A stretch of 64,000 bases of DNA. Source: Microvirga rosea. GTDB lineage: Bacteria; Pseudomonadota; Alphaproteobacteria; Rhizobiales; Beijerinckiaceae. The position numbers and the translations under genes were made by a program. Below the pieces are notes generated by a model. It was not told the origin of the DNA and did no database searches. It worked only from the letters and a program-made list of their open reading frames with translations. How positions within the stretch are numbered: position 1 is the first letter of the stretch; each line of letters opens with the position of its first letter. The DNA is taken from contig NZ_JAJDOP010000003.1 of the NCBI RefSeq assembly GCF_020595095.1, positions 186,001 to 250,000 on the forward strand, written 5' to 3'. Positions 1 through 64,000 of this stretch are shown one piece after another.

Positions 1-1
1 C

Positions 2-1024
<1,023 letters not shown>

Positions 1025-1038
1025 GACCTATGTCTATC

Positions 1039-1075
1039 GTGCCGGGGACTGTTCTTGAAACGTTGTCTCCGGCAC
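1039..1075. repeat. Inverted repeat in the clpX-lon intergenic region
   Basis: GTGCCGGGGAC (1039-1049) pairs with GTCTCCGGCAC (1065-1075), giving an 11-bp stem with one G-T wobble and a 15-nt loop. The loop holds CTTGAAA (1054-1060), which resembles the -35 box of heat-shock (RpoH) promoters. No T-tract follows, so a simple intrinsic terminator is unlikely. It could be a transcript-end structure for clpX, a lon promoter element, or both. The rest of 1025-1235 holds only the lon ribosome-binding site (AAAGGA near 1220). Confidence 0.45.
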
Positions 1076-1235
1076 GCCAAATTACCTCTTGCGTGATGAC
1101 CGTCCGCTCATTGTCCCGAGGGATGGCGCCACGTACCGGACGCAGCCAATCACAAAAGCTTGAGCGTTTCGGTTACCCGTCCCTGAGCTCGCTCATCCGA
1201 GGGGTTCTCCGGACGTTTCGAAAGGATGTCGTCTT

Positions 1236-3665
1236 ATGACACAAGCAAAGCCACGTCAGCCTGTCGTTCCAGGCTCGACCGGAACCTACGCGGTTCTGCC
1301 TCTGCGCGACATCGTCGTTTTCCCGCACATGATCGTGCCGCTCTTCGTCGGCCGCGAGAAATCGATCCGCGCGCTCGAGGAAGTGGTCAAGGGGGACCGC
1401 CACATTCTTCTGGCTACCCAGATCGATGCGACGGATGACGATCCGGCAACGGATGCGATCTATAAGGTCGGAACCCTGGCCAACGTGCTGCAGCTTCTCA
1501 AGCTGCCCGACGGCACCGTAAAGGTGCTCGTGGAAGGCGCGAGCCGCGCACAGGTGAAGGCCTACACGCGGACAGACGAATATTATGAAGCGGAAGCCGA
1601 AGTGCTCCCGGACTCGCTGGGTGACCAGATCGAGGCCGAAGCCCTGGCGCGCTCCGTCGTGTCCGAGTTCGAAAATTACGTAAAGCTGAACAAGAAGGTT
1701 TCTCCCGAGGTCGTCTCGGCAGTGACTCAGCTCGACGAGCCCTCAAAGCTTGCCGATACGATCGCCTCGCACCTTGCGATCAAGATCGCCGACAAGCAGG
1801 CGATCCTCGAAATCCCGACCGTTGCCCAGCGGCTCGAGAAGGTTCTCGGCCTGATGGAGAGCGAAATCTCCGTCCTCCAGGTCGAGAAGCGGATCCGTAC
1901 CCGCGTGAAGCGTCAGATGGAGAAGACGCAGCGCGAGTACTATCTCAACGAGCAGATGAAGGCGATCCAGAAGGAGCTCGGCGACGACGAAGGTCGCGAC
2001 GAGCTGGCCGAGCTCGAGGAGAAGATCGAGAAGACCAAGTTCACGAAGGAAGCCCGGGAGAAGGCGCTCGGCGAGCTGAAGAAGCTTCGCCAGATGTCGC
2101 CCATGTCTGCCGAAGCGACCGTCGTGCGCAATTACCTCGACTGGTTGCTCGGCATTCCGTGGAATCGCCGCTCGAAGATCAAGAAGGACCTCAAGGCGGC
2201 CCAAGACCTGCTCGATGCCGATCATTACGGTCTCGACAAGGTCAAGGAACGGATCGTCGAGTATCTGGCTGTCCAGCAACGCGCCAATAAGCTGACCGGA
2301 CCGATCCTCTGCCTCGTCGGCCCTCCGGGCGTCGGCAAGACCTCCCTTGGCAAATCCATCGCCAAGGCGACCGGTCGCGAATTCGTGCGCATGTCCCTCG
2401 GCGGCGTGCGGGACGAGTCCGAGATCCGTGGTCACCGGCGGACCTATATCGGTTCGATGCCTGGCAAGATCATCCAGTCGATGCGCAAGGCCAAGACGTC
2501 CAACCCGCTCATTCTGCTCGATGAAATCGACAAAATGGGCATGGATTTCCGGGGCGATCCGTCGGCGGCCTTGCTCGAGGTTCTCGATCCCGAGCAGAAC
2601 AACTCGTTCAACGACCATTACCTGGAGGTCGACTACGACCTGTCCAACGTGATGTTCGTGACGACCGCCAACACCCTGAACATCCCGGCGCCGCTTCTCG
2701 ACCGTATGGAAGTGATCCGCATCGCGGGTTACACCGAGGAAGAGAAGGCCGAGATTGCCAGGACTCACCTGATTCCGTCCGCTGTGAAGAAGCACGGTTT
2801 GGCGGAGAAGGAGTGGACCATCGGCGACGAGGCTCTCCTCATGCTCATCCGGCGGTACACCCGTGAGGCGGGTGTCCGTAACCTGGAGCGGGAGATCTCG
2901 AACCTGATCCGTAAGGCCGTGAAGGAGATCCTGATCTCCAAGGTCAAGACGGTCGAGGTGACGACGGCGAACCTTCCCGACTTCTTGGGCCCGCCCCGCT
3001 TCCGTTACGGCGAGGTCGAGTCCGAGGACATGGTGGGTGCGGTCACGGGTCTCGCCTGGACCGAGGTCGGCGGCGAGCTGCTCACCATCGAAGGCATCAT
3101 GATGCCGGGCAAGGGCAAGATGACGGTTACCGGCAACCTCCGGGACGTCATGAAGGAATCGATTTCTGCGGCGGCTTCCTATGTCCGCTCGCGGGCTGTC
3201 GATTTCGGTGTCGAGCCGCCCATGTTCGACCGTCGCGACATCCACGTGCACGTGCCAGAGGGCGCGACGCCCAAGGATGGACCTTCGGCCGGTATCGCGA
3301 TGGCGACTGCCATCGTGTCGGTGATCACCGCAATTCCGGTTCGGCGTGACATCGCCATGACGGGCGAGGTGACGCTGCGGGGCAGGGTGCTGCCGATCGG
3401 CGGGTTGAAGGAAAAGCTCCTGGCTGCTCTGCGCGGGGGGATCAAGAAAGTCCTGATTCCCGAGGAGAACGCCAAGGATCTTGTCGACATCCCGGCGAGC
3501 GTGAAGAACGGCCTCGAGATCGTCCCCGTTTCCCGGATGGATCAGGTGCTCCAGCACGCTCTCGTGCGGATGCCCGAGCCCATCGAGTGGGAAGAGCCGA
3601 CGGTCATCAATCCGGCCAAGCCGGCTGAGGTCGAGGACGATTCGGCAAACGTGGTCGCCCACTAG
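1236..3665 (+). CDS. lon: ATP-dependent protease Lon (LonA type)
   Basis: Cytosolic homo-oligomeric AAA+ serine protease that degrades misfolded and regulatory proteins. At 809 residues it has the usual length of bacterial LonA. It has an N-terminal substrate-binding domain (about 1-200), a coiled-coil segment rich in Glu/Lys (about 200-290), the AAA+ domain with Walker A GPPGVGKT at 362-369, and a C-terminal protease domain. The catalytic dyad is Ser684 (in KDGPSAG) and Lys727 (in GGLKEK). The ATG is preceded by AAAGGA about 10 bases upstream. A strong terminator follows the gene at 3693-3725, so it is probably monocistronic. Confidence 0.98.
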
Positions 3666-3692
3666 TCTGACCTTGCGTCACGATTTTGACGG

Positions 3693-3725
3693 AGGCCCCC
3701 GGATGCAAATCCGGGGGCCTTTTTG
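3693..3725 (+). terminator. Intrinsic terminator of lon
   Basis: A perfect 10-bp stem, AGGCCCCCGG (3693-3702) with CCGGGGGCCT (3711-3720), closes an 8-nt loop and is followed by a short T-tract. It lies 28 bp after the lon stop codon. Confidence 0.9.
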
Positions 3726-3756
3726 ATGTGGAATGTCCAGAACCGGCCCATTTAGG

Positions 3757-3814
3757 CCGTTTCAGGACTTGCGTACGGTCGAGCTTTGCGCCACAGGGTT
3801 TCTCCCTGAAACGG
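3757..3814 (+). promoter_or_regulatory. Alternative hairpins upstream of hupB
   Basis: CCGTTTCAGG (3757-3766) is the exact reverse complement of CCTGAAACGG (3805-3814). The same downstream arm can instead fold locally: GCCAC/GTGGC and GTTTC/GAAAC form a hairpin over about 3791-3818. The two folds exclude each other. They lie 46-103 bp before the hupB start, so they are probably in its leader or overlap its promoter. I could not assign a clear promoter here. Confidence 0.4.
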
Positions 3815-3859
3815 TGGCACATCTGATATGGCGCCGCCGGGATCACTGGAGGATATCAA

Positions 3860-4138
3860 ATGAACAAAGGCGAGCTCGTTGCGGCCGTCGCCGACAAGGT
3901 GGGGCTGTCTCGTGGTCAGGCTGGTGAAGCCATTGACGCCGCTATCGAGGCCATCACCGGCGCCCTGAAGAAGGGCGACGAAGTGAAGATCGTTGGTTTC
4001 GGCACCTTCGTGGTGACCGACCGGGCCGCCGGCGAGGCGCGTAACCCGCGCACCGGCGAGAAGGTCAAGGTTCCCGCTTCCAAGACCCCCAAGTTCCGCG
4101 CCGGCGCGGGCTTGAAGGAAGCCGTGAACGCAAAGTAA
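3860..4138 (+). CDS. hupB: Nucleoid DNA-binding protein HU-beta
   Basis: Small basic histone-like protein that binds and bends DNA as a dimer and compacts the nucleoid. At 92 residues it has the standard HU length. It shows the typical N-terminal helices (MNKGELVAAVADK), the GFGTF turn and the arm region (RNPRTGEKVKVPASKTPKF) with the conserved proline. The start is supported by GGAGG about 9 bases upstream. It follows lon, as in many proteobacteria, but is separated from it by a terminator and has its own terminator downstream. Confidence 0.97.
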   Translation: MNKGELVAAVADKVGLSRGQAGEAIDAAIEAITGALKKGDEVKIVGFGTFVVTDRAAGEARNPRTGEKVKVPASKTPKFRAGAGLKEAVNAK

Positions 4139-4169
4139 TCGCTTTTACGCGATCTTTTCTTCGTCAAAG

Positions 4170-4205
4170 GGCCGACAGCGCTTGCGTTGTCGGCCTTCTC
4201 TTTTT
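4170..4205 (+). terminator. Intrinsic terminator of hupB
   Basis: GGCCGACA (4170-4177) pairs with TGTCGGCC (4188-4195), and the stem can extend inward. A T-rich tail (TTCTCTTTTT) follows. It ends only 15 bp before tRNA-Val, which leaves no room for a separate tRNA promoter downstream of it. Confidence 0.85.
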
Positions 4206-4219
4206 ATGTGAGGCCGGAG

Positions 4220-4295
4220 GGGCGGTTAGCTCAGTTGGTAGAGCATCTCGTTTACACCGAGAGGGTCGGCGGTTCGAGCCCGTCACCGCCCACCA
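4220..4295 (+). tRNA. tRNA-Val (anticodon TAC)
   Basis: A 76-nt cloverleaf with acceptor stem GGGCGGT/ACCGCCC, D-arm GCTCAGTTGGTAGAGC, anticodon stem CTCGT/ACGAG-like around loop TTTACAC with anticodon TAC, T-arm GGCGG-TTCGAGC-CCGTC, discriminator A and an encoded CCA. It starts 15 bp after the hupB terminator tail, so it is either reached by read-through or uses a promoter overlapping the end of hupB. Confidence 0.95.
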
Positions 4296-4358
4296 TTCCT
4301 TTCCTTACGGTATGATCTTGTTCGAGAGTTCCTCCTGAAGAATCTTCAAGAGGATCGC

Positions 4359-4407
4359 TTGACAGGGTCAGGGGGCGACCTTAAACCGCCCACACCGCTT
4401 CGGCGGT
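4359..4407 (+). promoter_or_regulatory. Probable promoter and leader hairpin of tRNA-Asp
   Basis: A perfect -35 hexamer TTGACA (4359-4364) is followed after 16 nt by a weak -10-like TTAAAC (4381-4386). A UUCG-tetraloop hairpin, ACCGC-TTCG-GCGGT (4394-4407), then sits 4 nt before the mature tRNA-Asp 5' end and could mark the processed leader. Confidence 0.5.
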
Positions 4408-4411
4408 ATGC

Positions 4412-4488
4412 GCGGGCGTAGCTCAGTCGGTTAGAGTGCCGGCCTGTCACGCCGGAGGTCGCGGGTTCGAGCCCCGTCGCCCGCGCCA
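4412..4488 (+). tRNA. tRNA-Asp (anticodon GTC)
   Basis: A 77-nt cloverleaf with acceptor stem GCGGGCG/CGCCCGC, D-arm GCTCAGTCGGTTAGAGT, anticodon stem CCGGC/GCCGG around loop CTGTCAC with anticodon GTC, T-arm GCGGG-TTCGAGC-CCCGT, discriminator G and an encoded CCA. It is the second tRNA after tRNA-Val, 116 bp away, with its own candidate promoter. Confidence 0.96.
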
Positions 4489-4640
4489 CTGCAGATCCTG
4501 ACAGAGATCTGCTTGTCTCTCCCGCTTCAGAATTTTGGATCCCTCGGAGTTCTTGCAGAAGCGCGTTGCGCTGAGTGCATGGCTCATGGAGCAATTGCTC
4601 AAGCTGGGCGTTGTCGGTCCAGCAGGAGAGGGTAACTGCC

Positions 4641-5081
4641 ATGGACTTCTCAAAAATCTTCACCAATCTCTCCAACTGGGTCGCGCAGGTCTCCGGGCGT
4701 CCCATCACGTTCGTAATCTGTCTTGCCGTGATTCTGATATGGGCTCTAAGCGGACCTCTCTTCGGCTTTTCCGACACGTGGCAGCTGATCGTGAATACGG
4801 GCACCACCATCGTGACGTTCCTGATGGTGTTTCTGATCCAAAACACGCAGAATCGCGACGGCGCGGCTATTCAGGCCAAACTCGACGAGCTGATCCGCGC
4901 CAGTGCCGCCCAGAACGTATTTATCGGTATCGAGCATCTGACCCAGGACGAGCTGGACGAAATCAGGGCCAAGTGCGAAGCAAAAGCGAAGCTGGAAACG
5001 GCCGCCGGCCGGGCCGCGGACAAGGCGGAGGATTCTGCCAATCGCAAGGCGGCAAACGCCGCCGAGAAGGCCACATCCTAG
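4641..5081 (+). CDS. Small membrane protein of the low-affinity iron permease family
   Basis: A 146-residue protein that matches, as far as I recognise it, the bacterial low-affinity iron permease family (PF04120-like). It has an N-terminal amphipathic stretch, two hydrophobic segments (about 22-42 and 48-68), the sequence FLIQNTQNRDGAA, and a conserved soluble part (LDELIRASAAQN). A charged, Ala/Lys-rich C-terminal tail (about 110-146) is probably helical. Bacterial members have no proven iron transport role, so the name is only a family label. The ATG at 4641 is preceded by GGAGAG, and upstream codons lack protein-like composition. It lies alone between tRNA-Asp and the nuo operon. Confidence 0.8.
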   Translation: MDFSKIFTNLSNWVAQVSGRPITFVICLAVILIWALSGPLFGFSDTWQLIVNTGTTIVTFLMVFLIQNTQNRDGAAIQAKLDELIRASAAQNVFIGIEHLTQDELDEIRAKCEAKAKLETAAGRAADKAEDSANRKAANAAEKATS

Positions 5082-5095
5082 TTTGGAAACATTCT

Positions 5096-5111
5096 TTTGC
5101 GGTGCCGCAAA
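5096..5111. repeat. Short perfect palindrome after the iron permease-family gene
   Basis: TTTGCGG-TG-CCGCAAA forms 7-bp arms with a 2-nt centre, 15 bp after the stop codon. No T-tract follows, so it is not a clear terminator. It may be an operator or a transcript-end stem. Confidence 0.35.
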
Positions 5112-5151
5112 CACTTGTCAGAACAGGGGATCTCAGATAAGCCTCCCCCGC

Positions 5152-5207
5152 AATCCATGGTTTGTCGCAGGGCCTTTTATTAAGCTGTCTGTGGCTTAAA
5201 TCCATGG
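5152..5207. promoter_or_regulatory. Inverted and direct repeats upstream of nuoA
   Basis: The inverted repeat TTAAGC-N8-GCTTAA (5180-5199) is flanked by two direct copies of AATCCATGG (5152-5160 and 5199-5207). The set lies 45-100 bp upstream of the nuoA start. The position suits an operator or leader structure for the complex I operon. A loose TTGTCA (5115-5120) could be a -35 box, but its -10 is poor. Confidence 0.4.
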
Positions 5208-5251
5208 GCTGGTGCTGGTTTTGTACCGGCTCTGTTCCTTTTGGGTGTCGC

Positions 5252-5617
5252 ATGACGAATCTCCTCGCCGACTACCTGCCTCTCGTGATCTTTATCGGCG
5301 TGTCGCTCCTGATCGGGGTGGCGCTGCTCGTGGCGCCTTTCATCGTCGCCTATAGCCGCCCGGACACGGAAAAGCTCTCTGCTTACGAGTGCGGGTTCAA
5401 CGCTTTCGATGATGCCCGCATGAAGTTCGACGTGCGGTTCTATCTCGTTGCTATTCTTTTCATCATCTTCGACCTCGAAGTCGCCTTCCTGTTCCCCTGG
5501 GCCATCACGTTCGGGAATCTGGGCTGGTTCGGCTTCGTCTCCATGATGATCTTCCTCGGCGTTCTGACGGTCGGATTTGTGTACGAGTGGAAGAAGGGGG
5601 CCTTAGAATGGGATTGA
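5252..5617 (+). CDS. nuoA: NADH-quinone oxidoreductase subunit A
   Basis: Small membrane subunit of proton-pumping complex I, at the interface of the peripheral and membrane arms. At 121 residues with three hydrophobic segments it fits NuoA/ND3. The conserved loop [20 protein letters not shown], with its signature Cys and acidic residues, lies after the first segment. An open frame extends 30 codons upstream, but the ATG at 5252 gives the expected N-terminus ([10 protein letters not shown]). It is the first gene of the 14-gene nuo operon, and its last 10 bases overlap nuoB. Confidence 0.96.
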
Positions 5618-6192
5618 TCACCGATACGCGGTCGCCCCTGGTTTCGCCCGCACCGACGGGCGTGATCGATCCCTCGACCGGACAGCCGGTCGGATCGACC
5701 GACCCCTATTTCGTCTCCATCAAGGACGAGCTGTCCGACAAGGGCTTCATCGTCACCTCCACGGAAGACCTGATCACCTGGGCCCGTACCGGCTCGCTGA
5801 TGTGGATGACCTTCGGTCTGGCATGCTGCGCCGTCGAGATGATGCAGATGTCCATGCCGCGTTACGATGCCGAGCGGTTCGGATTTGCTCCCCGGGCCAG
5901 CCCGCGCCAGTCCGATGTGATGATCGTTGCCGGAACCTTGACCAACAAGATGGCGCCCGCGCTCCGCAAGGTCTATGACCAGATGCCTGAGCCCCGGTAC
6001 GTCATTTCCATGGGCTCCTGCGCCAATGGCGGCGGCTATTATCACTACTCCTATTCGGTGGTACGTGGGTGCGACCGCATCGTGCCGGTCGACATCTATG
6101 TGCCGGGCTGCCCCCCGACGGCGGAGGCGCTTCTCTACGGTGTGCTTCTTCTCCAGAAGAAGATCCGCCGCACGGGCACGATCGAGCGCTGA
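5608..6192 (+). CDS. nuoB: NADH-quinone oxidoreductase subunit B
   Basis: Peripheral-arm subunit that holds the terminal [4Fe-4S] cluster N2, which passes electrons to quinone. At 194 residues it has the normal length. The tandem cysteines in [10 protein letters not shown] and the cysteines in [10 protein letters not shown] and [10 protein letters not shown] are the expected ligands. The start at ATG 5608 overlaps the end of nuoA in another frame, implying translational coupling. Only about 14 bp separate it from nuoC. Confidence 0.97.
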
Positions 6193-6206
6193 GCAAAGGC
6201 CATCGC

Positions 6207-6809
6207 ATGAATGCTGAACTGCAAGCTCTGAGCGATCATATCGCCTCATCCCTCGGTGAGGCCGTAACTGCGCGGGATATCGCCTATGACGAGCTCACGC
6301 TTGTCGTCCGTGGGCAGGACATCGTCAAAACGGTGACGTTCCTCCGGGATGATTCCCAATGCCGCTTCGTGTCGTTCATCGACATTTGCGGCGCGGATTA
6401 TCCCGGCCGCGAGAAGCGCTTCGACGTCGTGTATCATTTTCTGTCTCCTCAGTTGAACCGGCGTATCCGGATCAAGGTCGAGGCGGATGAGACGACACCG
6501 GTTCCGTCCCTCGTCGGCGTGTTTCCCGCCGCCAACTGGTTCGAGCGGGAAGCCTATGATCTTTACGGGATCCTCTTTTCGGGGCACCCCGATCTGCGGC
6601 GTATCCTCACCGATTACGGCTTCGAAGGGTTCCCGTTGCGGAAGGACTTTCCGCTCACCGGGTTCGTCGAGGTTCGCTATGACGAGGGCCAGGGACGCGT
6701 CGTGTACGAGCCCGTGAAGCTCAGCCAGGAATTCCGCAACTTCGACTTCCTCTCGCCGTGGGAGGGCACCGATTACGTGCTGCCCGGCGACGAGAAGGCA
6801 AAGGCGTAG
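6207..6809 (+). CDS. nuoC: NADH-quinone oxidoreductase subunit C
   Basis: Peripheral-arm scaffold subunit (30-kDa type) next to NuoB and NuoD. It is 200 residues long and separate from NuoD, unlike the NuoCD fusion of enterobacteria. The family signature lies in the second half: the [10 protein letters not shown] segment, then GHPDLRRIL and the GFPLRKDFP motif. The ATG at 6207 begins [11 protein letters not shown]. It is co-directional with nuoB and nuoD at 14-19 bp spacing. Confidence 0.97.
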
Positions 6810-6828
6810 AGCGGAGAGGGATCAGCCG

Positions 6829-8019
6829 ATGGGCGAGCATAATATCCGCAATTTCTCGATCAACTTCGGTCCGCAGCATCCGGCGGCTCACGGCGTTCTG
6901 CGCCTCGTGCTCGAACTCGACGGCGAAATCGTCGAGCGGGTCGATCCGCATATCGGCCTTCTGCACCGCGGCACCGAAAAGCTCATCGAGTTCAAGACCT
7001 ACGTTCAGGCCAATCCTTATTTTGATCGTCTCGACTATGTCGCGCCGATGAATCAGGAGCATGCGTACTGCATGGCCGTCGAGAAGCTGCTCGGCATTTC
7101 GGTTCCGCGCCGCGCCCAGCTGATCCGTGTCCTTTACTCGGAGATTGGCCGCCTCCTGTCGCACCTTCTCAACGTGACGACCCAGGCGATGGACGTCGGC
7201 GCCCTCACGCCGCCCCTCTGGGGCTTCGAAGAGCGCGAAAAGCTGATGATCTTCTATGAGCGGGCGTCCGGATCGCGCATGCACGCGAACTACTTCCGGC
7301 CCGGCGGCGTCGTGATGGATCTTCCTCCGGAGCTCATCGACGATATCGAGGCCTTCTGCGATCCGTTCCTGAAGGTTCTCGACGACCTCGACGAACTCGT
7401 CATGGGCAACCGCATCTTCAAGCAGCGCAACGTGGATATCGGCGTCGTGTCGCTGGACGATGCGTGGAAGTGGGGCTTCTCCGGCGTCATGGTGCGCGGC
7501 TCGGGAGCGGCGTGGGATCTGCGCAAGGCCCAGCCCTACGAATGCTACGAGGAAATGGAGTTCGACATTCCGGTCGGACGTAACGGCGACAACTACGACC
7601 GTCAGGTCATCCGCATGCTCGAGATGCGCGAAAGCGTCAAGATCATGCGCCAGTGCCTCGACAAGCTCCGGGCGCCGGACGGGCAGGGGCCGGTCTCGAC
7701 GTTGGACGGCAAGGTTGCGCCGCCCTCACGCAAGGACATGAAGCGCTCCATGGAAGCGCTCATTCACCACTTCAAGCTTTACACGGAAGGCTTCCACGTC
7801 CCGGCGGGCGAGGTTTATGCGGCCGTGGAGGCGCCGAAGGGGGAATTCGGGGTCTATCTCGTGGCGGACGGCACCAATAAGCCGTATCGCTGCAAGATTC
7901 GCGCTCCGGGTTTCGCCCATCTTCAAGCCATGGATTTCATGTGCCGCGGCCACATGCTGGCCGACGTCGCGGGCATCCTTGGGTCGCTGGACATCGTGTT
8001 CGGCGAGGTTGATCGATAA
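6829..8019 (+). CDS. nuoD: NADH-quinone oxidoreductase subunit D
   Basis: The 49-kDa-type subunit that forms the quinone-binding cavity with NuoB; it is related to NiFe-hydrogenase large subunits but lacks their metal ligands. At 396 residues it has the usual length for a stand-alone NuoD. Recognisable parts are [14 protein letters not shown] near the N-terminus, the HRGTEKLIE motif, and the C-terminal segment ending in DIVFGEVDR. The start has GGAGAGGGATC upstream. Downstream, 111 bp separate it from nuoE, the second widest gap in the operon. Confidence 0.98.
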
Positions 8020-8130
8020 ATCACGAGCCCGGCGGAGAGCCGGGCAACCGCGTGAGAGCGCGGATCAAGGTTCAAGTCGTGAGTGGCGGCCGCTTCCGGT
8101 GCCGGCCACAGCGATGAGGAGAAGAACTCT

Positions 8131-9198
8131 ATGGCCGTCCGCAAGCTCGCGCCTGAAGAAATCCAGCCCGACAGCTTCACGTTCTCGTCGGAGAACATGG
8201 CGTTCGTCGCGCAGCAGATCGCGAAATACCCGCCGGGCCGTCAGGCGTCCGCGGTCATTCCGCTCCTTTGGCGTGCTCAGGAGCAAGCCGGCGGCTGGTT
8301 GCCGCGCAAGGCGATCGAGAAGGTCGCCGAGCTGCTGGACATGCCGCACATTCGTGTCATGGAAGTGGCGACCTTCTACACGATGTTCAACCTGGAGCCG
8401 GTCGGAAAATACTTCATTCAGTTCTGCGGCACGACGCCTTGCGCCCTTCGCGGCGCGGGTGACATCAAAAAGGTTCTGGAGCGCCGCGTCGGCGAGCAGA
8501 ACCACGTCAGCGCCGACGGCAACTTCTCATGGCTCGAAGTCGAGTGCCTGGGGGCGTGCTGCAACGCGCCGATGGTCCAAATCAACGATGATTACTACGA
8601 GGACCTGACCACCGAGAATTTCGAGAAGCTCCTCGACGATCTCGCCGCCGGTCGGCCGGTCAAGAAGGGCTCGCAGGTCGGTCGCCGCTCTTCCGAGCCG
8701 CAAGGCGACGTCAAGACCCTGACCGATCCTCACCTTTATGATGGCTCCCAGGTCGGAGCATGGCGCAAGCGCTTCGAGGAGGAAGCTGCCAGCACGGCTT
8801 CCGCTGGCGAGGCTGCCGCCGCGACCGCTTCGGCCCCTTCGACGCCGAAGCCGGCAAAGCCCGAGGCGGGACGCGCCATCGAGTCCGAGGCGGCCGATAC
8901 GCCTGCCAAGCGCGCCAAGGAAGGCGAGGCGCCTATCAGCCAGACCGAGCGCAAGGAAGCCTCGGACGGCAAGCGGGCGACCGCCGTCGAGGCCCGCACG
9001 GAGGACGCCGCGAAGCCTGCGCCGCAGAGCGATAAGTCTTATGTTGCAACGCCAAGCAAACCCAGCGGCGGAGCGCCGACTCCGGACGCGCCGTCGACGC
9101 CGGTTGCCGGCACCCCGCCTTCCGATACGCCTCAGCGCCGCGACGGCAGCGAGAGCAAGCCGGACGTCACGCTCGATAAGAGCAACAAGCCGTCCTGA
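8131..9198 (+). CDS. nuoE: NADH-quinone oxidoreductase subunit E with long C-terminal tail
   Basis: The 24-kDa-type subunit carrying the [2Fe-2S] cluster N1a in the NADH dehydrogenase module. Ligand cysteines are Cys99 and Cys104 (FCGTTPC) and Cys139 and Cys143 (ECLGACC). The conserved thioredoxin-like part ends near residue 200. Residues about 216-355 form a low-complexity tail rich in Ala, Pro, Ser, Glu and Lys, and are probably disordered. The ATG at 8131 follows GAGGAGAAG. It stands 15 bp ahead of its partner nuoF. The tail roughly doubles the family's core length, but long tails are known in related alphaproteobacteria. Confidence 0.96.
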   Translation: MAVRKLAPEEIQPDSFTFSSENMAFVAQQIAKYPPGRQASAVIPLLWRAQEQAGGWLPRKAIEKVAELLDMPHIRVMEVATFYTMFNLEPVGKYFIQFCGTTPCALRGAGDIKKVLERRVGEQNHVSADGNFSWLEVECLGACCNAPMVQINDDYYEDLTTENFEKLLDDLAAGRPVKKGSQVGRRSSEPQGDVKTLTDPHLYDGSQVGAWRKRFEEEAASTASAGEAAAATASAPSTPKPAKPEAGRAIESEAADTPAKRAKEGEAPISQTERKEASDGKRATAVEARTEDAAKPAPQSDKSYVATPSKPSGGAPTPDAPSTPVAGTPPSDTPQRRDGSESKPDVTLDKSNKPS

Positions 9199-9213
9199 TG
9201 GAGTGAACTGAAC

Positions 9214-10515
<1,302 letters not shown>

Positions 10516-10523
10516 GAGTGAAG

Positions 10524-12602
10524 ATGGCCAAGATCATCGTTGATGGCGTCGAGGTCGACGTCCCGCCGGAATACACCTTGCTGCAGGCCGCCGAAGCGGC
10601 AGGTGCGGAAATTCCGCGCTTCTGCTTCCACGAGCGGCTGTCCATTGCCGGCAACTGCCGCATGTGCCTTGTCGAGGTAAAGGGCGCTCCGAAGCCCGTC
10701 GCATCCTGCGCCTGGGGCGTACGCGATTGCCGCCCGGGACCGAACGGTGAGCCGCCGGAAATTTCGACCAAGTCGCCGACAGTCAAGAAGGCCCGGGAAG
10801 GGGTGATGGAGTTCCTCCTCATCAACCACCCGCTCGATTGCCCGATCTGCGACCAGGGCGGCCAGTGCGACCTGCAGGACCAGGCCATGGCCTACGGGGT
10901 CGATACCAGCCGCTATCACGAGAACAAGCGCGCGGTGCCGGACAAGTATCTCGGCCCGCTGATCAAGACCTCCATGAACCGCTGCATCCACTGCACGCGG
11001 TGCGTCCGGTTCACCACGGAAGTGGCGGGCGTCTCCGATCTCGGCGCCATCTGGCGTGGCGAGGATATGGAGATCACGAGCTATCTGGAGCGTGCCCTCG
11101 GTTCCGAATTGCAGTCGAATGCCGCTGACCTGTGCCCGGTCGGAGCGCTCACGCATAAGCCCGAGGCTTTCCACTATCGCCCGTGGGAGCTCACCAAGAC
11201 CGATTCCATCGATGTCATGGATGCGGTCGGCTCTTCCATCCGGGTCGATTCCCGCGGCCGCGAGGTCATGCGCATTCTGCCGCGTGTGAATGAGGCCGTG
11301 AATGAGGAGTGGATCACCGACAAGGCCCGTCACATCGTCGATGGCCTGCGCATGCAGCGTCTCGACCGGCCCTTCGTTCGCGTGAACGGCCAGCTCCGCC
11401 CTGCCTCATGGCAGGAGGCTTTCGGCGCCATCGCGACGAAGCTCAAGGGCACCGATCCGAAGCGGGTCGGCGCTGTCGTGGGCGATTTGGCGGCCGTGGA
11501 GGAAATCTATGCGCTGAAGCTTCTCATGGAGAGCCTCGGCGTGACGAATATCGATGCCCGCCAGGACGGAACCGTTCTGTCGCCTACCTATGGCCGCGGC
11601 TCCTATCTGTTCAACACGACCATCGCCGATATCGAGGATGCGGACGCCATCCTGATCGTCGGCTCCAATCCGCGTATCGAGGCCTCGCTGGTCAATGTCC
11701 GCATTCGGAAGCGCTGGCGGGTCGCGCCGCCTGCGATTGCATTGATCGGGGAGCATGTGGATCTGACCTATCCCTATGCCTATCTCGGCGCGGGTCCTGA
11801 GACTCTGACCGAGCTTCTGGCGGGCCGCCACAGCTTCGCCGAGGCTCTGAAGGGAGCGGAGCGGCCGCTGATCATCGTCGGGCAGGGGGCTCTGGTCCGT
11901 CCCGATGGATTGGCCGTTCTTTCCCTTGCGGCCCAGCTTGCCCAATCGGTCGGCGCGGTGAAGGAAGGCTGGAACGGCTTCTCGGTTCTTCATACCGCGG
12001 CTTCGCGGGTCGGCGCGCTCGATCTCGGTTTCGTGCCGGGAGCCGGCGGCCTGACAGCAGCGGAAATGGCGAACGGCGGAGTGGACGTTCTGTTCAGCCT
12101 CGGCGCCGACGAGATCGCGGTCGCCCCTGGCACTTTCGTGATCTACCAAGGGACGCACGGAGACCGGGGCGCGCACCGGGCTGATGTCATCCTGCCGGCC
12201 GCCACCTACACGGAGAAGTCCGGCACCTACGTGAACACGGAAGGCCGGGTTCAGCTTGCGAACCGCGCGGCGTTTGCCCCGGGCGAGGCCCGCGAGGACT
12301 GGGCGATCCTTCGGGCGCTCTCCGATGTTCTGGGACATCGCCTGCCGTTCGATTCGCTCAATGCCTTGCGTGCGAAGCTCTACGAGGCCTATCCTCACTT
12401 CGCTGATTTCGACCGGATCGCTCCTGCCGATGTGGCGAGTGCCGTTCAGGCGCTCGCTGGCCTTGGCGGCAGCGCCGGCCGTGAGGCCTTCGTGAGCCCC
12501 ATCAAGGACTTCTATCTGACGAACCCGATCGCGCGGGCGTCCGGCGTCATGGCGGAGTGCTCGGCACTCGCTCAAGAGCGCCGGCTCGTGGCGGCCGAGT
12601 AA
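10524..12602 (+). CDS. nuoG: NADH-quinone oxidoreductase subunit G
   Basis: The 75-kDa-type subunit with several iron-sulfur clusters, in the peripheral arm. At 692 residues it has a ferredoxin-like N-terminus with [2Fe-2S] cysteines (FCFHERLSIAGNCRMC), the His-Cys [4Fe-4S] region (CPICDQGGQCDLQ), a further cluster (CIHCTRCVRF), and a molybdopterin-oxidoreductase-like C-terminal part without catalytic cofactor. A GTG at 10512 overlaps nuoF, but the ATG at 10524 gives the family N-terminus MAKIIVDG and is preceded by GGAG. It sits 12 bp before nuoH. Confidence 0.96.
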   Translation: MAKIIVDGVEVDVPPEYTLLQAAEAAGAEIPRFCFHERLSIAGNCRMCLVEVKGAPKPVASCAWGVRDCRPGPNGEPPEISTKSPTVKKAREGVMEFLLINHPLDCPICDQGGQCDLQDQAMAYGVDTSRYHENKRAVPDKYLGPLIKTSMNRCIHCTRCVRFTTEVAGVSDLGAIWRGEDMEITSYLERALGSELQSNAADLCPVGALTHKPEAFHYRPWELTKTDSIDVMDAVGSSIRVDSRGREVMRILPRVNEAVNEEWITDKARHIVDGLRMQRLDRPFVRVNGQLRPASWQEAFGAIATKLKGTDPKRVGAVVGDLAAVEEIYALKLLMESLGVTNIDARQDGTVLSPTYGRGSYLFNTTIADIEDADAILIVGSNPRIEASLVNVRIRKRWRVAPPAIALIGEHVDLTYPYAYLGAGPETLTELLAGRHSFAEALKGAERPLIIVGQGALVRPDGLAVLSLAAQLAQSVGAVKEGWNGFSVLHTAASRVGALDLGFVPGAGGLTAAEMANGGVDVLFSLGADEIAVAPGTFVIYQGTHGDRGAHRADVILPAATYTEKSGTYVNTEGRVQLANRAAFAPGEAREDWAILRALSDVLGHRLPFDSLNALRAKLYEAYPHFADFDRIAPADVASAVQALAGLGGSAGREAFVSPIKDFYLTNPIARASGVMAECSALAQERRLVAAE

Positions 12603-12614
12603 AGGGACGTAACC

Positions 12615-13640
12615 ATGGAATCCGGAGACATCCTGCTCGCAGTCGCGATCATGTTGGGCAAGAGCCTGCTCATGTTGGTCGCGCTCCTTATCTTCATCGC
12701 CTACGCCCTTCTGGCCGACCGCAAGATCTGGGCCGCGGTCCAGCTGCGTCGCGGCCCGAACGTGGTCGGCCCCTGGGGATTGCTGCAATCCTTCGCGGAC
12801 CTTCTGAAATTCGTGCTGAAGGAGCCGGTCATTCCCGCGCCGGCCAACAAGGGCATGTTCCTGCTGGCTCCGCTGGTCATGTGTACCCTGGCGCTGGCCG
12901 CCTGGGCGGTGATCCCGCTCAATGCGGGCTGGGCCATCGCGGACATCAATGTCGGTATCCTCTACATCTTCGCCATCTCATCCCTGGGCGTATATGGCGT
13001 GATCATGGGCGGCTGGGCTTCGAACTCGAAGTATCCGTTCCTTGGCGCGCTCCGTTCCGCCGCCCAGATGGTGTCGTACGAGGTGTCCATCGGCTTCGTG
13101 ATCGTGACGGTGCTCATGTGCGCCGGCACCCTGAACCTGTCGAGGATCGTCGAAGCACAGAACTCGAGCCTGGGCATTCTCGGCTGGTACTGGCTGCCGC
13201 TGTTCCCGATGTTCGTAGTGTTCTTCATCTCGGCCATGGCCGAGACGAACCGCCCGCCCTTTGACCTTCCGGAGGCTGAATCGGAGCTCGTTGCCGGTTA
13301 TATGGTCGAGTATTCGTCCACGCCGTACCTGCTGTTCATGCTCGGCGAATACGTGGCCATCATGACCATGTGCGCCCTCGGCACGATCCTGTTTCTCGGC
13401 GGCTGGCTTTCACCGATCCCGTTTGCGCCCTTCACCTGGGTGCCGGGCGTCATCTGGTTCGTCCTGAAGGCGAGCTTCCTTTTCTTCCTCATCGCCATGG
13501 TCAAGGCCATGGTGCCGCGCTACCGCTACGACCAGCTGATGCGTCTCGGCTGGAAGGTCTTCCTCCCGCTTTCGCTCGCCATGGTCGTGATCGTGGCCGG
13601 CGTCCTGATGCTGACCGGCACCGCGCCGGGCATGCACTGA
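12615..13640 (+). CDS. nuoH: NADH-quinone oxidoreductase subunit H
   Basis: Membrane subunit (ND1 type) that forms the entrance of the quinone chamber and the first part of the proton channel. At 341 residues it has about eight predicted hydrophobic helices. Family motifs are the cytoplasmic loop [16 protein letters not shown], the [16 protein letters not shown] segment and the [16 protein letters not shown] loop, which is rich in conserved acids. GGGACG lies upstream of the ATG. It is 16 bp ahead of nuoI. Confidence 0.98.
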
Positions 13641-13656
13641 ATAAGGAGATCAGCTC

Positions 13657-14145
13657 ATGAAGCTCGATCAGGTCGCAAAATCGCTTCTTCTGAGGGAGTT
13701 CGTCGCCGGCTTTGTGCTGGCCATGAAGTACTTCTTCAAGCCGAAGGCGACGATCAACTATCCCTTCGAGATGGGTCACCGCGGACCGCGGTTCCGGGGT
13801 GAGCACGCGCTTCGGCGCTACCCGAACGGGGAAGAGCGCTGCATTGCCTGCAAGCTCTGCGAAGCCATCTGCCCGGCCCAGGCTATCACCATCGAGGCCG
13901 GACCTCGCCGGAACGACGGCACCCGGCGCACCACCCGGTACGACATCGACATGGTGAAGTGCATTTACTGCGGGATGTGCCAAGAGGCGTGTCCGGTCGA
14001 TGCCATCGTCGAGGGGCCTAACTTCGAGTTCTCCGTGGAGACCCGCGAGGAGCTCTACTACGACAAGGCCAAGCTTCTCGCGAACGGCGAGCGCTGGGAG
14101 CGTGAGATCGCGCGCAACATCGCGAAGAACGCACCTTATCGGTAA
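13657..14145 (+). CDS. nuoI: NADH-quinone oxidoreductase subunit I
   Basis: The 23-kDa-type ferredoxin-like subunit with two [4Fe-4S] clusters (N6a and N6b) on the electron path to NuoB. At 162 residues it has the normal length. Both ligand sets are intact: [12 protein letters not shown] and [12 protein letters not shown]. The ATG follows AAGGAGATCAG, a good ribosome-binding site. The gene closes the nuoA-I block; a 141-bp gap follows before nuoJ. Confidence 0.98.
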
Positions 14146-14152
14146 GCGTTTC

Positions 14153-14220
14153 CTGCCCTTCATAGGGCAGGGGGCAAACTGGTCCGGCGGGTTGTTCCCT
14201 CCGGATTCGCACATTATAGA
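14153..14220 (+). promoter_or_regulatory. Hairpin and possible internal promoter between nuoI and nuoJ
   Basis: CTGCCCT-TCAT-AGGGCAG (14153-14170) forms a 7-bp hairpin 8 bp after the nuoI stop but lacks a T-tract. A -35-like TTGTTC (14192-14197) and -10-like TATAGA (14215-14220) follow at exactly 17-nt spacing. This is the only large break in the operon and could give nuoJ-N a separate promoter. The match is moderate (3/6 and 4/6). Confidence 0.35.
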
Positions 14221-14286
14221 CGGGCCGCCGGATCCCCCGGCGCCAGGTTTGGAAGGGGCCGCTCTGGCGCGGCTTGAGCTTGAAGC

Positions 14287-14901
14287 ATGACGGTCACTGC
14301 CGCCTTCTTTTATCTTTTTGCGACCTTTACCGTCGCTTCGGGATTCATGGTGATCGCGTCTCGCAATCCCGTGCAATCGGTGCTTTTCCTCATTCTCGCC
14401 TTCGTGAATGCGGCGGGATTGTTCCTGATGATGGGGGCGGAGTTCCTGGCGATGATCCTGGTCATCGTCTATGTGGGCGCGGTCGCGGTGCTGTTCCTCT
14501 TCGTCGTGATGATGCTCGACGTCGACTTCGCCGAGCTTCGTCAAGGCTTCCTGCAGTATCTCCCGGTCGGCGCGCTGATCGGCGTGATATTCCTTCTTGA
14601 GTTGATCCTGGTCATCGGCGCCTATGTGATCGATCCGAACATCATCCGGACCGCTGCCGTGCCGATCCCAGCGCCCGACGTCATGACGAATACCGAGGCG
14701 CTCGGCCAGGTTCTCTACACCCGGTATTTCTACTTCTTCCAAGCCGCAGGGCTGATCCTGCTGGTGGCGATGATCGGTGCGATCGTCCTGACGCTGCGTG
14801 AGCGCGTCGGCGTCCGGCGCCAAGACATCTCCCGGCAGAACGCCCGGACCCAGGAAGAGGCCGTGCAACTGCGGAAGGTTCCCTTCCGCCAGGGTATCTA
14901 A
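14287..14901 (+). CDS. nuoJ: NADH-quinone oxidoreductase subunit J
   Basis: Membrane subunit (ND6 type) of complex I with five predicted helices. Its third helix region includes the conserved EFLAMILVIVYVGAVAVLFLF segment (about 58-75), which contains the pi-bulge in known structures. It is 204 residues long, the usual size. No strong Shine-Dalgarno sequence precedes the ATG (only GAAG), so it may be translated weakly or from a different upstream context than the other nuo genes. It is 12 bp ahead of nuoK. Confidence 0.96.
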   Translation: MTVTAAFFYLFATFTVASGFMVIASRNPVQSVLFLILAFVNAAGLFLMMGAEFLAMILVIVYVGAVAVLFLFVVMMLDVDFAELRQGFLQYLPVGALIGVIFLLELILVIGAYVIDPNIIRTAAVPIPAPDVMTNTEALGQVLYTRYFYFFQAAGLILLVAMIGAIVLTLRERVGVRRQDISRQNARTQEEAVQLRKVPFRQGI

Positions 14902-14913
14902 GGAGCGCATGCG

Positions 14914-15222
14914 ATGGTCATCGGACTTGGTCATTATCTTACCGTTGCCGCCGTGCTCTTCACCCTCGGCGTGTTCGGTATCTTTATCAACCGGAAGAAC
15001 GTGATCGTGATTTTGATGTCGATCGAGCTGATCCTGCTCGCCGTCAACATCAACATGGTCGCCTTCTCCACTCACATGAATGACATCGTCGGACAGGTCT
15101 TTGCGCTGCTGATCCTCACGGTCGCGGCGGCGGAGGCGGCTATCGGCCTTGCCATTCTGGTGGTGTTCTTCCGCAACCGCGGCTCCATCGCGGTTGAAGA
15201 CGTCAATATGATGAGGGGCTAA
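14914..15222 (+). CDS. nuoK: NADH-quinone oxidoreductase subunit K
   Basis: Small membrane subunit (ND4L type) with three helices, part of the proton path between NuoH and the antiporter-like subunits. At 102 residues it has the standard length. The conserved glutamates lie in the second and third helices: [11 protein letters not shown] and [22 protein letters not shown] precedes the ATG. It is 17 bp before nuoL. Confidence 0.97.
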
Positions 15223-15239
15223 GCCCGAGCGGATCGATC

Positions 15240-17270
15240 ATGTATCAAGCAATCGTCTTCCTGCCGCTCGTCGGCTTCCTCATTGCAGGTTTGTTCGGTC
15301 GGATCATCGGTCCGCGTCCGAGCGAGATCATCACGACCGCGCTTCTGTTCGTCGTCGCGGTGCTGTCCTGGATATCCTTCATCCAGGTCGGCTTCGGCGA
15401 CGGCGCAACTCGCGTCCAGGTCGCCCAGTGGATGTCCGTCGGCGATCTGCAGGTGGACTGGGCGTTCCGGATCGACACGCTCACGGCCATGATGCTCGTC
15501 GTGGTCAATACCGTTTCGGCTCTCGTGCACCTCTATTCCATCGGCTACATGCACGAGGATCCGCACCGGTCGCGGTTCTTCGCCTACCTGTCCCTGTTTA
15601 CCTTCGCCATGCTCATGCTGGTGACGTCGGACAACCTGGCCCAGATGTTCTTCGGCTGGGAAGGCGTGGGTCTCGCCAGCTATCTGCTGATCGGCTTCTG
15701 GTACCACAAGGAATCCGCCAACGCGGCGGCTATGAAGGCCTTCATCGTCAACCGCGTCGGCGATTTCGGTTTCGTTCTCGGAATCTGCCTGGTGTTCGTG
15801 CTGTTCAACAGCATCGCATTCGACCAGATCTTCCCCCGCGTTGCGGACCTTGCCAATAACCGCTTCCATTTCCTGGGTTTCGACTGGAACGCCCTGACCC
15901 TGACCTGCCTGCTGCTGTTCATGGGAGCCATGGGCAAATCGGCTCAGTTCCTGCTGCACACCTGGCTGCCGGATGCGATGGAAGGGCCGACGCCGGTCTC
16001 CGCACTCATCCATGCGGCGACCATGGTGACCGCCGGCGTTTTCATGGTGGCGCGCCTGTCTCCACTCTTCGAACACGCCCCGACGGCGTTGACCGTCGTC
16101 ACCGTCATCGGCGGCATCACGGCCTTCTTCGCCGCGACGGTCGGTCTGGTTCAGAACGACATCAAGCGGGTGATCGCCTACTCAACCTGTTCGCAGCTCG
16201 GCTATATGTTCGTCGGACTTGGCGTCGGCGCCTATAGCGCGGGGGTGTTCCACCTGTTCACGCACGCCTTCTTCAAGGCTTTGCTGTTCCTCGGCGCCGG
16301 CTCCGTCATTCATGCCATGCATCATGAGCAGGATATGCGCAGCATGGGAGCCCTCCGCCGTTACATTCCGTTCACCACGGCGATGATGGCGATCGGCACT
16401 CTGGCACTGACCGGATTCCCGTTCACGGCCGGATATTACTCCAAGGATGCCATCATCGAAGCGGCGTTTGCATCGCACAGCGCCGCTGGGAACTTCGCGT
16501 TCCTGTCCACGGTGATCGCAGCCTTCATGACGTCGTTCTATTCCTGGCGCCTGTTCTTCATGACCTTCGAAGGTCAGGCCCGCTGGGGGGATTCACACCA
16601 TCATGCCAGCGCCCATGAGGGGGTCGAGCATGACGACCACGGCCATGATGTCGAGCCTGCCTCGCATGCGGATCACGAGCATGGCGGACACGGTCACGCT
16701 CATACACCGCACGAGAGCCCGCTCGTCATGCTGGTGCCACTGGTGGTTCTGGCGATCGGCGCGCTCGTGGCCGGCCTGGTCTTCCACGAGGCATTCCTCG
16801 GCCATGGCGCCGCGGAGTTCTGGAAGGGGTCGCTCTTCACCCGTCCCGAGAATCACATTCTCGAGGAAATGCACCACATTCCGGGCTGGGTTCCCTTGAT
16901 CCCGACCGTGATGATGGCCCTTGGGTTCCTGCTTGCGTACTACATGTACATCCTGGACTCGAAGAAGCCCGTGCAGCTGGCGGCGGATCATCCGATCCTG
17001 TACCGCTTCCTGCTCAACAAGTGGTATTTCGACGAGATCTATGACGCCATCTTCGTCCGTCCTGCGATCCGTCTCGGCCGTTTCTTCTGGCGGACGGGCG
17101 ACCAGCGGGTCATCGACGGGCTCGGTCCCGACGGCGTATCTGCCCGTGTCCTCGACGTGACCCGGGGTGTCGTCCGGGTCCAGACGGGCTATGTGTATCA
17201 TTACGCCTTCGCCATGCTGATCGGCGTCGCCGCTCTCGTGTCCTTCTATCTCCTCAGGGGAACGCACTAA
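15240..17270 (+). CDS. nuoL: NADH-quinone oxidoreductase subunit L
   Basis: The largest antiporter-like proton-pumping subunit, at the distal end of the membrane arm, with the long lateral helix at its C-terminus. At 676 residues it is slightly longer than usual. Core motifs are the conserved Glu in [18 protein letters not shown] and the Lys/His helices ([35 protein letters not shown], quoted here only by its position around residues 220-255). A His/Asp-rich hydrophilic insert occupies residues about 451-497. Its stop codon TAA shares an A with the nuoM start. Confidence 0.97.
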
Positions 17271-18781
17271 TGCTCGGGTTCGGCATTCTCTCCGGACTTC
17301 TTGTCCTTCCCCTTATCGGTGCGGCTTTCATTCTCACCTTGAGAGGGGACAGCGAGGCCGCGCGCGCGAACGCCCGCTGGATCGCGCTGGCGACGACCGT
17401 CCTGACCTTCCTGCTGTCGCTCGTGGCCTGGAGCCGGTTTGACAGCGCCTCCTCGGCTTTCCAGCTTGTCGAAAGCCATGCCTGGCTCACGGATACGATC
17501 CGGTTCAAGCTCGGGGTCGACGGCTTCTCGATGCCGTTCATCCTGCTGACCACGTTCCTGATGCCGTTCTGCATCGTGGCATCGTGGGAATCGATCAGCC
17601 ACCGGGTGAAGGAGTACTTCGTCGCCTTTCTCGTCCTCGAAATGACGATGATTGGTGTCTTTGCGGCGTTGGATCTCGTTCTCTTCTACCTGTTCTTCGA
17701 AGCGGGCCTCATCCCGATGTTCCTCATCATCGGCATCTGGGGTGGCAAGCGGCGCATCTACGCGAGCTTCAAGTTCTTCCTCTACACGCTGCTCGGCTCG
17801 GTCCTGATGCTCCTTGCCATCATGGCCATGTACTGGGCGGCAGGAACGACCGATATCCCGACGCTCCTGAAGTTCAAGTTCGCCGCGAACCTGCAGACTT
17901 GGCTGTGGCTCGCCTTCTTCGCCTCCTTCGCGGTGAAGATGCCCATGTGGCCGGTCCATACCTGGCTGCCGGATGCTCACGTCGAAGCTCCGACGGCGGG
18001 ATCGGTGATCCTGGCGGCAATCCTGCTGAAGATGGGCGGTTACGGGTTCATCCGGGTTTCCCTGCCCATGTTCCCGGATGCCTCGGTGTATTTTGCCCCG
18101 CTCGTCTATTCCCTGTCCGTGATTGCGATCGTCTACACCTCGCTCGTGGCTCTCGTGCAGCAGGACATGAAGAAGCTTATCGCTTATTCGTCCGTGGCTC
18201 ATATGGGCTTCGTGACGATGGGGCTCTTCAGCATGAACCCGCAGGGCATCCAGGGCGCCATGTTCCAGATGGTGTCCCACGGCCTGGTCTCCGGAGCGCT
18301 CTTCCTTTGCGTCGGTGTGGTCTACGATCGCCTTCATACCCGGGAAATCTCCGCCTATGGCGGGCTGGTGGAGCGGATGCCGTTCTATGCGGTTGCGTTC
18401 CTGATCTTCACGATGGCCAATGTCGGCCTGCCCGGCACATCCGGCTTCGTCGGCGAGTTCCTGACCCTCATCGGTGCATTCCGGTCTAACCCTTGGGTCG
18501 CATTCTTCGCCGCCAGCGGTGTGATCCTCTCGGCCGCCTATGCATTGTGGCTCTATCGTCGCGTGGTCTATGGAGCGCTCACCAAGCCGTCCCTCCAGAC
18601 CATGACGGACCTGACCGGCCGCGAAATGCTCACCCTCGTGCCGCTCGTTCTGCTCGTCATCTACTACGGCGTGCAGCCCGGTCCGATCCTCGACACCTTC
18701 GCGGCACCGACCAATGCTCTCATGCAGGGCTACCAGGCCGCCCTCGAAACCGTGAAAACGGCGGCCGTTGCCGCACACTGA
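17270..18781 (+). CDS. nuoM: NADH-quinone oxidoreductase subunit M
   Basis: Second antiporter-like proton-pumping subunit (ND4 type). At 503 residues it has about 14 predicted helices. The signature [20 protein letters not shown] and the conserved Glu in the [17 protein letters not shown] helix are present. The ATG overlaps the nuoL stop codon by one base, so translation is coupled. Seven bases separate its stop from the nuoN start. Confidence 0.98.
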
Positions 18782-18788
18782 GGTCACG

Positions 18789-20228
18789 ATGAATACCGCC
18801 CTCGTCTTTCCCGCCCTTGGTCCAGCGTTGCCGGAAATCATTCTGGCAGCGGGCGCTCTCATCCTGGTTTTGTTCGGAGCGTTCCGTGGCGAGCGATCCG
18901 CCGGGGCCATGAACGGCGTCGCGCTGGTGCTGCTTGCGCTCGCATTCGTGGCGTTGCTCATGCTGCCCTCCGGGCGCATGGAGACGATGAGCGGGTCCTT
19001 TGTGGTCGACTCGTTCGCCAAGTTCATGAAGGCCCTGACGCTGATCGCTTCCGCAGGCGGCGTTATCCTGTCGATCGACTATATGCGCCGCGAGGGGATC
19101 AATCGGTTCGAGTATCCGATCCTGATCATCCTCTGCACCATCGGCATGCTGATGGTGATTTCGGCCAATGATCTGATCGCTCTTTATCTCGGCCTGGAGC
19201 TTCTGAGCCTCTCGTCCTACGTCATCGCGGCGTTCGACCGCGACAATGTCCGGTCGACGGAAGCCGGCTTGAAGTATTTCGTTCTCGGCGCCCTGTCCTC
19301 AGGCATGCTGCTCTATGGCGCCTCGCTGGTCTACGGCTTCACCGGCTCGGTATCCTTCCCGACAATCGCAGCGTCGCTTCACGGCACGGTGAGCAACGGG
19401 CTGATCTTCGGCCTGGTCTTCGTCGCTGCGGGCATTGCCTTCAAGATCTCGGCCGTCCCGTTCCACATGTGGACGCCGGACGTCTACGAAGGTTCGCCGA
19501 CGCCCGTCACGGCGTTTTTTGCCGCTGCTCCGAAGATGGCCGGCATGGCCATGGCGACCCGCGTGTTCGTTTACGCGTTCCCCGGCATCCTGGGCCAGTG
19601 GCAGCAGATCATCGTGTTCATCTCGATCGCCTCTATGGTTCTCGGATCGTTCGCGGCGATCGGTCAGCGCAACCTCAAGCGCCTGATGGCTTACTCTTCC
19701 ATCGGCAATGTGGGCTACGCCCTCATCGGTCTCGCCACCGGCACGCCGGAGGGCGTGCAGGGCGTCGCCATCTACATGGCGATCTATCTGGCCATGACAC
19801 TCGGTTCATTCGCGGTCATTCTCGGGCTTCGCCGCGGCAACGTGATGTTCGAGAAGATCGAGGATCTTTCAGGCATCGCCCGCACGCATCCCGTGCTGGC
19901 GTTCTGCCTGGCCATGATGATGTTCTCGCTCGCGGGTATCCCGCCTCTCGCCGGCTTCTTCGCCAAGTTCGCAGTGTTCAACGCCGCCATTAAGGCGAAT
20001 CTCGTGACCCTGGCTGTGATCGGCGTGGTGACCAGCGTCGTCGGCGCGTACTACTATCTCCGGATCGTCAAGGTGATGTATTTCGACGAACCGGCGGAGC
20101 GTTACGATGCTATGCCTGCAGGTGTGAAACTCGTTTTGGCCCTGTCCAGCGTGTTCGTCGTTCTCTATGTGCTCGTCCCGGCTCCCCTGAATGCGGCGGC
20201 TGCCGCCGCTGCCAGGTCTCTGTTCTGA
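18789..20228 (+). CDS. nuoN: NADH-quinone oxidoreductase subunit N
   Basis: Third antiporter-like subunit (ND2 type), next to NuoK in the membrane arm. At 479 residues it has a normal length. The antiporter signature is FKISAVPFHMWTPDVYEGSP (about 218-237), with the conserved Glu in LGLELLSLSSYVI. The ATG at 18789 gives MNTALVFPALG, and GAGG lies 5-8 bases upstream. It is the last nuo gene. Its stop codon is followed within one base by the GTG start of birA, so the operon continues. Confidence 0.97.
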   Translation: MNTALVFPALGPALPEIILAAGALILVLFGAFRGERSAGAMNGVALVLLALAFVALLMLPSGRMETMSGSFVVDSFAKFMKALTLIASAGGVILSIDYMRREGINRFEYPILIILCTIGMLMVISANDLIALYLGLELLSLSSYVIAAFDRDNVRSTEAGLKYFVLGALSSGMLLYGASLVYGFTGSVSFPTIAASLHGTVSNGLIFGLVFVAAGIAFKISAVPFHMWTPDVYEGSPTPVTAFFAAAPKMAGMAMATRVFVYAFPGILGQWQQIIVFISIASMVLGSFAAIGQRNLKRLMAYSSIGNVGYALIGLATGTPEGVQGVAIYMAIYLAMTLGSFAVILGLRRGNVMFEKIEDLSGIARTHPVLAFCLAMMMFSLAGIPPLAGFFAKFAVFNAAIKANLVTLAVIGVVTSVVGAYYYLRIVKVMYFDEPAERYDAMPAGVKLVLALSSVFVVLYVLVPAPLNAAAAAAARSLF

Positions 20229-20229
20229 C

Positions 20230-21048
20230 GTGCATCTTTCGCGTGAGACAGAGACCGCCGGCTACAGGCTGCTCTCGCTCGAGGCGACGGGCTCGACCAA
20301 CGACGACGCTCTACGGGCCGCCCAACAGGGTGACCCGGGAAAGCTCTGGATCGTAGCTGCAGAACAGAATGCGGGCAGGGGACGGCACGGTCGTCAGTGG
20401 TCGTCACCGGTCGGCAATCTCTATGCCAGCCTTCTCCTGATCGACCCGTGTGATGCGCCGTCTGCGCCGCAGCTCGGTTTTGTTGCGGGACTGGCGCTGC
20501 ATGAGGCTATCGAGGCGATCACCGGCACAGGTCATCCGCGCTTGGCCCTCAAGTGGCCCAACGACGTTCTGCTCGATGGGGGAAAGGTATCGGGGCTCCT
20601 TCTGGAAGGGCATCGTATTGGCGGCACGCTGGCGATCATCATCGGATGCGGTGTGAACATCGCATTGGCTCCATCTGGAACGCCCTATCCGACGGCCTCG
20701 TTGCGGACGCTCCGTGAGGATGTGACCCGAGAGGCCATTTTCGAAGCACTTTCCAGTGCGTTTGCGCGGACCTTCAGCGCGTGGCAGGCTGCCTCGCGCC
20801 TTGCCCCGTCCGATCGCTTCGGAGCCATCCGGCATTTATGGCTCGAGCGGGCCGCCGGTATCGGACAGAACGTGACGATCCGCCTTCCGGCCGGCAATCG
20901 GCAGGGATGCTTCGACGGGCTTGATCGGCATGGGCGTTTGATGCTGAAAACGCCGACAGGAACGGAACTGATCGACGCGGGCGATCTTTATTTTCCTCAT
21001 TTGCAACACGATATAGACAAGCTCGCACCCGGTACGACAAGGTCCTGA
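20230..21048 (+). CDS. birA: Biotin-[acetyl-CoA-carboxylase] ligase (BirA, no repressor domain)
   Basis: Activates biotin to biotinyl-AMP and attaches it to the biotin carboxyl carrier protein of acetyl-CoA and related carboxylases. At 272 residues, without an N-terminal winged helix, it is the ligase-only class. The catalytic loop GRGRHGRQWSSP and the motif KWPNDVLLDG are intact, as is the small C-terminal domain. The start is taken at GTG 20230, right after the nuoN stop; an alternative ATG at 20191 would overlap nuoN by 38 bp. The nuo-birA-RNase J order is typical of Hyphomicrobiales. Confidence 0.93.
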   Translation: MHLSRETETAGYRLLSLEATGSTNDDALRAAQQGDPGKLWIVAAEQNAGRGRHGRQWSSPVGNLYASLLLIDPCDAPSAPQLGFVAGLALHEAIEAITGTGHPRLALKWPNDVLLDGGKVSGLLLEGHRIGGTLAIIIGCGVNIALAPSGTPYPTASLRTLREDVTREAIFEALSSAFARTFSAWQAASRLAPSDRFGAIRHLWLERAAGIGQNVTIRLPAGNRQGCFDGLDRHGRLMLKTPTGTELIDAGDLYFPHLQHDIDKLAPGTTRS

Positions 21049-21051
21049 TCG

Positions 21052-22725
21052 ATGGCTTCCTCTGACGATGAACTGGTCTTTCTGCCCCTCGGAGGCTTGG
21101 GCGAGATCGGGATGAACGCCGCGCTCTATGGTTTCGGCCCGGAACTGAGCCGTCAGTGGATTCTGGTCGATTGCGGTATGGGATTTGGCGGGGAGGAGCA
21201 TCTTCCCGGCATCGATCTTGTGTATCCGGATCTTCGGTTCATCGAGGAGGAGCGGCATAACCTCCTCGGGATCTTCATCACCCATGCCCACGAAGACCAC
21301 ATTGGCGCGCTCGTCGAGATGTGGCCCCGTCTCCGGGCGCCTGTTTATGTCACGCGCTTTGCGGCCGGCCTGCTCGAAACCCGCCGACTGTCCGAACCGG
21401 GAGCGCCGAAGATCGAACTCAAGGAGATCGTGCCGGGCCAGCGGCTCCAGACCGGCCCCTTCAACATCGAGTATGTGCCCGTCGCTCACTCCATTCCCGA
21501 ATCCAATGCGCTTGCGATCCGTACGCCCCTCGGGCTCGTGGTCCACACCGGCGACTGGAAACTTGATCCGACGCCCTATCTCGGCAGCCTGACTTCGGAG
21601 ACGACGTTCCGCGCTCTGGGCGATGAAGGTGTGCTGGCGCTCGTCTGCGACTCCACCAACGTTGTGCGTGAAGGGGAGAGCCCGAGCGAAGCCGATGTCG
21701 CGAAAAATCTTGCGACCCTGATCAAGGACGCGCCGCATCGCGTCGCCATCACGACCTTTGCGTCGAACGTCGCCCGCATTCGCTCGGTGGCCGAGGCCGC
21801 TCGGGAATGCGGACGTGAGGTCGTGGTGGTCGGACGCGCCATGGATCGCGTTCTCGATGTCGCCACGGAATGTGGTTATCTCGACGGGCTTCCCGAGTTT
21901 CGAAAGCCCGACACATTCGGCTATCTGCCGCGCGACAAGGTCGTCGCGCTTCTCACGGGATCGCAAGGCGAACCGCGGGCCGCTCTGGCCCGTATCGCTC
22001 AGGACGAGCATCCCGACATCGCGCTTTCCGCTGGGGATCGCGTGATCTTCTCGTCCCGGGCCATCCCTGGCAACGAGAAGGATATCGGCTCGATCATCAA
22101 CAGCTTGATCGAACAGGGCATCGAAATCATCACCGACCGCAACGAGCTCGTCCATGTTTCGGGCCACCCGCGGCGGGGTGAACTCGCCCAGATGTATCAA
22201 TGGACCAAGCCTAAGATCGCGATTCCGGCTCATGGCGAGGCGCTTCATCTCGCAGAGCACGCGAAATTCGCCCGTAAGCAAGGGGTCGATGAGGTCGTCC
22301 AGGCACGAAACGGCACCCTCGTGCGTCTCGCCCCGGGGCGCCCCGAGATCATCGATCGGCTGCCCGCCGGGCGGCTCTACAAGGATGGCAATATCGTCAT
22401 CGGGGCGGGCGAACGGGCCCTGCCGGAGCGGCGCAAGCTAGCGTTTGCGGGAATTGTCACGGTTGCCATCGCCATCGATGACAAAGGTGACTTGGCCGGT
22501 GATCCGATTGTCGATGCCATGGGCCTACCCGAGAAGAACCGACAGGGCGAAAACATGCTCGATCTTATCGCCGATGTTGTCGGGGACGTGCTCGATGGGT
22601 TGCCAAAGGCACGGCGCCGCGATCCGGAAGCGGTGGAGACGGCCGTGCACCGCGGTGTACGCTCGGCCGTCAACGAGGCATGGGGCAAGAAGCCCGCCTG
22701 CCATGTGCTCGTCGTCGAGGTATGA
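21052..22725 (+). CDS. rnj: Ribonuclease J
   Basis: Metallo-beta-lactamase/beta-CASP ribonuclease with endonuclease and 5'-3' exonuclease activity in RNA decay and 16S/23S rRNA maturation. At 557 residues it is a standard length. The zinc-binding motif THAHEDHIGA (about 79-88), later metal ligands in HTGDWKLD, the SGH motif (VHVSGHPRRGE) and the C-terminal domain are all visible. It begins 3 bp after the birA stop, probably in the same transcript. Confidence 0.96.
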   Translation: MASSDDELVFLPLGGLGEIGMNAALYGFGPELSRQWILVDCGMGFGGEEHLPGIDLVYPDLRFIEEERHNLLGIFITHAHEDHIGALVEMWPRLRAPVYVTRFAAGLLETRRLSEPGAPKIELKEIVPGQRLQTGPFNIEYVPVAHSIPESNALAIRTPLGLVVHTGDWKLDPTPYLGSLTSETTFRALGDEGVLALVCDSTNVVREGESPSEADVAKNLATLIKDAPHRVAITTFASNVARIRSVAEAARECGREVVVVGRAMDRVLDVATECGYLDGLPEFRKPDTFGYLPRDKVVALLTGSQGEPRAALARIAQDEHPDIALSAGDRVIFSSRAIPGNEKDIGSIINSLIEQGIEIITDRNELVHVSGHPRRGELAQMYQWTKPKIAIPAHGEALHLAEHAKFARKQGVDEVVQARNGTLVRLAPGRPEIIDRLPAGRLYKDGNIVIGAGERALPERRKLAFAGIVTVAIAIDDKGDLAGDPIVDAMGLPEKNRQGENMLDLIADVVGDVLDGLPKARRRDPEAVETAVHRGVRSAVNEAWGKKPACHVLVVEV

Positions 22726-22737
22726 CGCCGCCGCTGT

Positions 22738-23157
22738 GAAGAGGATCTGCGAATGATCGGGCGCCTTAACCATGTTGCCATCGCGGTTCGGGATATCGAA
22801 GCTGCGTCCGGGATTTACCGCAGCACTCTCGGGGCGCAGGTTTCTGCCCCCGAGGCTCTGCCGGAGCATGGAGTCACGGTGGTCTTCATCACTCTCCCGA
22901 ACACCAAGATCGAGCTGCTCGAGCCGCTTGGAGTGGATTCTCCTATCGCCAAGTTTCTCGAGAAAAATCCCGACGGCGGCATTCATCACCTCTGCTACGA
23001 GGTGGACGATATTGAACAGGCCCGGGATCAGTTGCTCTCGAAAGGGGCTCGGGTGCTCGGCTCGGGAGAGCCTAAAATCGGAGCGCACGGAAAGCCGGTG
23101 CTGTTTCTCCACCCGAAGGATTTCCTGGGAAGCCTTGTCGAGCTTGAGCAGGCGTAG
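22738..23157 (+). CDS. mce: Methylmalonyl-CoA epimerase (start ATG at 22753)
   Basis: Interconverts the (S) and (R) forms of methylmalonyl-CoA in the propionyl-CoA to succinyl-CoA route. The coding part is 22753-23157, 134 residues of the vicinal-oxygen-chelate fold; the interval given begins with its ribosome-binding site (AAGAGGATCTGCG). Metal ligands are expected at His in GRLNHVAIAV, His in GGIHHLCYEV and Glu in SLVELEQA, all present. It lies between RNase J and a DUF1467 protein, an arrangement common in related genomes. Confidence 0.95.
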   Translation, partial: EEDLRMIGRLNHVAIAVRDIEAASGIYRSTLGAQVSAPEALPEHGVTVVFITLPNTKIELLEPLGVDSPIAKFLEKNPDGGIHHLCYEVDDIEQARDQLLSKGARVLGSGEPKIGAHGKPVLFLHPKDFLGSLVELEQA

Positions 23158-23174
23158 GAAAGGTCTTGAACCGA

Positions 23175-23501
23175 ATGGTTAAAGCTCTCGCGGCATCTTT
23201 TTGGACGACCGCCGCCGTTGTCGTGGCAGTTTCGGCCGTAGCCATTGCCATTGTGGTCAACGCATTCGACCTGCGGGTCAGCGGCGGCACGGCCCTCTAC
23301 TTCATTATCTGGTGGACCCTGCTGTTTGCGATCCTGCCGTTCGGCGTACGGAGCCAGGCTGAGGCGGGGGAGGTGGTGCATGGGAGCGAGCCGGGTGCCC
23401 CGGCCGCGCCGGGCCTGCGGGAAAAGGCGCTCTGGACGACCTTCGTGTCGGCCGTCGTGCTGGTGATCGTTGCCGGCATCCTGCCGCTTTCAGGACTATA
23501 G
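23175..23501 (+). CDS. DUF1467 family membrane protein
   Basis: A 108-residue protein with two clear hydrophobic segments (about 7-30 and 81-103) and a further hydrophobic stretch with the motif GGTALYFIIWWTLLFAILPFG. This combination is the hallmark of the DUF1467 family of alphaproteobacteria, whose function is unknown. ATG 23175 is chosen over TTG 23166; AGGTC lies upstream. It follows mce by 17 bp and is probably the last gene of the nuo-birA-rnj-mce transcript unit. Confidence 0.85.
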   Translation: MVKALAASFWTTAAVVVAVSAVAIAIVVNAFDLRVSGGTALYFIIWWTLLFAILPFGVRSQAEAGEVVHGSEPGAPAAPGLREKALWTTFVSAVVLVIVAGILPLSGL

Positions 23502-23521
23502 TTTTACGTCCGCGACAGCTC

Positions 23522-23552
23522 AGAAAAGAAAAAAGCAAGGCTTTCGCCTTGC
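23522..23552 (-). terminator. Minus-strand intrinsic terminator
   Basis: The 7-bp stem GCAAGGC/GCCTTGC with a 4-nt loop is followed on the minus strand by TTTTTTCTTTTCT. On the plus strand no T-tract follows, so the signal is directional. No annotated minus-strand gene lies upstream of it, which argues for an unrecognised minus-strand transcript. Confidence 0.7.
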
Positions 23553-23785
23553 TCTACTGCCTTTTGGCAATTTTTAATCCTTGGCTTTCTTTCGCCGTCG
23601 CCTGCAATGGCGCACGAGGATCTTGTTCCTCCCGAAACTCGGACCGCAACCTCTGACTTTTTGAAGTCTAAGACGTTAGCCCTCGGTTTATAGGGGGACC
23701 AAAGCGGGATGTCACCTTTTTTAGCAACGAGTGATGTAATTTTTGGCACAATTCCCCTTACTCTTTCGTATAAGGGGAGTCGCAA
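23522..23785 (-). ncRNA. Candidate minus-strand small RNA (or small ORF)
   Basis: Read on the minus strand, the region ends in a textbook intrinsic terminator, and three more hairpins precede it. That pattern suits a structured small RNA. The competing reading is a 93-codon TTG-start ORF with a good Shine-Dalgarno sequence (GGAGGAGG, 23787-23794 on the plus strand). Its C-terminus is encoded by the hairpin itself and its composition is not convincingly protein-like. The 5' end of a transcript is not defined by sequence alone. Confidence 0.35.
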
Positions 23786-23892
23786 TACCTCCTCCGGAGC
23801 GATGACTGCTTGTCTTTTGCCCAGGGGCTGTGTTGTGTGCTGAAACCGAGTCGTCCCCCGTCCACTTCGTCTGAATCATCCGAAGGCGTTCC

Positions 23893-25221
23893 ATGCGTTT
23901 GAGCCGCTATTTCCTGCCTATCCTCCGCGAAACGCCCAAAGAGGCGGAGATCGTCTCCCACCGGCTCATGCTGCGGGCCGGACTGATCCGCCAGGAAGCT
24001 GCAGGAATCTATGCCTGGCTGCCCCTGGGACTTCGCGTTTTGAACAAGGTCAACGCGATTATCCGGGAGGAGCAGAACCGTTCAGGGGCGATCGAGCTCC
24101 TCATGCCGACCATCCAGTCGGCGGACCTCTGGCGGGAGTCGGGACGGTACGATGCCTATGGCAAGGAAATGCTGCGCATCGAGGACCGGCACGAGCGGGA
24201 GATGCTGTTCGGTCCGACCAACGAAGAGATGGTGACGGAGATCTTCCGGGCCTATGTGCGCTCCTACAAGGATCTTCCTCTCAATCTCTACCATATTCAG
24301 TGGAAGTTCCGGGACGAAGTCCGGCCCCGCTTCGGGGTGATGCGCTCCCGCGAGTTCCTGATGAAGGACGCCTATTCCTTCGACCTTGACCAGGCCGGGG
24401 CCCGGCACTCCTACAACAAGATGTTCGTCGCCTACCTGCGGACCTTCGCCCGGCTCGGCTTGAAGGCCATCCCCATGCGGGCCGATACCGGTCCGATCGG
24501 TGGCGATCTGAGCCACGAGTTCATCATTCTCGCGTCGACCGGCGAAAGCGAGGTGTTTTGCCACGCCGACTATCTCGACTTCACGGTCCCGGCTGCGGAT
24601 ACGGATTTCGATAATGTCTCGGGATTGCAGGGCATCGTCGACAAGTGGACTTCGCTTTACGCCGCGACCTCCGAGATGCACGACACGACCGGGTTCGACG
24701 CTGTTCCGGACGACAAGAAGATGTCGGCGCGCGGCATCGAGGTCGGCCATATCTTCTATTTCGGCACCAAGTATTCGGCTCCCATGGGAGCAAAGGTCAT
24801 GGGGCCGGACGGGCAGGAGCACGAAGTCCACATGGGCTCGTACGGTATCGGTCCGAGCCGGCTGATCGCCGCGATTATCGAGGCGAGCCATGACGAAGGC
24901 GGGATCATATGGCCCGATGCGGTCGCTCCCTTCGACATCGCTCTTCTCAATCTCAAGGCCGGCGATGCTGCGACGGATGAGGCATGCGGCACCCTTTATC
25001 GGCAGCTGTCTGCTGCCGGCTATGATGTGCTCTACGATGATCGTGACGAGCGTCCGGGCGGAAAGTTCGCCACTGCCGATCTGATCGGCGTTCCCTGGCA
25101 GATCCTGATCGGGCCCAAGGGGCTTGCGGACGGCAAGGTCGAACTGAAGCGCCGTGCAACCGGAGAACGTGAGATTCTTCCCCTAGGCGACGTAATCGCG
25201 CGGCTCGGCACCCGTTCCTAA
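23893..25221 (+). CDS. proS: Prolyl-tRNA synthetase (short form)
   Basis: Charges tRNA-Pro in the cytosol; class II synthetase. At 442 residues it is the short form of alphaproteobacteria, which lacks the inserted editing domain found in the roughly 570-residue enterobacterial enzyme. Class II motif 2 is seen at [20 protein letters not shown], and motif 3 at [14 protein letters not shown]. The anticodon-binding domain fills the last 95 residues. It precedes lolC by 7 bp. Confidence 0.97.
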
Positions 25222-25228
25222 TCGCACG

Positions 25229-26503
25229 ATGGCCCAGGCAGAGCAAACCGGAACGAAGCCTTTCTCGCTCTTCGAGTGGATGCTCGCGGGACGCTACCTG
25301 CGTACCCGCCGGCGGGAAGGGTTCGTGTCGGTTATCGCCGGCTTCTCCTTCCTGGGGATCATGCTCGGTGTTGCGACTCTGATTGTCGTGCTCTCCGTGA
25401 TGAACGGCTTTCGCAAGGAGTTGCTGGACAAGATCGTCGGGATCAACGGTCATATTTTCGTTGCTCCCATTGAAACGCCGTTGACGGATTACGAGGAGGT
25501 CACCAAGCGGATCGCTGCGGTGCCCGGCGTGAAACGGGCATTGCCGATCATCGAAGGGCAGGCTTTCGGATCCTCGCCCTATGGCGGCAGCGGCGTCCTC
25601 GTCCGCGGCATTCGCGGCGAGGACTTGGGCAAGATTTCGCACATTGCCGACAACATTCGGCAGGGCACCCTGGAGAACTTCGACCAGGACAGCGGTGTCG
25701 CCATCGGACGACGCCTCGCGGAAGCGTTGTCGATCCAAGCAGGTGACACCTTGACGCTCATCACGCCCCGGGGCGCATCGACCCCGTTCGGGACGGCTCC
25801 CCGCATCAAGGGATATCCGGTCAAGGCCGTGTTCGAGATCGGCATGTCGGAATTCGACTCGAGTTTCGTCTATATGCCGCTGGCGGAAGCGCAAAGTTAC
25901 TTCAATCGTCCCAACGACGTGCAGTTGATCGAGGTTTATCTCGACAACGCGGACAAGGTCGATGAGGCAAGAGCCGCCATCGAGGAAGCCGCCGGACGAC
26001 AAATCCTGATGACGGACTGGCGCCAGAGGAATCGCACGTTCTTCGGTGCGCTCGAAGTGGAAAGAAACGTGATGTTTCTTATCCTCACGCTCATCGTTCT
26101 CGTGGCGGCGCTGAACATCATTTCCGGCCTGATCATGCTCGTGAAGGACAAATCCAGCGATATCGCGATTCTCCGGACCATGGGTGCGACGAGAGGCGCG
26201 GTCATGCGCGTCTTTCTGATCACGGGCGCATCCATCGGAATCGTCGGCACGATTGCCGGATTTGGGCTCGGATTGCTGTTGGCGCTCAACGTGGAGAGCA
26301 TCCGCAACTTCATCTCCTATCTTACCAACACCAACCTGTTCCCGGCGGAGCTCTACTTTCTCAGCCGCCTTCCGGCCGACGTGAATCCAACCGAGGTGAT
26401 CACGATCCTCGTGATGGCGATGGTCCTGTCCCTGCTCGCGACGCTTTATCCGTCATGGCGGGCCGCCAAGCTCGATCCCGTCGAGGCTTTGCGCTACGGG
26501 TAA
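25229..26503 (+). CDS. lolC: Lipoprotein-releasing ABC transporter permease (LolC/E type)
   Basis: Inner-membrane permease that extracts mature lipoproteins for transfer to the periplasmic carrier LolA. At 424 residues it has one N-terminal transmembrane helix (about 34-58), a periplasmic MacB-like domain of about 220 residues, and three C-terminal helices (about 280-410). A single gene of this type next to lolD implies a homodimeric LolF-like arrangement rather than a LolC/LolE pair, as is common outside gammaproteobacteria. It precedes lolD by 3 bp. Confidence 0.93.
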   Translation: MAQAEQTGTKPFSLFEWMLAGRYLRTRRREGFVSVIAGFSFLGIMLGVATLIVVLSVMNGFRKELLDKIVGINGHIFVAPIETPLTDYEEVTKRIAAVPGVKRALPIIEGQAFGSSPYGGSGVLVRGIRGEDLGKISHIADNIRQGTLENFDQDSGVAIGRRLAEALSIQAGDTLTLITPRGASTPFGTAPRIKGYPVKAVFEIGMSEFDSSFVYMPLAEAQSYFNRPNDVQLIEVYLDNADKVDEARAAIEEAAGRQILMTDWRQRNRTFFGALEVERNVMFLILTLIVLVAALNIISGLIMLVKDKSSDIAILRTMGATRGAVMRVFLITGASIGIVGTIAGFGLGLLLALNVESIRNFISYLTNTNLFPAELYFLSRLPADVNPTEVITILVMAMVLSLLATLYPSWRAAKLDPVEALRYG

Positions 26504-26506
26504 ATC

Positions 26507-27202
26507 ATGTCGTCCGGCCACCAGAAACCCGCTCTCTATCTGTCGAAAGTCGAACGGCGCTATCCGCAAGGGGAGGGCTTCCTCGAAGTCTTGCGCGGCG
26601 TCGATCTGGCAATCTGGCCGGGCGAGATCGTCGCTCTCATCGCGCCCTCGGGCACCGGCAAGTCAACGTTGCTGCATGTGGCGGGCTTGCTCGAAAAGCC
26701 GGACGGCGGCGAGGTTTTCGTCGGGGGAAAGCCGACCGCCGCCATGGGCGACCATGAACGCACACGCCTCCGCCGGGAGGAGCTGGGATTCGTGTACCAG
26801 TTCCACCATCTGCTGCCGGAATTCTCGGCCCTGGAAAACGTTGTGCTGCCTCAGCTCATTCGTGGCCTGAAGAAGGGTGATGCGCAGGAAAGGGCAACGC
26901 AGATTCTGACGTTCCTCGGCCTTGCCAAGCGCCTCGACAACCGTCCCGGCGAGTTATCCGGCGGCGAGCAGCAACGCGTCGCCATCGCACGCGCTGTCGC
27001 GAACGCGCCCCGTCTGCTGCTTGCGGATGAGCCGACCGGCAATCTCGATCCCAACACGGCTGATCGGGTGTTTCAGACGCTCGTTGCCATCGTGCGTGCA
27101 TCGAAGCTCGCTGCCCTGATCGCCACCCACAATCTCGATCTCGCGGCCCGTATGGATCGCCGGGTCACGATTCGCGACGGATTGGTTGTGCAGCTGCCCT
27201 GA
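26507..27202 (+). CDS. lolD: Lipoprotein-releasing ABC transporter ATP-binding protein LolD
   Basis: ATPase that powers lipoprotein release with the upstream permease. At 231 residues it has Walker [12 protein letters not shown] (about 46-56), Q-loop [13 protein letters not shown] signature [14 protein letters not shown], Walker [13 protein letters not shown] and an H-loop His in ATHN. The length and the PxFSALENV-type region suit the LolD/MacB subfamily. The start follows the lolC stop within 3 bp, so the two are co-translated. Confidence 0.95.
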
Positions 27203-27241
27203 ATCAGGGCCCTTCACCGTTTCATCGCCTGCAGGCCGGCC

Positions 27242-27258
27242 AGCCGCTTTCGGCTTTT
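27242..27258 (+). terminator. Weak hairpin with T-run after lolD
   Basis: AGCCG-CTTT-CGGCT followed by TTT, 40 bp after lolD. The 5-bp stem and short T-run make it a weak candidate. The lolD stop itself lies in GCCCT-GAATC-AGGGC (27196-27210), which has no T-tract. Confidence 0.3.
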
Positions 27259-27377
27259 ACCCGCCCGCGTCCTCTGCGTCGTGCTGCCTTTGCCCTCTGC
27301 CAGATCATCCCGATCCGCCCGACGGATGGCTCTTAACGCTTTGTTGACTCAGCGAGCAAAGCAGCAATATCCACTGC

Positions 27378-27406
27378 TTTACACAGAACATACAACGAAC
27401 AATGAT
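27378..27406 (+). promoter_or_regulatory. LexA-controlled promoter: SOS box between -35 and -10
   Basis: A -35 TTTACA (27378-27383, 5/6 match) and a -10 AATGAT (27401-27406, 4/6) are exactly 17 nt apart. The spacer contains GAAC-ATACAAC-GAAC (27386-27400), a perfect alphaproteobacterial SOS box (GTTC-N7-GTTC on the other strand), with a third GAAC at 27407-27410. LexA bound here would block RNA polymerase directly. The predicted transcript would begin near 27413, about 24 nt before the start codon of the small peptide gene. Confidence 0.8.
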
Positions 27407-27436
27407 GAACTTATCGAGAACACGGAGGTCATCATC

Positions 27437-27538
27437 ATGCTTCGCCTTATTCTGGAAACGGCCGCTGAAATCGCTTCCCTTGCCATGTTCGGTTCTGCCA
27501 TAGCCTTGTGGGCATTGGCGCTGTCTCCGATGGCATAA
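27437..27538 (+). CDS. 33-residue SOS-controlled membrane peptide (SidA-like candidate)
   Basis: Encodes MLRLILETAAEIASLAMFGS followed by AIALWALALSPMA, with one hydrophobic span over about residues 12-30 and almost no soluble part. GGAGG at 27424-27428 gives an ideal 8-nt spacing to the ATG, and the upstream promoter holds a perfect SOS box. Known precedent: Caulobacter SidA, a 29-residue LexA-repressed inner-membrane peptide that blocks cell division. I see no sequence proof of homology; the likeness is in size, topology and control. Alternatively it could be a small toxin-like or stress membrane peptide. It lies between lolD and dnaE. Confidence 0.7.
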   Translation: MLRLILETAAEIASLAMFGSAIALWALALSPMA

Positions 27539-27647
27539 TCCACCACGATGCACAGGAAGCTTTTCCTTCCGCAGGCTAGCAACCTTCGAGTCAGGAGAAT
27601 CGTGCCACAATACGCGCCGTACCGAGTTTGGTTTCCGAGTAGGCTTC

Positions 27648-30600
27648 ATGGCGCGCGTCCTCCACGATATCGGCTTCGTGCATCTGCACGTGCATTCCTC
27701 GTACTCTCTGCTCGAGGGGGCCCTGAAGATCGCGCAGCTGGCAAAGCTGGCGGCGGCGGACAAGCAACCGGCGCTGGCACTCACGGATACCAACAATCTG
27801 TTCGGCGGCTTGGAATTCTCCGAGAAGCTCGCAGGGGCGGGCATTCAGCCTATCGCCGGCGTTCAGCTGTCGGTTTGCTTCGAAGAGCCTGATCCGGTTG
27901 CCCGCGTTGCTCCACAGCCGGCAAACGTCGTGTTGCTTGCGCAGACCGACGAGGGCTATCGGAACCTCATGCGGCTTGTGAGCCATGCCTATTTCGGAGT
28001 GCCGCTGGGTGAGGCGCCGCGTGTCTTCGCTCCCGCCCTGGCTCAACACTGCGAAGGATTGATCGCGCTCACCGGCGGGTTTACGGGCCCCCTCGACTCC
28101 GCCCTGCGCAATGGGCGCCACGAAGTCGCGCAGGCCCGTCTCGATGTTCTGAAACATGCCTTCGGGCATCAACTCTATGTCGAGATCCAGCGGCATGGAC
28201 TGGATGAGGAGCGTCTCGTCGAGAACTCCCTGATCGATCTGGCGGACCGCAATGGCCTGCCCATCGTCGCTGCGAACGAGCCGTTCTTCTCTTCGCCCTC
28301 CGACTACGAAGCCCATGACGCCCTGCTGGCGATCGCGGAAGGCCGCATCGTTTCCGACGACAATCGTCGCCGGCTGTCGCCGCAGCACGATTTCAAGACG
28401 CGCAAGCAGATGATGGAGCTTTTCGCCGATCTGCCCGACGCGCTTCAAGCGACCGTCGAGATCGCGATGCGCTGCTCCACGCGCGTTCGGACCCGCAAGC
28501 CCATTCTGCCGAATTTCGGCGTCGGGCCCGGTGCCGCGACGCTCGACGAAGGCGAGGAGTTGCAGCGTCAGGCAGAGGAGGGGCTGCGCAGGCGTCTTGC
28601 CGCCCACGGTCCGGCGCCCGGGCTGACGGAACAGGATTATCACGACCGTCTCGCCTATGAGATCGGGATCATTCGGAACATGAAGTTTCCGGGTTACTTC
28701 CTGATCGTGTCGGACTTCATCAAGTGGGCGAAGGACCACAATATTCCGGTCGGTCCTGGGCGTGGTTCCGGTGCGGGATCCCTCGTGGCCTATGCGCTTA
28801 CGATCACCGACCTGGATCCCCTGCGCTTCAGCCTTCTGTTCGAACGCTTTCTCAACCCTGAACGCGTCTCGATGCCTGACTTCGACATCGACTTCTGCGT
28901 CGAGGGGCGCGAACGGGTGATTGAGTATGTGCAGCAGCGCTACGGCGAGGAGCAGGTAGCGCAGATCATCACGTTTGGAACGCTGCTCGCGCGCGGCGTG
29001 ATGCGGGATGTGGGCCGCGTGCTCGAAATGCCGTACGGGCAGGTCGACAAACTCACCAAGCTGGTCCCGCAGAATCCGGCAAATCCGGTCACGCTGGCCC
29101 AGGCCATCGAAGGCGAGCCGAAGCTCCAGACCGCCATCGAGGAAGAGCCTGTCGTCAAACGCATGCTCAATATCGCGCAGAAGCTGGAAGGGCTTCATCG
29201 CCATGCTTCGACCCATGCCGCCGGCGTGGTGATCGGCGACCGTCCGCTCCAGGAACTGGTGCCGCTCTACCGAGACCCGAAAACCGGCATGCGGGTGACC
29301 CAGTTCAACATGAAATGGGTCGAACAGGCCGGTCTGGTGAAGTTCGACTTCCTCGGACTGAAAACCCTTACGGTCCTTCGAACCGCCGTGGATCTCATCC
29401 GCCGAAGAGGAATCGAGGTGGATCTGTCGGCGCTGCCGCTCGACGACCGCAAGACCTACGAAATGCTCTGCCGCGGTGAAACGGTCGGTGTGTTCCAGGT
29501 GGAATCCGCGGGCATGCGCAAGGCCCTCGTGGAAATGGAAACGGACCGCTTCGAGGACATCATTGCTCTCGTGGCCCTCTATCGCCCGGGCCCGATGGCC
29601 AACATTCCCGTCTACTGCGCCCGCAAGCTCGGAAAGGACGAGCACAACAAGAAGGACTGGTATCCCCACGACAAGCTGGAGCCGATCCTCCGAGAGACCT
29701 TCGGCATCATCGTCTACCAAGAGCAGGTGATGGAGGTGGCGAAGGTCCTCTCCGGCTACTCGCTGGGAGACGCCGACCTGCTTCGCCGCGCCATGGGCAA
29801 GAAGATCAAGGCCGAGATGGACGCCCAGCGCGAGCGCTTCGTGTCCGGTGCGAAAGAGGGCGGTCTCGACAAGGCGAAGGCAAACGAGATCTTCGACCTT
29901 CTCGCCAAGTTCGCCGATTACGGCTTCAACAAGAGCCACGCTGCGGCCTATGCGCTGGTGGCGTTTCAGACGGCCTATCTGAAGGCGAATTACCCGGTCG
30001 AGTTTCTGGCCGCGTCGATGACGCTGGACTTGGACAACACCGACAAGCTCTCGGAATTCAGGCGTGAGGCGCAGCGTCTCGGAATCAAGGTCGAACCGCC
30101 GTCCATCAACCGCTCCGGTGTCGTGTTCGATGTGAAATACGACGGGGAGGGCAACGGCGCCATTCTCTATGCGCTCGCCGCCGTCAAGGGCGTCGGGCGT
30201 CAGGCGATCGAGGCCGTCATCGAGGCTCGCGGAGACAAACCCTTCGAGAGCCTCGCGGATTTCGCAAGGCGCATCAATCCGCGCATGCTGAACAAGCGTA
30301 CCCTGGAAAACCTCATCGCGGCCGGGGCATTCGACGAGATCGAGCCGGATCGCGCCAAGGCCTGCGCGGCCGTCGATGCCGTCATGAGCCTTGCCCAGCA
30401 ATGCCACGAGGCCGCAAACGGCGGGATGATCGACATGTTCGGCGGCGTCGCCTCGGCGGATGTCCAGTTGCGAATCCCCCAGTATGAGCCCTGGCCGGCG
30501 GCGGTGAAGCTGCAGAGGGAATACGACGCGGTCGGATTCTTCCTGTCGGGCCATCCGCTGGATGAGTACGGTGACCTCCTCAAGAAGCTGCGAGTCCAGA

Positions 30601-31118
30601 CCTGGGCCGAATTCAGCAGGTCCGTGAAGGCCGGCAATTCGGTCGGCCGCGTGGCCGCAACCGTGCTGGATCGCCAGGAGCGGCGGACCAAGACCGGCAA
30701 CAAAATGGGCATCATCAACCTTTCGGATCAGACAGGGCATTTCGAAGCGATCATCTTTTCGGAAGGATTGCAGCGCCTGCGCGACATCCTCGAACCGGGA
30801 AATGCCGTTGTCCTGATGCTTCAGGCCGGTGTCGACGGGGAAGAGGTCCGGGCCCGGATCGGTATGGCCGAGCTTCTGGAGGAGGCTGTTTCCAAGCACC
30901 AGAAGGGGATGCGGATTTTCCTGCGCGACGAGCGGCCGATCATCAGCGTCTTTGAGCGTTTGAAGGCCCGGGGCGAAGGCGAGGTCTCGCTGGTTCTGAT
31001 TCTCGACGACGGGGACCGCGAAGTGGAGGTAAAGCTGCCCGGTAAATACATGGCGTCTCCACAAGTGGCCGGGGCCATCCGCGCCGTTCCAGGCGTGGTG
31101 GACGTCCACATCAACTAG
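27648..31118 (+). CDS. dnaE: DNA polymerase III alpha subunit (replicative DnaE)
   Basis: Catalytic subunit of the replicative DNA polymerase holoenzyme. At 1156 residues it has the DnaE1 length. The N-terminal PHP domain begins with FVHLHVHSSYSLLEGA. The polymerase active site includes the aspartates in MPDFDIDFC (about 405-413), with the GPGRGSGAGSLVAYAL segment before it. The tail contains the helix-hairpin-helix region (GVGRQAIEAVIEARG) and an OB-fold. It is the replicative DnaE rather than the mutagenic DnaE2, since no imuA/imuB genes are nearby. It runs alone between the SOS peptide and rpsB. Confidence 0.97.
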   Translation: MARVLHDIGFVHLHVHSSYSLLEGALKIAQLAKLAAADKQPALALTDTNNLFGGLEFSEKLAGAGIQPIAGVQLSVCFEEPDPVARVAPQPANVVLLAQTDEGYRNLMRLVSHAYFGVPLGEAPRVFAPALAQHCEGLIALTGGFTGPLDSALRNGRHEVAQARLDVLKHAFGHQLYVEIQRHGLDEERLVENSLIDLADRNGLPIVAANEPFFSSPSDYEAHDALLAIAEGRIVSDDNRRRLSPQHDFKTRKQMMELFADLPDALQATVEIAMRCSTRVRTRKPILPNFGVGPGAATLDEGEELQRQAEEGLRRRLAAHGPAPGLTEQDYHDRLAYEIGIIRNMKFPGYFLIVSDFIKWAKDHNIPVGPGRGSGAGSLVAYALTITDLDPLRFSLLFERFLNPERVSMPDFDIDFCVEGRERVIEYVQQRYGEEQVAQIITFGTLLARGVMRDVGRVLEMPYGQVDKLTKLVPQNPANPVTLAQAIEGEPKLQTAIEEEPVVKRMLNIAQKLEGLHRHASTHAAGVVIGDRPLQELVPLYRDPKTGMRVTQFNMKWVEQAGLVKFDFLGLKTLTVLRTAVDLIRRRGIEVDLSALPLDDRKTYEMLCRGETVGVFQVESAGMRKALVEMETDRFEDIIALVALYRPGPMANIPVYCARKLGKDEHNKKDWYPHDKLEPILRETFGIIVYQEQVMEVAKVLSGYSLGDADLLRRAMGKKIKAEMDAQRERFVSGAKEGGLDKAKANEIFDLLAKFADYGFNKSHAAAYALVAFQTAYLKANYPVEFLAASMTLDLDNTDKLSEFRREAQRLGIKVEPPSINRSGVVFDVKYDGEGNGAILYALAAVKGVGRQAIEAVIEARGDKPFESLADFARRINPRMLNKRTLENLIAAGAFDEIEPDRAKACAAVDAVMSLAQQCHEAANGGMIDMFGGVASADVQLRIPQYEPWPAAVKLQREYDAVGFFLSGHPLDEYGDLLKKLRVQTWAEFSRSVKAGNSVGRVAATVLDRQERRTKTGNKMGIINLSDQTGHFEAIIFSEGLQRLRDILEPGNAVVLMLQAGVDGEEVRARIGMAELLEEAVSKHQKGMRIFLRDERPIISVFERLKARGEGEVSLVLILDDGDREVEVKLPGKYMASPQVAGAIRAVPGVVDVHIN

Positions 31119-31283
31119 CGCTCCGATGGGCGGCAGGCCTGAGCTTTGCAGAGCCGCCTGGCCAAAGCCGATGGCCGAAAGAGGTGCCGTGTCCCGGTTC
31201 CACCCTAGGTAAAACGCCGAAAAGCGAGTGTATCGGTCTCAGGCCCGGATCCGGGAGGCTCGGCCGTAAGAGGCAGTTTTCGC

Positions 31284-31312
31284 TTGCATTTCGAGGTCTT
31301 GGCACCTATATG
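31284..31312 (+). promoter_or_regulatory. Promoter of rpsB-tsf
   Basis: CTTGCAT gives a -35 at 31284-31289, and CCTATATG gives a -10 at 31307-31312 with exactly 17 nt between. This fits the alphaproteobacterial housekeeping pattern CTTGAC-N17-CTATAT. The resulting transcript would have a leader of about 97 nt before rpsB. Confidence 0.65.
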
Positions 31313-31327
31313 CGCGCTTATTCCACA

Positions 31328-31406
31328 CGCGGAGCCTGCTTCATGAGCCATGAAGCGTCCCGGTGGCCGGCAGAGCCGGTTCACTGCTCCGCGGAGGCTT
31401 AACCGG
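31328..31406 (+). promoter_or_regulatory. Structured rpsB leader with possible anti-Shine-Dalgarno pairing
   Basis: A closing stem CGCGGAGC (31328-31335) with GCTCCGCG (31386-31393), perfect over 8 bp, encloses the hairpin GCTTCATG-AGC-CATGAAGC (31338-31356, 8 bp) and a second GC-rich hairpin around 31367-31380. CCGGTT (31376-31381) can also pair with AACCGG (31401-31406), which overlaps the GGAG ribosome-binding site at 31405-31408. The last pairing competes with the second hairpin. This is the layout of an autogenous translational control site for S2. Confidence 0.55.
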
Positions 31407-31416
31407 AGAAAAGATT

Positions 31417-32430
31417 ATGGCGCTTCCTGATTTCTCGATGCGTCAGCTGTTGGAAGCTGGCGCTCACTTTGGCCACCAGGCCCACCGTTGGAACCCGAAG
31501 ATGGGACAGTACATCTTCGGCACCCGCAACAACATCCACATTATCGATCTGGCCCAGACGGTTCCGATGCTGCACCGCGCCCTTCAGGCGGTCAGCGACA
31601 CGGTAGCCAAGGGCGGCCGCGTGCTGTTCGTCGGCACCAAGCGTCAGGCGGCCGATTCGGTTGCAGATGCGGCCAAGCGTTCGGCGCAGTATTACGTGAA
31701 CTCCCGTTGGCTCGGCGGCATGCTGACCAACTGGAAGACGATCTCGGGTTCGATCCAGCGTCTGCGGAAGGTCGACGAGGTTCTCGCCGGCGGCGGCCAG
31801 GGCCTGACCAAGAAAGAGCGTCTCATGCTCGCCCGCGAGAAGGAAAAGCTCGAGCGCGCGCTTGGCGGTATCAAGGACATGGGCGGCACGCCCGACCTGA
31901 TCTTCGTCATCGACACCAACAAGGAACAGCTGGCGATCCAGGAGGCCAAGCGCCTCGGCATTCCGGTTGCGGCCATTGTTGACACGAACTGCGATCCGGA
32001 CGGTATCACCTTCCCGGTTCCGGCCAACGACGATGCTGGCCGCGCGATTTCGCTTTACTGCGATCTTATTTCGCGCGCTGCTCTCGACGGCATCTCCCGC
32101 AGCGCCGGCGCGATGGGCATTGATATCGGCGAGTCGGATAACCCGATGGCCGAGGAACTTCCCGCGAGCGACGTCGCCCTGTCCGAGCAGGAAGAGCAGT
32201 TCGAGCGTCTCGCGGCTCCCCGTGGCGCCCCGGACGATCTGACCAAGCTCACGGGCGTCGGCCCGCAGCTCGAGAAGAAGCTGAATGAAGCCGGTATCTT
32301 CCACTATTGGCAGATCTCCGCCATGAAGCCGGCCGATGTCGAACAGCTGGACAAGGATCTGAAGCTGAACGGTCGTGTCGACCGCGACGGCTGGATCAAT
32401 CAGGCCCGCACGCTGATCGAGGCGGCCTAA
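31417..32430 (+). CDS. rpsB: 30S ribosomal protein S2 with C-terminal extension
   Basis: Assembles late on the 30S subunit and is needed to bind S1. At 337 residues it is about 90-100 longer than the E. coli protein. The core ([21 protein letters not shown] to about residue 240) is normal, including the [19 protein letters not shown] segment. From about 273 to the end, [22 protein letters not shown] resembles a helix-hairpin-helix/SAP-like domain of about 65 residues; such tails on S2 are known in Hyphomicrobiales. ATG 31417 follows GGAGAAAAGATT. Confidence 0.97.
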
Positions 32431-32537
32431 AGCCGATCCGGCGCCATGAAGACGGCGCCTCTCGACTGGAAGTGATCAGCCCGGCGTTCTCTGGACGCCG
32501 GGCTCCCCATATGTACGAACCCGTGAAAGGACGAGCC

Positions 32538-33467
32538 ATGGCGAACATTACCGCTGCGATGGTGAAGGAGCTGCGCGAAAAGACCAGCGCCGGCATGATG
32601 GACTGCAAGACGGCTCTCAACGAGACCAACGGCGACATCGAGGCTGCGGTCGACTGGCTGCGCAAGAAGGGTCTTTCCAAGGCTGCCAAGAAGGCCGGCC
32701 GCGTGGCGGCCGAGGGTCTCGTCGCGGTTGAATCCTCCGGGCACACGGCGGCGATCCTCGAGGTCAACTCCGAGACGGACTTCGTGGCCCGCAATGACAG
32801 CTTCCAGGCTTTCGCCCGCGAAGCCGCCAAGATCGCCCTGATGGGCGACGGCTCGATCGAATCCCTCGAGGGCGCCCATTTCCCGGGCTCGCAGACCACG
32901 GTGAAGGACCGCCTTCAGGAACTGATCGCGACGATCGGCGAGAACATGACGTTGCGTCGTGTTTCCAAGCTGACGGTGTCGAAGGGCGTCATCGCCTCCT
33001 ATGTGCACAATGCGGTCAGCGAGGGTCTCGGCAAGATCGGCGTGCTCGTTGCCCTGGAATCCGAAGGGGATGTGGAGGCGCTCAGCGCCCTCGGACGCCA
33101 GATCGCCATGCACGTGGCCGCCACGAACCCGCTTGCCGTCGATGCCTCGGGTATCGACGCGGCGACGCTTGAGCGTGAAAGCGCGATCCTGCGTGAGAAG
33201 AACGCCGGGAAGCCGGACCACGTCATGCAGAAGATCGTCGAGAGCGGCCTGAAGAGCTATTACAAGGAAGTCACTCTCCTTGAGCAGTCCTTCGTGCACG
33301 ACCCGTCGAAGACGGTGACCCAGGTCCTCAAGGAGGCCGAGTCGAAGGCCGGCAAGCCCGTGGCTCTCAAAGGCTTCGTCCGCTATGCCCTCGGCGAGGG
33401 CATCGAGAAGGAAGAAGCCCCCGATTTCGCGGCCGAGGTGGCTGCGGCGGCCGGCGGCAAGGCCTAA
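32538..33467 (+). CDS. tsf: Translation elongation factor Ts
   Basis: Guanine nucleotide exchange factor for EF-Tu. At 309 residues it has the usual bacterial length. The N-terminal UBA-like domain ([16 protein letters not shown]), the core TDFVARND motif (about 82-89) and the C-terminal dimer helix are present. ATG 32538 is preceded by AAGGACGAGCC. It follows rpsB by 107 bp in the standard rpsB-tsf pair, and a terminator follows. Confidence 0.97.
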
Positions 33468-33489
33468 GACCTCACTTTTTCTCTCTCCG

Positions 33490-33518
33490 AAACGGCGGCT
33501 GAAAAGCCGCCGTTTTCA
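33490..33518 (+). terminator. Intrinsic terminator after tsf
   Basis: AAACGGCGGCT-GAAA-AGCCGCCGTTT is an 11-bp stem with a GNRA-like loop, ending in a short T-run. It separates rpsB-tsf from pyrH. Confidence 0.85.
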
Positions 33519-33600
33519 TGAGAGCCGGAGAATGCTTCACTAAAGGGAAGTACGGTCGGTTCGGGCGGGCATACCATCCACAACAATGAGAGGTCTGGCA

Positions 33601-34314
33601 GTGACGAAATTCCGGCGCATCCTTGTGAAGCTTTCCGGTGAGGCCCTGATGGCTCCCGATGGCTACTGGCTCGATCCTCAGACCTTGTCGGGTCTTGCTG
33701 ACGATCTCGCCAATGCGACCCGCGCCGGGTTCGAGATCGCTCTCGTCATCGGCGGCGGCAACATCATCCGTGGGGCGCGCATGAGCGCCGCCGGCTGGAT
33801 CGACCGGCCGACGGCCGATTCCATGGGCATGCTGGGCACGGTCATGAATTCCCTGGCCATTGAGACGGCCCTTAACGCCGCCGGGGTCTCGGCTCGCACC
33901 ATGGCGGCGGTCTCGATGCCCACCATTTGCGAAACCTATGCCCGGCAGCCGGCTCTCCATCACCTGGATAAGGGGCAGGTCGTCGTCCTCGCGGGAGGAA
34001 CCGGCAATCCCTTCTTCACCACGGATACGGCCGCCGTCCTTCGGGCCGCCGAATTGCGTTGCGACGCCGTTCTCAAGGCCACCCAGGTCGATGGGGTTTA
34101 TTCGGCCGATCCGAAGAAGGATCCGGACGCCATCCGTTTCGACCGGCTGACCCACGACGAGGCCATTGCCAAGGACCTGAAAGTCATGGATACGGCCGCC
34201 TTCGCGCTCGCTCGGGAAAGCCGTCTCCCGATCATCGTCGGCTCCGTTCACGCCCCGAGCTCGGTGACGGCCATCCTCAAGGGTGATGTGCGCTCGACCA
34301 TTGTCGCCCCTTGA
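33601..34314 (+). CDS. pyrH: Uridylate kinase (UMP kinase)
   Basis: Phosphorylates UMP to UDP for RNA and, via UTP/CTP, lipid and wall precursors; a cytosolic hexamer of the amino-acid kinase fold. It is 237 residues long. The GTG at 33601 is chosen because GAGAGG lies 7-12 bases upstream; the ATG at 33586 has no such site. Motifs include VKLSGEALM, the GGGNIIRG loop and TDTAAVLRAAEL. It has a hairpin without T-run after the stop, then frr. Confidence 0.95.
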   Translation: MTKFRRILVKLSGEALMAPDGYWLDPQTLSGLADDLANATRAGFEIALVIGGGNIIRGARMSAAGWIDRPTADSMGMLGTVMNSLAIETALNAAGVSARTMAAVSMPTICETYARQPALHHLDKGQVVVLAGGTGNPFFTTDTAAVLRAAELRCDAVLKATQVDGVYSADPKKDPDAIRFDRLTHDEAIAKDLKVMDTAAFALARESRLPIIVGSVHAPSSVTAILKGDVRSTIVAP

Positions 34315-34371
34315 TGCTTCCGGCGTGGAAGCGTAAGCCCGTTAGAACAGTTTGAGTTGGGATCAATCACG

Positions 34372-34932
34372 ATGGCAACGACTTTTGACCTCGAAGACGT
34401 GAAGCGCCGCATGCAGGGCGCGATCAACGCGTTCAAGCACGACCTCGGCAGCCTCCGCACCGGCCGGGCCGCCCCCAGCCTTCTCGATCCGATCCAGGTC
34501 GACGCCTATGGTTCGCTGATGCCGATCACTCAGGTCGCGACCGTCAGCGTCCCCGAGCCGCGCCTCCTCAGCGTCCAGGTCTGGGACCGGGGGATGGTGA
34601 ATGCCGTCGAGAAGGCGATTCGTGAATCGGACCTTGGCCTTAATCCGCAGACGGAAGGTCAGGTCATCCGCCTGAGAATTCCGGAGATGAACGAGCAGCG
34701 CCGCAAGGAGATGGTGAAGGTCGCGCACAAATACGCCGAAGAGGCCCGGGTGGCGATCCGCCATGTCCGCCGCGACGGCCTCGACCTTCTCAAGAAGCTC
34801 GAAAAGGACAGCGCCATCAGCGAAGACGATGCCAAGCGGCATGGGGATCAGGTCCAGAAGGCAACCGACCATTTCGTGGCCGAGGTAGAGACGGTTCTCA
34901 CCTCCAAGGAAAAGGAAATCATGCAGGTCTGA
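34372..34932 (+). CDS. frr: Ribosome recycling factor
   Basis: Splits post-termination ribosomes together with EF-G. At 186 residues it has the standard length. Family segments include the long three-helix bundle with [13 protein letters not shown] and [24 protein letters not shown] 34372 is preceded by GATCAATCAC, which has no strong Shine-Dalgarno sequence; the next in-frame ATG upstream (34357) has none either. It lies 57 bp after pyrH in the usual pyrH-frr-uppS order. Confidence 0.96.
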
Positions 34933-34953
34933 ACTCCGGACCTGTATGCAAAT

Positions 34954-35727
34954 ATGCCCATGAACGGAGAAGCGAAGCGCGCGATGACGGCCTTGCCCGG
35001 CGGAGATGCGGGGCAGGGGATGCCTGCGCATGTCGCGATCATCATGGACGGGAACGGGCGCTGGGCCGCGCAACGCGGCCTGCCCCGGTTCGAGGGGCAT
35101 CGCCGGGGGGTCGAAGCGATCCGCCGGGCCGTGCGGACCGCCCGCGAGCTCGGCATTCGCTATCTCACCGTTTACAGCTTCTCGGCGGAAAACTGGCGGC
35201 GGCCGCCCCAGGAGGTTTCCGACCTCATGGGTTTGCTGAAGCTCTTCGTGCGGCACGACCTCGCCGATCTGCACACTCACAATGTCCGGGTTCGGATCAT
35301 CGGAGAACGGGAAGGGCTGTCGTCCGATATCCGTCCGCTGCTCGACGAGGCGGAGCATATCACCCGCGACAATACGGGATTGAACCTCGTCATCGCCTTT
35401 AACTATGGCGGCCGGCAGGAAATCGTGCGGGCCATGCAGGTCATCGCCCACAAGATCAAGAACGGCGTCTTGAACCCGGAGGATATCGACGCGGCGGCGG
35501 TGGAAGCTCATCTCGATACGGCGGAGATTCCGGACCCCGATCTCGTGATCAGAACCTCGGGCGAGCAGAGGGTTTCCAATTTCCTGACCTGGCAAACGGC
35601 TTATTCAGAGTTTGTTTTCATTCCGGATTACTGGCCGGACTTCGACGAAGCCATTTTCCGCGCCGCCATCGATGAATACTTCAAGCGAGATCGCCGCTTC
35701 GGCGGCTTGAGCGCGAAGGCGGTGTAG
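34954..35727 (+). CDS. uppS: Undecaprenyl (isoprenyl) diphosphate synthase
   Basis: Cis-prenyltransferase that makes the lipid carrier for peptidoglycan and O-antigen synthesis, from isopentenyl diphosphate. Up to 257 residues. The catalytic motif [10 protein letters not shown] with its Asp and the RFEGHRRG region near 42-50 are clear, and ENWRRP and the C-terminal [15 protein letters not shown] complete the fold. The start is uncertain: ATG at 34954, 34960 or 34984 are all possible and lack strong ribosome-binding sites. cdsA begins 2 bp after the stop. Confidence 0.95.
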
Positions 35728-35729
35728 GG

Positions 35730-36584
35730 ATGGCGGCGGACGAGGGCGCATCTTCTCCTGACGCGGTCAAGAAGCCCCGGAGCGATCTCTTCGCCCGGAT
35801 CCCCTCCGCCATTGTTCTGATCGCCGTTGCATTGTTCACCGCCTATGCGGGCGGTTGGACGTTCGCCTTGTTCTGGCTCGCCGCCGGAATCGCCATGATG
35901 GTCGAGTGGACCAATATGACCCGGGTCGAGCCGCGCCGGCCTGTGCAGGTCGTGGAGGGACTGGGACTCGTGGCCCTGACCGTCATCCTGCTGCGGGACA
36001 TGTCTCTCATGACCGGCGTTGCGGTCGTTATCGTCACGGGCGCGCTCGCGGTTCTGATCGCACGGGGAAGAGCCGGTCGCCTTTGGGCGGTGAGCGGCTT
36101 TGCCTACGGGGCGATCATTGTTCTGGTTCCGCCCCTGGTCCGGGCTCATCCGTTTCTGGGGCTGGTCGGCCTTCTCTGGATGTTCGCGGTCGTTTGGGCC
36201 ACGGACATCGCGGCCTACTTCACGGGCCGCAAGTTCGGAGGACCCAAGCTCTGGCCCCGTGTCAGCCCGAAGAAGACATGGTCGGGGTTCGTTGGAGGCC
36301 TCGTGGCGGGAGCGCTCGGAGGGCTTCTGGTCGCTTGGGGGGCACAGCGCCTTGGCTGGATTCAGCCCTTCAGCCTGCGCAATACCCTGCTTCTCTCCAT
36401 TGTCGCGTCGACGGCCAGCCAGCTGGGCGATCTTGGAGAATCGGCTCTCAAGCGGCATTGCGACGTAAAGGACTCCAGTCAGCTCATCCCGGGCCACGGC
36501 GGCGTTATGGATCGCCTCGACGGTTTTTGGGCAGTTTCGCTGATTCTTGGAGCTGTTCTCCTGATCGCCAGACTGGCAGCATAG
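35730..36584 (+). CDS. cdsA: Phosphatidate cytidylyltransferase
   Basis: Integral inner-membrane enzyme that makes CDP-diacylglycerol, the precursor of all phospholipids, from phosphatidate and CTP. At 284 residues it has about eight hydrophobic helices. The family signature with the Gly-rich block LIPGHGGVMDRLDG and the upstream SALKRHCDVKD lies near the C-terminus. It is packed between uppS and dxr, spaced 2 and 5 bp apart, so the genes are almost certainly one transcript. Confidence 0.96.
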   Translation: MAADEGASSPDAVKKPRSDLFARIPSAIVLIAVALFTAYAGGWTFALFWLAAGIAMMVEWTNMTRVEPRRPVQVVEGLGLVALTVILLRDMSLMTGVAVVIVTGALAVLIARGRAGRLWAVSGFAYGAIIVLVPPLVRAHPFLGLVGLLWMFAVVWATDIAAYFTGRKFGGPKLWPRVSPKKTWSGFVGGLVAGALGGLLVAWGAQRLGWIQPFSLRNTLLLSIVASTASQLGDLGESALKRHCDVKDSSQLIPGHGGVMDRLDGFWAVSLILGAVLLIARLAA

Positions 36585-36589
36585 GACAC

Positions 36590-37750
36590 ATGACACGAAC
36601 TCTTACGATTCTGGGTGCGACCGGCAGCATCGGCCGCTCCACAGCCGATGTGGTATTGGCCCATCGGGATGACCTGCAGGTTGAGGCCGTTGTCGGTGGG
36701 CGTGACGCCGAGGCCTTGGCGCAGACCGCGCGCAGGCTCGGGGCGAAGTTCGCCGCTTTGGCCGATGACAAGGGCGGATCTGCCTTGAAGGCGGCCCTTT
36801 CCGGATCGGGCATCGGATCCGGCGCAGGGGCTTCTGCCGTTGTCGAGGCGGCGGAAAGGGATGCGGACATCGTCCTGGCAGCGATCAGCGGAACGGCGGG
36901 CCTGCGTCCGACCCATGCTGCCCTGAAGCCGGGGCGGCGGATTGCCCTTGCCAACAAAGAGAGCCTCGTTTGCGCAGGTGCGGCCTTCATGGCCGAGGCG
37001 CGACGCATCGGCGTCGAGGTCATGCCGGTCGATTCCGAGCATAATGCCCTCGATCAGGCCCTCGCGGCCGGACGCACGCGTGACGTGGAGAAGGCTTTCA
37101 TCACGGCCACGGGTGGCCCGTTCCGGACGTGGGACCGGGAGCGGATTGCAAAGGCGAGCGTGGCCGAAGCCTCCGCTCATCCGGTCTGGTCCATGGGGTC
37201 CAAGATCAACATCGATTCCGCGACCTTGATGAACAAGGGCCTCGAGCTGATCGAGGCCCACCATCTCTTCGGTCTTGAGCCTGAGCGTCTCGATGTGGTG
37301 GTCCACCCCGAGGCCATCGTCCATGGGCTGGTCCAATGGACCGACGGGGCGGTCACGGCCGGGCTCGCGCTGCCGGACATGAAAGTCCCGATTGCCAACG
37401 CCCTGCGTCACCATGAGCGCCTTGCCATGGCGTTGCCCCGTCTCGATCTTGCCGCTATTGGCCGTTTAAGCTTCGAGAATGCCGACGAGGCTCGTTTCCC
37501 GTGCCTTGCCTTGGCCAGGGCTGCCCTTCGGGCCGGAGGTGCGATGCCGACGATTCTCAATGCCGCCAATGAGATTGCCGTTGCGGAGTTCATGGCCGGT
37601 AAAATCGGATTTTATGCTATATCCGAGAAGGTTGAGCTGGTCTGTTCAAGTTTTGCCGGAAGAAACTTGGGGGCACCGGCCACGGTTTCGGATGCTCTTG
37701 CAATCGATGAGGAAGCTCGGGAAGCGGCGCGGCAGCTCATGCCGGCTTAA
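36590..37750 (+). CDS. dxr: 1-deoxy-D-xylulose 5-phosphate reductoisomerase
   Basis: Second step of the non-mevalonate isoprenoid pathway: converts DXP to MEP with NADPH and a divalent metal. At 386 residues it has the normal length. It shows the Rossmann motif ILGATGSIGRS at the start, LANKESLVCAG (about 120-130), the metal-binding PVDSEHNA and the substrate region ATGGPFR and SATLMNKGLE. The frame is open far upstream, but ATG 36590 (5 bp after cdsA) gives the family N-terminus. It supplies the substrates used by uppS. Confidence 0.97.
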   Translation: MTRTLTILGATGSIGRSTADVVLAHRDDLQVEAVVGGRDAEALAQTARRLGAKFAALADDKGGSALKAALSGSGIGSGAGASAVVEAAERDADIVLAAISGTAGLRPTHAALKPGRRIALANKESLVCAGAAFMAEARRIGVEVMPVDSEHNALDQALAAGRTRDVEKAFITATGGPFRTWDRERIAKASVAEASAHPVWSMGSKINIDSATLMNKGLELIEAHHLFGLEPERLDVVVHPEAIVHGLVQWTDGAVTAGLALPDMKVPIANALRHHERLAMALPRLDLAAIGRLSFENADEARFPCLALARAALRAGGAMPTILNAANEIAVAEFMAGKIGFYAISEKVELVCSSFAGRNLGAPATVSDALAIDEEAREAARQLMPA

Positions 37751-37789
37751 AGCGAGAATGGCTGCTGCACGACCGATGCGAAAGGAACG

Positions 37790-38956
37790 ATGATGGACTG
37801 GCTTTCAGCAATTACCGGAGCGACGGGCTCCTTCCTCCTTACGATCATCTCATTCCTTATCGTTTTGACGGTGGTCGTCTTTATCCACGAGTTCGGACAT
37901 TTCTGGGTCGGACGCCGCTGCGGCGTCGGGGTCACGGCCTTTTCGGTCGGATTTGGGCGTGAACTCTTCGGTCGGACTGACCGTTACGGCACCCGCTGGA
38001 AGATCTCGGCGATTCCCTTAGGTGGTTACGTTAAGTTCGTTGGGGATCTGAACGCGGCCAGCGTTCCCAATCAGGACCAGCTCGCCCACATGAGCGCCGC
38101 CGAGCGCGCCGTGAGTTTTCCCCACCAAAATGTGCTCAAGCGTGCCGCCATCGTCGCGGCCGGCCCGATCGCCAACTTCATCCTGGCGATCGCGATTTTC
38201 GCGAGCTTCAACTATTTCAGCGGCCGGCAGGTTCTGGAGCCGCGGATCGAGGCGGTGCAGCCGGGCAGTGCGGCTGAGAAGGCTGGCTTCCAGCCTCATG
38301 ACCTGATTCTGTCCATCGATGGGCGCCAGATCGAGACCTTCGCCGACATGCAGCTCCTCGTCAGCTCCAGCGCCGGCGAGGCCCTGAATTTCACCGTGAA
38401 CCGGGACGGCCAGACGGTGGCGCTGAGCGCCGCTCCGAACTTCGTGGAGAGGTCGACGCCCTTTGGGAAGCAGCGGATTGGGCTTTTGGGGGTCGAGGCT
38501 TCCCGCGACCCCGCCGCCATCAAGCGAATCTCCTATTCGCCCCTGGGTGCCCTAAAGGCAGGGGCGGTCGAGACCTGGAACCTGGTGGAGCGCACCCTGA
38601 ACTTCATGCGCCGGCTGGTTCTCGGCTGGGAATCGACGGACCAGCTGTCCGGTCCGATCGGCATCGCCCGGGCTTCGGGAACGGCTTTCGACGTCGGAGG
38701 AGTCTCGAGCCTGATCAGCCTCATCGGCTTCATGTCGGTCTCGATAGGTCTCATTAACCTTTTTCCCATTCCGTTGCTCGACGGCGGCCATCTGCTTTTT
38801 TACGCGATCGAGGCCGTTCGGGGCCGTCCTTTGAGCGAAAAAGCCCAGGAAATCGGGTTTCGGATCGGTTTCGCCATCGTCGCGATGCTGATGTTGTTCG
38901 CGACGTGGAATGATATTGTTCACCTTGGCACAAGTTTTCTGGCTCGCGGAACGTGA
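37790..38956 (+). CDS. rseP: Site-2 metalloprotease RseP/RasP
   Basis: Intramembrane zinc protease that cleaves anti-sigma factors and other membrane proteins after site-1 cleavage. At 388 residues it has the RseP length. The zinc motif HEFGH is at 33-37 in the first helix; one PDZ-like domain lies at about 130-220; the third ligand motif LFPIPLLDGGHL is near residues 325-335. AAGGAACG precedes the ATG. It follows dxr and precedes bamA by 166 bp. Confidence 0.96.
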   Translation: MMDWLSAITGATGSFLLTIISFLIVLTVVVFIHEFGHFWVGRRCGVGVTAFSVGFGRELFGRTDRYGTRWKISAIPLGGYVKFVGDLNAASVPNQDQLAHMSAAERAVSFPHQNVLKRAAIVAAGPIANFILAIAIFASFNYFSGRQVLEPRIEAVQPGSAAEKAGFQPHDLILSIDGRQIETFADMQLLVSSSAGEALNFTVNRDGQTVALSAAPNFVERSTPFGKQRIGLLGVEASRDPAAIKRISYSPLGALKAGAVETWNLVERTLNFMRRLVLGWESTDQLSGPIGIARASGTAFDVGGVSSLISLIGFMSVSIGLINLFPIPLLDGGHLLFYAIEAVRGRPLSEKAQEIGFRIGFAIVAMLMLFATWNDIVHLGTSFLARGT

Positions 38957-39122
38957 CAAGGACGCCACGCAGGACAAAAATGCTACTGTGTTGGGGAAAG
39001 CGCCGTTTGCAATAGCGGCGAAAGTTTGTACAAGCGGATCACACCGATAAGGTTGGGTGCCTCAGTTCCCAGCCTGCGGAGCGATCCGCTGTAGGACAAA
39101 AGATAAAGAGACGGGCCAGTTG

Positions 39123-41519
39123 ATGATGTCGACGACCACGCCACGCCGGAAGAAACCGGCCGCCACCGCCATGATCGCCGTTAGCGCGATGATCGCCGGA
39201 ATCACTGCAGCCGACAGCGCGTTCGCTCAGCAGTCCAGCCGCCGGGCTTCCGTTGCCCAGGGGCCGATCGTCAATCGCGTTGTGATCGAGGGTAACAAGC
39301 GCGTTGAGAAGGGGATGATCGAGGGCGAGCTTCAGGCTCGGGCCCGCGCCCCCTACGATCAGCGGACCGTCGATGCCGACGTCCAGCGTATTCTCGAGGT
39401 CTACCGCCGCCAGGGCCGCGGCCTCGCCCAGGTGACTCCCCGGATCGTCGATCTGCCCAACGGCCGCATCGACGTCGTCTACACGATCGTCGAAGGCGAC
39501 AAGACGGGCGTGAAGGAAATTCGGTTCGTCGGAAACAGCCAGATCTCGTCCAGCCGCCTTCGTGGCGTCATGGCGACCACCGAGTCGAACATCCTCAGCT
39601 TCCTCAAGAGCACGGACGTCTACGACCCGGCCCGCATCGCCAATGACCTGGAACTGATCCGCCGTTATTACCTGAAGAACGGCTATGCCGACTTCCGTGT
39701 TGTTTCGAGCGACGTTCAGTTCGACCCCAATGCCGGCGGCTACGTCGTCACCATCTCGGTCGAGGAAGGGCCTCAGTATCGGATCGGCAGCGTCAATGTC
39801 GATTCCCGGCTTCCCGAAGTTCCGGCCGAGACCGTCCGCGGTGATCTGTCCACTTCGGCGGGTTCGACCTACAACGCTGACCAGGTTCAGCGCTCCCTGC
39901 AGGATGTGACCACCGACATTGCCCGTCGCGGTCATCCCTTCGCGCAGGTTCGTCCGGTCGCCACCCGCGATCCGGCTACGCAGACCATCAATCTCTCCTA
40001 CGTGGTGGAGGAGGGTCCCCGCGTCTACATCGAGCGGATCAATGTCCGCGGGAATAGCCGCACCCGCGACTACGTGATCCGCCGCGAGTTCGATCTCGGT
40101 GAAGGCGACCCCTACAACCGCGTCCTGATCGACCGGGCGGAACGCCGCCTGAACAACCTCGGCTACTTCAAGAACGTTCGCATTTCCAACGAGCCGGGCT
40201 CCGCGCCCGACCGCGTTGTGGTGAACGTGGATGTGGAAGATCAGTCGACTGGCGCCTTCTCCATCTCGGGCGGTTACTCGACCCAGGACGGCCTGATCGG
40301 CGAAGTCGCGGTCACCGAGACCAACTTCCTCGGCCGTGGTCAGTTTGTCCGCGTCGCCGGCCAGCTCGGCCAGCGCACCAACGGTATCGACTTCTCCTTC
40401 ACGGAGCCGTATTTCCTCGGTTACCGTATGTCGGCTGGTATCGATCTGTTCTCGAAGTTCAGCGATCAGACGAAGTATTCCCGCTACGAGAACCGCGTTA
40501 CCGGTGGTCAGCTGCGTTTGGGCCTTCCGTTCACGGAAGAGTTCACCCTTACGCTGCGGTACTCGCTCTATCAGCAGGATCTGAAGATCCCCAACGACTA
40601 CAAGCAGCCTTACAACGACTGCTCGGAGCCGCTGCCGGGGTACACGCAGCTTAATACATCCGGACCCGGGGCCGGAACGCCGAACCGCTTCTTCTGCGAA
40701 GGCAACGGCGAAGCGTCCCTGGCGATCAAGGAATCTCAGGGCAAGACCCTGACCTCGCTCGCGGGCTTGACCTTCAACTACAACAAGCTCGACAACAACA
40801 AGGATCCGCGCAACGGCTTCTATGGTGAAGTGAAGACCGATTTCGCCGGCCTTGGCGGTGACTCGCGCTACTTCCGCGCTACCGGCGATTTCCGCTACTA
40901 CAAGGAGATCTGGGAAGACGTCGTGGGTATCGCCCGGTTGCAGGGCGGCCATATCAAAGGCTTCGGCGACAACGGCAACGGGTTCGGCAGCGGCGGCGAT
41001 CTGCGTATCGTCGACCAGTTCTTCCTTGGCCCGACACTCGTCCGCGGCTTCGCCAGCAACGGTATCGGCCCGCGCGACATTTCGAGCTACGACACGAACG
41101 CGAACGCCGTGGGTGGTACCACGTATTTCGGCGGATCGGTCGAAGTTCAGTTCCCGATCTTCGGTATTCCGCGGGAGCTCGGGCTTAAGGGCGCCGTGTT
41201 CGCCGACGCTGGTACGCTGTTCGGCTATCAGGGCCCGACGAACTTCAATATCGGTGGCAACGCCATTCTCGATGGCTATGCTCCCGGAACCTGTGTTCAG
41301 GATCCGACGATCCCGCAGAACTGCATCGTGGTTCGCGATAGCCACAAGATCCGCTCCTCGGTGGGCGCCTCCATCCTGTGGACCTCGCCGCTCGGCCCGA
41401 TCCGGTTCGACTACGCGATCGCTCTCTCGAAGGACGAAGGTCTTCCGACGCCGAACGGCGCGCGGATCGGTGGAGACCGGACACAAGCTTTCCGCTTCTC
41501 AGGTGGTACACGCTTCTAA
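39123..41519 (+). CDS. bamA: Outer membrane protein assembly factor BamA
   Basis: Central beta-barrel of the BAM complex that inserts outer-membrane proteins. The precursor has 798 residues, with a positively charged signal peptide (about 1-39, cleavage near AFA-QQ). Five POTRA domains follow (about 50-425), and the C-terminal 16-strand barrel ends in a typical aromatic tail (FRFSGGTRF). ATG 39123 is chosen over the upstream GTG frame, which lacks signal-like sequence. It is followed by a terminator-like hairpin. Confidence 0.95.
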   Translation: MMSTTTPRRKKPAATAMIAVSAMIAGITAADSAFAQQSSRRASVAQGPIVNRVVIEGNKRVEKGMIEGELQARARAPYDQRTVDADVQRILEVYRRQGRGLAQVTPRIVDLPNGRIDVVYTIVEGDKTGVKEIRFVGNSQISSSRLRGVMATTESNILSFLKSTDVYDPARIANDLELIRRYYLKNGYADFRVVSSDVQFDPNAGGYVVTISVEEGPQYRIGSVNVDSRLPEVPAETVRGDLSTSAGSTYNADQVQRSLQDVTTDIARRGHPFAQVRPVATRDPATQTINLSYVVEEGPRVYIERINVRGNSRTRDYVIRREFDLGEGDPYNRVLIDRAERRLNNLGYFKNVRISNEPGSAPDRVVVNVDVEDQSTGAFSISGGYSTQDGLIGEVAVTETNFLGRGQFVRVAGQLGQRTNGIDFSFTEPYFLGYRMSAGIDLFSKFSDQTKYSRYENRVTGGQLRLGLPFTEEFTLTLRYSLYQQDLKIPNDYKQPYNDCSEPLPGYTQLNTSGPGAGTPNRFFCEGNGEASLAIKESQGKTLTSLAGLTFNYNKLDNNKDPRNGFYGEVKTDFAGLGGDSRYFRATGDFRYYKEIWEDVVGIARLQGGHIKGFGDNGNGFGSGGDLRIVDQFFLGPTLVRGFASNGIGPRDISSYDTNANAVGGTTYFGGSVEVQFPIFGIPRELGLKGAVFADAGTLFGYQGPTNFNIGGNAILDGYAPGTCVQDPTIPQNCIVVRDSHKIRSSVGASILWTSPLGPIRFDYAIALSKDEGLPTPNGARIGGDRTQAFRFSGGTRF

Positions 41520-41527
41520 CAACTGGA

Positions 41528-41563
41528 GAGGGCGCTCCCCCGGTAGCGCCCTCGCTTCTTTTT
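41528..41563 (+). terminator. Terminator hairpin directly before lpxD
   Basis: GAGGGCGCT (41528-41536) pairs with AGCGCCCTC (41545-41553) over 9 bp, with an 8-nt loop, followed by GCTTCTTTTT. It ends 1 nt before the lpxD ATG at 41565 and so fills the place where a ribosome-binding site would be. Confidence 0.8.
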
Positions 41564-41564
41564 C

Positions 41565-42644
41565 ATGACAGATTTGAGTTTCTTTCCGCAAAGCCAGACG
41601 CTTCGGTTGCGTCAGGTGGCGGAGATGGCCCATGCAACGCTCCCCGACGGTGTCGACGGGGAGCTTTTGCTTCAAGGGGCTGCGCCTCTCGAGACGGCAG
41701 GTCCGCTCGACGTGGCCTATATGGACAACGCCGCCTACGGGGACGTTCTGAGCCAAACCCAGGCAGGCGTCTGTCTCGTGACACCGCGCTTTGCCGGCAA
41801 GGTTCCGGCGCACACGGTCGCGCTCGTGACACCTCAGGCCTATCGGGTTTTCGCGCAGGTTCTGGCACTTCTCTTTCCGACCGCCATGCGGCCGGAATCG
41901 TCCTTTGCCGCCACGGGCATCTCTCCCGGATCCTTCGTTCACCCGACAGCGCGCCTGGAGCATGGGGTCAAGGTTGATCCCGGTGCCGTAATCGGTCCTC
42001 ATGCGGAAATCGGGGCGGGAACTCTCGTAGGAGCCCACGCGGTTATCGGCGCTCATGTGAAGATCGGGCGCGATTGTGCGCTTGGCGCCCACGTGACCGT
42101 GTCGCACGCCTTTCTTGGAAATCGTGTGATCCTTCATCCGGGTGTGCGGATCGGCCAGGACGGGTTCGGCTTCGCCATGGGCCCGCAGGGACACCTGAAA
42201 GTGCCCCAGGTCGGGCGGGTCATCATCCAGGATGACGTGGAGATCGGTGCCAACACCACCGTCGACCGGGGAGCCAGCCGCGATACGGTGATCGGGGAGG
42301 GGACCAAGATCGATAATCTGGTCCAGATCGCCCATAACGTCGTGATCGGGCGCCATTGCGTGATCGTGGCCCAAGTGGGTATCGCAGGTTCGACCACGAT
42401 CGAGGATTATGTTGCTCTCGGTGGCCAGGTCGCCGTGAAGGGGCATCTTCGGATCGGAATGGGGGCTCAGATCGCAGCGACCAGCGCCGTCAACGGCGAT
42501 GTTCCGGCCGGTGCCCGGTGGGGAGGCATCCCGGCCCGGCCCGTCAGGGAGTGGTTTCGGGAAATCACCGCCCTGAAAAAGCTTGCATCGAAGAGCGATT
42601 CCGGCGATTCCGCCAGCAACGACGGTTCGTCTTCCGCAACCTAA
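41565..42644 (+). CDS. lpxD: UDP-3-O-acyl-glucosamine N-acyltransferase LpxD
   Basis: Third step of lipid A synthesis: adds the second 3-hydroxyacyl chain to UDP-3-O-acyl-glucosamine using acyl-ACP. At 359 residues it has an N-terminal uridine-binding domain (about 1-115), then a left-handed parallel beta-helix with many hexapeptide repeats (about 120-300, e.g. [12 protein letters not shown], with the active-site His in [12 protein letters not shown]). The start is uncertain: ATG 41565 gives a normal N-terminus but has no ribosome-binding site, only the hairpin upstream. Confidence 0.94.
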
Positions 42645-42673
42645 AGACGTCCTTGAGCCCCGGAGTGAAGCAC

Positions 42674-43138
42674 ATGAGCGAAGCGCCAACCACGCTTCAG
42701 ACTGCCGATATCATGCGGATCCTCGATTTGCTGCCGCATCGGTATCCGTTCCTCCTGGTGGACAAGATTATCGAGATCGACGGGGACAATTCCTGCATCG
42801 GCATCAAGAACGTGACGTTCAACGAGCCGCAATTCACCGGGCACTTCCCCTCCCGTCCTATTTTTCCGGGGGTTTACCTGATCGAGGGAATGGCGCAAAC
42901 CGCCGGCGCGATCTGCGTCGCCTCCAAGCTCTCGCTGCAGGCCAAGCCCAAGCAGGTCTTCTTCATGACCATCGACAAGGTGAAGTTCCGGAAACCGGTG
43001 GAGCCCGGGGATCGGGTCGAGTTTCACATGAAAAAGCTCAACAATCGCCGCAACATGTGGTGGTACCGGGGTGAAGCCAAGGTTGAAGGTGCCGTCGTGT
43101 GTGAGGCCGAGGTCAGTGCCATGCTGGTGATGGACTGA
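42674..43138 (+). CDS. fabZ: 3-hydroxyacyl-[acyl-carrier-protein] dehydratase FabZ
   Basis: Dehydrates 3-hydroxyacyl-ACP in fatty acid elongation; it competes with LpxA for the same pool, which explains its place here. At 154 residues it has a single hot-dog fold. The catalytic His is in [10 protein letters not shown] and the catalytic Glu in [16 protein letters not shown] 42674 follows GGAGTGAAGCAC. Its stop codon overlaps the lpxA start by one base. Confidence 0.97.
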
Positions 43139-43947
43139 TGGAAACCGTGATTCATCCCACAGCCGTCATCGAGGACGGCGCCACCATCGGCGCCGGGGTC
43201 AAGATCGGCCCGTTCTGCATGGTCGGCCCTGAAGTCGTCCTCGGCGACGGATGCCAGCTCCTCAGCCATGTGGCTGTCGCCGGCAAGACCACCATCGGGC
43301 CGCGGACACGGATTTTTCCCTTCGCATCCATCGGCCATATTCCGCAGGATCTCAAGTATCGGGGTGAGCCGTCGACCCTGACGATCGGTGCCGATTGCAT
43401 GATCCGCGAGGGTGTGACCATGAACCCCGGCACCGAGGGCGGCGGCCTTCAGACGGTCATCGGCGACCGTTGTGCCTTTCTGGCCAATTCCCACGTCGGC
43501 CACGATACCCGCGTCGGCAACGATGTCATCCTGTCGAACAACGTCATGCTGGCAGGCCACGTGACGGTGGGCGACTACGTGATCTTTGGCGGCGGGTCCG
43601 CGGTCATCCAGTTTGCGCGCGTCGGCTCTCATGCCTTCGTCGGCGGGATGTCCGGCCTCGAGAACGATCTCATTCCCTATGGCATGGCCATGGGGAACCG
43701 GGCACATCTGGCCGGTCTCAACATCATCGGTCTGCGCCGTCGCGGTTTCACGCGGGAGCAGATTCACGATATTCGGCGGGCCTATCGGCTTCTCTTTGCC
43801 GATGAGGGCACATTGTCTGAGCGGGTGGAGGATGTCGCGGCCGAGTTCGACAGCCATCCTTTCGTTCATGAAATCCTTGATTTCATCCGTGAAGGCAAGG
43901 ATCGGGCGATCTGCACGCCCCGGGATCCGGTCGGTTCGGTCGGATGA
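43138..43947 (+). CDS. lpxA: UDP-N-acetylglucosamine acyltransferase LpxA
   Basis: First step of lipid A synthesis: transfers a 3-hydroxyacyl chain from ACP to UDP-GlcNAc. At 269 residues, with a left-handed beta-helix of hexapeptide repeats (about 5-185) and an alpha-helical C-terminal part. The active-site His lies in FLANSHVGHDTRVG, and GMAMGNRAHLAGLN marks the pantetheine site region. It overlaps fabZ by one base (TGATG) and lpxI by four. Confidence 0.97.
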   Translation: METVIHPTAVIEDGATIGAGVKIGPFCMVGPEVVLGDGCQLLSHVAVAGKTTIGPRTRIFPFASIGHIPQDLKYRGEPSTLTIGADCMIREGVTMNPGTEGGGLQTVIGDRCAFLANSHVGHDTRVGNDVILSNNVMLAGHVTVGDYVIFGGGSAVIQFARVGSHAFVGGMSGLENDLIPYGMAMGNRAHLAGLNIIGLRRRGFTREQIHDIRRAYRLLFADEGTLSERVEDVAAEFDSHPFVHEILDFIREGKDRAICTPRDPVGSVG

Positions 43948-44810
43948 CGGATACCGGCCCGATCGCGATTCTCGCCGGGTCCGGACAGCTTCCCATTCAG
44001 CTGGTCGAACACCTGGAGCGAACCGGACAGGAATGCCGGGTGCTAGCCTTTCGAGGGTTCGCAGCGCCTGAGTTGCGGCGGCGTGCGCAGGCCAATGTCG
44101 ATCTGCTCGACCTCAAAACCATCATGGCGACCCTGGAGGCCTGGAAGCCGCGGGCCGTTGCCCTCGTCGGCGCGGTGCGCCGTCCAGGTTTTTCGGCGCT
44201 TCTCGGTGCTTACTCCCTCTTGCGCAATCGCCAGGAGGTGAAGGAGGTCATCACGCGGGGGGATGATCAGGTCCTGCGCGGGGCGGTGATGCTGCTCGAA
44301 GAGCGTGGATTCCGGGTGGTCGGCGCCCACGAACTCGCCCCCGGTCTTGTCGCGCCCCTCACCTTGAGCGGTCGGCATCGGCCGACGGAGGACGACCGGC
44401 ATTCCGTCACCTTCGGGATCGATCTCCTGTCCTCCCTGTCGGCCTTCGATATCGGGCAGGCCGCGGTGGTGGCCCGTCGACACGTCCTCGCCGTCGAGGG
44501 GCCGGAAGGAACCGACCGCATGCTGCGGCGAGTGTCAGGCTTCCGGCAGGCGTGGTTCGGCCTGCGTCGTCGACGTGAGGGCGGGGTCCTCATCAAAGCT
44601 GCCAAGCGCGGGCAGGACCTACGGGTGGATATGCCTGCCATCGGTCCGCGGACCGTCGCCGAGGCGGCACGGGCAGGCCTCTCCGGTATTGCGGTCGGCG
44701 CAGGATCCACCCTGATCCTCGAGCAGGACAGGACGATGGAGCTGGCCGACAGGCTCGGCCTATTCCTTGTCGCGGTGACCTTGCCGTGGATGGAAGGCGG
44801 TCATGACTAA
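43944..44810 (+). CDS. lpxI: UDP-2,3-diacylglucosamine pyrophosphatase LpxI
   Basis: Hydrolyses UDP-2,3-diacylglucosamine to lipid X and UMP, the step done by LpxH in enterobacteria. At 288 residues it fits the LpxI (DUF1009) family: N-terminal IAILAGSGQLPIQLVEHL, then EVKEVITRGDDQVLRGAV, and the C-terminal GVLIKAAKRGQDLRVDMPAIG-type block. The window thus uses the alphaproteobacterial route. It overlaps lpxA by 4 bp and lpxB by 8 bp, so the three are tightly coupled. Confidence 0.95.
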   Translation: MTDTGPIAILAGSGQLPIQLVEHLERTGQECRVLAFRGFAAPELRRRAQANVDLLDLKTIMATLEAWKPRAVALVGAVRRPGFSALLGAYSLLRNRQEVKEVITRGDDQVLRGAVMLLEERGFRVVGAHELAPGLVAPLTLSGRHRPTEDDRHSVTFGIDLLSSLSAFDIGQAAVVARRHVLAVEGPEGTDRMLRRVSGFRQAWFGLRRRREGGVLIKAAKRGQDLRVDMPAIGPRTVAEAARAGLSGIAVGAGSTLILEQDRTMELADRLGLFLVAVTLPWMEGGHD

Positions 44811-45990
44811 AGACCCCGCACGCCTTCGCATATGGATCGTGGCCGGGGAGGAGTCCGGCGACCAGCTCGGGGCCAAGCTCATGCGGTCGCTCAAGGCCCG
44901 TCTCGGTGCCGACCGGATCGGGTTCGAAGGTGTCGGCGGGCACGCCATGGCTCGGGAGGGGCTCACGAGCCTGTTTCCCCTCGAGGATATTGCGGTCATG
45001 GGCATTTCGGCCGTCATCGCCCGACTGCCCACGATCCTGAGCCGCATCCGTCTGACGGCAGACGCCACCATCAAGGCGGAACCCGACCTCCTGGTCATTA
45101 TCGACAGTCCGGACTTCACTCACAGGGTTGCCAAGGCGGTCAGACGGCAAGCGCCCGATATTCCTGTCGTTGACTACGTCAGCCCATCCGTCTGGGCTTG
45201 GCGGCCCGGCCGTGCCCCGAAGATGCGCGCGTACGTGGACCATCTTCTGGCCCTGTTGCCCTTCGAGCCGGAGGCGCATCGCCGTTTAGGCGGCCCTCCC
45301 ACGACCTATGTCGGACACCCGCTCATCGAACGCCTGAGTGAAATCCGCCCGGCGCCCGGGGAGCGCGGATCGTCCTTTGACGAGCCCGCCAAACTCCTTG
45401 TGCTTCCCGGCAGCCGCCGCTCGGAGGTCGGCCGATTGATGGAGCCATTCGGGGCGGCTCTCGCGCTGCTCCAGGAGCGCTCGTCCCGACCGTTCACCGT
45501 GACCATTCCGGCGGTGCCGCATCTCGCCCATGAGATTCGGGAGCGGGCCGCGTCGTGGAGCATCAGACCGACCATCGTCGAGGGCGAGGCTGCAAAGTGG
45601 ACGGCATTCCGCCAAGCCGACGCGGCCCTTGCCGCCTCCGGCACGGTGACCCTGGAGCTGGGCCTGTCAGGTGTGCCGATGGTCGTGGCCTATCGGGTCT
45701 CGAAGCTCGAAGAAGTCCTGAAGTACCTTATCAAGGCGCCGTCCATCGTCCTGACCAACTTGGTTCTGGGAGAGAACGTCATTCCGGAACTGATCCAGTG
45801 GGATTGCACGCCGGAGAAACTTGCCGGGACCGTTCTGCCGCTTCTGACTGATACGCCTGAGCGCAGACGGCAGGAGGAGGCGTTCCGGCGTCTCGACGAT
45901 CTCATGCGTATCGGCGATGAAGCGCCGAGCGAGCGAGCCGCTCGCATCGTGGAGGACGTGCTGAGGACGAGGAAGCCCGGGCAGTCATAA
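44803..45990 (+). CDS. lpxB: Lipid-A-disaccharide synthase LpxB
   Basis: Glycosyltransferase family 19 enzyme at the inner membrane that joins lipid X and UDP-2,3-diacylglucosamine into the lipid A disaccharide. At 395 residues. Family landmarks are IVAGEESGDQLGAKLM at the start, GVGGHAMAREG (about 44-54), DYVSPSVWAWRPGRA (about 125-139), the LPGSRRSEV nucleotide site and the C-terminal ASGTVTLELGL. Its first 8 bases overlap lpxI. It closes the rpsB-lpxB cluster. Confidence 0.97.
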   Translation: MTKDPARLRIWIVAGEESGDQLGAKLMRSLKARLGADRIGFEGVGGHAMAREGLTSLFPLEDIAVMGISAVIARLPTILSRIRLTADATIKAEPDLLVIIDSPDFTHRVAKAVRRQAPDIPVVDYVSPSVWAWRPGRAPKMRAYVDHLLALLPFEPEAHRRLGGPPTTYVGHPLIERLSEIRPAPGERGSSFDEPAKLLVLPGSRRSEVGRLMEPFGAALALLQERSSRPFTVTIPAVPHLAHEIRERAASWSIRPTIVEGEAAKWTAFRQADAALAASGTVTLELGLSGVPMVVAYRVSKLEEVLKYLIKAPSIVLTNLVLGENVIPELIQWDCTPEKLAGTVLPLLTDTPERRRQEEAFRRLDDLMRIGDEAPSERAARIVEDVLRTRKPGQS

Positions 45991-46003
45991 AGAGCAACTT
46001 CCG

Positions 46004-46065
46004 TCAGGTTTCTCGGAATCGTCCAGGCGAGAGTCAGGCCGCACGGCGTTGCCGATGAAACCTGA
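46004..46065. repeat. Inverted repeat after lpxB
   Basis: TCAGGTTTC (46004-46012) is the exact reverse complement of GAAACCTGA (46057-46065), 44 nt apart. No T-tract follows. It may fold at the end of the lpx transcript. The rest of 45991-46277 shows nothing I can identify beyond the ribosome-binding site of the next gene. Confidence 0.35.
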
Positions 46066-46277
46066 GAGCCTTGTTCGATACCACCGATTCCACGCGCCAA
46101 TGCAGCCTGTATCGACCCATATCGCCCTTGGTACTGTTCGGCTCCATGGCGGCTTCTCCATGCTGAGCTTTGCAGCTTGAGGGCCTGGACGCTATCATGC
46201 GTCACTGGTGGGACACCTTTGATGCGGCAACGGACCTTGCCCTTATTGGATGGCAGCACCTGCGGGAGGACGTGGCA

Positions 46278-47558
46278 ATGACCTCCGACCTCGATTGCTT
46301 CGACGTTGCCGTCATTGGCGCCGGATGGGCCGGACTCGGCGTGAGTTACTACTTGGCTCAAGCCGGACTGCGGCACTGCGTGCTCGAGCGAAGCCGGATC
46401 GGCGAGACCTGGCGCACGCAACGGTGGGATACCTTTCGGTTGAACACGCCCAATTGGGCATCGATGATGCCCGGCGACCGATATGATGGCCCCGATCCTG
46501 ACGGCTTCATGACGCGCGACGCATTCGTCGCGCTCCTCGAGGACTTTGCCGCGCGAAACAACTTGCCCGTCGAAACGCAGACCCCTGTATCCGCTCTGAC
46601 CTTCGATGGCGAGCAGGACAAGCTCCGTCTCGAAACCAGCCGCGGCGTGCGATGGGCGCGCAACGTGGTGATCGCGAGCGGCAGCCTGAACCGACCGCGC
46701 CGCCCGCAGGCGGCTGCATCTCTGCCCCTCGGCCTCCTGCAACTCGACGCATCGGACTATCGAAATCCGACATCGCTTCCGGCGGGCGCCGTATTGGTCG
46801 TCGGCAGCGCACAATGCGGCGGCCAGATCGCCGAGGACTTGGTCCGGGCCGGTCGCACGGTCTTTCTCGCCACGGGCAGGGTTGGGCGCGTGCCACGTCG
46901 ATACCGGGGCCGCGATATCGTCTTTTGGTTTACGCGGAGCGGCCTCTTCGATGTGCCGCGCAAGGAGTTCGTCGAGGCGTCGGGCTATATCATGGGACGG
47001 CCGCTGCTCGGCGCCGGCCGCACCATCAGCCTGCAATCGCTCAGTGCACAAGGGGTCGTTCTTCTCGGCCGCTTGATTGGGATCGAGGATGGATGCCTGA
47101 CCTTCGCGGCAAACCTTGAGGAGAACGTTCAATTCGGGGACGCGGTGTCGACGAGGATCAAGCGCTCCATCGACGCTCATATCGCAAGCGAGGGCATCGA
47201 TGCGCCCGCGGCGGACGATGATCCCGATGAGACGGTCGCCCCGCGTCTTCCCGATCCGCCCATCCGCTCACTGAACCTGGCTGAGGATGGTATTGCGTCG
47301 CTGATCTGGTGCACCGGGTTCGAGGGGGATTTTGGATGGGTGCGGGTTCCGGGTGTGCTCGACGCACGCGGCCAGCCGGTGCAGGAGGAGGGGATCACGG
47401 CGCAGCCAGGCCTCTATTTCGCGGGCCTGGACTTCGCCTTCACCCGGAACTCCGGTACGCTCCTGGCGCTCGCTAAAGAGAGTCAACACTTGGTCGGCCA
47501 TCTCCTGGCTCGCCATGCGCCGACTTACCAACGCGGCTTAAACTCTTCCGGGCCCTGA
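46278..47558 (+). CDS. Flavin-containing monooxygenase-like FAD/NAD(P)-dependent oxidoreductase
   Basis: A 426-residue soluble flavoprotein. The N-terminal FAD Rossmann motif is GAGWAGLG (residues 14-21), followed by ETWRTQRWDTFRLNTPNW, typical of the CzcO/YUCCA-like branch. A second nucleotide-binding motif, VLVVGSAQCGGQIA, starts near residue 173 and would bind NAD(P)H. The C-terminus has the ATG-like LIWCTGFEGDF and FAGLDFAFTRNSGT blocks. The substrate is unknown. ATG 46278 is supported by GGGAGGA upstream. It sits between lpxB and the convergent gltA, two genes usually adjacent in relatives, so it looks inserted. The best alternative is a different class B-like monooxygenase. Confidence 0.8.
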   Translation: MTSDLDCFDVAVIGAGWAGLGVSYYLAQAGLRHCVLERSRIGETWRTQRWDTFRLNTPNWASMMPGDRYDGPDPDGFMTRDAFVALLEDFAARNNLPVETQTPVSALTFDGEQDKLRLETSRGVRWARNVVIASGSLNRPRRPQAAASLPLGLLQLDASDYRNPTSLPAGAVLVVGSAQCGGQIAEDLVRAGRTVFLATGRVGRVPRRYRGRDIVFWFTRSGLFDVPRKEFVEASGYIMGRPLLGAGRTISLQSLSAQGVVLLGRLIGIEDGCLTFAANLEENVQFGDAVSTRIKRSIDAHIASEGIDAPAADDDPDETVAPRLPDPPIRSLNLAEDGIASLIWCTGFEGDFGWVRVPGVLDARGQPVQEEGITAQPGLYFAGLDFAFTRNSGTLLALAKESQHLVGHLLARHAPTYQRGLNSSGP

Positions 47559-47680
47559 ACGCGGCGCCTCTTCAGGGGCTGGCTCTGAAACGAGTGGCTT
47601 TGCCGAACGGATGACGTTCTTTCGGATGAGCCCGAGCACGAGGCGATCACGGCTGTCTTCCTGCCGCTTCGATAGCGAGA

Positions 47681-47713
47681 AACAAAAAGAAAGGGGCCCG
47701 GTCGGCCCCTTTC
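47681..47713 (-). terminator. Intrinsic terminator of gltA
   Basis: On the minus strand a 10-bp stem, GAAAGGGGCC/GGCCCCTTTC, with a 5-nt loop is followed by TTTTTG. It starts 23 bp after the gltA stop codon and separates it from the convergent monooxygenase-like gene. Confidence 0.88.
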
Positions 47714-47735
47714 TCATATTCCCTGTCCGGATGAC

Positions 47736-49028
<1,293 letters not shown>

Positions 49029-49197
49029 GCGTCTTCGCCCTTTCAACAAGAGGCCGGGCATAACCTAGGGCAGTCGTAGATCAGGAGAAGGTCTCTTGTC
49101 GGGGCTGCCGAACCGAGGTCGCCGGTCGGTGGGAGGATGGGTTTGGGTAGCTTATCCATACGGAGGGGGCAAGCACGTCTAAAGGAGAGTGCGCCTG

Positions 49198-50628
49198 CTA
49201 TGCAGCAGGCGCAGCGCTGAGCTGATCGCCGAGACGTGACAGGGTTTCATCCTTGCCGAGCACGGCCATGACGTCGAAGAGACCTGGCGAGGTCGCGCGG
49301 CCGGTGAGGGCGGCGCGCAAAGGCTGAGCGACCTGGCCGAGCTTCGCGCCGATAGCCTCGGCATGCTCGCGCACGACGGCCTCCACGTTCGCCGCGGTCC
49401 AATCCTGGACGGCGGCGAGCTTGGCGCCGATCCCGTTCAGCCTCGCCGCACCATCGGCAAGCAGGCCTTTGGCCTTTTCATCGAGATGCAGCGGCCGCTG
49501 CGCATAGAGGTAGTAAGCGCTGTCGAGGAGTTCCACGAGGTTTTTCGCGCGCTCCTTCAGACCCGGCATGGCGGCGATCAGCTTTTCACGGAGTGCAGGC
49601 GTAAAGGTGCGCCCGAGATGATGCTCGTCGCCGTCGAGCTCCGGGAGGAGCTGCTCCAGCGCTTCCACGAGCTCTTCGTCGCTGCTCTGACGCATGTAAT
49701 GGCCGTTGAGATTCTCCAGCTTGGCGAAATCGAAGCGGGAAGGGGAACGCCCGATATTCTTCAGGTCGAAAGCGTCCACCATTTCCTGGGTCGAGAAGAT
49801 CTCCTGGTCCCCATGGCTCCAGCCGAGGCGGACAAGATAGTTCCGCAGCGCGACCGGGAGATAGCCCATGCTGCGATAGGCTTCGACACCGAGGGCGCCA
49901 TGACGTTTGGAGAGCTTGGCGCCGTCCGGTCCCAGGATCATCGGGACATGGGCCATCTTCGGCACGTCCCAGCCGAGGGCTTGGTAGATTTGAGTCTGGC
50001 GGGCCGCATTGGTCAGATGGTCGTCACCCCGGATCACGTGGGTCACGTTCATGTCGTGATCGTCAACGACGACGGCGAGCATGTAGGTCGGCGTTCCGTC
50101 GGAGCGGAGAAGAACGAGGTCGTCGAGATCCTTGTTCTGCCACACCACACGCCCCTGCACCTCGTCCTCCACCACGGTCTCGCCTTCCGTAGGGGCCTTG
50201 AGGCGGATGACGGGCTTTACATCGGCAGGTGCTTCGGATGGGTCCCGGTCGCGCCAACGGCCGTCATAGCGCAGAGGACGGCCTTCGCGGCGGGCGGTCT
50301 CGCGCATTTCCTCGAGTTCCTGAGGGGTGGCGTAGCAATAATAGGCGCGTCCCTTGGCCAGAAGGGACTCGGCGACCTCGCGGTGCCGGGCGGCGCGCGC
50401 GAACTGGTAGACGACGTCACCGTCCCAGGAAAGGCCGAGCCAGCTCAAGCCGTCGATGATGGCTTGGATCGCTGCTTCCGTGGACCGCTCCCGATCCGTG
50501 TCCTCGATGCGCAGGAGCATCTTGCCCCCGTGCCGCTTGGCAAAAAGCCAGTTGAACAAGGCCGTGCGCGCCCCGCCGATGTGCAGGAAGCCGGTGGGAG
50601 AGGGGGCAAAGCGGGTGACGACGGTCAT
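49198..50628 (-). CDS. gltX: Glutamyl-tRNA synthetase
   Basis: Class I synthetase that charges tRNA-Glu (and, in organisms using the amidotransferase route, possibly tRNA-Gln). At 476 residues. The HIGH-type motif is [13 protein letters not shown] near residue 8-20, and the KMSKS-type motif is KLSKRHG near 246-252. ATG 50628 gives [14 protein letters not shown]. Its 5' end faces comEC, from which it is separated by 132 bp. The gltX-gltA order on the minus strand is conserved in relatives. Confidence 0.97.
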
Positions 50629-50760
50629 CGGTGTAAGAAACCTTGGCAAAAAGCGAGGCCGTGAGGCTCCGCGGGAGTTATCGACTCACATCCACAGGCG
50701 GACTTGGCTGAAACGTGGCGTCGTCTACCATGTAATCCACCCTGACGTTAAGCCGCAGCA

Positions 50761-53046
50761 ATGAACGACATCGACAAGAGGGAGCAAAGCCGTCCACCGC
50801 GCCTCGCCGCGCGGGCCGTGGCGTTGCCGGTCAGGTTGGTACCGGCGATCGGAGCGGGAGCATGGACCATCCTTCCGGAGATCCCAAGTTGGATCAGGCG
50901 CGAGCTGTCCGTCGAGGTCGTCCAGCGGCGGCTTTTTCCCTGGATTGCGGTTTGCTTCGGTCTTGGCATCATACTGTTCTTCCAAGCGGACGAGCCCACT
51001 CTCTGGGCTCCGCTGGTCGGTATGTTCGCCAGTTGCGCCGGTGCGTGGCTTTTCCGGCAGAGCCTACCGGCCTTCGCACTCTGCGTTGGGCTCGGCGCTC
51101 TCTTTGGGGGCTTCGCCGCAGGGGTATTCCGCACTCAAGCGGTGACCGCGCCAATCCTCTCCCGCATCACCATCGCTACGACCACCGGGTTCGTTGAAAC
51201 CGTGGAAAATAGGGGCGAGGGGAGGCGCGTTCTCCTGCGTGTCAGAACCATTGAGGGCTTACCGCCCGAGGCAACCCCGAAGTTCGTGCGCGTGAATGCC
51301 CGCAAGGGCGAGAATTTGGCGCCGGGCCAGTTCATCGAAGCAAAGGCCCGCCTCCTGCCTCCGCCCCAGCCGGAATGGCCCGGCGGATACGACTTCGGAC
51401 GCGATGCCCGATATCGTGAGATCGGTGCCGTCGGATCGCTTCTGGGAGGCGCGAAAGCGCTGCCTGCCGCGCCGGAGCGCCCTTGGCTCCTGAGCGTGAG
51501 CGCATCGGTCGATGCCGCCCGCAATGCCCTCACGCAGCGGATTGCCTCCACCATCGGCGGCGCGGCCGGCGGCGTCGGTGCGGCGCTCGTGACCGGAAAA
51601 CGGGGTCTGATCGGCGAGTCGACCAATGACGTGCTCCGGTCTGCCGGGATCTATCACATCGTCTCTATTTCGGGGCTTCACATGGTCCTTGCCGCCGGGA
51701 CCTTCTTTTGGCTTACACGGGCACTGCTCGCTCTCACGCCTGCGCTTGTCCTCCTCTGGCCGATCAAGAAGATCTCCGCATTGGCCGCGATGATCGGTGC
51801 CACGGCTTATTGTATCTTCACGGGGTCCGACGTAGCGACCGAGCGCTCTCTCATCATGACGTTGGTGATGTTTGGGGCGGTTCTGGTCGATCGCCCTGCC
51901 TTGAGCATCCGTAATCTCTCGGTGGCTGCGCTCCTGGTGCTTGCCCGGGAGCCCGAGTCGCTGCTCGGTCCGAGCTTTCAAATGTCGTTTGGAGCTGTCG
52001 CGGCACTGACGGCTTTTGCTCCCTTGTTGACCCTGAAAATCCCGGAAAGCTCCTTGCCGACGGTCTTCGGAACGATTGGACACTGGGCTCTGAGGCATAT
52101 GTGGAGCCTCTTTGCGACCACGCTGATTGCAAGTCTCGCGACGGCGCCGTTCGCCGCCTACCATTTTCAGACGATCAATCCCTACGGATTGATCGGCAAC
52201 GCTCTCGCGCTGCCGCTGGTATCGATCGTGGTGATGCCGTCCGCCGTTCTTGGAGTGCTGGCCTATCCCTTTGGCCTGGACGGTCCTGTTTGGCAGGTGA
52301 TGGGATACGCGGTGAACCATGTGCTCGGCATTTCCGCCTGGGTCGGCGGTATCAGCGGGGCGACGATGATCGTGCCGGCCCTCGGGGTTGCGGCTTTCGG
52401 GGCCTTGAGCGCCGCTCTCCTGATGCTGACGCTTCCCGCATCGTCGCTTCGATGGTTCGCGGCCGTGCCGATCGGTGCGGGTTTGCTGGCGGCAGCCCCT
52501 GCACGCTACGACGCTTTCGTCGATCGGGAGGGCGCGGGAGCGGCGGTCCGCAATGCGGCAGGGCTGCTCACCCTCGTCGGCAAACCATCCGCCTTCGTGG
52601 CGGAACAGTGGCTGCGGGCCGATGGAGATGGAAGACGCACGGACGATGCCGGTTTGAAACGAGATGCCCGATGCGACAGGACCGGCTGCATCGTCGAGGG
52701 CGACGGCGGCCGGACAATCGCCTTTGTTCAGGAGTTTTCAGCCTTCGAGGAGGACTGTCGCCGCGCGACTGTCGTGTTGTCCCGGCTCAAAGCGCCGCCC
52801 TCCTGCGAAGCCAGTCTCGTTCTCGACCGGGAAGCCTTGGCGGCTCGCGGAGCCACGACCCTTCGCTTCCAGGATCCGGCGACAATCGAGGTACGTTCCG
52901 TTCGAAAAGGAACGGAACGCTTCGCAGTGAAAGCGGCTCATCGCGAGATCGCGGCGCAGACTATGCAGGATCGGCCGGCAAAGGCCCCGCCGATCCCGGA
53001 GCAGGATCTTCCCGAGGAGGAAGTCAGTAGCGACGAACGAGACTGA
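50761..53046 (+). CDS. comEC: ComEC/Rec2-family competence protein
   Basis: Polytopic inner-membrane protein of the ComEC family, which carries one DNA strand across the membrane during transformation; whether this organism is competent is unknown. At 761 residues it has an N-terminal pair of helices and a DUF4131-like OB segment (about 60-240), then the competence domain with [12 protein letters not shown] and about eight helices (about 280-570). The C-terminal soluble part (about 580-761) is short and lacks the HxHxDH metal site of full beta-lactamase domains. Its last 23 bp overlap the convergent lexA. Confidence 0.9.
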
Positions 53047-53728
53047 CGAGCTTGCCCTGGATCTTGACCCGATCCGGACCAAGCACGCGGGTCTCATAGG
53101 CTTGGTTGGCGGCCTCCAGCGCAATGGAGGATCCACGGCGGCGAAAACGCTTCAGGGTCGCCTCCTCGTCATCGATGAGAGCCACGATGATATCGCCCGT
53201 GTTGGCCGTATCCTGCTTGCGGATCACCACCAGGTCACCATCCAGAATACCGGCCTCCACCATCGAGTCGCCACGGACCTCGAGGGCGTAATGCTCGCCC
53301 TGGCTGAGGAAATCGTTCGACAGGGTGATGGAATGGCTGCGATTCTGGATAGCGGAGATCGGCGTACCAGCCGCGATCCGCCCCATGACCGGGATCGCCA
53401 TGTCGCGGTTCTTGTCTTCCGCAACCGGCATCGGTGCGGCCTTGGCCTTGCCTGCAAGGCCACCCTCGACGACGCTCGGCGTGAAACGCTTCTGTCCCGA
53501 TGCCCCGCCGACCGTCTCCGGCAGCCGGAGAACCTCCAGCGCCCGGGCCCGGTTCGGCAAGCGGCGGATGAAGCCGCGCTCTTCCAAGGCGGTGATCAGG
53601 CGGTGGATACCGGACTTCGACTTGAGATCGAGAGCATCCTTCATTTCGTCGAAGGATGGCGGAACACCGGATTCGCGCAGCCGCTCATGAATGAAGCGGA
53701 GCAATTCGTGCTGTTTACGCGTCAGCAT
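53024..53728 (-). CDS. lexA: SOS-response repressor and self-cleaving protease LexA
   Basis: Represses DNA-damage genes and inactivates itself when RecA-ssDNA filaments form. At 234 residues it is a little longer than E. coli LexA, as usual for alphaproteobacteria. It has an N-terminal winged helix (about 1-65), a linker, cleavage site Ala120-Gly121 (in RIAAGTP) and the catalytic dyad Ser155 (GDSM) and Lys193 (ATLKRF). A GTTC-N7-GTTC box lies 62 bp upstream, so it should repress itself. The same motif controls the 33-residue peptide gene in this window. Confidence 0.97.
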
Positions 53729-53776
53729 GGCTGGCCCTTACTGCTCCGCAGAGGAGCGATTCTGAAAACAAAGCAG

Positions 53777-53804
53777 GAACAGGTTAGCTGTTCTTGCTGT
53801 GTTC
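53777..53804 (-). promoter_or_regulatory. SOS box upstream of lexA
   Basis: GTTC-TTGCTGT-GTTC (53790-53804 as read on the plus strand) is a perfect alphaproteobacterial LexA site. A GAAC at 53777-53780 makes an additional inverted pair with the first GTTC (9 nt between). It lies in the 109-bp gap between moeA and lexA, so it should control lexA. Confidence 0.88.
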
Positions 53805-53837
53805 TGCAAGCCTATGGCTACGCTCTCGTAACCAAAA

Positions 53838-55082
53838 TCAACAGAATCGCCCGAGGCGGATGATGCGGCAGGCCTCTCCGGCGAGGGCCGCCGGAGCACG
53901 AGGCGGCCTGACAAGGAGGGCTTCGGAGCGTCCGAGAATGCCGAGCATGGACGAATCCTGCCGCGTGTGCGGCTTCACCGCAGGCACGACGAGGGGACCC
54001 GCGGACGTCGTGACTTCATGCCATGAGAGTTCCGCCCGCATATAATCCTGGCGGTCGCCGTTGGCAGGCAGATCCGTGCCCAGCACGGCGCTCTCCGTGA
54101 AATCCGCGCCGGCATCGGGGTCTCCACACAGGGCACGGATCAAAGGGATCAGGAAGAGAATACCGCACACGAGGGTCGATACGGGATTGCCCGGAAGCCC
54201 AAGGACCAACATCTTGCCGAGGCGACCGGACATCAGCGGCTTGCCGGGTTTCAGGGCGACGCGCCAGAAACCCAGCTCCATGCCTTGCTGCGCGAGCGCC
54301 TTCTGCACCAGATCATGCTCGCCGACCGAGGCGCCGCCGAGGGTGACCAGGATATCGGCGTCGGCCGCTCGTGCCGCCGCGAGGCGGTCGTTGAGCGACG
54401 CGAGCGTATCGCGGGCGATGCCGAGATCGATCGGCTCGGCGCCTGCCTTTTCCACGAGAGCCATGATCGAGGGAAGGCTGGAGGCCGTGATCTGATCGGG
54501 GCCGGCGACCTCGCCGGCGCGCACGAGTTCGTCGCCGGTGGCAAGGATCGCCACGCGTGGGCGCCGCCGCACTGGGACTTCGCCGTGACCCATGGATGCG
54601 GCAAGGGCGATGTGGCGGGCGTCCATGCGACGGCCCTTGAAAAGAAGAACGTCGCCGTTCTTGAAGTCGAGACCCGCCGACCGGATATGGCGCTGCGGTC
54701 GCGGGGCTTCCTTGAGCACCACTTGGTCGCCGTGAGCCTCCACGTCCTCCTGGAGAACGACGGCGTCGGCTCCCTCCGGCAACGGAGCGCCCGTGAAAAT
54801 CCTCACCGCTTCGCCTGGACCGACATGCCCGCCGAAGCGATGACCGGCAGCGCTGGTGCCGATCACACGCAACGTGCCCGGAACGGCAGGCACGTCGGCA
54901 CTTCGCACGGCATAGCCGTCCATAGCGGAAGCCGGGAAGGGGGGCTGATCGCACCGGGCCGCCACATCTTCCGCCAAAGTGCGACCGGCGCCGGCATTCA
55001 GCGGAACGCGCTCGGCATCGACCGGGCCCGGCACGCTCGCCAGAATCCGGCCAAGGGCCTCGTCCACGGAGATCAGGCTCAT
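53838..55082 (-). CDS. moeA: Molybdopterin molybdenumtransferase MoeA
   Basis: Inserts molybdate into adenylylated molybdopterin, the last step of molybdenum cofactor synthesis. At 414 residues it has the usual four-domain length. Landmarks are PFPASAMDGYAVRSAD (about 45-60), the LGGASVGEHDLV catalytic loop (about 245-256) and GLPGNPVS near residue 287. It begins 10 bp after the moaC stop, so moaC and moeA form one unit. The next gene downstream on the strand, lexA, has its own promoter. Confidence 0.95.
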   Translation of the reverse strand: MSLISVDEALGRILASVPGPVDAERVPLNAGAGRTLAEDVAARCDQPPFPASAMDGYAVRSADVPAVPGTLRVIGTSAAGHRFGGHVGPGEAVRIFTGAPLPEGADAVVLQEDVEAHGDQVVLKEAPRPQRHIRSAGLDFKNGDVLLFKGRRMDARHIALAASMGHGEVPVRRRPRVAILATGDELVRAGEVAGPDQITASSLPSIMALVEKAGAEPIDLGIARDTLASLNDRLAAARAADADILVTLGGASVGEHDLVQKALAQQGMELGFWRVALKPGKPLMSGRLGKMLVLGLPGNPVSTLVCGILFLIPLIRALCGDPDAGADFTESAVLGTDLPANGDRQDYMRAELSWHEVTTSAGPLVVPAVKPHTRQDSSMLGILGRSEALLVRPPRAPAALAGEACRIIRLGRFC

Positions 55083-55092
55083 GGAAACGCCC

Positions 55093-55569
55093 TCACGGTG
55101 CTTCGAACAATCCGGAACGTCCGCCGCTCTTCATCCGAAGGCGGATGTTGTCGATCCGCATGGTTCGGTCCGCGGCCTTGACCATGTCGTAGATCGTCAG
55201 GCACGCAATCGAAACGGCGGTCAGTGCCTCCATCTCGACTCCGGTCTGGCCCGAGACCTTCACCTCCGCCGTTACGCGAACGCCTGGAAGCTCCTCATCG
55301 AGAGCGCAATCGACTTTGACCTTGGAGATCAGCAAGGGATGGCAGAGCGGGATCAGCTCGTGGGTCCGCTTCGAGGCCATGATGCCGGCGAGACGGGCCG
55401 TGCCGAGCACGTCTCCCTTCTTGGCGTCCCCCTGACGGATCAGCGCGACCGTTTCGGGATTCATCACCACCTCGCCCTCGGCTATCGCCGTGCGGCTCGT
55501 GACGTCCTTCTCCGAAACATCGACCATGTTGGCCGAACCGGACGCATCGAGGTGGGTGAGCTTGGTCAT
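55093..55569 (-). CDS. moaC: Cyclic pyranopterin monophosphate synthase MoaC
   Basis: Converts the MoaA product into cyclic pyranopterin monophosphate in the first stage of molybdenum cofactor synthesis. At 158 residues it has the normal size. Recognisable are [18 protein letters not shown] at the N-terminus, the substrate-site block [13 protein letters not shown] and the ATG-rich [20 protein letters not shown] helix. Its start overlaps the trpC stop by 4 bp, so it is translated with the tryptophan genes. Confidence 0.97.
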
Positions 55570-56366
55570 GCGGCGTCGCCGAACAGAAGGCGCCGCGTCG
55601 CCGTCGCGACGTCGGCCTGGCGCATGAGGCTTTCCCCCACGAGGAATGTGCGGATCCCGACCTGTCCGAGCCGCTCGATGTCCTGGATCGTGAAGATGCC
55701 GCTTTCCCCGACAACGATGCGATCGGACGGAATGAGCGGCGCGAGTTCCTCGCTCACGGCCAGCGATACCTCGAAGGTTCGCAGGTTCCGGTTGTTGATG
55801 CCGAGAAGCTTGGTGCCGAGCGGGAGAGCGCGCTCGAGTTCAGCCCGGTCGTGAACCTCGACGAGCACATCCATGTGAAGGTCATGAGCCGTGTCGACGA
55901 GAGTGCGCGCCTGCGCATCGGACACGCTCGCCATGATGACCAGGATGCAATCCGCGCCCCATGCCCGCGCTTCATAGACCTGATACGGCTCGAAGAGAAA
56001 ATCCTTCCTGAGGGCCGGAAGGCCGGAAGCCTCGCGCGCTTGCGCAAGATATTCGGGCTTTCCTTGAAAGGAAGGACTATCGGTGAGAACGGACAGGCAT
56101 GTCGCGCCTCCTTGCGCGTAAGCCTTTGCGAGCGACGGCGGATCGAAATCCGCACGGATCAGGCCCTTTGAAGGACTGGCCTTCTTGACTTCCGCGATGA
56201 GCGCCGGCCTTTCTTCGGAAAGATGCCTTTCGATCGCCGCCGCGAAGCCGCGCGGCGCTGAAGCCTCCCGCGCCCGTCGCTCGATCTCGGATGGCGGAAT
56301 GGCTGCCTTCGCGGCAGCGATCTCCTCGCGCTTATAAGCTTCGATGCGGGCGAGCACGTCGCTCAT
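55566..56366 (-). CDS. trpC: Indole-3-glycerol phosphate synthase
   Basis: Closes the indole ring from CdRP in tryptophan synthesis; a TIM barrel. At 266 residues it is a stand-alone TrpC without fused TrpF. Active-site motifs are [12 protein letters not shown] (about 57-68, with the catalytic Lys), [16 protein letters not shown] and the phosphate-binding VGESGIFT near the C-terminus. It lies 13 bp after trpD and overlaps moaC by 4 bp. Confidence 0.97.
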
Positions 56367-56379
56367 GGTCTTGCTCCGC

Positions 56380-57393
56380 TCAGGCGTTCGATACTTGGAT
56401 CAGGCGAACAAGGGCCGCCTTCGCGGCGCCGCTGTCGAGGGCGCGGGTCGCACGGTCAAGGCCATCGCGCAGATCGGAGGCGGCATCGGCAATCACCAGG
56501 GACGCGGCGGCATTCAGGAGGGCAACGTCCCGGTAGGGAATGCGCGCACCTTCCAAGACGGCGCGCAGCTGCGAGGCATTGTGTTCCGGATCGCCGCCTT
56601 TCAGGTCTTCCGGTTTCGCGACCGGCAGGCCGACTTCCTCCGGGGTCACGGTGAAGCGGCGCACCGTTCCGTTTTCCAGGGCGGCCACGTGGGTCGGGCC
56701 GGTCGTGGTCATCTCATCGAGACCATCGGAACCGTTCACCGCCCAGAGCTTCTTGGCGCCGAGCTCCTTCATGACCTGCGCCAGCGGCTCGAGCCATGCT
56801 TCCGAGAACACGCCGAGAAGCTGACGTGAAACGGAGGCCGGGTTTGCGAGAGGACCAAGGAGGTTGAAGATCGTGCGCGTCCCGAGCTCAACCCGCACGG
56901 GAGCCACGTGGCGCATGGCGGCATGGTGAGTCTGCGCGAACATGAAGCAGAGCCCCGCTCGGTCGAGGCACTGCTCCAGCCCCTCGGGATCAAGCCCGAG
57001 CTTAACGCCGAGCGCCGACAGCACATCGGCGGTGCCGGACTTGGACGAGGCCGCGCGGTTGCCGTGCTTCGCGACTTTGACACCGGCCCCGGCGACGATG
57101 ATCGACGCCAGCGTCGAGATGTTGTAGCTACCCGAATGATCGCCGCCAGTGCCGACGATGTCGATGGCGCCGTCGGGAGCGTTCACCTTCAGCATCCGGC
57201 CCCGCATGGCGGAGACCGCACCGACGATCTCCTCCAGCGCTTCCCCACGTACCCGCAACGCCATCAGGAATGCGCCGCTCTGGGCAGGGGTCACCTCGCC
57301 GGAGAGAATATCGTCGAAAGCCGAACGGGCCTCTTCGCGCGTCAGCGACGCGCCGGTGGCGACCTTGGCGAGATAAGACTTGAAGGATTCCAT
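56380..57393 (-). CDS. trpD: Anthranilate phosphoribosyltransferase
   Basis: Transfers phosphoribose from PRPP to anthranilate. At 337 residues it has the normal length. PRPP-site motif [17 protein letters not shown] is near residues 80-96, and the [12 protein letters not shown] block follows near 106-117. ATG 57393 gives [14 protein letters not shown] and is preferred over a longer in-frame reading. It starts 4 bp after the trpG stop. Confidence 0.97.
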
Positions 57394-57397
57394 CGGT

Positions 57398-58027
57398 TCA
57401 GTGCCCGGCTGCGGGAGCGTCGTTGCGTCCCTGGCGATGCGCGGCATTCCAGGCCGCCGCGAGATCGAAGAAATTGCGCATGATCGTCACACCATGCTCC
57501 GAGAGGATGCTCTCGGGATGAAACTGCACCCCATGCACGGGAAGCGAGCGGTGGGACAGGCCCATGATCAGCCCGTCCGCGGTTTCCGCCGTCACGGCAA
57601 GATCGGCCGGACACGTTTCACGGTCGACGATCAGCGAGTGATAGCGCGTCGCCTTGAAAGGACCGTTGAGTCCCCGGAAGATCGTCTCGCCGCGATGCTC
57701 CACATCGGACACCTTGCCGTGCATCGGTATCGGCGCACGGCTGACCGTGCCGCCATACACCTGGCCTATGGTCTGCAGGCCCAGGCACACGCCGAAGGTC
57801 GGGATCGCGGCGCCTGCCCGTTTCACGAGATCAAGGCAAATCCCCGCCTCATTCGGGGTGCAGGGACCCGGAGACAGCACGATGGCATCGGGTGACGCCT
57901 TCAGCACATCGTCCGTGGTGAGCGCATCGTTGCGCACGACCTCGACCTCCGACACCAGCGGTGCAACGAGATGCACCAGATTCCAGGTGAAGCTGTCGTA
58001 ATTGTCGATGACGAGAACGCGGGTCAT
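57398..58027 (-). CDS. trpG: Anthranilate synthase glutamine amidotransferase component
   Basis: Supplies ammonia from glutamine to TrpE for anthranilate synthesis. At 209 residues it is the stand-alone class I glutamine amidotransferase. The catalytic Cys81 lies in [12 protein letters not shown], and the His/Glu pair in FHPES near the C-terminus. ATG 58027 begins [16 protein letters not shown]. The gap to trpE is 58 bp. Confidence 0.97.
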
Positions 58028-58085
58028 GGTGTCCCGACGTTTGCGCATGGAAGAAGGGAGGTCAAGCGAAGCGTCGCCGCCGGGG

Positions 58086-59606
58086 TCATTGGCCGATCCT
58101 CGCGCGGCTCGCGAAGCGAACGGCATCTTCGGCTGCGCGAAACAGGGCCTTGGCCTTGTTGATGCATTCCTGTTGCTCGGATTCGGGATCGGAGTCGTAA
58201 ACGATGCCGGCGCCCGACTGCACAGCCATGCGACCGTCCTTGACGAGAGCCGTCCTGAGCACGATGCAGGTATCCATCTGGCCGTCGGCGCCGAAATAGC
58301 CGATGCAGCCTGCATAAGGTCCCCGTTTGTGCTTCTCGAGCTCGTCGATGATCTCCATGGCACGCACCTTGGGGGCACCGGAGACCGTCCCGGCCGGGAA
58401 CCCGGCGACGAGCGCCGCGAGGGCATCGAACTTCGGATCGAGGCTCCCCTCCACGTTCGAGACGATGTGCATCACCTGACTGTAGAACTCGAGAAAGAAC
58501 GAGTCCGTGACCTCGACGGAACCCATCGAGGAGACGCGCCCCACGTCGTTTCGTCCGAGATCGAGGAGCATCAGATGCTCGGCGCGCTCCTTCTGGTCAG
58601 CCAGAAGGCTCTCGGCATGTGCGCGGTCTTCCGCAGCGGTAGCGCCACGGGGACGCGTTCCGGCGATCGGACGGATCGTGACCTTGCCATCCCTGACCCT
58701 CACGAGGATCTCCGGCGAGGAGCAGACGATCTGGAACTCCTCGAAATCCAGATAGCAGAGGAAGGGGGCAGGATTCACCCGCCGCAGGGAACGGTAAAGG
58801 GCGAAGGCAGGAAGCGGAAAATCCGTTTCGAAGCGTTGAGACAGCACGACCTGAAAAATGTCGCCGGCTCGGATGTATTCCTTCGCCTTAGCCACCATGG
58901 CCTTGAATTCCTCCGGGGTCGTGTTCGACACCGGGGGCTCGAAATGGATGGCCGTGGGATCCGTTCGGTCGTCGATCGGAAGCGGACTGTCGAGAGCGAG
59001 GCTGACCTCATCGAGGCGAGACAGGGCCGTCTCATAGGCGGCTTTCGCCGAGACACCGGTTTGCGGCCTGACAGGCGTGATTAGGAAAACCTCATCCTTC
59101 ACCGCGTCGAAGACAACCATAACGGTCGGCCGGACCAGAATGGCGTCCGGAACCTCGAGCACATCCGGGTTCGGCTCCGGCAACCGCTCCATCAGGCGAA
59201 CCATGTCGTAGCCGAGGTAGCCGAAGAGGCCGGCTGACATCGGTGGCAGGTCCTTTTCCAAGGGCAGGGCGCTTTCGGCGATCAGCGCTCTCAAGCTCTC
59301 CAGGGGTGGGCGGGTGTCGGGCTGAAAGTCCTGAGCATGGCTCAATGCCCTGCGGTCGATCGATGCCTTGCCCTCCTGGCAGCGCCAGATGAGGTCTGGA
59401 TCGAGGCCAATCATCGAGAACCGGCCTCGAACCGCGCCGCCTTCGACGGATTCGAGCAGAAACGCAGGTCCTCTGCGCCCTTGCCGCAGTTTCAGAAAAG
59501 CCGCGACCGGGGTCAGGAGATCGCCCACGAGGCTGGTGCGGAGAACGCCCGCCTCTCCGGCCTCGTAAGCCCTGGCAAATGTCTCGAAATCCGGAGTGAT
59601 GACCAT
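58086..59606 (-). CDS. trpE: Anthranilate synthase component I
   Basis: Makes anthranilate from chorismate with ammonia from TrpG, the first step of tryptophan synthesis. At 506 residues it is the stand-alone TrpE rather than the TrpE(G) fusion found in some rhizobia. The chorismate-binding C-terminal half shows FQVVLSQRFET, the GTRPRGATAAED motif, LLDLGRNDVGRV and GTVSGAPKVRAMEIID. ATG 59606 begins MVITPDFETFARAYEAG. It starts 4 bp after the ppiD-type gene, so no separate leader-peptide attenuator fits between them. Confidence 0.97.
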   Translation of the reverse strand: MVITPDFETFARAYEAGEAGVLRTSLVGDLLTPVAAFLKLRQGRRGPAFLLESVEGGAVRGRFSMIGLDPDLIWRCQEGKASIDRRALSHAQDFQPDTRPPLESLRALIAESALPLEKDLPPMSAGLFGYLGYDMVRLMERLPEPNPDVLEVPDAILVRPTVMVVFDAVKDEVFLITPVRPQTGVSAKAAYETALSRLDEVSLALDSPLPIDDRTDPTAIHFEPPVSNTTPEEFKAMVAKAKEYIRAGDIFQVVLSQRFETDFPLPAFALYRSLRRVNPAPFLCYLDFEEFQIVCSSPEILVRVRDGKVTIRPIAGTRPRGATAAEDRAHAESLLADQKERAEHLMLLDLGRNDVGRVSSMGSVEVTDSFFLEFYSQVMHIVSNVEGSLDPKFDALAALVAGFPAGTVSGAPKVRAMEIIDELEKHKRGPYAGCIGYFGADGQMDTCIVLRTALVKDGRMAVQSGAGIVYDSDPESEQQECINKAKALFRAAEDAVRFASRARIGQ

Positions 59607-59610
59607 CGCC

Positions 59611-61509
59611 TTAGAGTTCGCCGCCCGTCGCCTGGCGCAGGGCCTGCTGATTGATGGTGACACCAAGCTCCTTGCGGACCTGGGCGATATATTGGTTGAT
59701 CAGGTCGTCGCCCATTCCGTTGCGAAGCTGCGTCTCAACTCGCTGTGCTTCGGGGGCGGTGGCGACGAAGGGCGGAACCGTCGCCGACGTCACCTTGAAG
59801 ACCGCGCGGGTGTCGGCGCCCGTCGCCGTATTCCCTGCCTTGCCGACCGGAACCGAGAAGATGCGGTTTACGGCATCGGCTGAAAGGTCGTCCTTGGCCG
59901 CCGAGCGGGCGAGATCCGTCGCCGTTTTGACTTCGGCGCCCGCACTCTGCGCCGCCGCCTCGATGGCTTCACCCTTCTCGACGCGCTCGGTGAGATCACG
60001 GGCCTTGTCGGCAAGGCGCTTCGAAATCTCGTCCTCCCGCCACTGGGCGGCCACTTGGTCACGGACCTCATCGAGGTTCTTCTCGCGGGACGGCTCGATG
60101 CCCGTCACGTCGAACCAGATATAGCCGCCCTCGGTGGTCCGCAGGGGCTCGTTGTCGACCCCGATATCGGACGCGAAGGCCGCTTTCACGACCGCGTCGC
60201 GATTGGGAATGTCGACCGGATTGCCCGCCTTGTCCCGGCCCTGGTTGTCGATCGCCGGGATCTGAACCAGATTGAGGCCCTTCTCCTTGGCGATTTCCGC
60301 AATCGGACGGGCACCGGCACGCTGGTCCTCGATGGCGTCGTGAATGTCTTCCATCTGTCCACGCGCACGGGCCTGGGCGATTTCGGCCCGGATCTCGCCG
60401 GCGACCTCCTCGAACGGACGGACCGCTTCAGGCTGAATATTGGTGACGCGCACCAGAACGGGACCGAACCGGCCGGCCACGGGGCCGCTGGTCGCTCCCT
60501 GATCGAGCGTGAAGGCGGCATCGGCCACGGCCGGATCGAGCATTTCCGCCCTCGTAAAGGTGCCGAGCTCAAGGTCCTGGGGCGCAACATTGCGCTCCTG
60601 GGCTATCGTGTCGAAGGTCGCCCCTTCCTTGATGCGCTTGAAGGCGGCTTCGGCCTCTTCCTGATTCGGGAAGCTGATCTGCTGGATCGTCCGCTTTTCC
60701 GGCGTTCCGAACTTGGCCTTTTCCTGCTCGTAGCGCTGGCGGGCCTCGTCATCGCTGACGGCGTCCGGCTTCGCGGCCGCTGCGGTATCGAGCACCATGA
60801 AGGACACCGAACGGTATTCGGGGGCCTGGTACGAGGACTTGCGGTCGTTGAAGAAGCTCTGGAGCTGCTCCGGGGTCGGCGCGGGAAGATCCCCCGCCAT
60901 CGCTGCCGTCAGGACGAAATAGGACGCGGCACGACGCTCGGTGGTGTACCGGTTCATCGCCTCGCGGGCGGCCATCGGCACGGTCAGATCCCCGGCGATG
61001 GCTTCCGCAAGGTGAATACGGGCCATGGCATTGCGCTGCTCGCGCACGAATCCGGCCTCCGTCAGGGAGGCGTTGCGCAGGGCCTGGTCGAACAGGGCGC
61101 GGTTGAATTGTCCGTCAGCCCCCCGGAAGGTCGGGTCGTCGAGGATGGAGCGGGCCACGAGCTGATCGGAAACGGAAAGGCCCAGCTTCTGGGCCTGCTC
61201 CGACAGGACCGCCTCGTTGATCAGATTGGAGAGAACCTGCTGGTCGATGCCGAAAAGGCGCGCCTGATCCGGGGTGATGACGGTACGGAACTGGCGTCCA
61301 AGCCGCTGCAGCTCGTTGTTATAAGCCACCCGGACGGTTTCGACGCCGATCTCCGTCTTGCCGACCTGGACCACCGTCGTCGGCGGCGTCGCCCGGAAGA
61401 TGTCGCCGATGCCCCAGATCGCGAAGCTGACAATCAGGAGGCCGAAAAAGATGGCGATGATCGTCTTGCCGATCAGACCTTGCCCGGCCTTGCGCATTCC
61501 TCGAAGCAT
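59611..61509 (-). CDS. ppiD: PpiD-type periplasmic peptidyl-prolyl isomerase/foldase
   Basis: Inner-membrane-anchored periplasmic chaperone that helps secreted proteins fold near the translocon. At 632 residues it has an N-terminal anchor helix (about 15-35, TIIAIFFGLLIVSFAIWGIG), a SurA_N-like chaperone domain (about 36-190), a parvulin/PPIC-like domain (about 260-360) and a further C-terminal domain. Such PpiD/SurA-like genes next to trpE and tpiA are standard in Hyphomicrobiales. It is divergent from tpiA. Confidence 0.92.
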   Translation of the reverse strand: MLRGMRKAGQGLIGKTIIAIFFGLLIVSFAIWGIGDIFRATPPTTVVQVGKTEIGVETVRVAYNNELQRLGRQFRTVITPDQARLFGIDQQVLSNLINEAVLSEQAQKLGLSVSDQLVARSILDDPTFRGADGQFNRALFDQALRNASLTEAGFVREQRNAMARIHLAEAIAGDLTVPMAAREAMNRYTTERRAASYFVLTAAMAGDLPAPTPEQLQSFFNDRKSSYQAPEYRSVSFMVLDTAAAAKPDAVSDDEARQRYEQEKAKFGTPEKRTIQQISFPNQEEAEAAFKRIKEGATFDTIAQERNVAPQDLELGTFTRAEMLDPAVADAAFTLDQGATSGPVAGRFGPVLVRVTNIQPEAVRPFEEVAGEIRAEIAQARARGQMEDIHDAIEDQRAGARPIAEIAKEKGLNLVQIPAIDNQGRDKAGNPVDIPNRDAVVKAAFASDIGVDNEPLRTTEGGYIWFDVTGIEPSREKNLDEVRDQVAAQWREDEISKRLADKARDLTERVEKGEAIEAAAQSAGAEVKTATDLARSAAKDDLSADAVNRIFSVPVGKAGNTATGADTRAVFKVTSATVPPFVATAPEAQRVETQLRNGMGDDLINQYIAQVRKELGVTINQQALRQATGGEL

Positions 61510-61584
61510 AGCGAACCCGTTCTCTCGAAACTCGTTAGAGACGGCGATAACCGATCATAAGCCCGGGGAAAAGGGCAAGTCTGG

Positions 61585-61612
61585 TTGAAAGAGGCTTCAA
61601 GTCTCTGATAGT
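61585..61612 (+). promoter_or_regulatory. Possible tpiA promoter
   Basis: TTGAAA (61585-61590) and GATAGT (61607-61612) are 16 nt apart, 33 bp before the tpiA start, in the divergent ppiD-tpiA gap. Each hexamer matches the consensus at 4-5 of 6 positions. Confidence 0.4.
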
Positions 61613-61644
61613 GCCACCTTATCAAGCGTCACAGGAGTGCCTGA

Positions 61645-62412
61645 ATGAGCGTCGATCGGCCGCGCCCGCTGGTAGCGGGCAACTGGAAGATGAACGGACT
61701 GAAGTCGTCCGCCAAGGTCATGAGCGAGATCCAAGCCGGATACACGCCCGGCCTGAGGGCCAAGGTGGAACTCGCCGTTTGCCCGCCCGCCACGCTTGTC
61801 GGCATGTTCGCCCTGATGGCCGTCGGCTCCCGGGTCGCGGTAGGCGGCCAGGATTGCCATGCCAAGGAGACGGGGGCCTTTACCGGGAACCTGTCCGCCG
61901 AGATGCTGGCCGATGCGGGCGCCGCCTATGTTCTGGTCGGGCACTCGGAGCGTCGGCAATATCATGGCGAGAAGGATCAGGACGTCTGCGCCAAGGCCCT
62001 TGCGGCCCGTAGGGCCGGCCTGACGGCCATCATCTGCATCGGCGAAACCCGCGAGGAGCGGGAGGCCGGCCGCACGCTGGCGGTCGTGAAGAAGCAGCTT
62101 CGAGGGTCCGTCCCGGCCGATTCGAATTCGCAGAACATCGTCATCGCCTATGAGCCTGTCTGGGCCATCGGCACCGGCCTGACCCCGACGGCCGCCGACG
62201 TGGCCGAGGTTCACGCCCTGATCCGTGACGAGTTGCGGCGGCTGGTTGGAAAAGGGGACCATGCCAAGGTCCGGATCCTGTATGGCGGCTCCGTCAAGCC
62301 GTCGAACGCGGCCGAGCTGATGGCTGTGGAGAACGTCGACGGGGCCCTCGTCGGAGGAGCAAGCCTTGTCGCCGCGGACTTTCTGGGGATCGCCGGGGCT
62401 TATCTGGGCTGA
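61645..62412 (+). CDS. tpiA: Triosephosphate isomerase
   Basis: Interconverts dihydroxyacetone phosphate and glyceraldehyde 3-phosphate in glycolysis and gluconeogenesis; a dimeric TIM barrel. At 255 residues. Catalytic residues are Lys15 (in GNWKMNG), His100 (in GHSERR) and Glu170 (in [11 protein letters not shown]), and the phosphate loop [10 protein letters not shown] is present. ATG 61645 follows AGGAGTGCCTGA. It is 126 bp before secG. Confidence 0.98.
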
Positions 62413-62538
62413 CGTTTCGGCAAAAGGGTGCTTGCGGGTCTTTGATCCCGTACACACCTATGCTACAGCCCGCCCAACGAAGAGATGAATGCGAGCGGCT
62501 GGCGCCCTTCGGCGCGGCCGCTTGAGGTTTTTGGAACG

Positions 62539-62961
62539 ATGCAAACAGTTCTCATCATTATCCACCTGATCATTGTTCTGGCGCTGATCGGCGTGGTTCT
62601 CCTGCAGCGCTCCGAGGGCGGCGGCATGGGCCTCGGCGGCGGTGGAGGCGGCGGCGTCTCCGGCTTCATGACCGGTCGCGGTCAGGCCAACGCCCTGACC
62701 CGGACCACGGCGATCCTGGGCGGGCTCTTCTTCATCACCAGCCTGGTCCTGACGATCATGGCGGGCTACAGCGGCGCTCCGCGCTCCATCATCGATGGAG
62801 CGTCCCCGGTCGCACCGGCTGGCCAGCAGGCTCCCGCGGGCGGTCAGGGCGGCAATGTCCTCGAGCAGCTCCAGCGCATGCAGGGCGATCAGCCGGCCAA
62901 TCCGGCGCCGACCGCTCCGGCCCCCGCGCCGACAGCGCCTCAGGTGCCTCAGTCGCAGTAA
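62539..62961 (+). CDS. secG: Preprotein translocase subunit SecG
   Basis: Small subunit of the SecYEG protein-conducting channel that aids SecA-driven translocation. At 140 residues it has two hydrophobic helices (about 2-22 and 57-77), the conserved LLQRSEGGGMGLGGG loop, and a Pro/Ala/Gln-rich C-terminal tail (about 95-140) that is probably disordered and longer than in E. coli. ATG 62539 gives MQTVLIIIHLIIVLAL. It is followed by a strong terminator. Confidence 0.96.
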   Translation: MQTVLIIIHLIIVLALIGVVLLQRSEGGGMGLGGGGGGGVSGFMTGRGQANALTRTTAILGGLFFITSLVLTIMAGYSGAPRSIIDGASPVAPAGQQAPAGGQGGNVLEQLQRMQGDQPANPAPTAPAPAPTAPQVPQSQ

Positions 62962-62971
62962 TCTGACGATC

Positions 62972-63000
62972 AGGGCCGGAACTTCCGGCCCTCTCTTTTT
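62972..63000 (+). terminator. Intrinsic terminator of secG
   Basis: AGGGCCGG (62972-62979) pairs with CCGGCCCT (62985-62992) over a 5-nt loop, followed by CTCTTTTT. It starts 11 bp after the stop codon. Confidence 0.9.
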
Positions 63001-63062
63001 GTGGATGGCAATCGAGCGGACCGGTTCGTTCTTGCGAATCGGCGCTCATTTTTGATGGATAG

Positions 63063-64000
<938 letters not shown>

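Follow-up and report, generated by a model that had tools for sequence, protein, structure and literature searches.

A 33-residue peptide gene with predicted LexA operators in Microvirga rosea is a probable orthologue of Caulobacter sidA

A 33-codon gene in the 64,000-nucleotide stretch of Microvirga rosea DNA analyzed here (the window) is very probably the Microvirga orthologue of sidA; LexA cleavage would release a peptide that holds FtsW/FtsI/FtsN inactive until repair is done. What supports orthology with SidA is the dnaE-adjacent place of the gene, its type of operator, a similar size of product and profile homology via intermediates. The predicted operators make LexA, the DNA-damage repressor, the probable switch of the gene. 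Sequence is the basis for the promoter, the operators and the homology, and the proposed division arrest is carried over from Caulobacter. Coordinates of the features at the locus are collected in Table 1.

Table 1. Features of the candidate sidA-family locus and its neighbours, in window coordinates.
Feature	Position	Strand	Comment
-35 hexamer TTTACA	27378..27383	+	read letter by letter; also from sigma-70 scan and Microvirga promoter alignment
LexA box 1 (predicted), GAACATACAACGAAC	27386..27400	+	perfect GAAC-N7-GAAC between -35 and -10
-10 hexamer AATGAT	27401..27406	+	between both LexA boxes; weak consensus match, 4/6
LexA box 2 (predicted), GAACTTATCGAGAAC	27407..27421	+	perfect GAAC-N7-GAAC across the likely transcription start
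Shine-Dalgarno GGAGG	27424..27428	+	8 nt 5' of ATG
sidA-family gene, 33-residue product MLRLILETAAEIASLAMFGSAIALWALALSPMA	27437..27538	+	stop included; one predicted membrane span, about residues 12-30
dnaE, DNA polymerase III alpha	27648..31118	+	stronger of the genome's two DnaE matches; usual downstream neighbour
ABC ATPase, presumably LolD type	26507..27202	+	upstream neighbour; named by eye and recall

A first-pass annotation of this DNA had described a promoter, a LexA-type box, GGAGG, an ATG and a 33-codon ORF, and the arrangement as a whole was borne out letter by letter. This includes the two promoter hexamers, which are separated by 17 nt (27378-27406) and enclose a perfect GAAC-N7-GAAC box. 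The annotation had also seen a third GAAC after the promoter, which is present; a fourth had been overlooked, and together the two make a second perfect box. The result is a GAAC-N7-GAAC-N6-GAAC-N7-GAAC array of 36 bp, in which the box starts lie 21 bp, or about two helical turns, apart. A promoter scan of 27150-27700 returned a single sigma-70-like site with 9/12 matches (shuffles: mean 0.2, sd 0.4). The best 19-residue mean hydropathy of the product is 1.89, compared with 2.08 for the C. vibrioides peptide described below. A longer in-frame ORF of 85 aa from 27281 was rejected, as it crosses the promoter and as a stop lies within ten codons 5' of the ATG in 14 of 20 correctly oriented relatives, the window copy included.

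The ORF is under selection at the protein level. Of 48 Microvirga genomes searched, 47 have the peptide, among them the window genome; a profile brought the weakest match (G007) to E 3e-8. Every one of the 47 Microvirga copies read is 33 residues long. Across 45 distinct sequences dN/dS was 0.18, the two shifted frames gave 1.2 and 4.3, and the mean entropy at codon positions 1, 2, and 3 was 0.39, 0.15, and 0.99. ORFs of such length are common, with 95 of at least 25 codons overlapping 24000-33000, and in this respect a chance ORF next to a genuine LexA site might be proposed. The substitution pattern already refutes that proposal, and the constant length and the presence of relatives in many families further reduce its probability to a negligible level.

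Forty-five of the 50 Microvirga loci were parsed, with L038 and L047-L050 left out at first; the dN/dS value derives from 45 sequences and the promoter columns given below from 44, aligned on CTTTACA. L047 and L048, read separately, each show the two boxes and a 33-residue product. The remaining three (L038 in G027, L049 in G007, L050 in G014) are second, box-less copies, two of them with a stop or a lost start, and are probably decayed paralogues. Searches of Pfam and NCBIfam with five family members gave no model above cut-off and a single match at chance level (E 0.36); many genomes therefore probably lack an annotation of the gene.

A single LexA box was rejected as evidence, because the genome holds 176 GAAC-N7-GAAC boxes as compared to 146 matches of the reversed pattern. 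The four-GAAC array is expected 0.0015 times per genome from base composition and was found once. Its exact form occurs once per genome in 43 of the 48 Microvirga genomes and is absent from the other five, and the reversed pattern of the array has 0 matches in the 48. In a place-by-place comparison, all 43 arrays sit just 5' of the peptide match. Four of the array-less genomes (G018, G021, G034, G002) have one perfect box each, and the fifth, the fragmented G026, gave no convincing peptide match (E 0.3 pairwise, 0.5 in the profile search). In the 44 aligned promoters CTTTACA is identical throughout, in an alignment anchored on CTTTACA itself, and 13 of the 16 GAAC letters are invariant, with the remaining three at 95-98%.

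For comparison with Caulobacter we used genome G676, which we take to be C. vibrioides from a 100% match to PopZ. Upstream of its dnaE lie one perfect box, GAACATCTTGTGAAC, and a 29-codon ORF, and a candidate relative lies upstream of dnaE in 29 of 30 Caulobacteraceae genomes. The window peptide and the C. vibrioides peptide have the pattern [LI]-[VA]-S-[VL]-x-x-F in common. Excerpts of PMC4211646 describe SidA as a 29-residue inner-membrane protein that acts through FtsW and interacts with FtsW and FtsN, and give a LexA box consensus of the GTTC-N7-GTTC type. By published locus numbers, sidA is CCNA_02004 (PMC10769358), dnaE of Caulobacter is CC1926 (PMC1839093) and recN is both CC1983 (PMC1839093) and ccna_02062 (PMC12700426). 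With recN as the single anchor gene, the two numberings differ by 79, and dnaE and sidA then come to lie about two numbers apart at most. The 29-codon ORF of G676 agrees with the published SidA in length, place and locus number and may be identical to it.

Homology to SidA was obtained through intermediates. In profile-profile comparisons, the Microvirga family matched the rest of the order at E 1.7e-11, and the order matched the Caulobacteraceae at E 1.4e-7, with 0 of 200 column permutations as good in each case. The direct comparison of the Microvirga family with the Caulobacteraceae is weak on its own (E 0.0025, probability 12%, 3 of 200 permutations as good), and therefore the link between the two needs the intermediates. 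A first-round profile brought up no Caulobacteraceae peptide below E 0.7.

The window gene resembles SidA of C. crescentus in size (33 vs 29 residues), in its one predicted span, in the LexA-type boxes at its promoter, two of them and both perfect, and in its place 5' of dnaE. The Microvirga peptide differs in being four residues longer and in having Glu11 and later Trp-Ala where the SidA type has Phe-Val-Trp-Met. A further difference lies in the operators, which in Microvirga are two perfect boxes in exact 21-bp register, whereas the G676 ORF has one perfect box. Excerpts of PMC12700426 report a single LexA box at ~97% of Caulobacter SOS promoters.

Outside Microvirga, pairwise searches gave weak matches only (best E 0.006), and we therefore turned to synteny with dnaE. 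The stretches 5' of dnaE were read in 284 loci: 80 + 43 in the family holding Microvirga, Methylobacterium, Bosea, and Chelatococcus, which we take to be the Beijerinckiaceae of GTDB; 65 in other families of the order; 66 in other families of the class; and 30 in the C. vibrioides family. Eleven family loci are the same stretch read twice, which reduces the 80 + 43 to 112 distinct loci, and the 18 Microvirga loci of the 80-locus set come largely from the same species as L001-L050. At L055, L058, and L074 the dnaE motif was absent and an approximate start was used.

An alignment-free rule, which asked for a perfect box followed by a hydrophobic ORF of 26-45 codons starting no more than 85 nt on, was satisfied at 82 of the 112 distinct family loci (61/80 and 27/43 with doubles). 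Elsewhere it was satisfied at 34 of 65 loci in the order, 9 of 66 in the class and 20 of 30 in the Caulobacteraceae. An iterated profile, seeded solely with peptides of Microvirga's family, matched 89 of the 112 family loci (63/80 and 32/43 with doubles), 40 of 65 in the order, 2 of 66 in the class and 29 of 30 in the Caulobacteraceae. Of 8,257 shuffled segments none reached E<0.01, whether scored with the seed model, any of the four tested iterations or the final model (best 0.2), and the sole antisense profile match is the M. solisilvae gene itself, which is inverted.

By rule or profile, candidates are present in 17 of the 29 other families of the order and in 6 of the 46 other families of the class. 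Most class-level candidates come from the rule alone, and they are the least certain. Nothing was found within 600-700 nt upstream of dnaE in 12 of the 29 order families and 40 of the 46 class families, and loss, divergence or replacement would therefore be common; one of the 12 order families (f20) has the gene more than 600 nt upstream of dnaE. The reading of absence beside dnaE as gene loss was corrected for several genera by a profile search of 22 chosen whole genomes, most of them picked for an empty stretch beside dnaE. Ten of these gave a match below E 0.05, and 12 gave none, including both Enterovirga genomes and Microvirga G026. Enterovirga (genus g81; G127, G162) has no peptide beside dnaE and no whole-genome profile match below E 0.1, an apparent loss or divergence of the peptide gene.

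The LexA-type box accompanies the peptide outside the seed family. Boxes near the start were counted at 162 of 166 profile-positive loci; the rest had no usable start or too short an upstream stretch. Because the seed peptides had been chosen by their box, the counts within the family are partly circular, and we quote the 68 profile-positive order, class, and Caulobacteraceae loci outside it. A perfect box stands just 5' of the start in 55 of these 68, and a box with at most one mismatch in 66. In a control stretch 200 nt further upstream the corresponding counts were 0/67 and 3/67, and for a box in the opposite orientation at the same place they were 4/68 and 8/68. Box pairs, spaced by 15-30 bp and with no more than one mismatch per box, were present at 19 of 29 Caulobacteraceae loci, mostly at 16-18 bp; at 25 of 94 loci in the seed family, where the spacings counted were 21 bp; and at 5 of 38 order loci.

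Linkage to dnaE is dispensable. In M. solisilvae (L199 / L025, G016:C1:534535-534682) the gene and both boxes are inverted relative to dnaE. Among the ten genomes with a whole-genome match, seven have the copy away from dnaE (Methylobacterium G055, Chelatococcus G102 and G196, g74 G157 and G120, Salinarimonas G107 and G176) and three upstream of it (G007, G079, G919); at the best match of every one of these ten genomes, a box with no more than one mismatch stands 150 nt or less 5' of the matched start. As boxes are kept at all relocated copies, it is the peptide and not dnaE that keeps the operator. In the two Salinarimonas genomes the gene stands behind a gene that by eye is of LolD type, and dnaE is at least 90 kb off.

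The inversion of the gene together with its operator, the seven relocated copies with their boxes and the selection at the amino-acid level all argue against a leader ORF, by which the LexA promoter would serve SOS control of dnaE and the peptide would be incidental or regulatory. The gene does adjoin dnaE in many lineages, and read-through into it is possible, since the scans of 27150-27700 found no terminator-like site and no other sigma-70-like site; nonetheless, we regard a leader ORF as highly improbable. The position upstream of dnaE, by which the first-pass annotation had placed the gene, is usual and not defining, and dnaE is treated here as a neighbour of the peptide unit.

Two further observations concern copies of unusual context. 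At the relocated copies (L365, L366, L368, L370-L373) the neighbour is, by eye, an MltB-type transglycosylase in Chelatococcus or a catalase-peroxidase in g74. In family f11 (L282 in G070 and L289 in G997) the conserved span is the C-terminal end of an ORF of ~110 residues, with a LexA-type box 5' that is perfect in G070 and has one mismatch in G997. These long ORFs are a possible fused form of the peptide.

The layout suggests how the gene may work as a sidA orthologue. In undamaged cells, LexA would occupy the two adjacent operators, which flank the -10 and cover the likely start, and would keep the promoter shut. Upon damage, active RecA would lead to LexA self-cleavage, and the good ribosome site would then allow a burst of the 33-residue peptide. 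This would insert as a single span, with a cytoplasmic N-terminus as suggested by Arg3, and, by analogy with Caulobacter, would hold the late divisome complex FtsW/FtsI/FtsN inactive, so that septation waits for repair. Holding these proteins inactive is the model favoured for SidA in excerpts of PMC4211646. The doubled operator probably keeps the basal level of the peptide very low, and such tight repression would be sensible because the peptide is expected to stop growth.

A membrane peptide induced by the SOS response could also act by depolarizing the membrane, in the manner of E. coli TisB or DinQ, and lead to dormancy with no specific block of the divisome. TisB is an SOS-regulated short membrane peptide, as is DinQ, and the window peptide, whose regulation is read from its sequence, has the same gross design of LexA-type boxes, ~30 residues and one span. 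DinQ is a known single-span SOS peptide (excerpts of PMC3567139) and has the antisense RNAs agrA and agrB. Around the window gene, a search of Rfam over 26900-27900 gave no family above threshold, including any antisense regulator, and one subthreshold miRNA match, although the lack of an Rfam match counts for little. By eye the span does not look amphipathic, and the profile link and the place are those of SidA. We therefore consider the depolarizing function unlikely.

As a SidA relative, the peptide can also be set beside other damage-induced division inhibitors. DidA of Caulobacter (71 aa) is likewise small, with a single span and induced by damage, but is longer, binds FtsN and is induced by DriD and not LexA (excerpts of PMC4211646). 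The window peptide, with 33 aa and LexA-type boxes, does not fit a product of ~71 aa under SOS-independent DriD induction. In excerpts of PMC13396833, the Gram-positive YneA, SosA, and ChiZ are damage-induced, membrane-anchored division inhibitors predicted to act on FtsW; a LysM domain in ChiZ and an extended helix in SosA set these two apart from the SidA type. For SidA the same excerpts predict binding to the side of FtsW TM7 opposite to that used by YneA, SosA, and ChiZ, in models that PMC13396833 itself gives as low-confidence.

Taken with the distribution across families, these data make it likely that SidA is no Caulobacter speciality and that, as a checkpoint on division in the SOS response, it is ancestral to a large part of the Alphaproteobacteria. 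The gene would be old, mostly vertically inherited and part of a self-contained unit of LexA box and peptide that keeps its boxes when inverted, moved or fused, and would have been overlooked because it is ~30 codons long. The first-pass annotation had proposed a single-span membrane peptide under SOS/LexA control; the peptide is real and conserved, and the two perfect boxes and the recurrence of the array at this promoter support the control. Its comparison with SidA holds, and its label "SidA-like" was too cautious in view of the orthology evidence. The conservation upstream of dnaE that it had suggested looking for in related genomes was found, with ORF and box kept in Microvirga and many other families. 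Its further suggestion, an undescribed checkpoint peptide of Hyphomicrobiales, stands in that no description in this order was among the literature matches listed, but the peptide is of a known kind and extends beyond the order.

The wide distribution of SidA-family peptides is thus the new part, and the kind of peptide was already known. Among the matches listed in a literature search, which had most subscription papers beyond its reach, none treated SidA relatives outside Caulobacter; some of these matches were, by title, about hydroxylases, the uptake of iron or metals in fungi, fungal genomes or the plant Sida. If our reading is true, combining one profile with the LexA box readily supplies a candidate in Microvirga, Methylobacterium, Bosea, Chelatococcus, and other families of the order, and natural variation among the members would reveal the divisome-contacting residues within a 30-residue span.

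The same box was also followed to other genes of the window genome. Twenty stretches were inspected: 19 with A+T-rich or tandem spacers, chosen among 100 of the 176 box places, and one 5' of the second DnaE gene. Most of the 20 showed no recognisable repair gene. Within this selected set, the box precedes two imuA-like ORFs (one by family search, one by eye), two radical SAM ORFs, of which one is of a DNA-repair type, and a DNA polymerase IV ORF; the four pieces put to family search had been cut to 141-150 residues and their scores lie below the curated cut-offs. By association only, GAAC-N7-GAAC can be taken to act as a LexA box in this genome. The two imuA-like ORFs, L353 (G000:C12:206100-208600) and L363 (G000:C37:20500-24700), have the identical box GAACATAATAGGAAC, and only one second DnaE-type polymerase (C37) was found for the two of them. 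A further adjacent pair of LexA-type boxes, L356 (G000:C12:576920-576952), lies 5' of a PA0069-type radical SAM ORF, a match below the curated cut-off.
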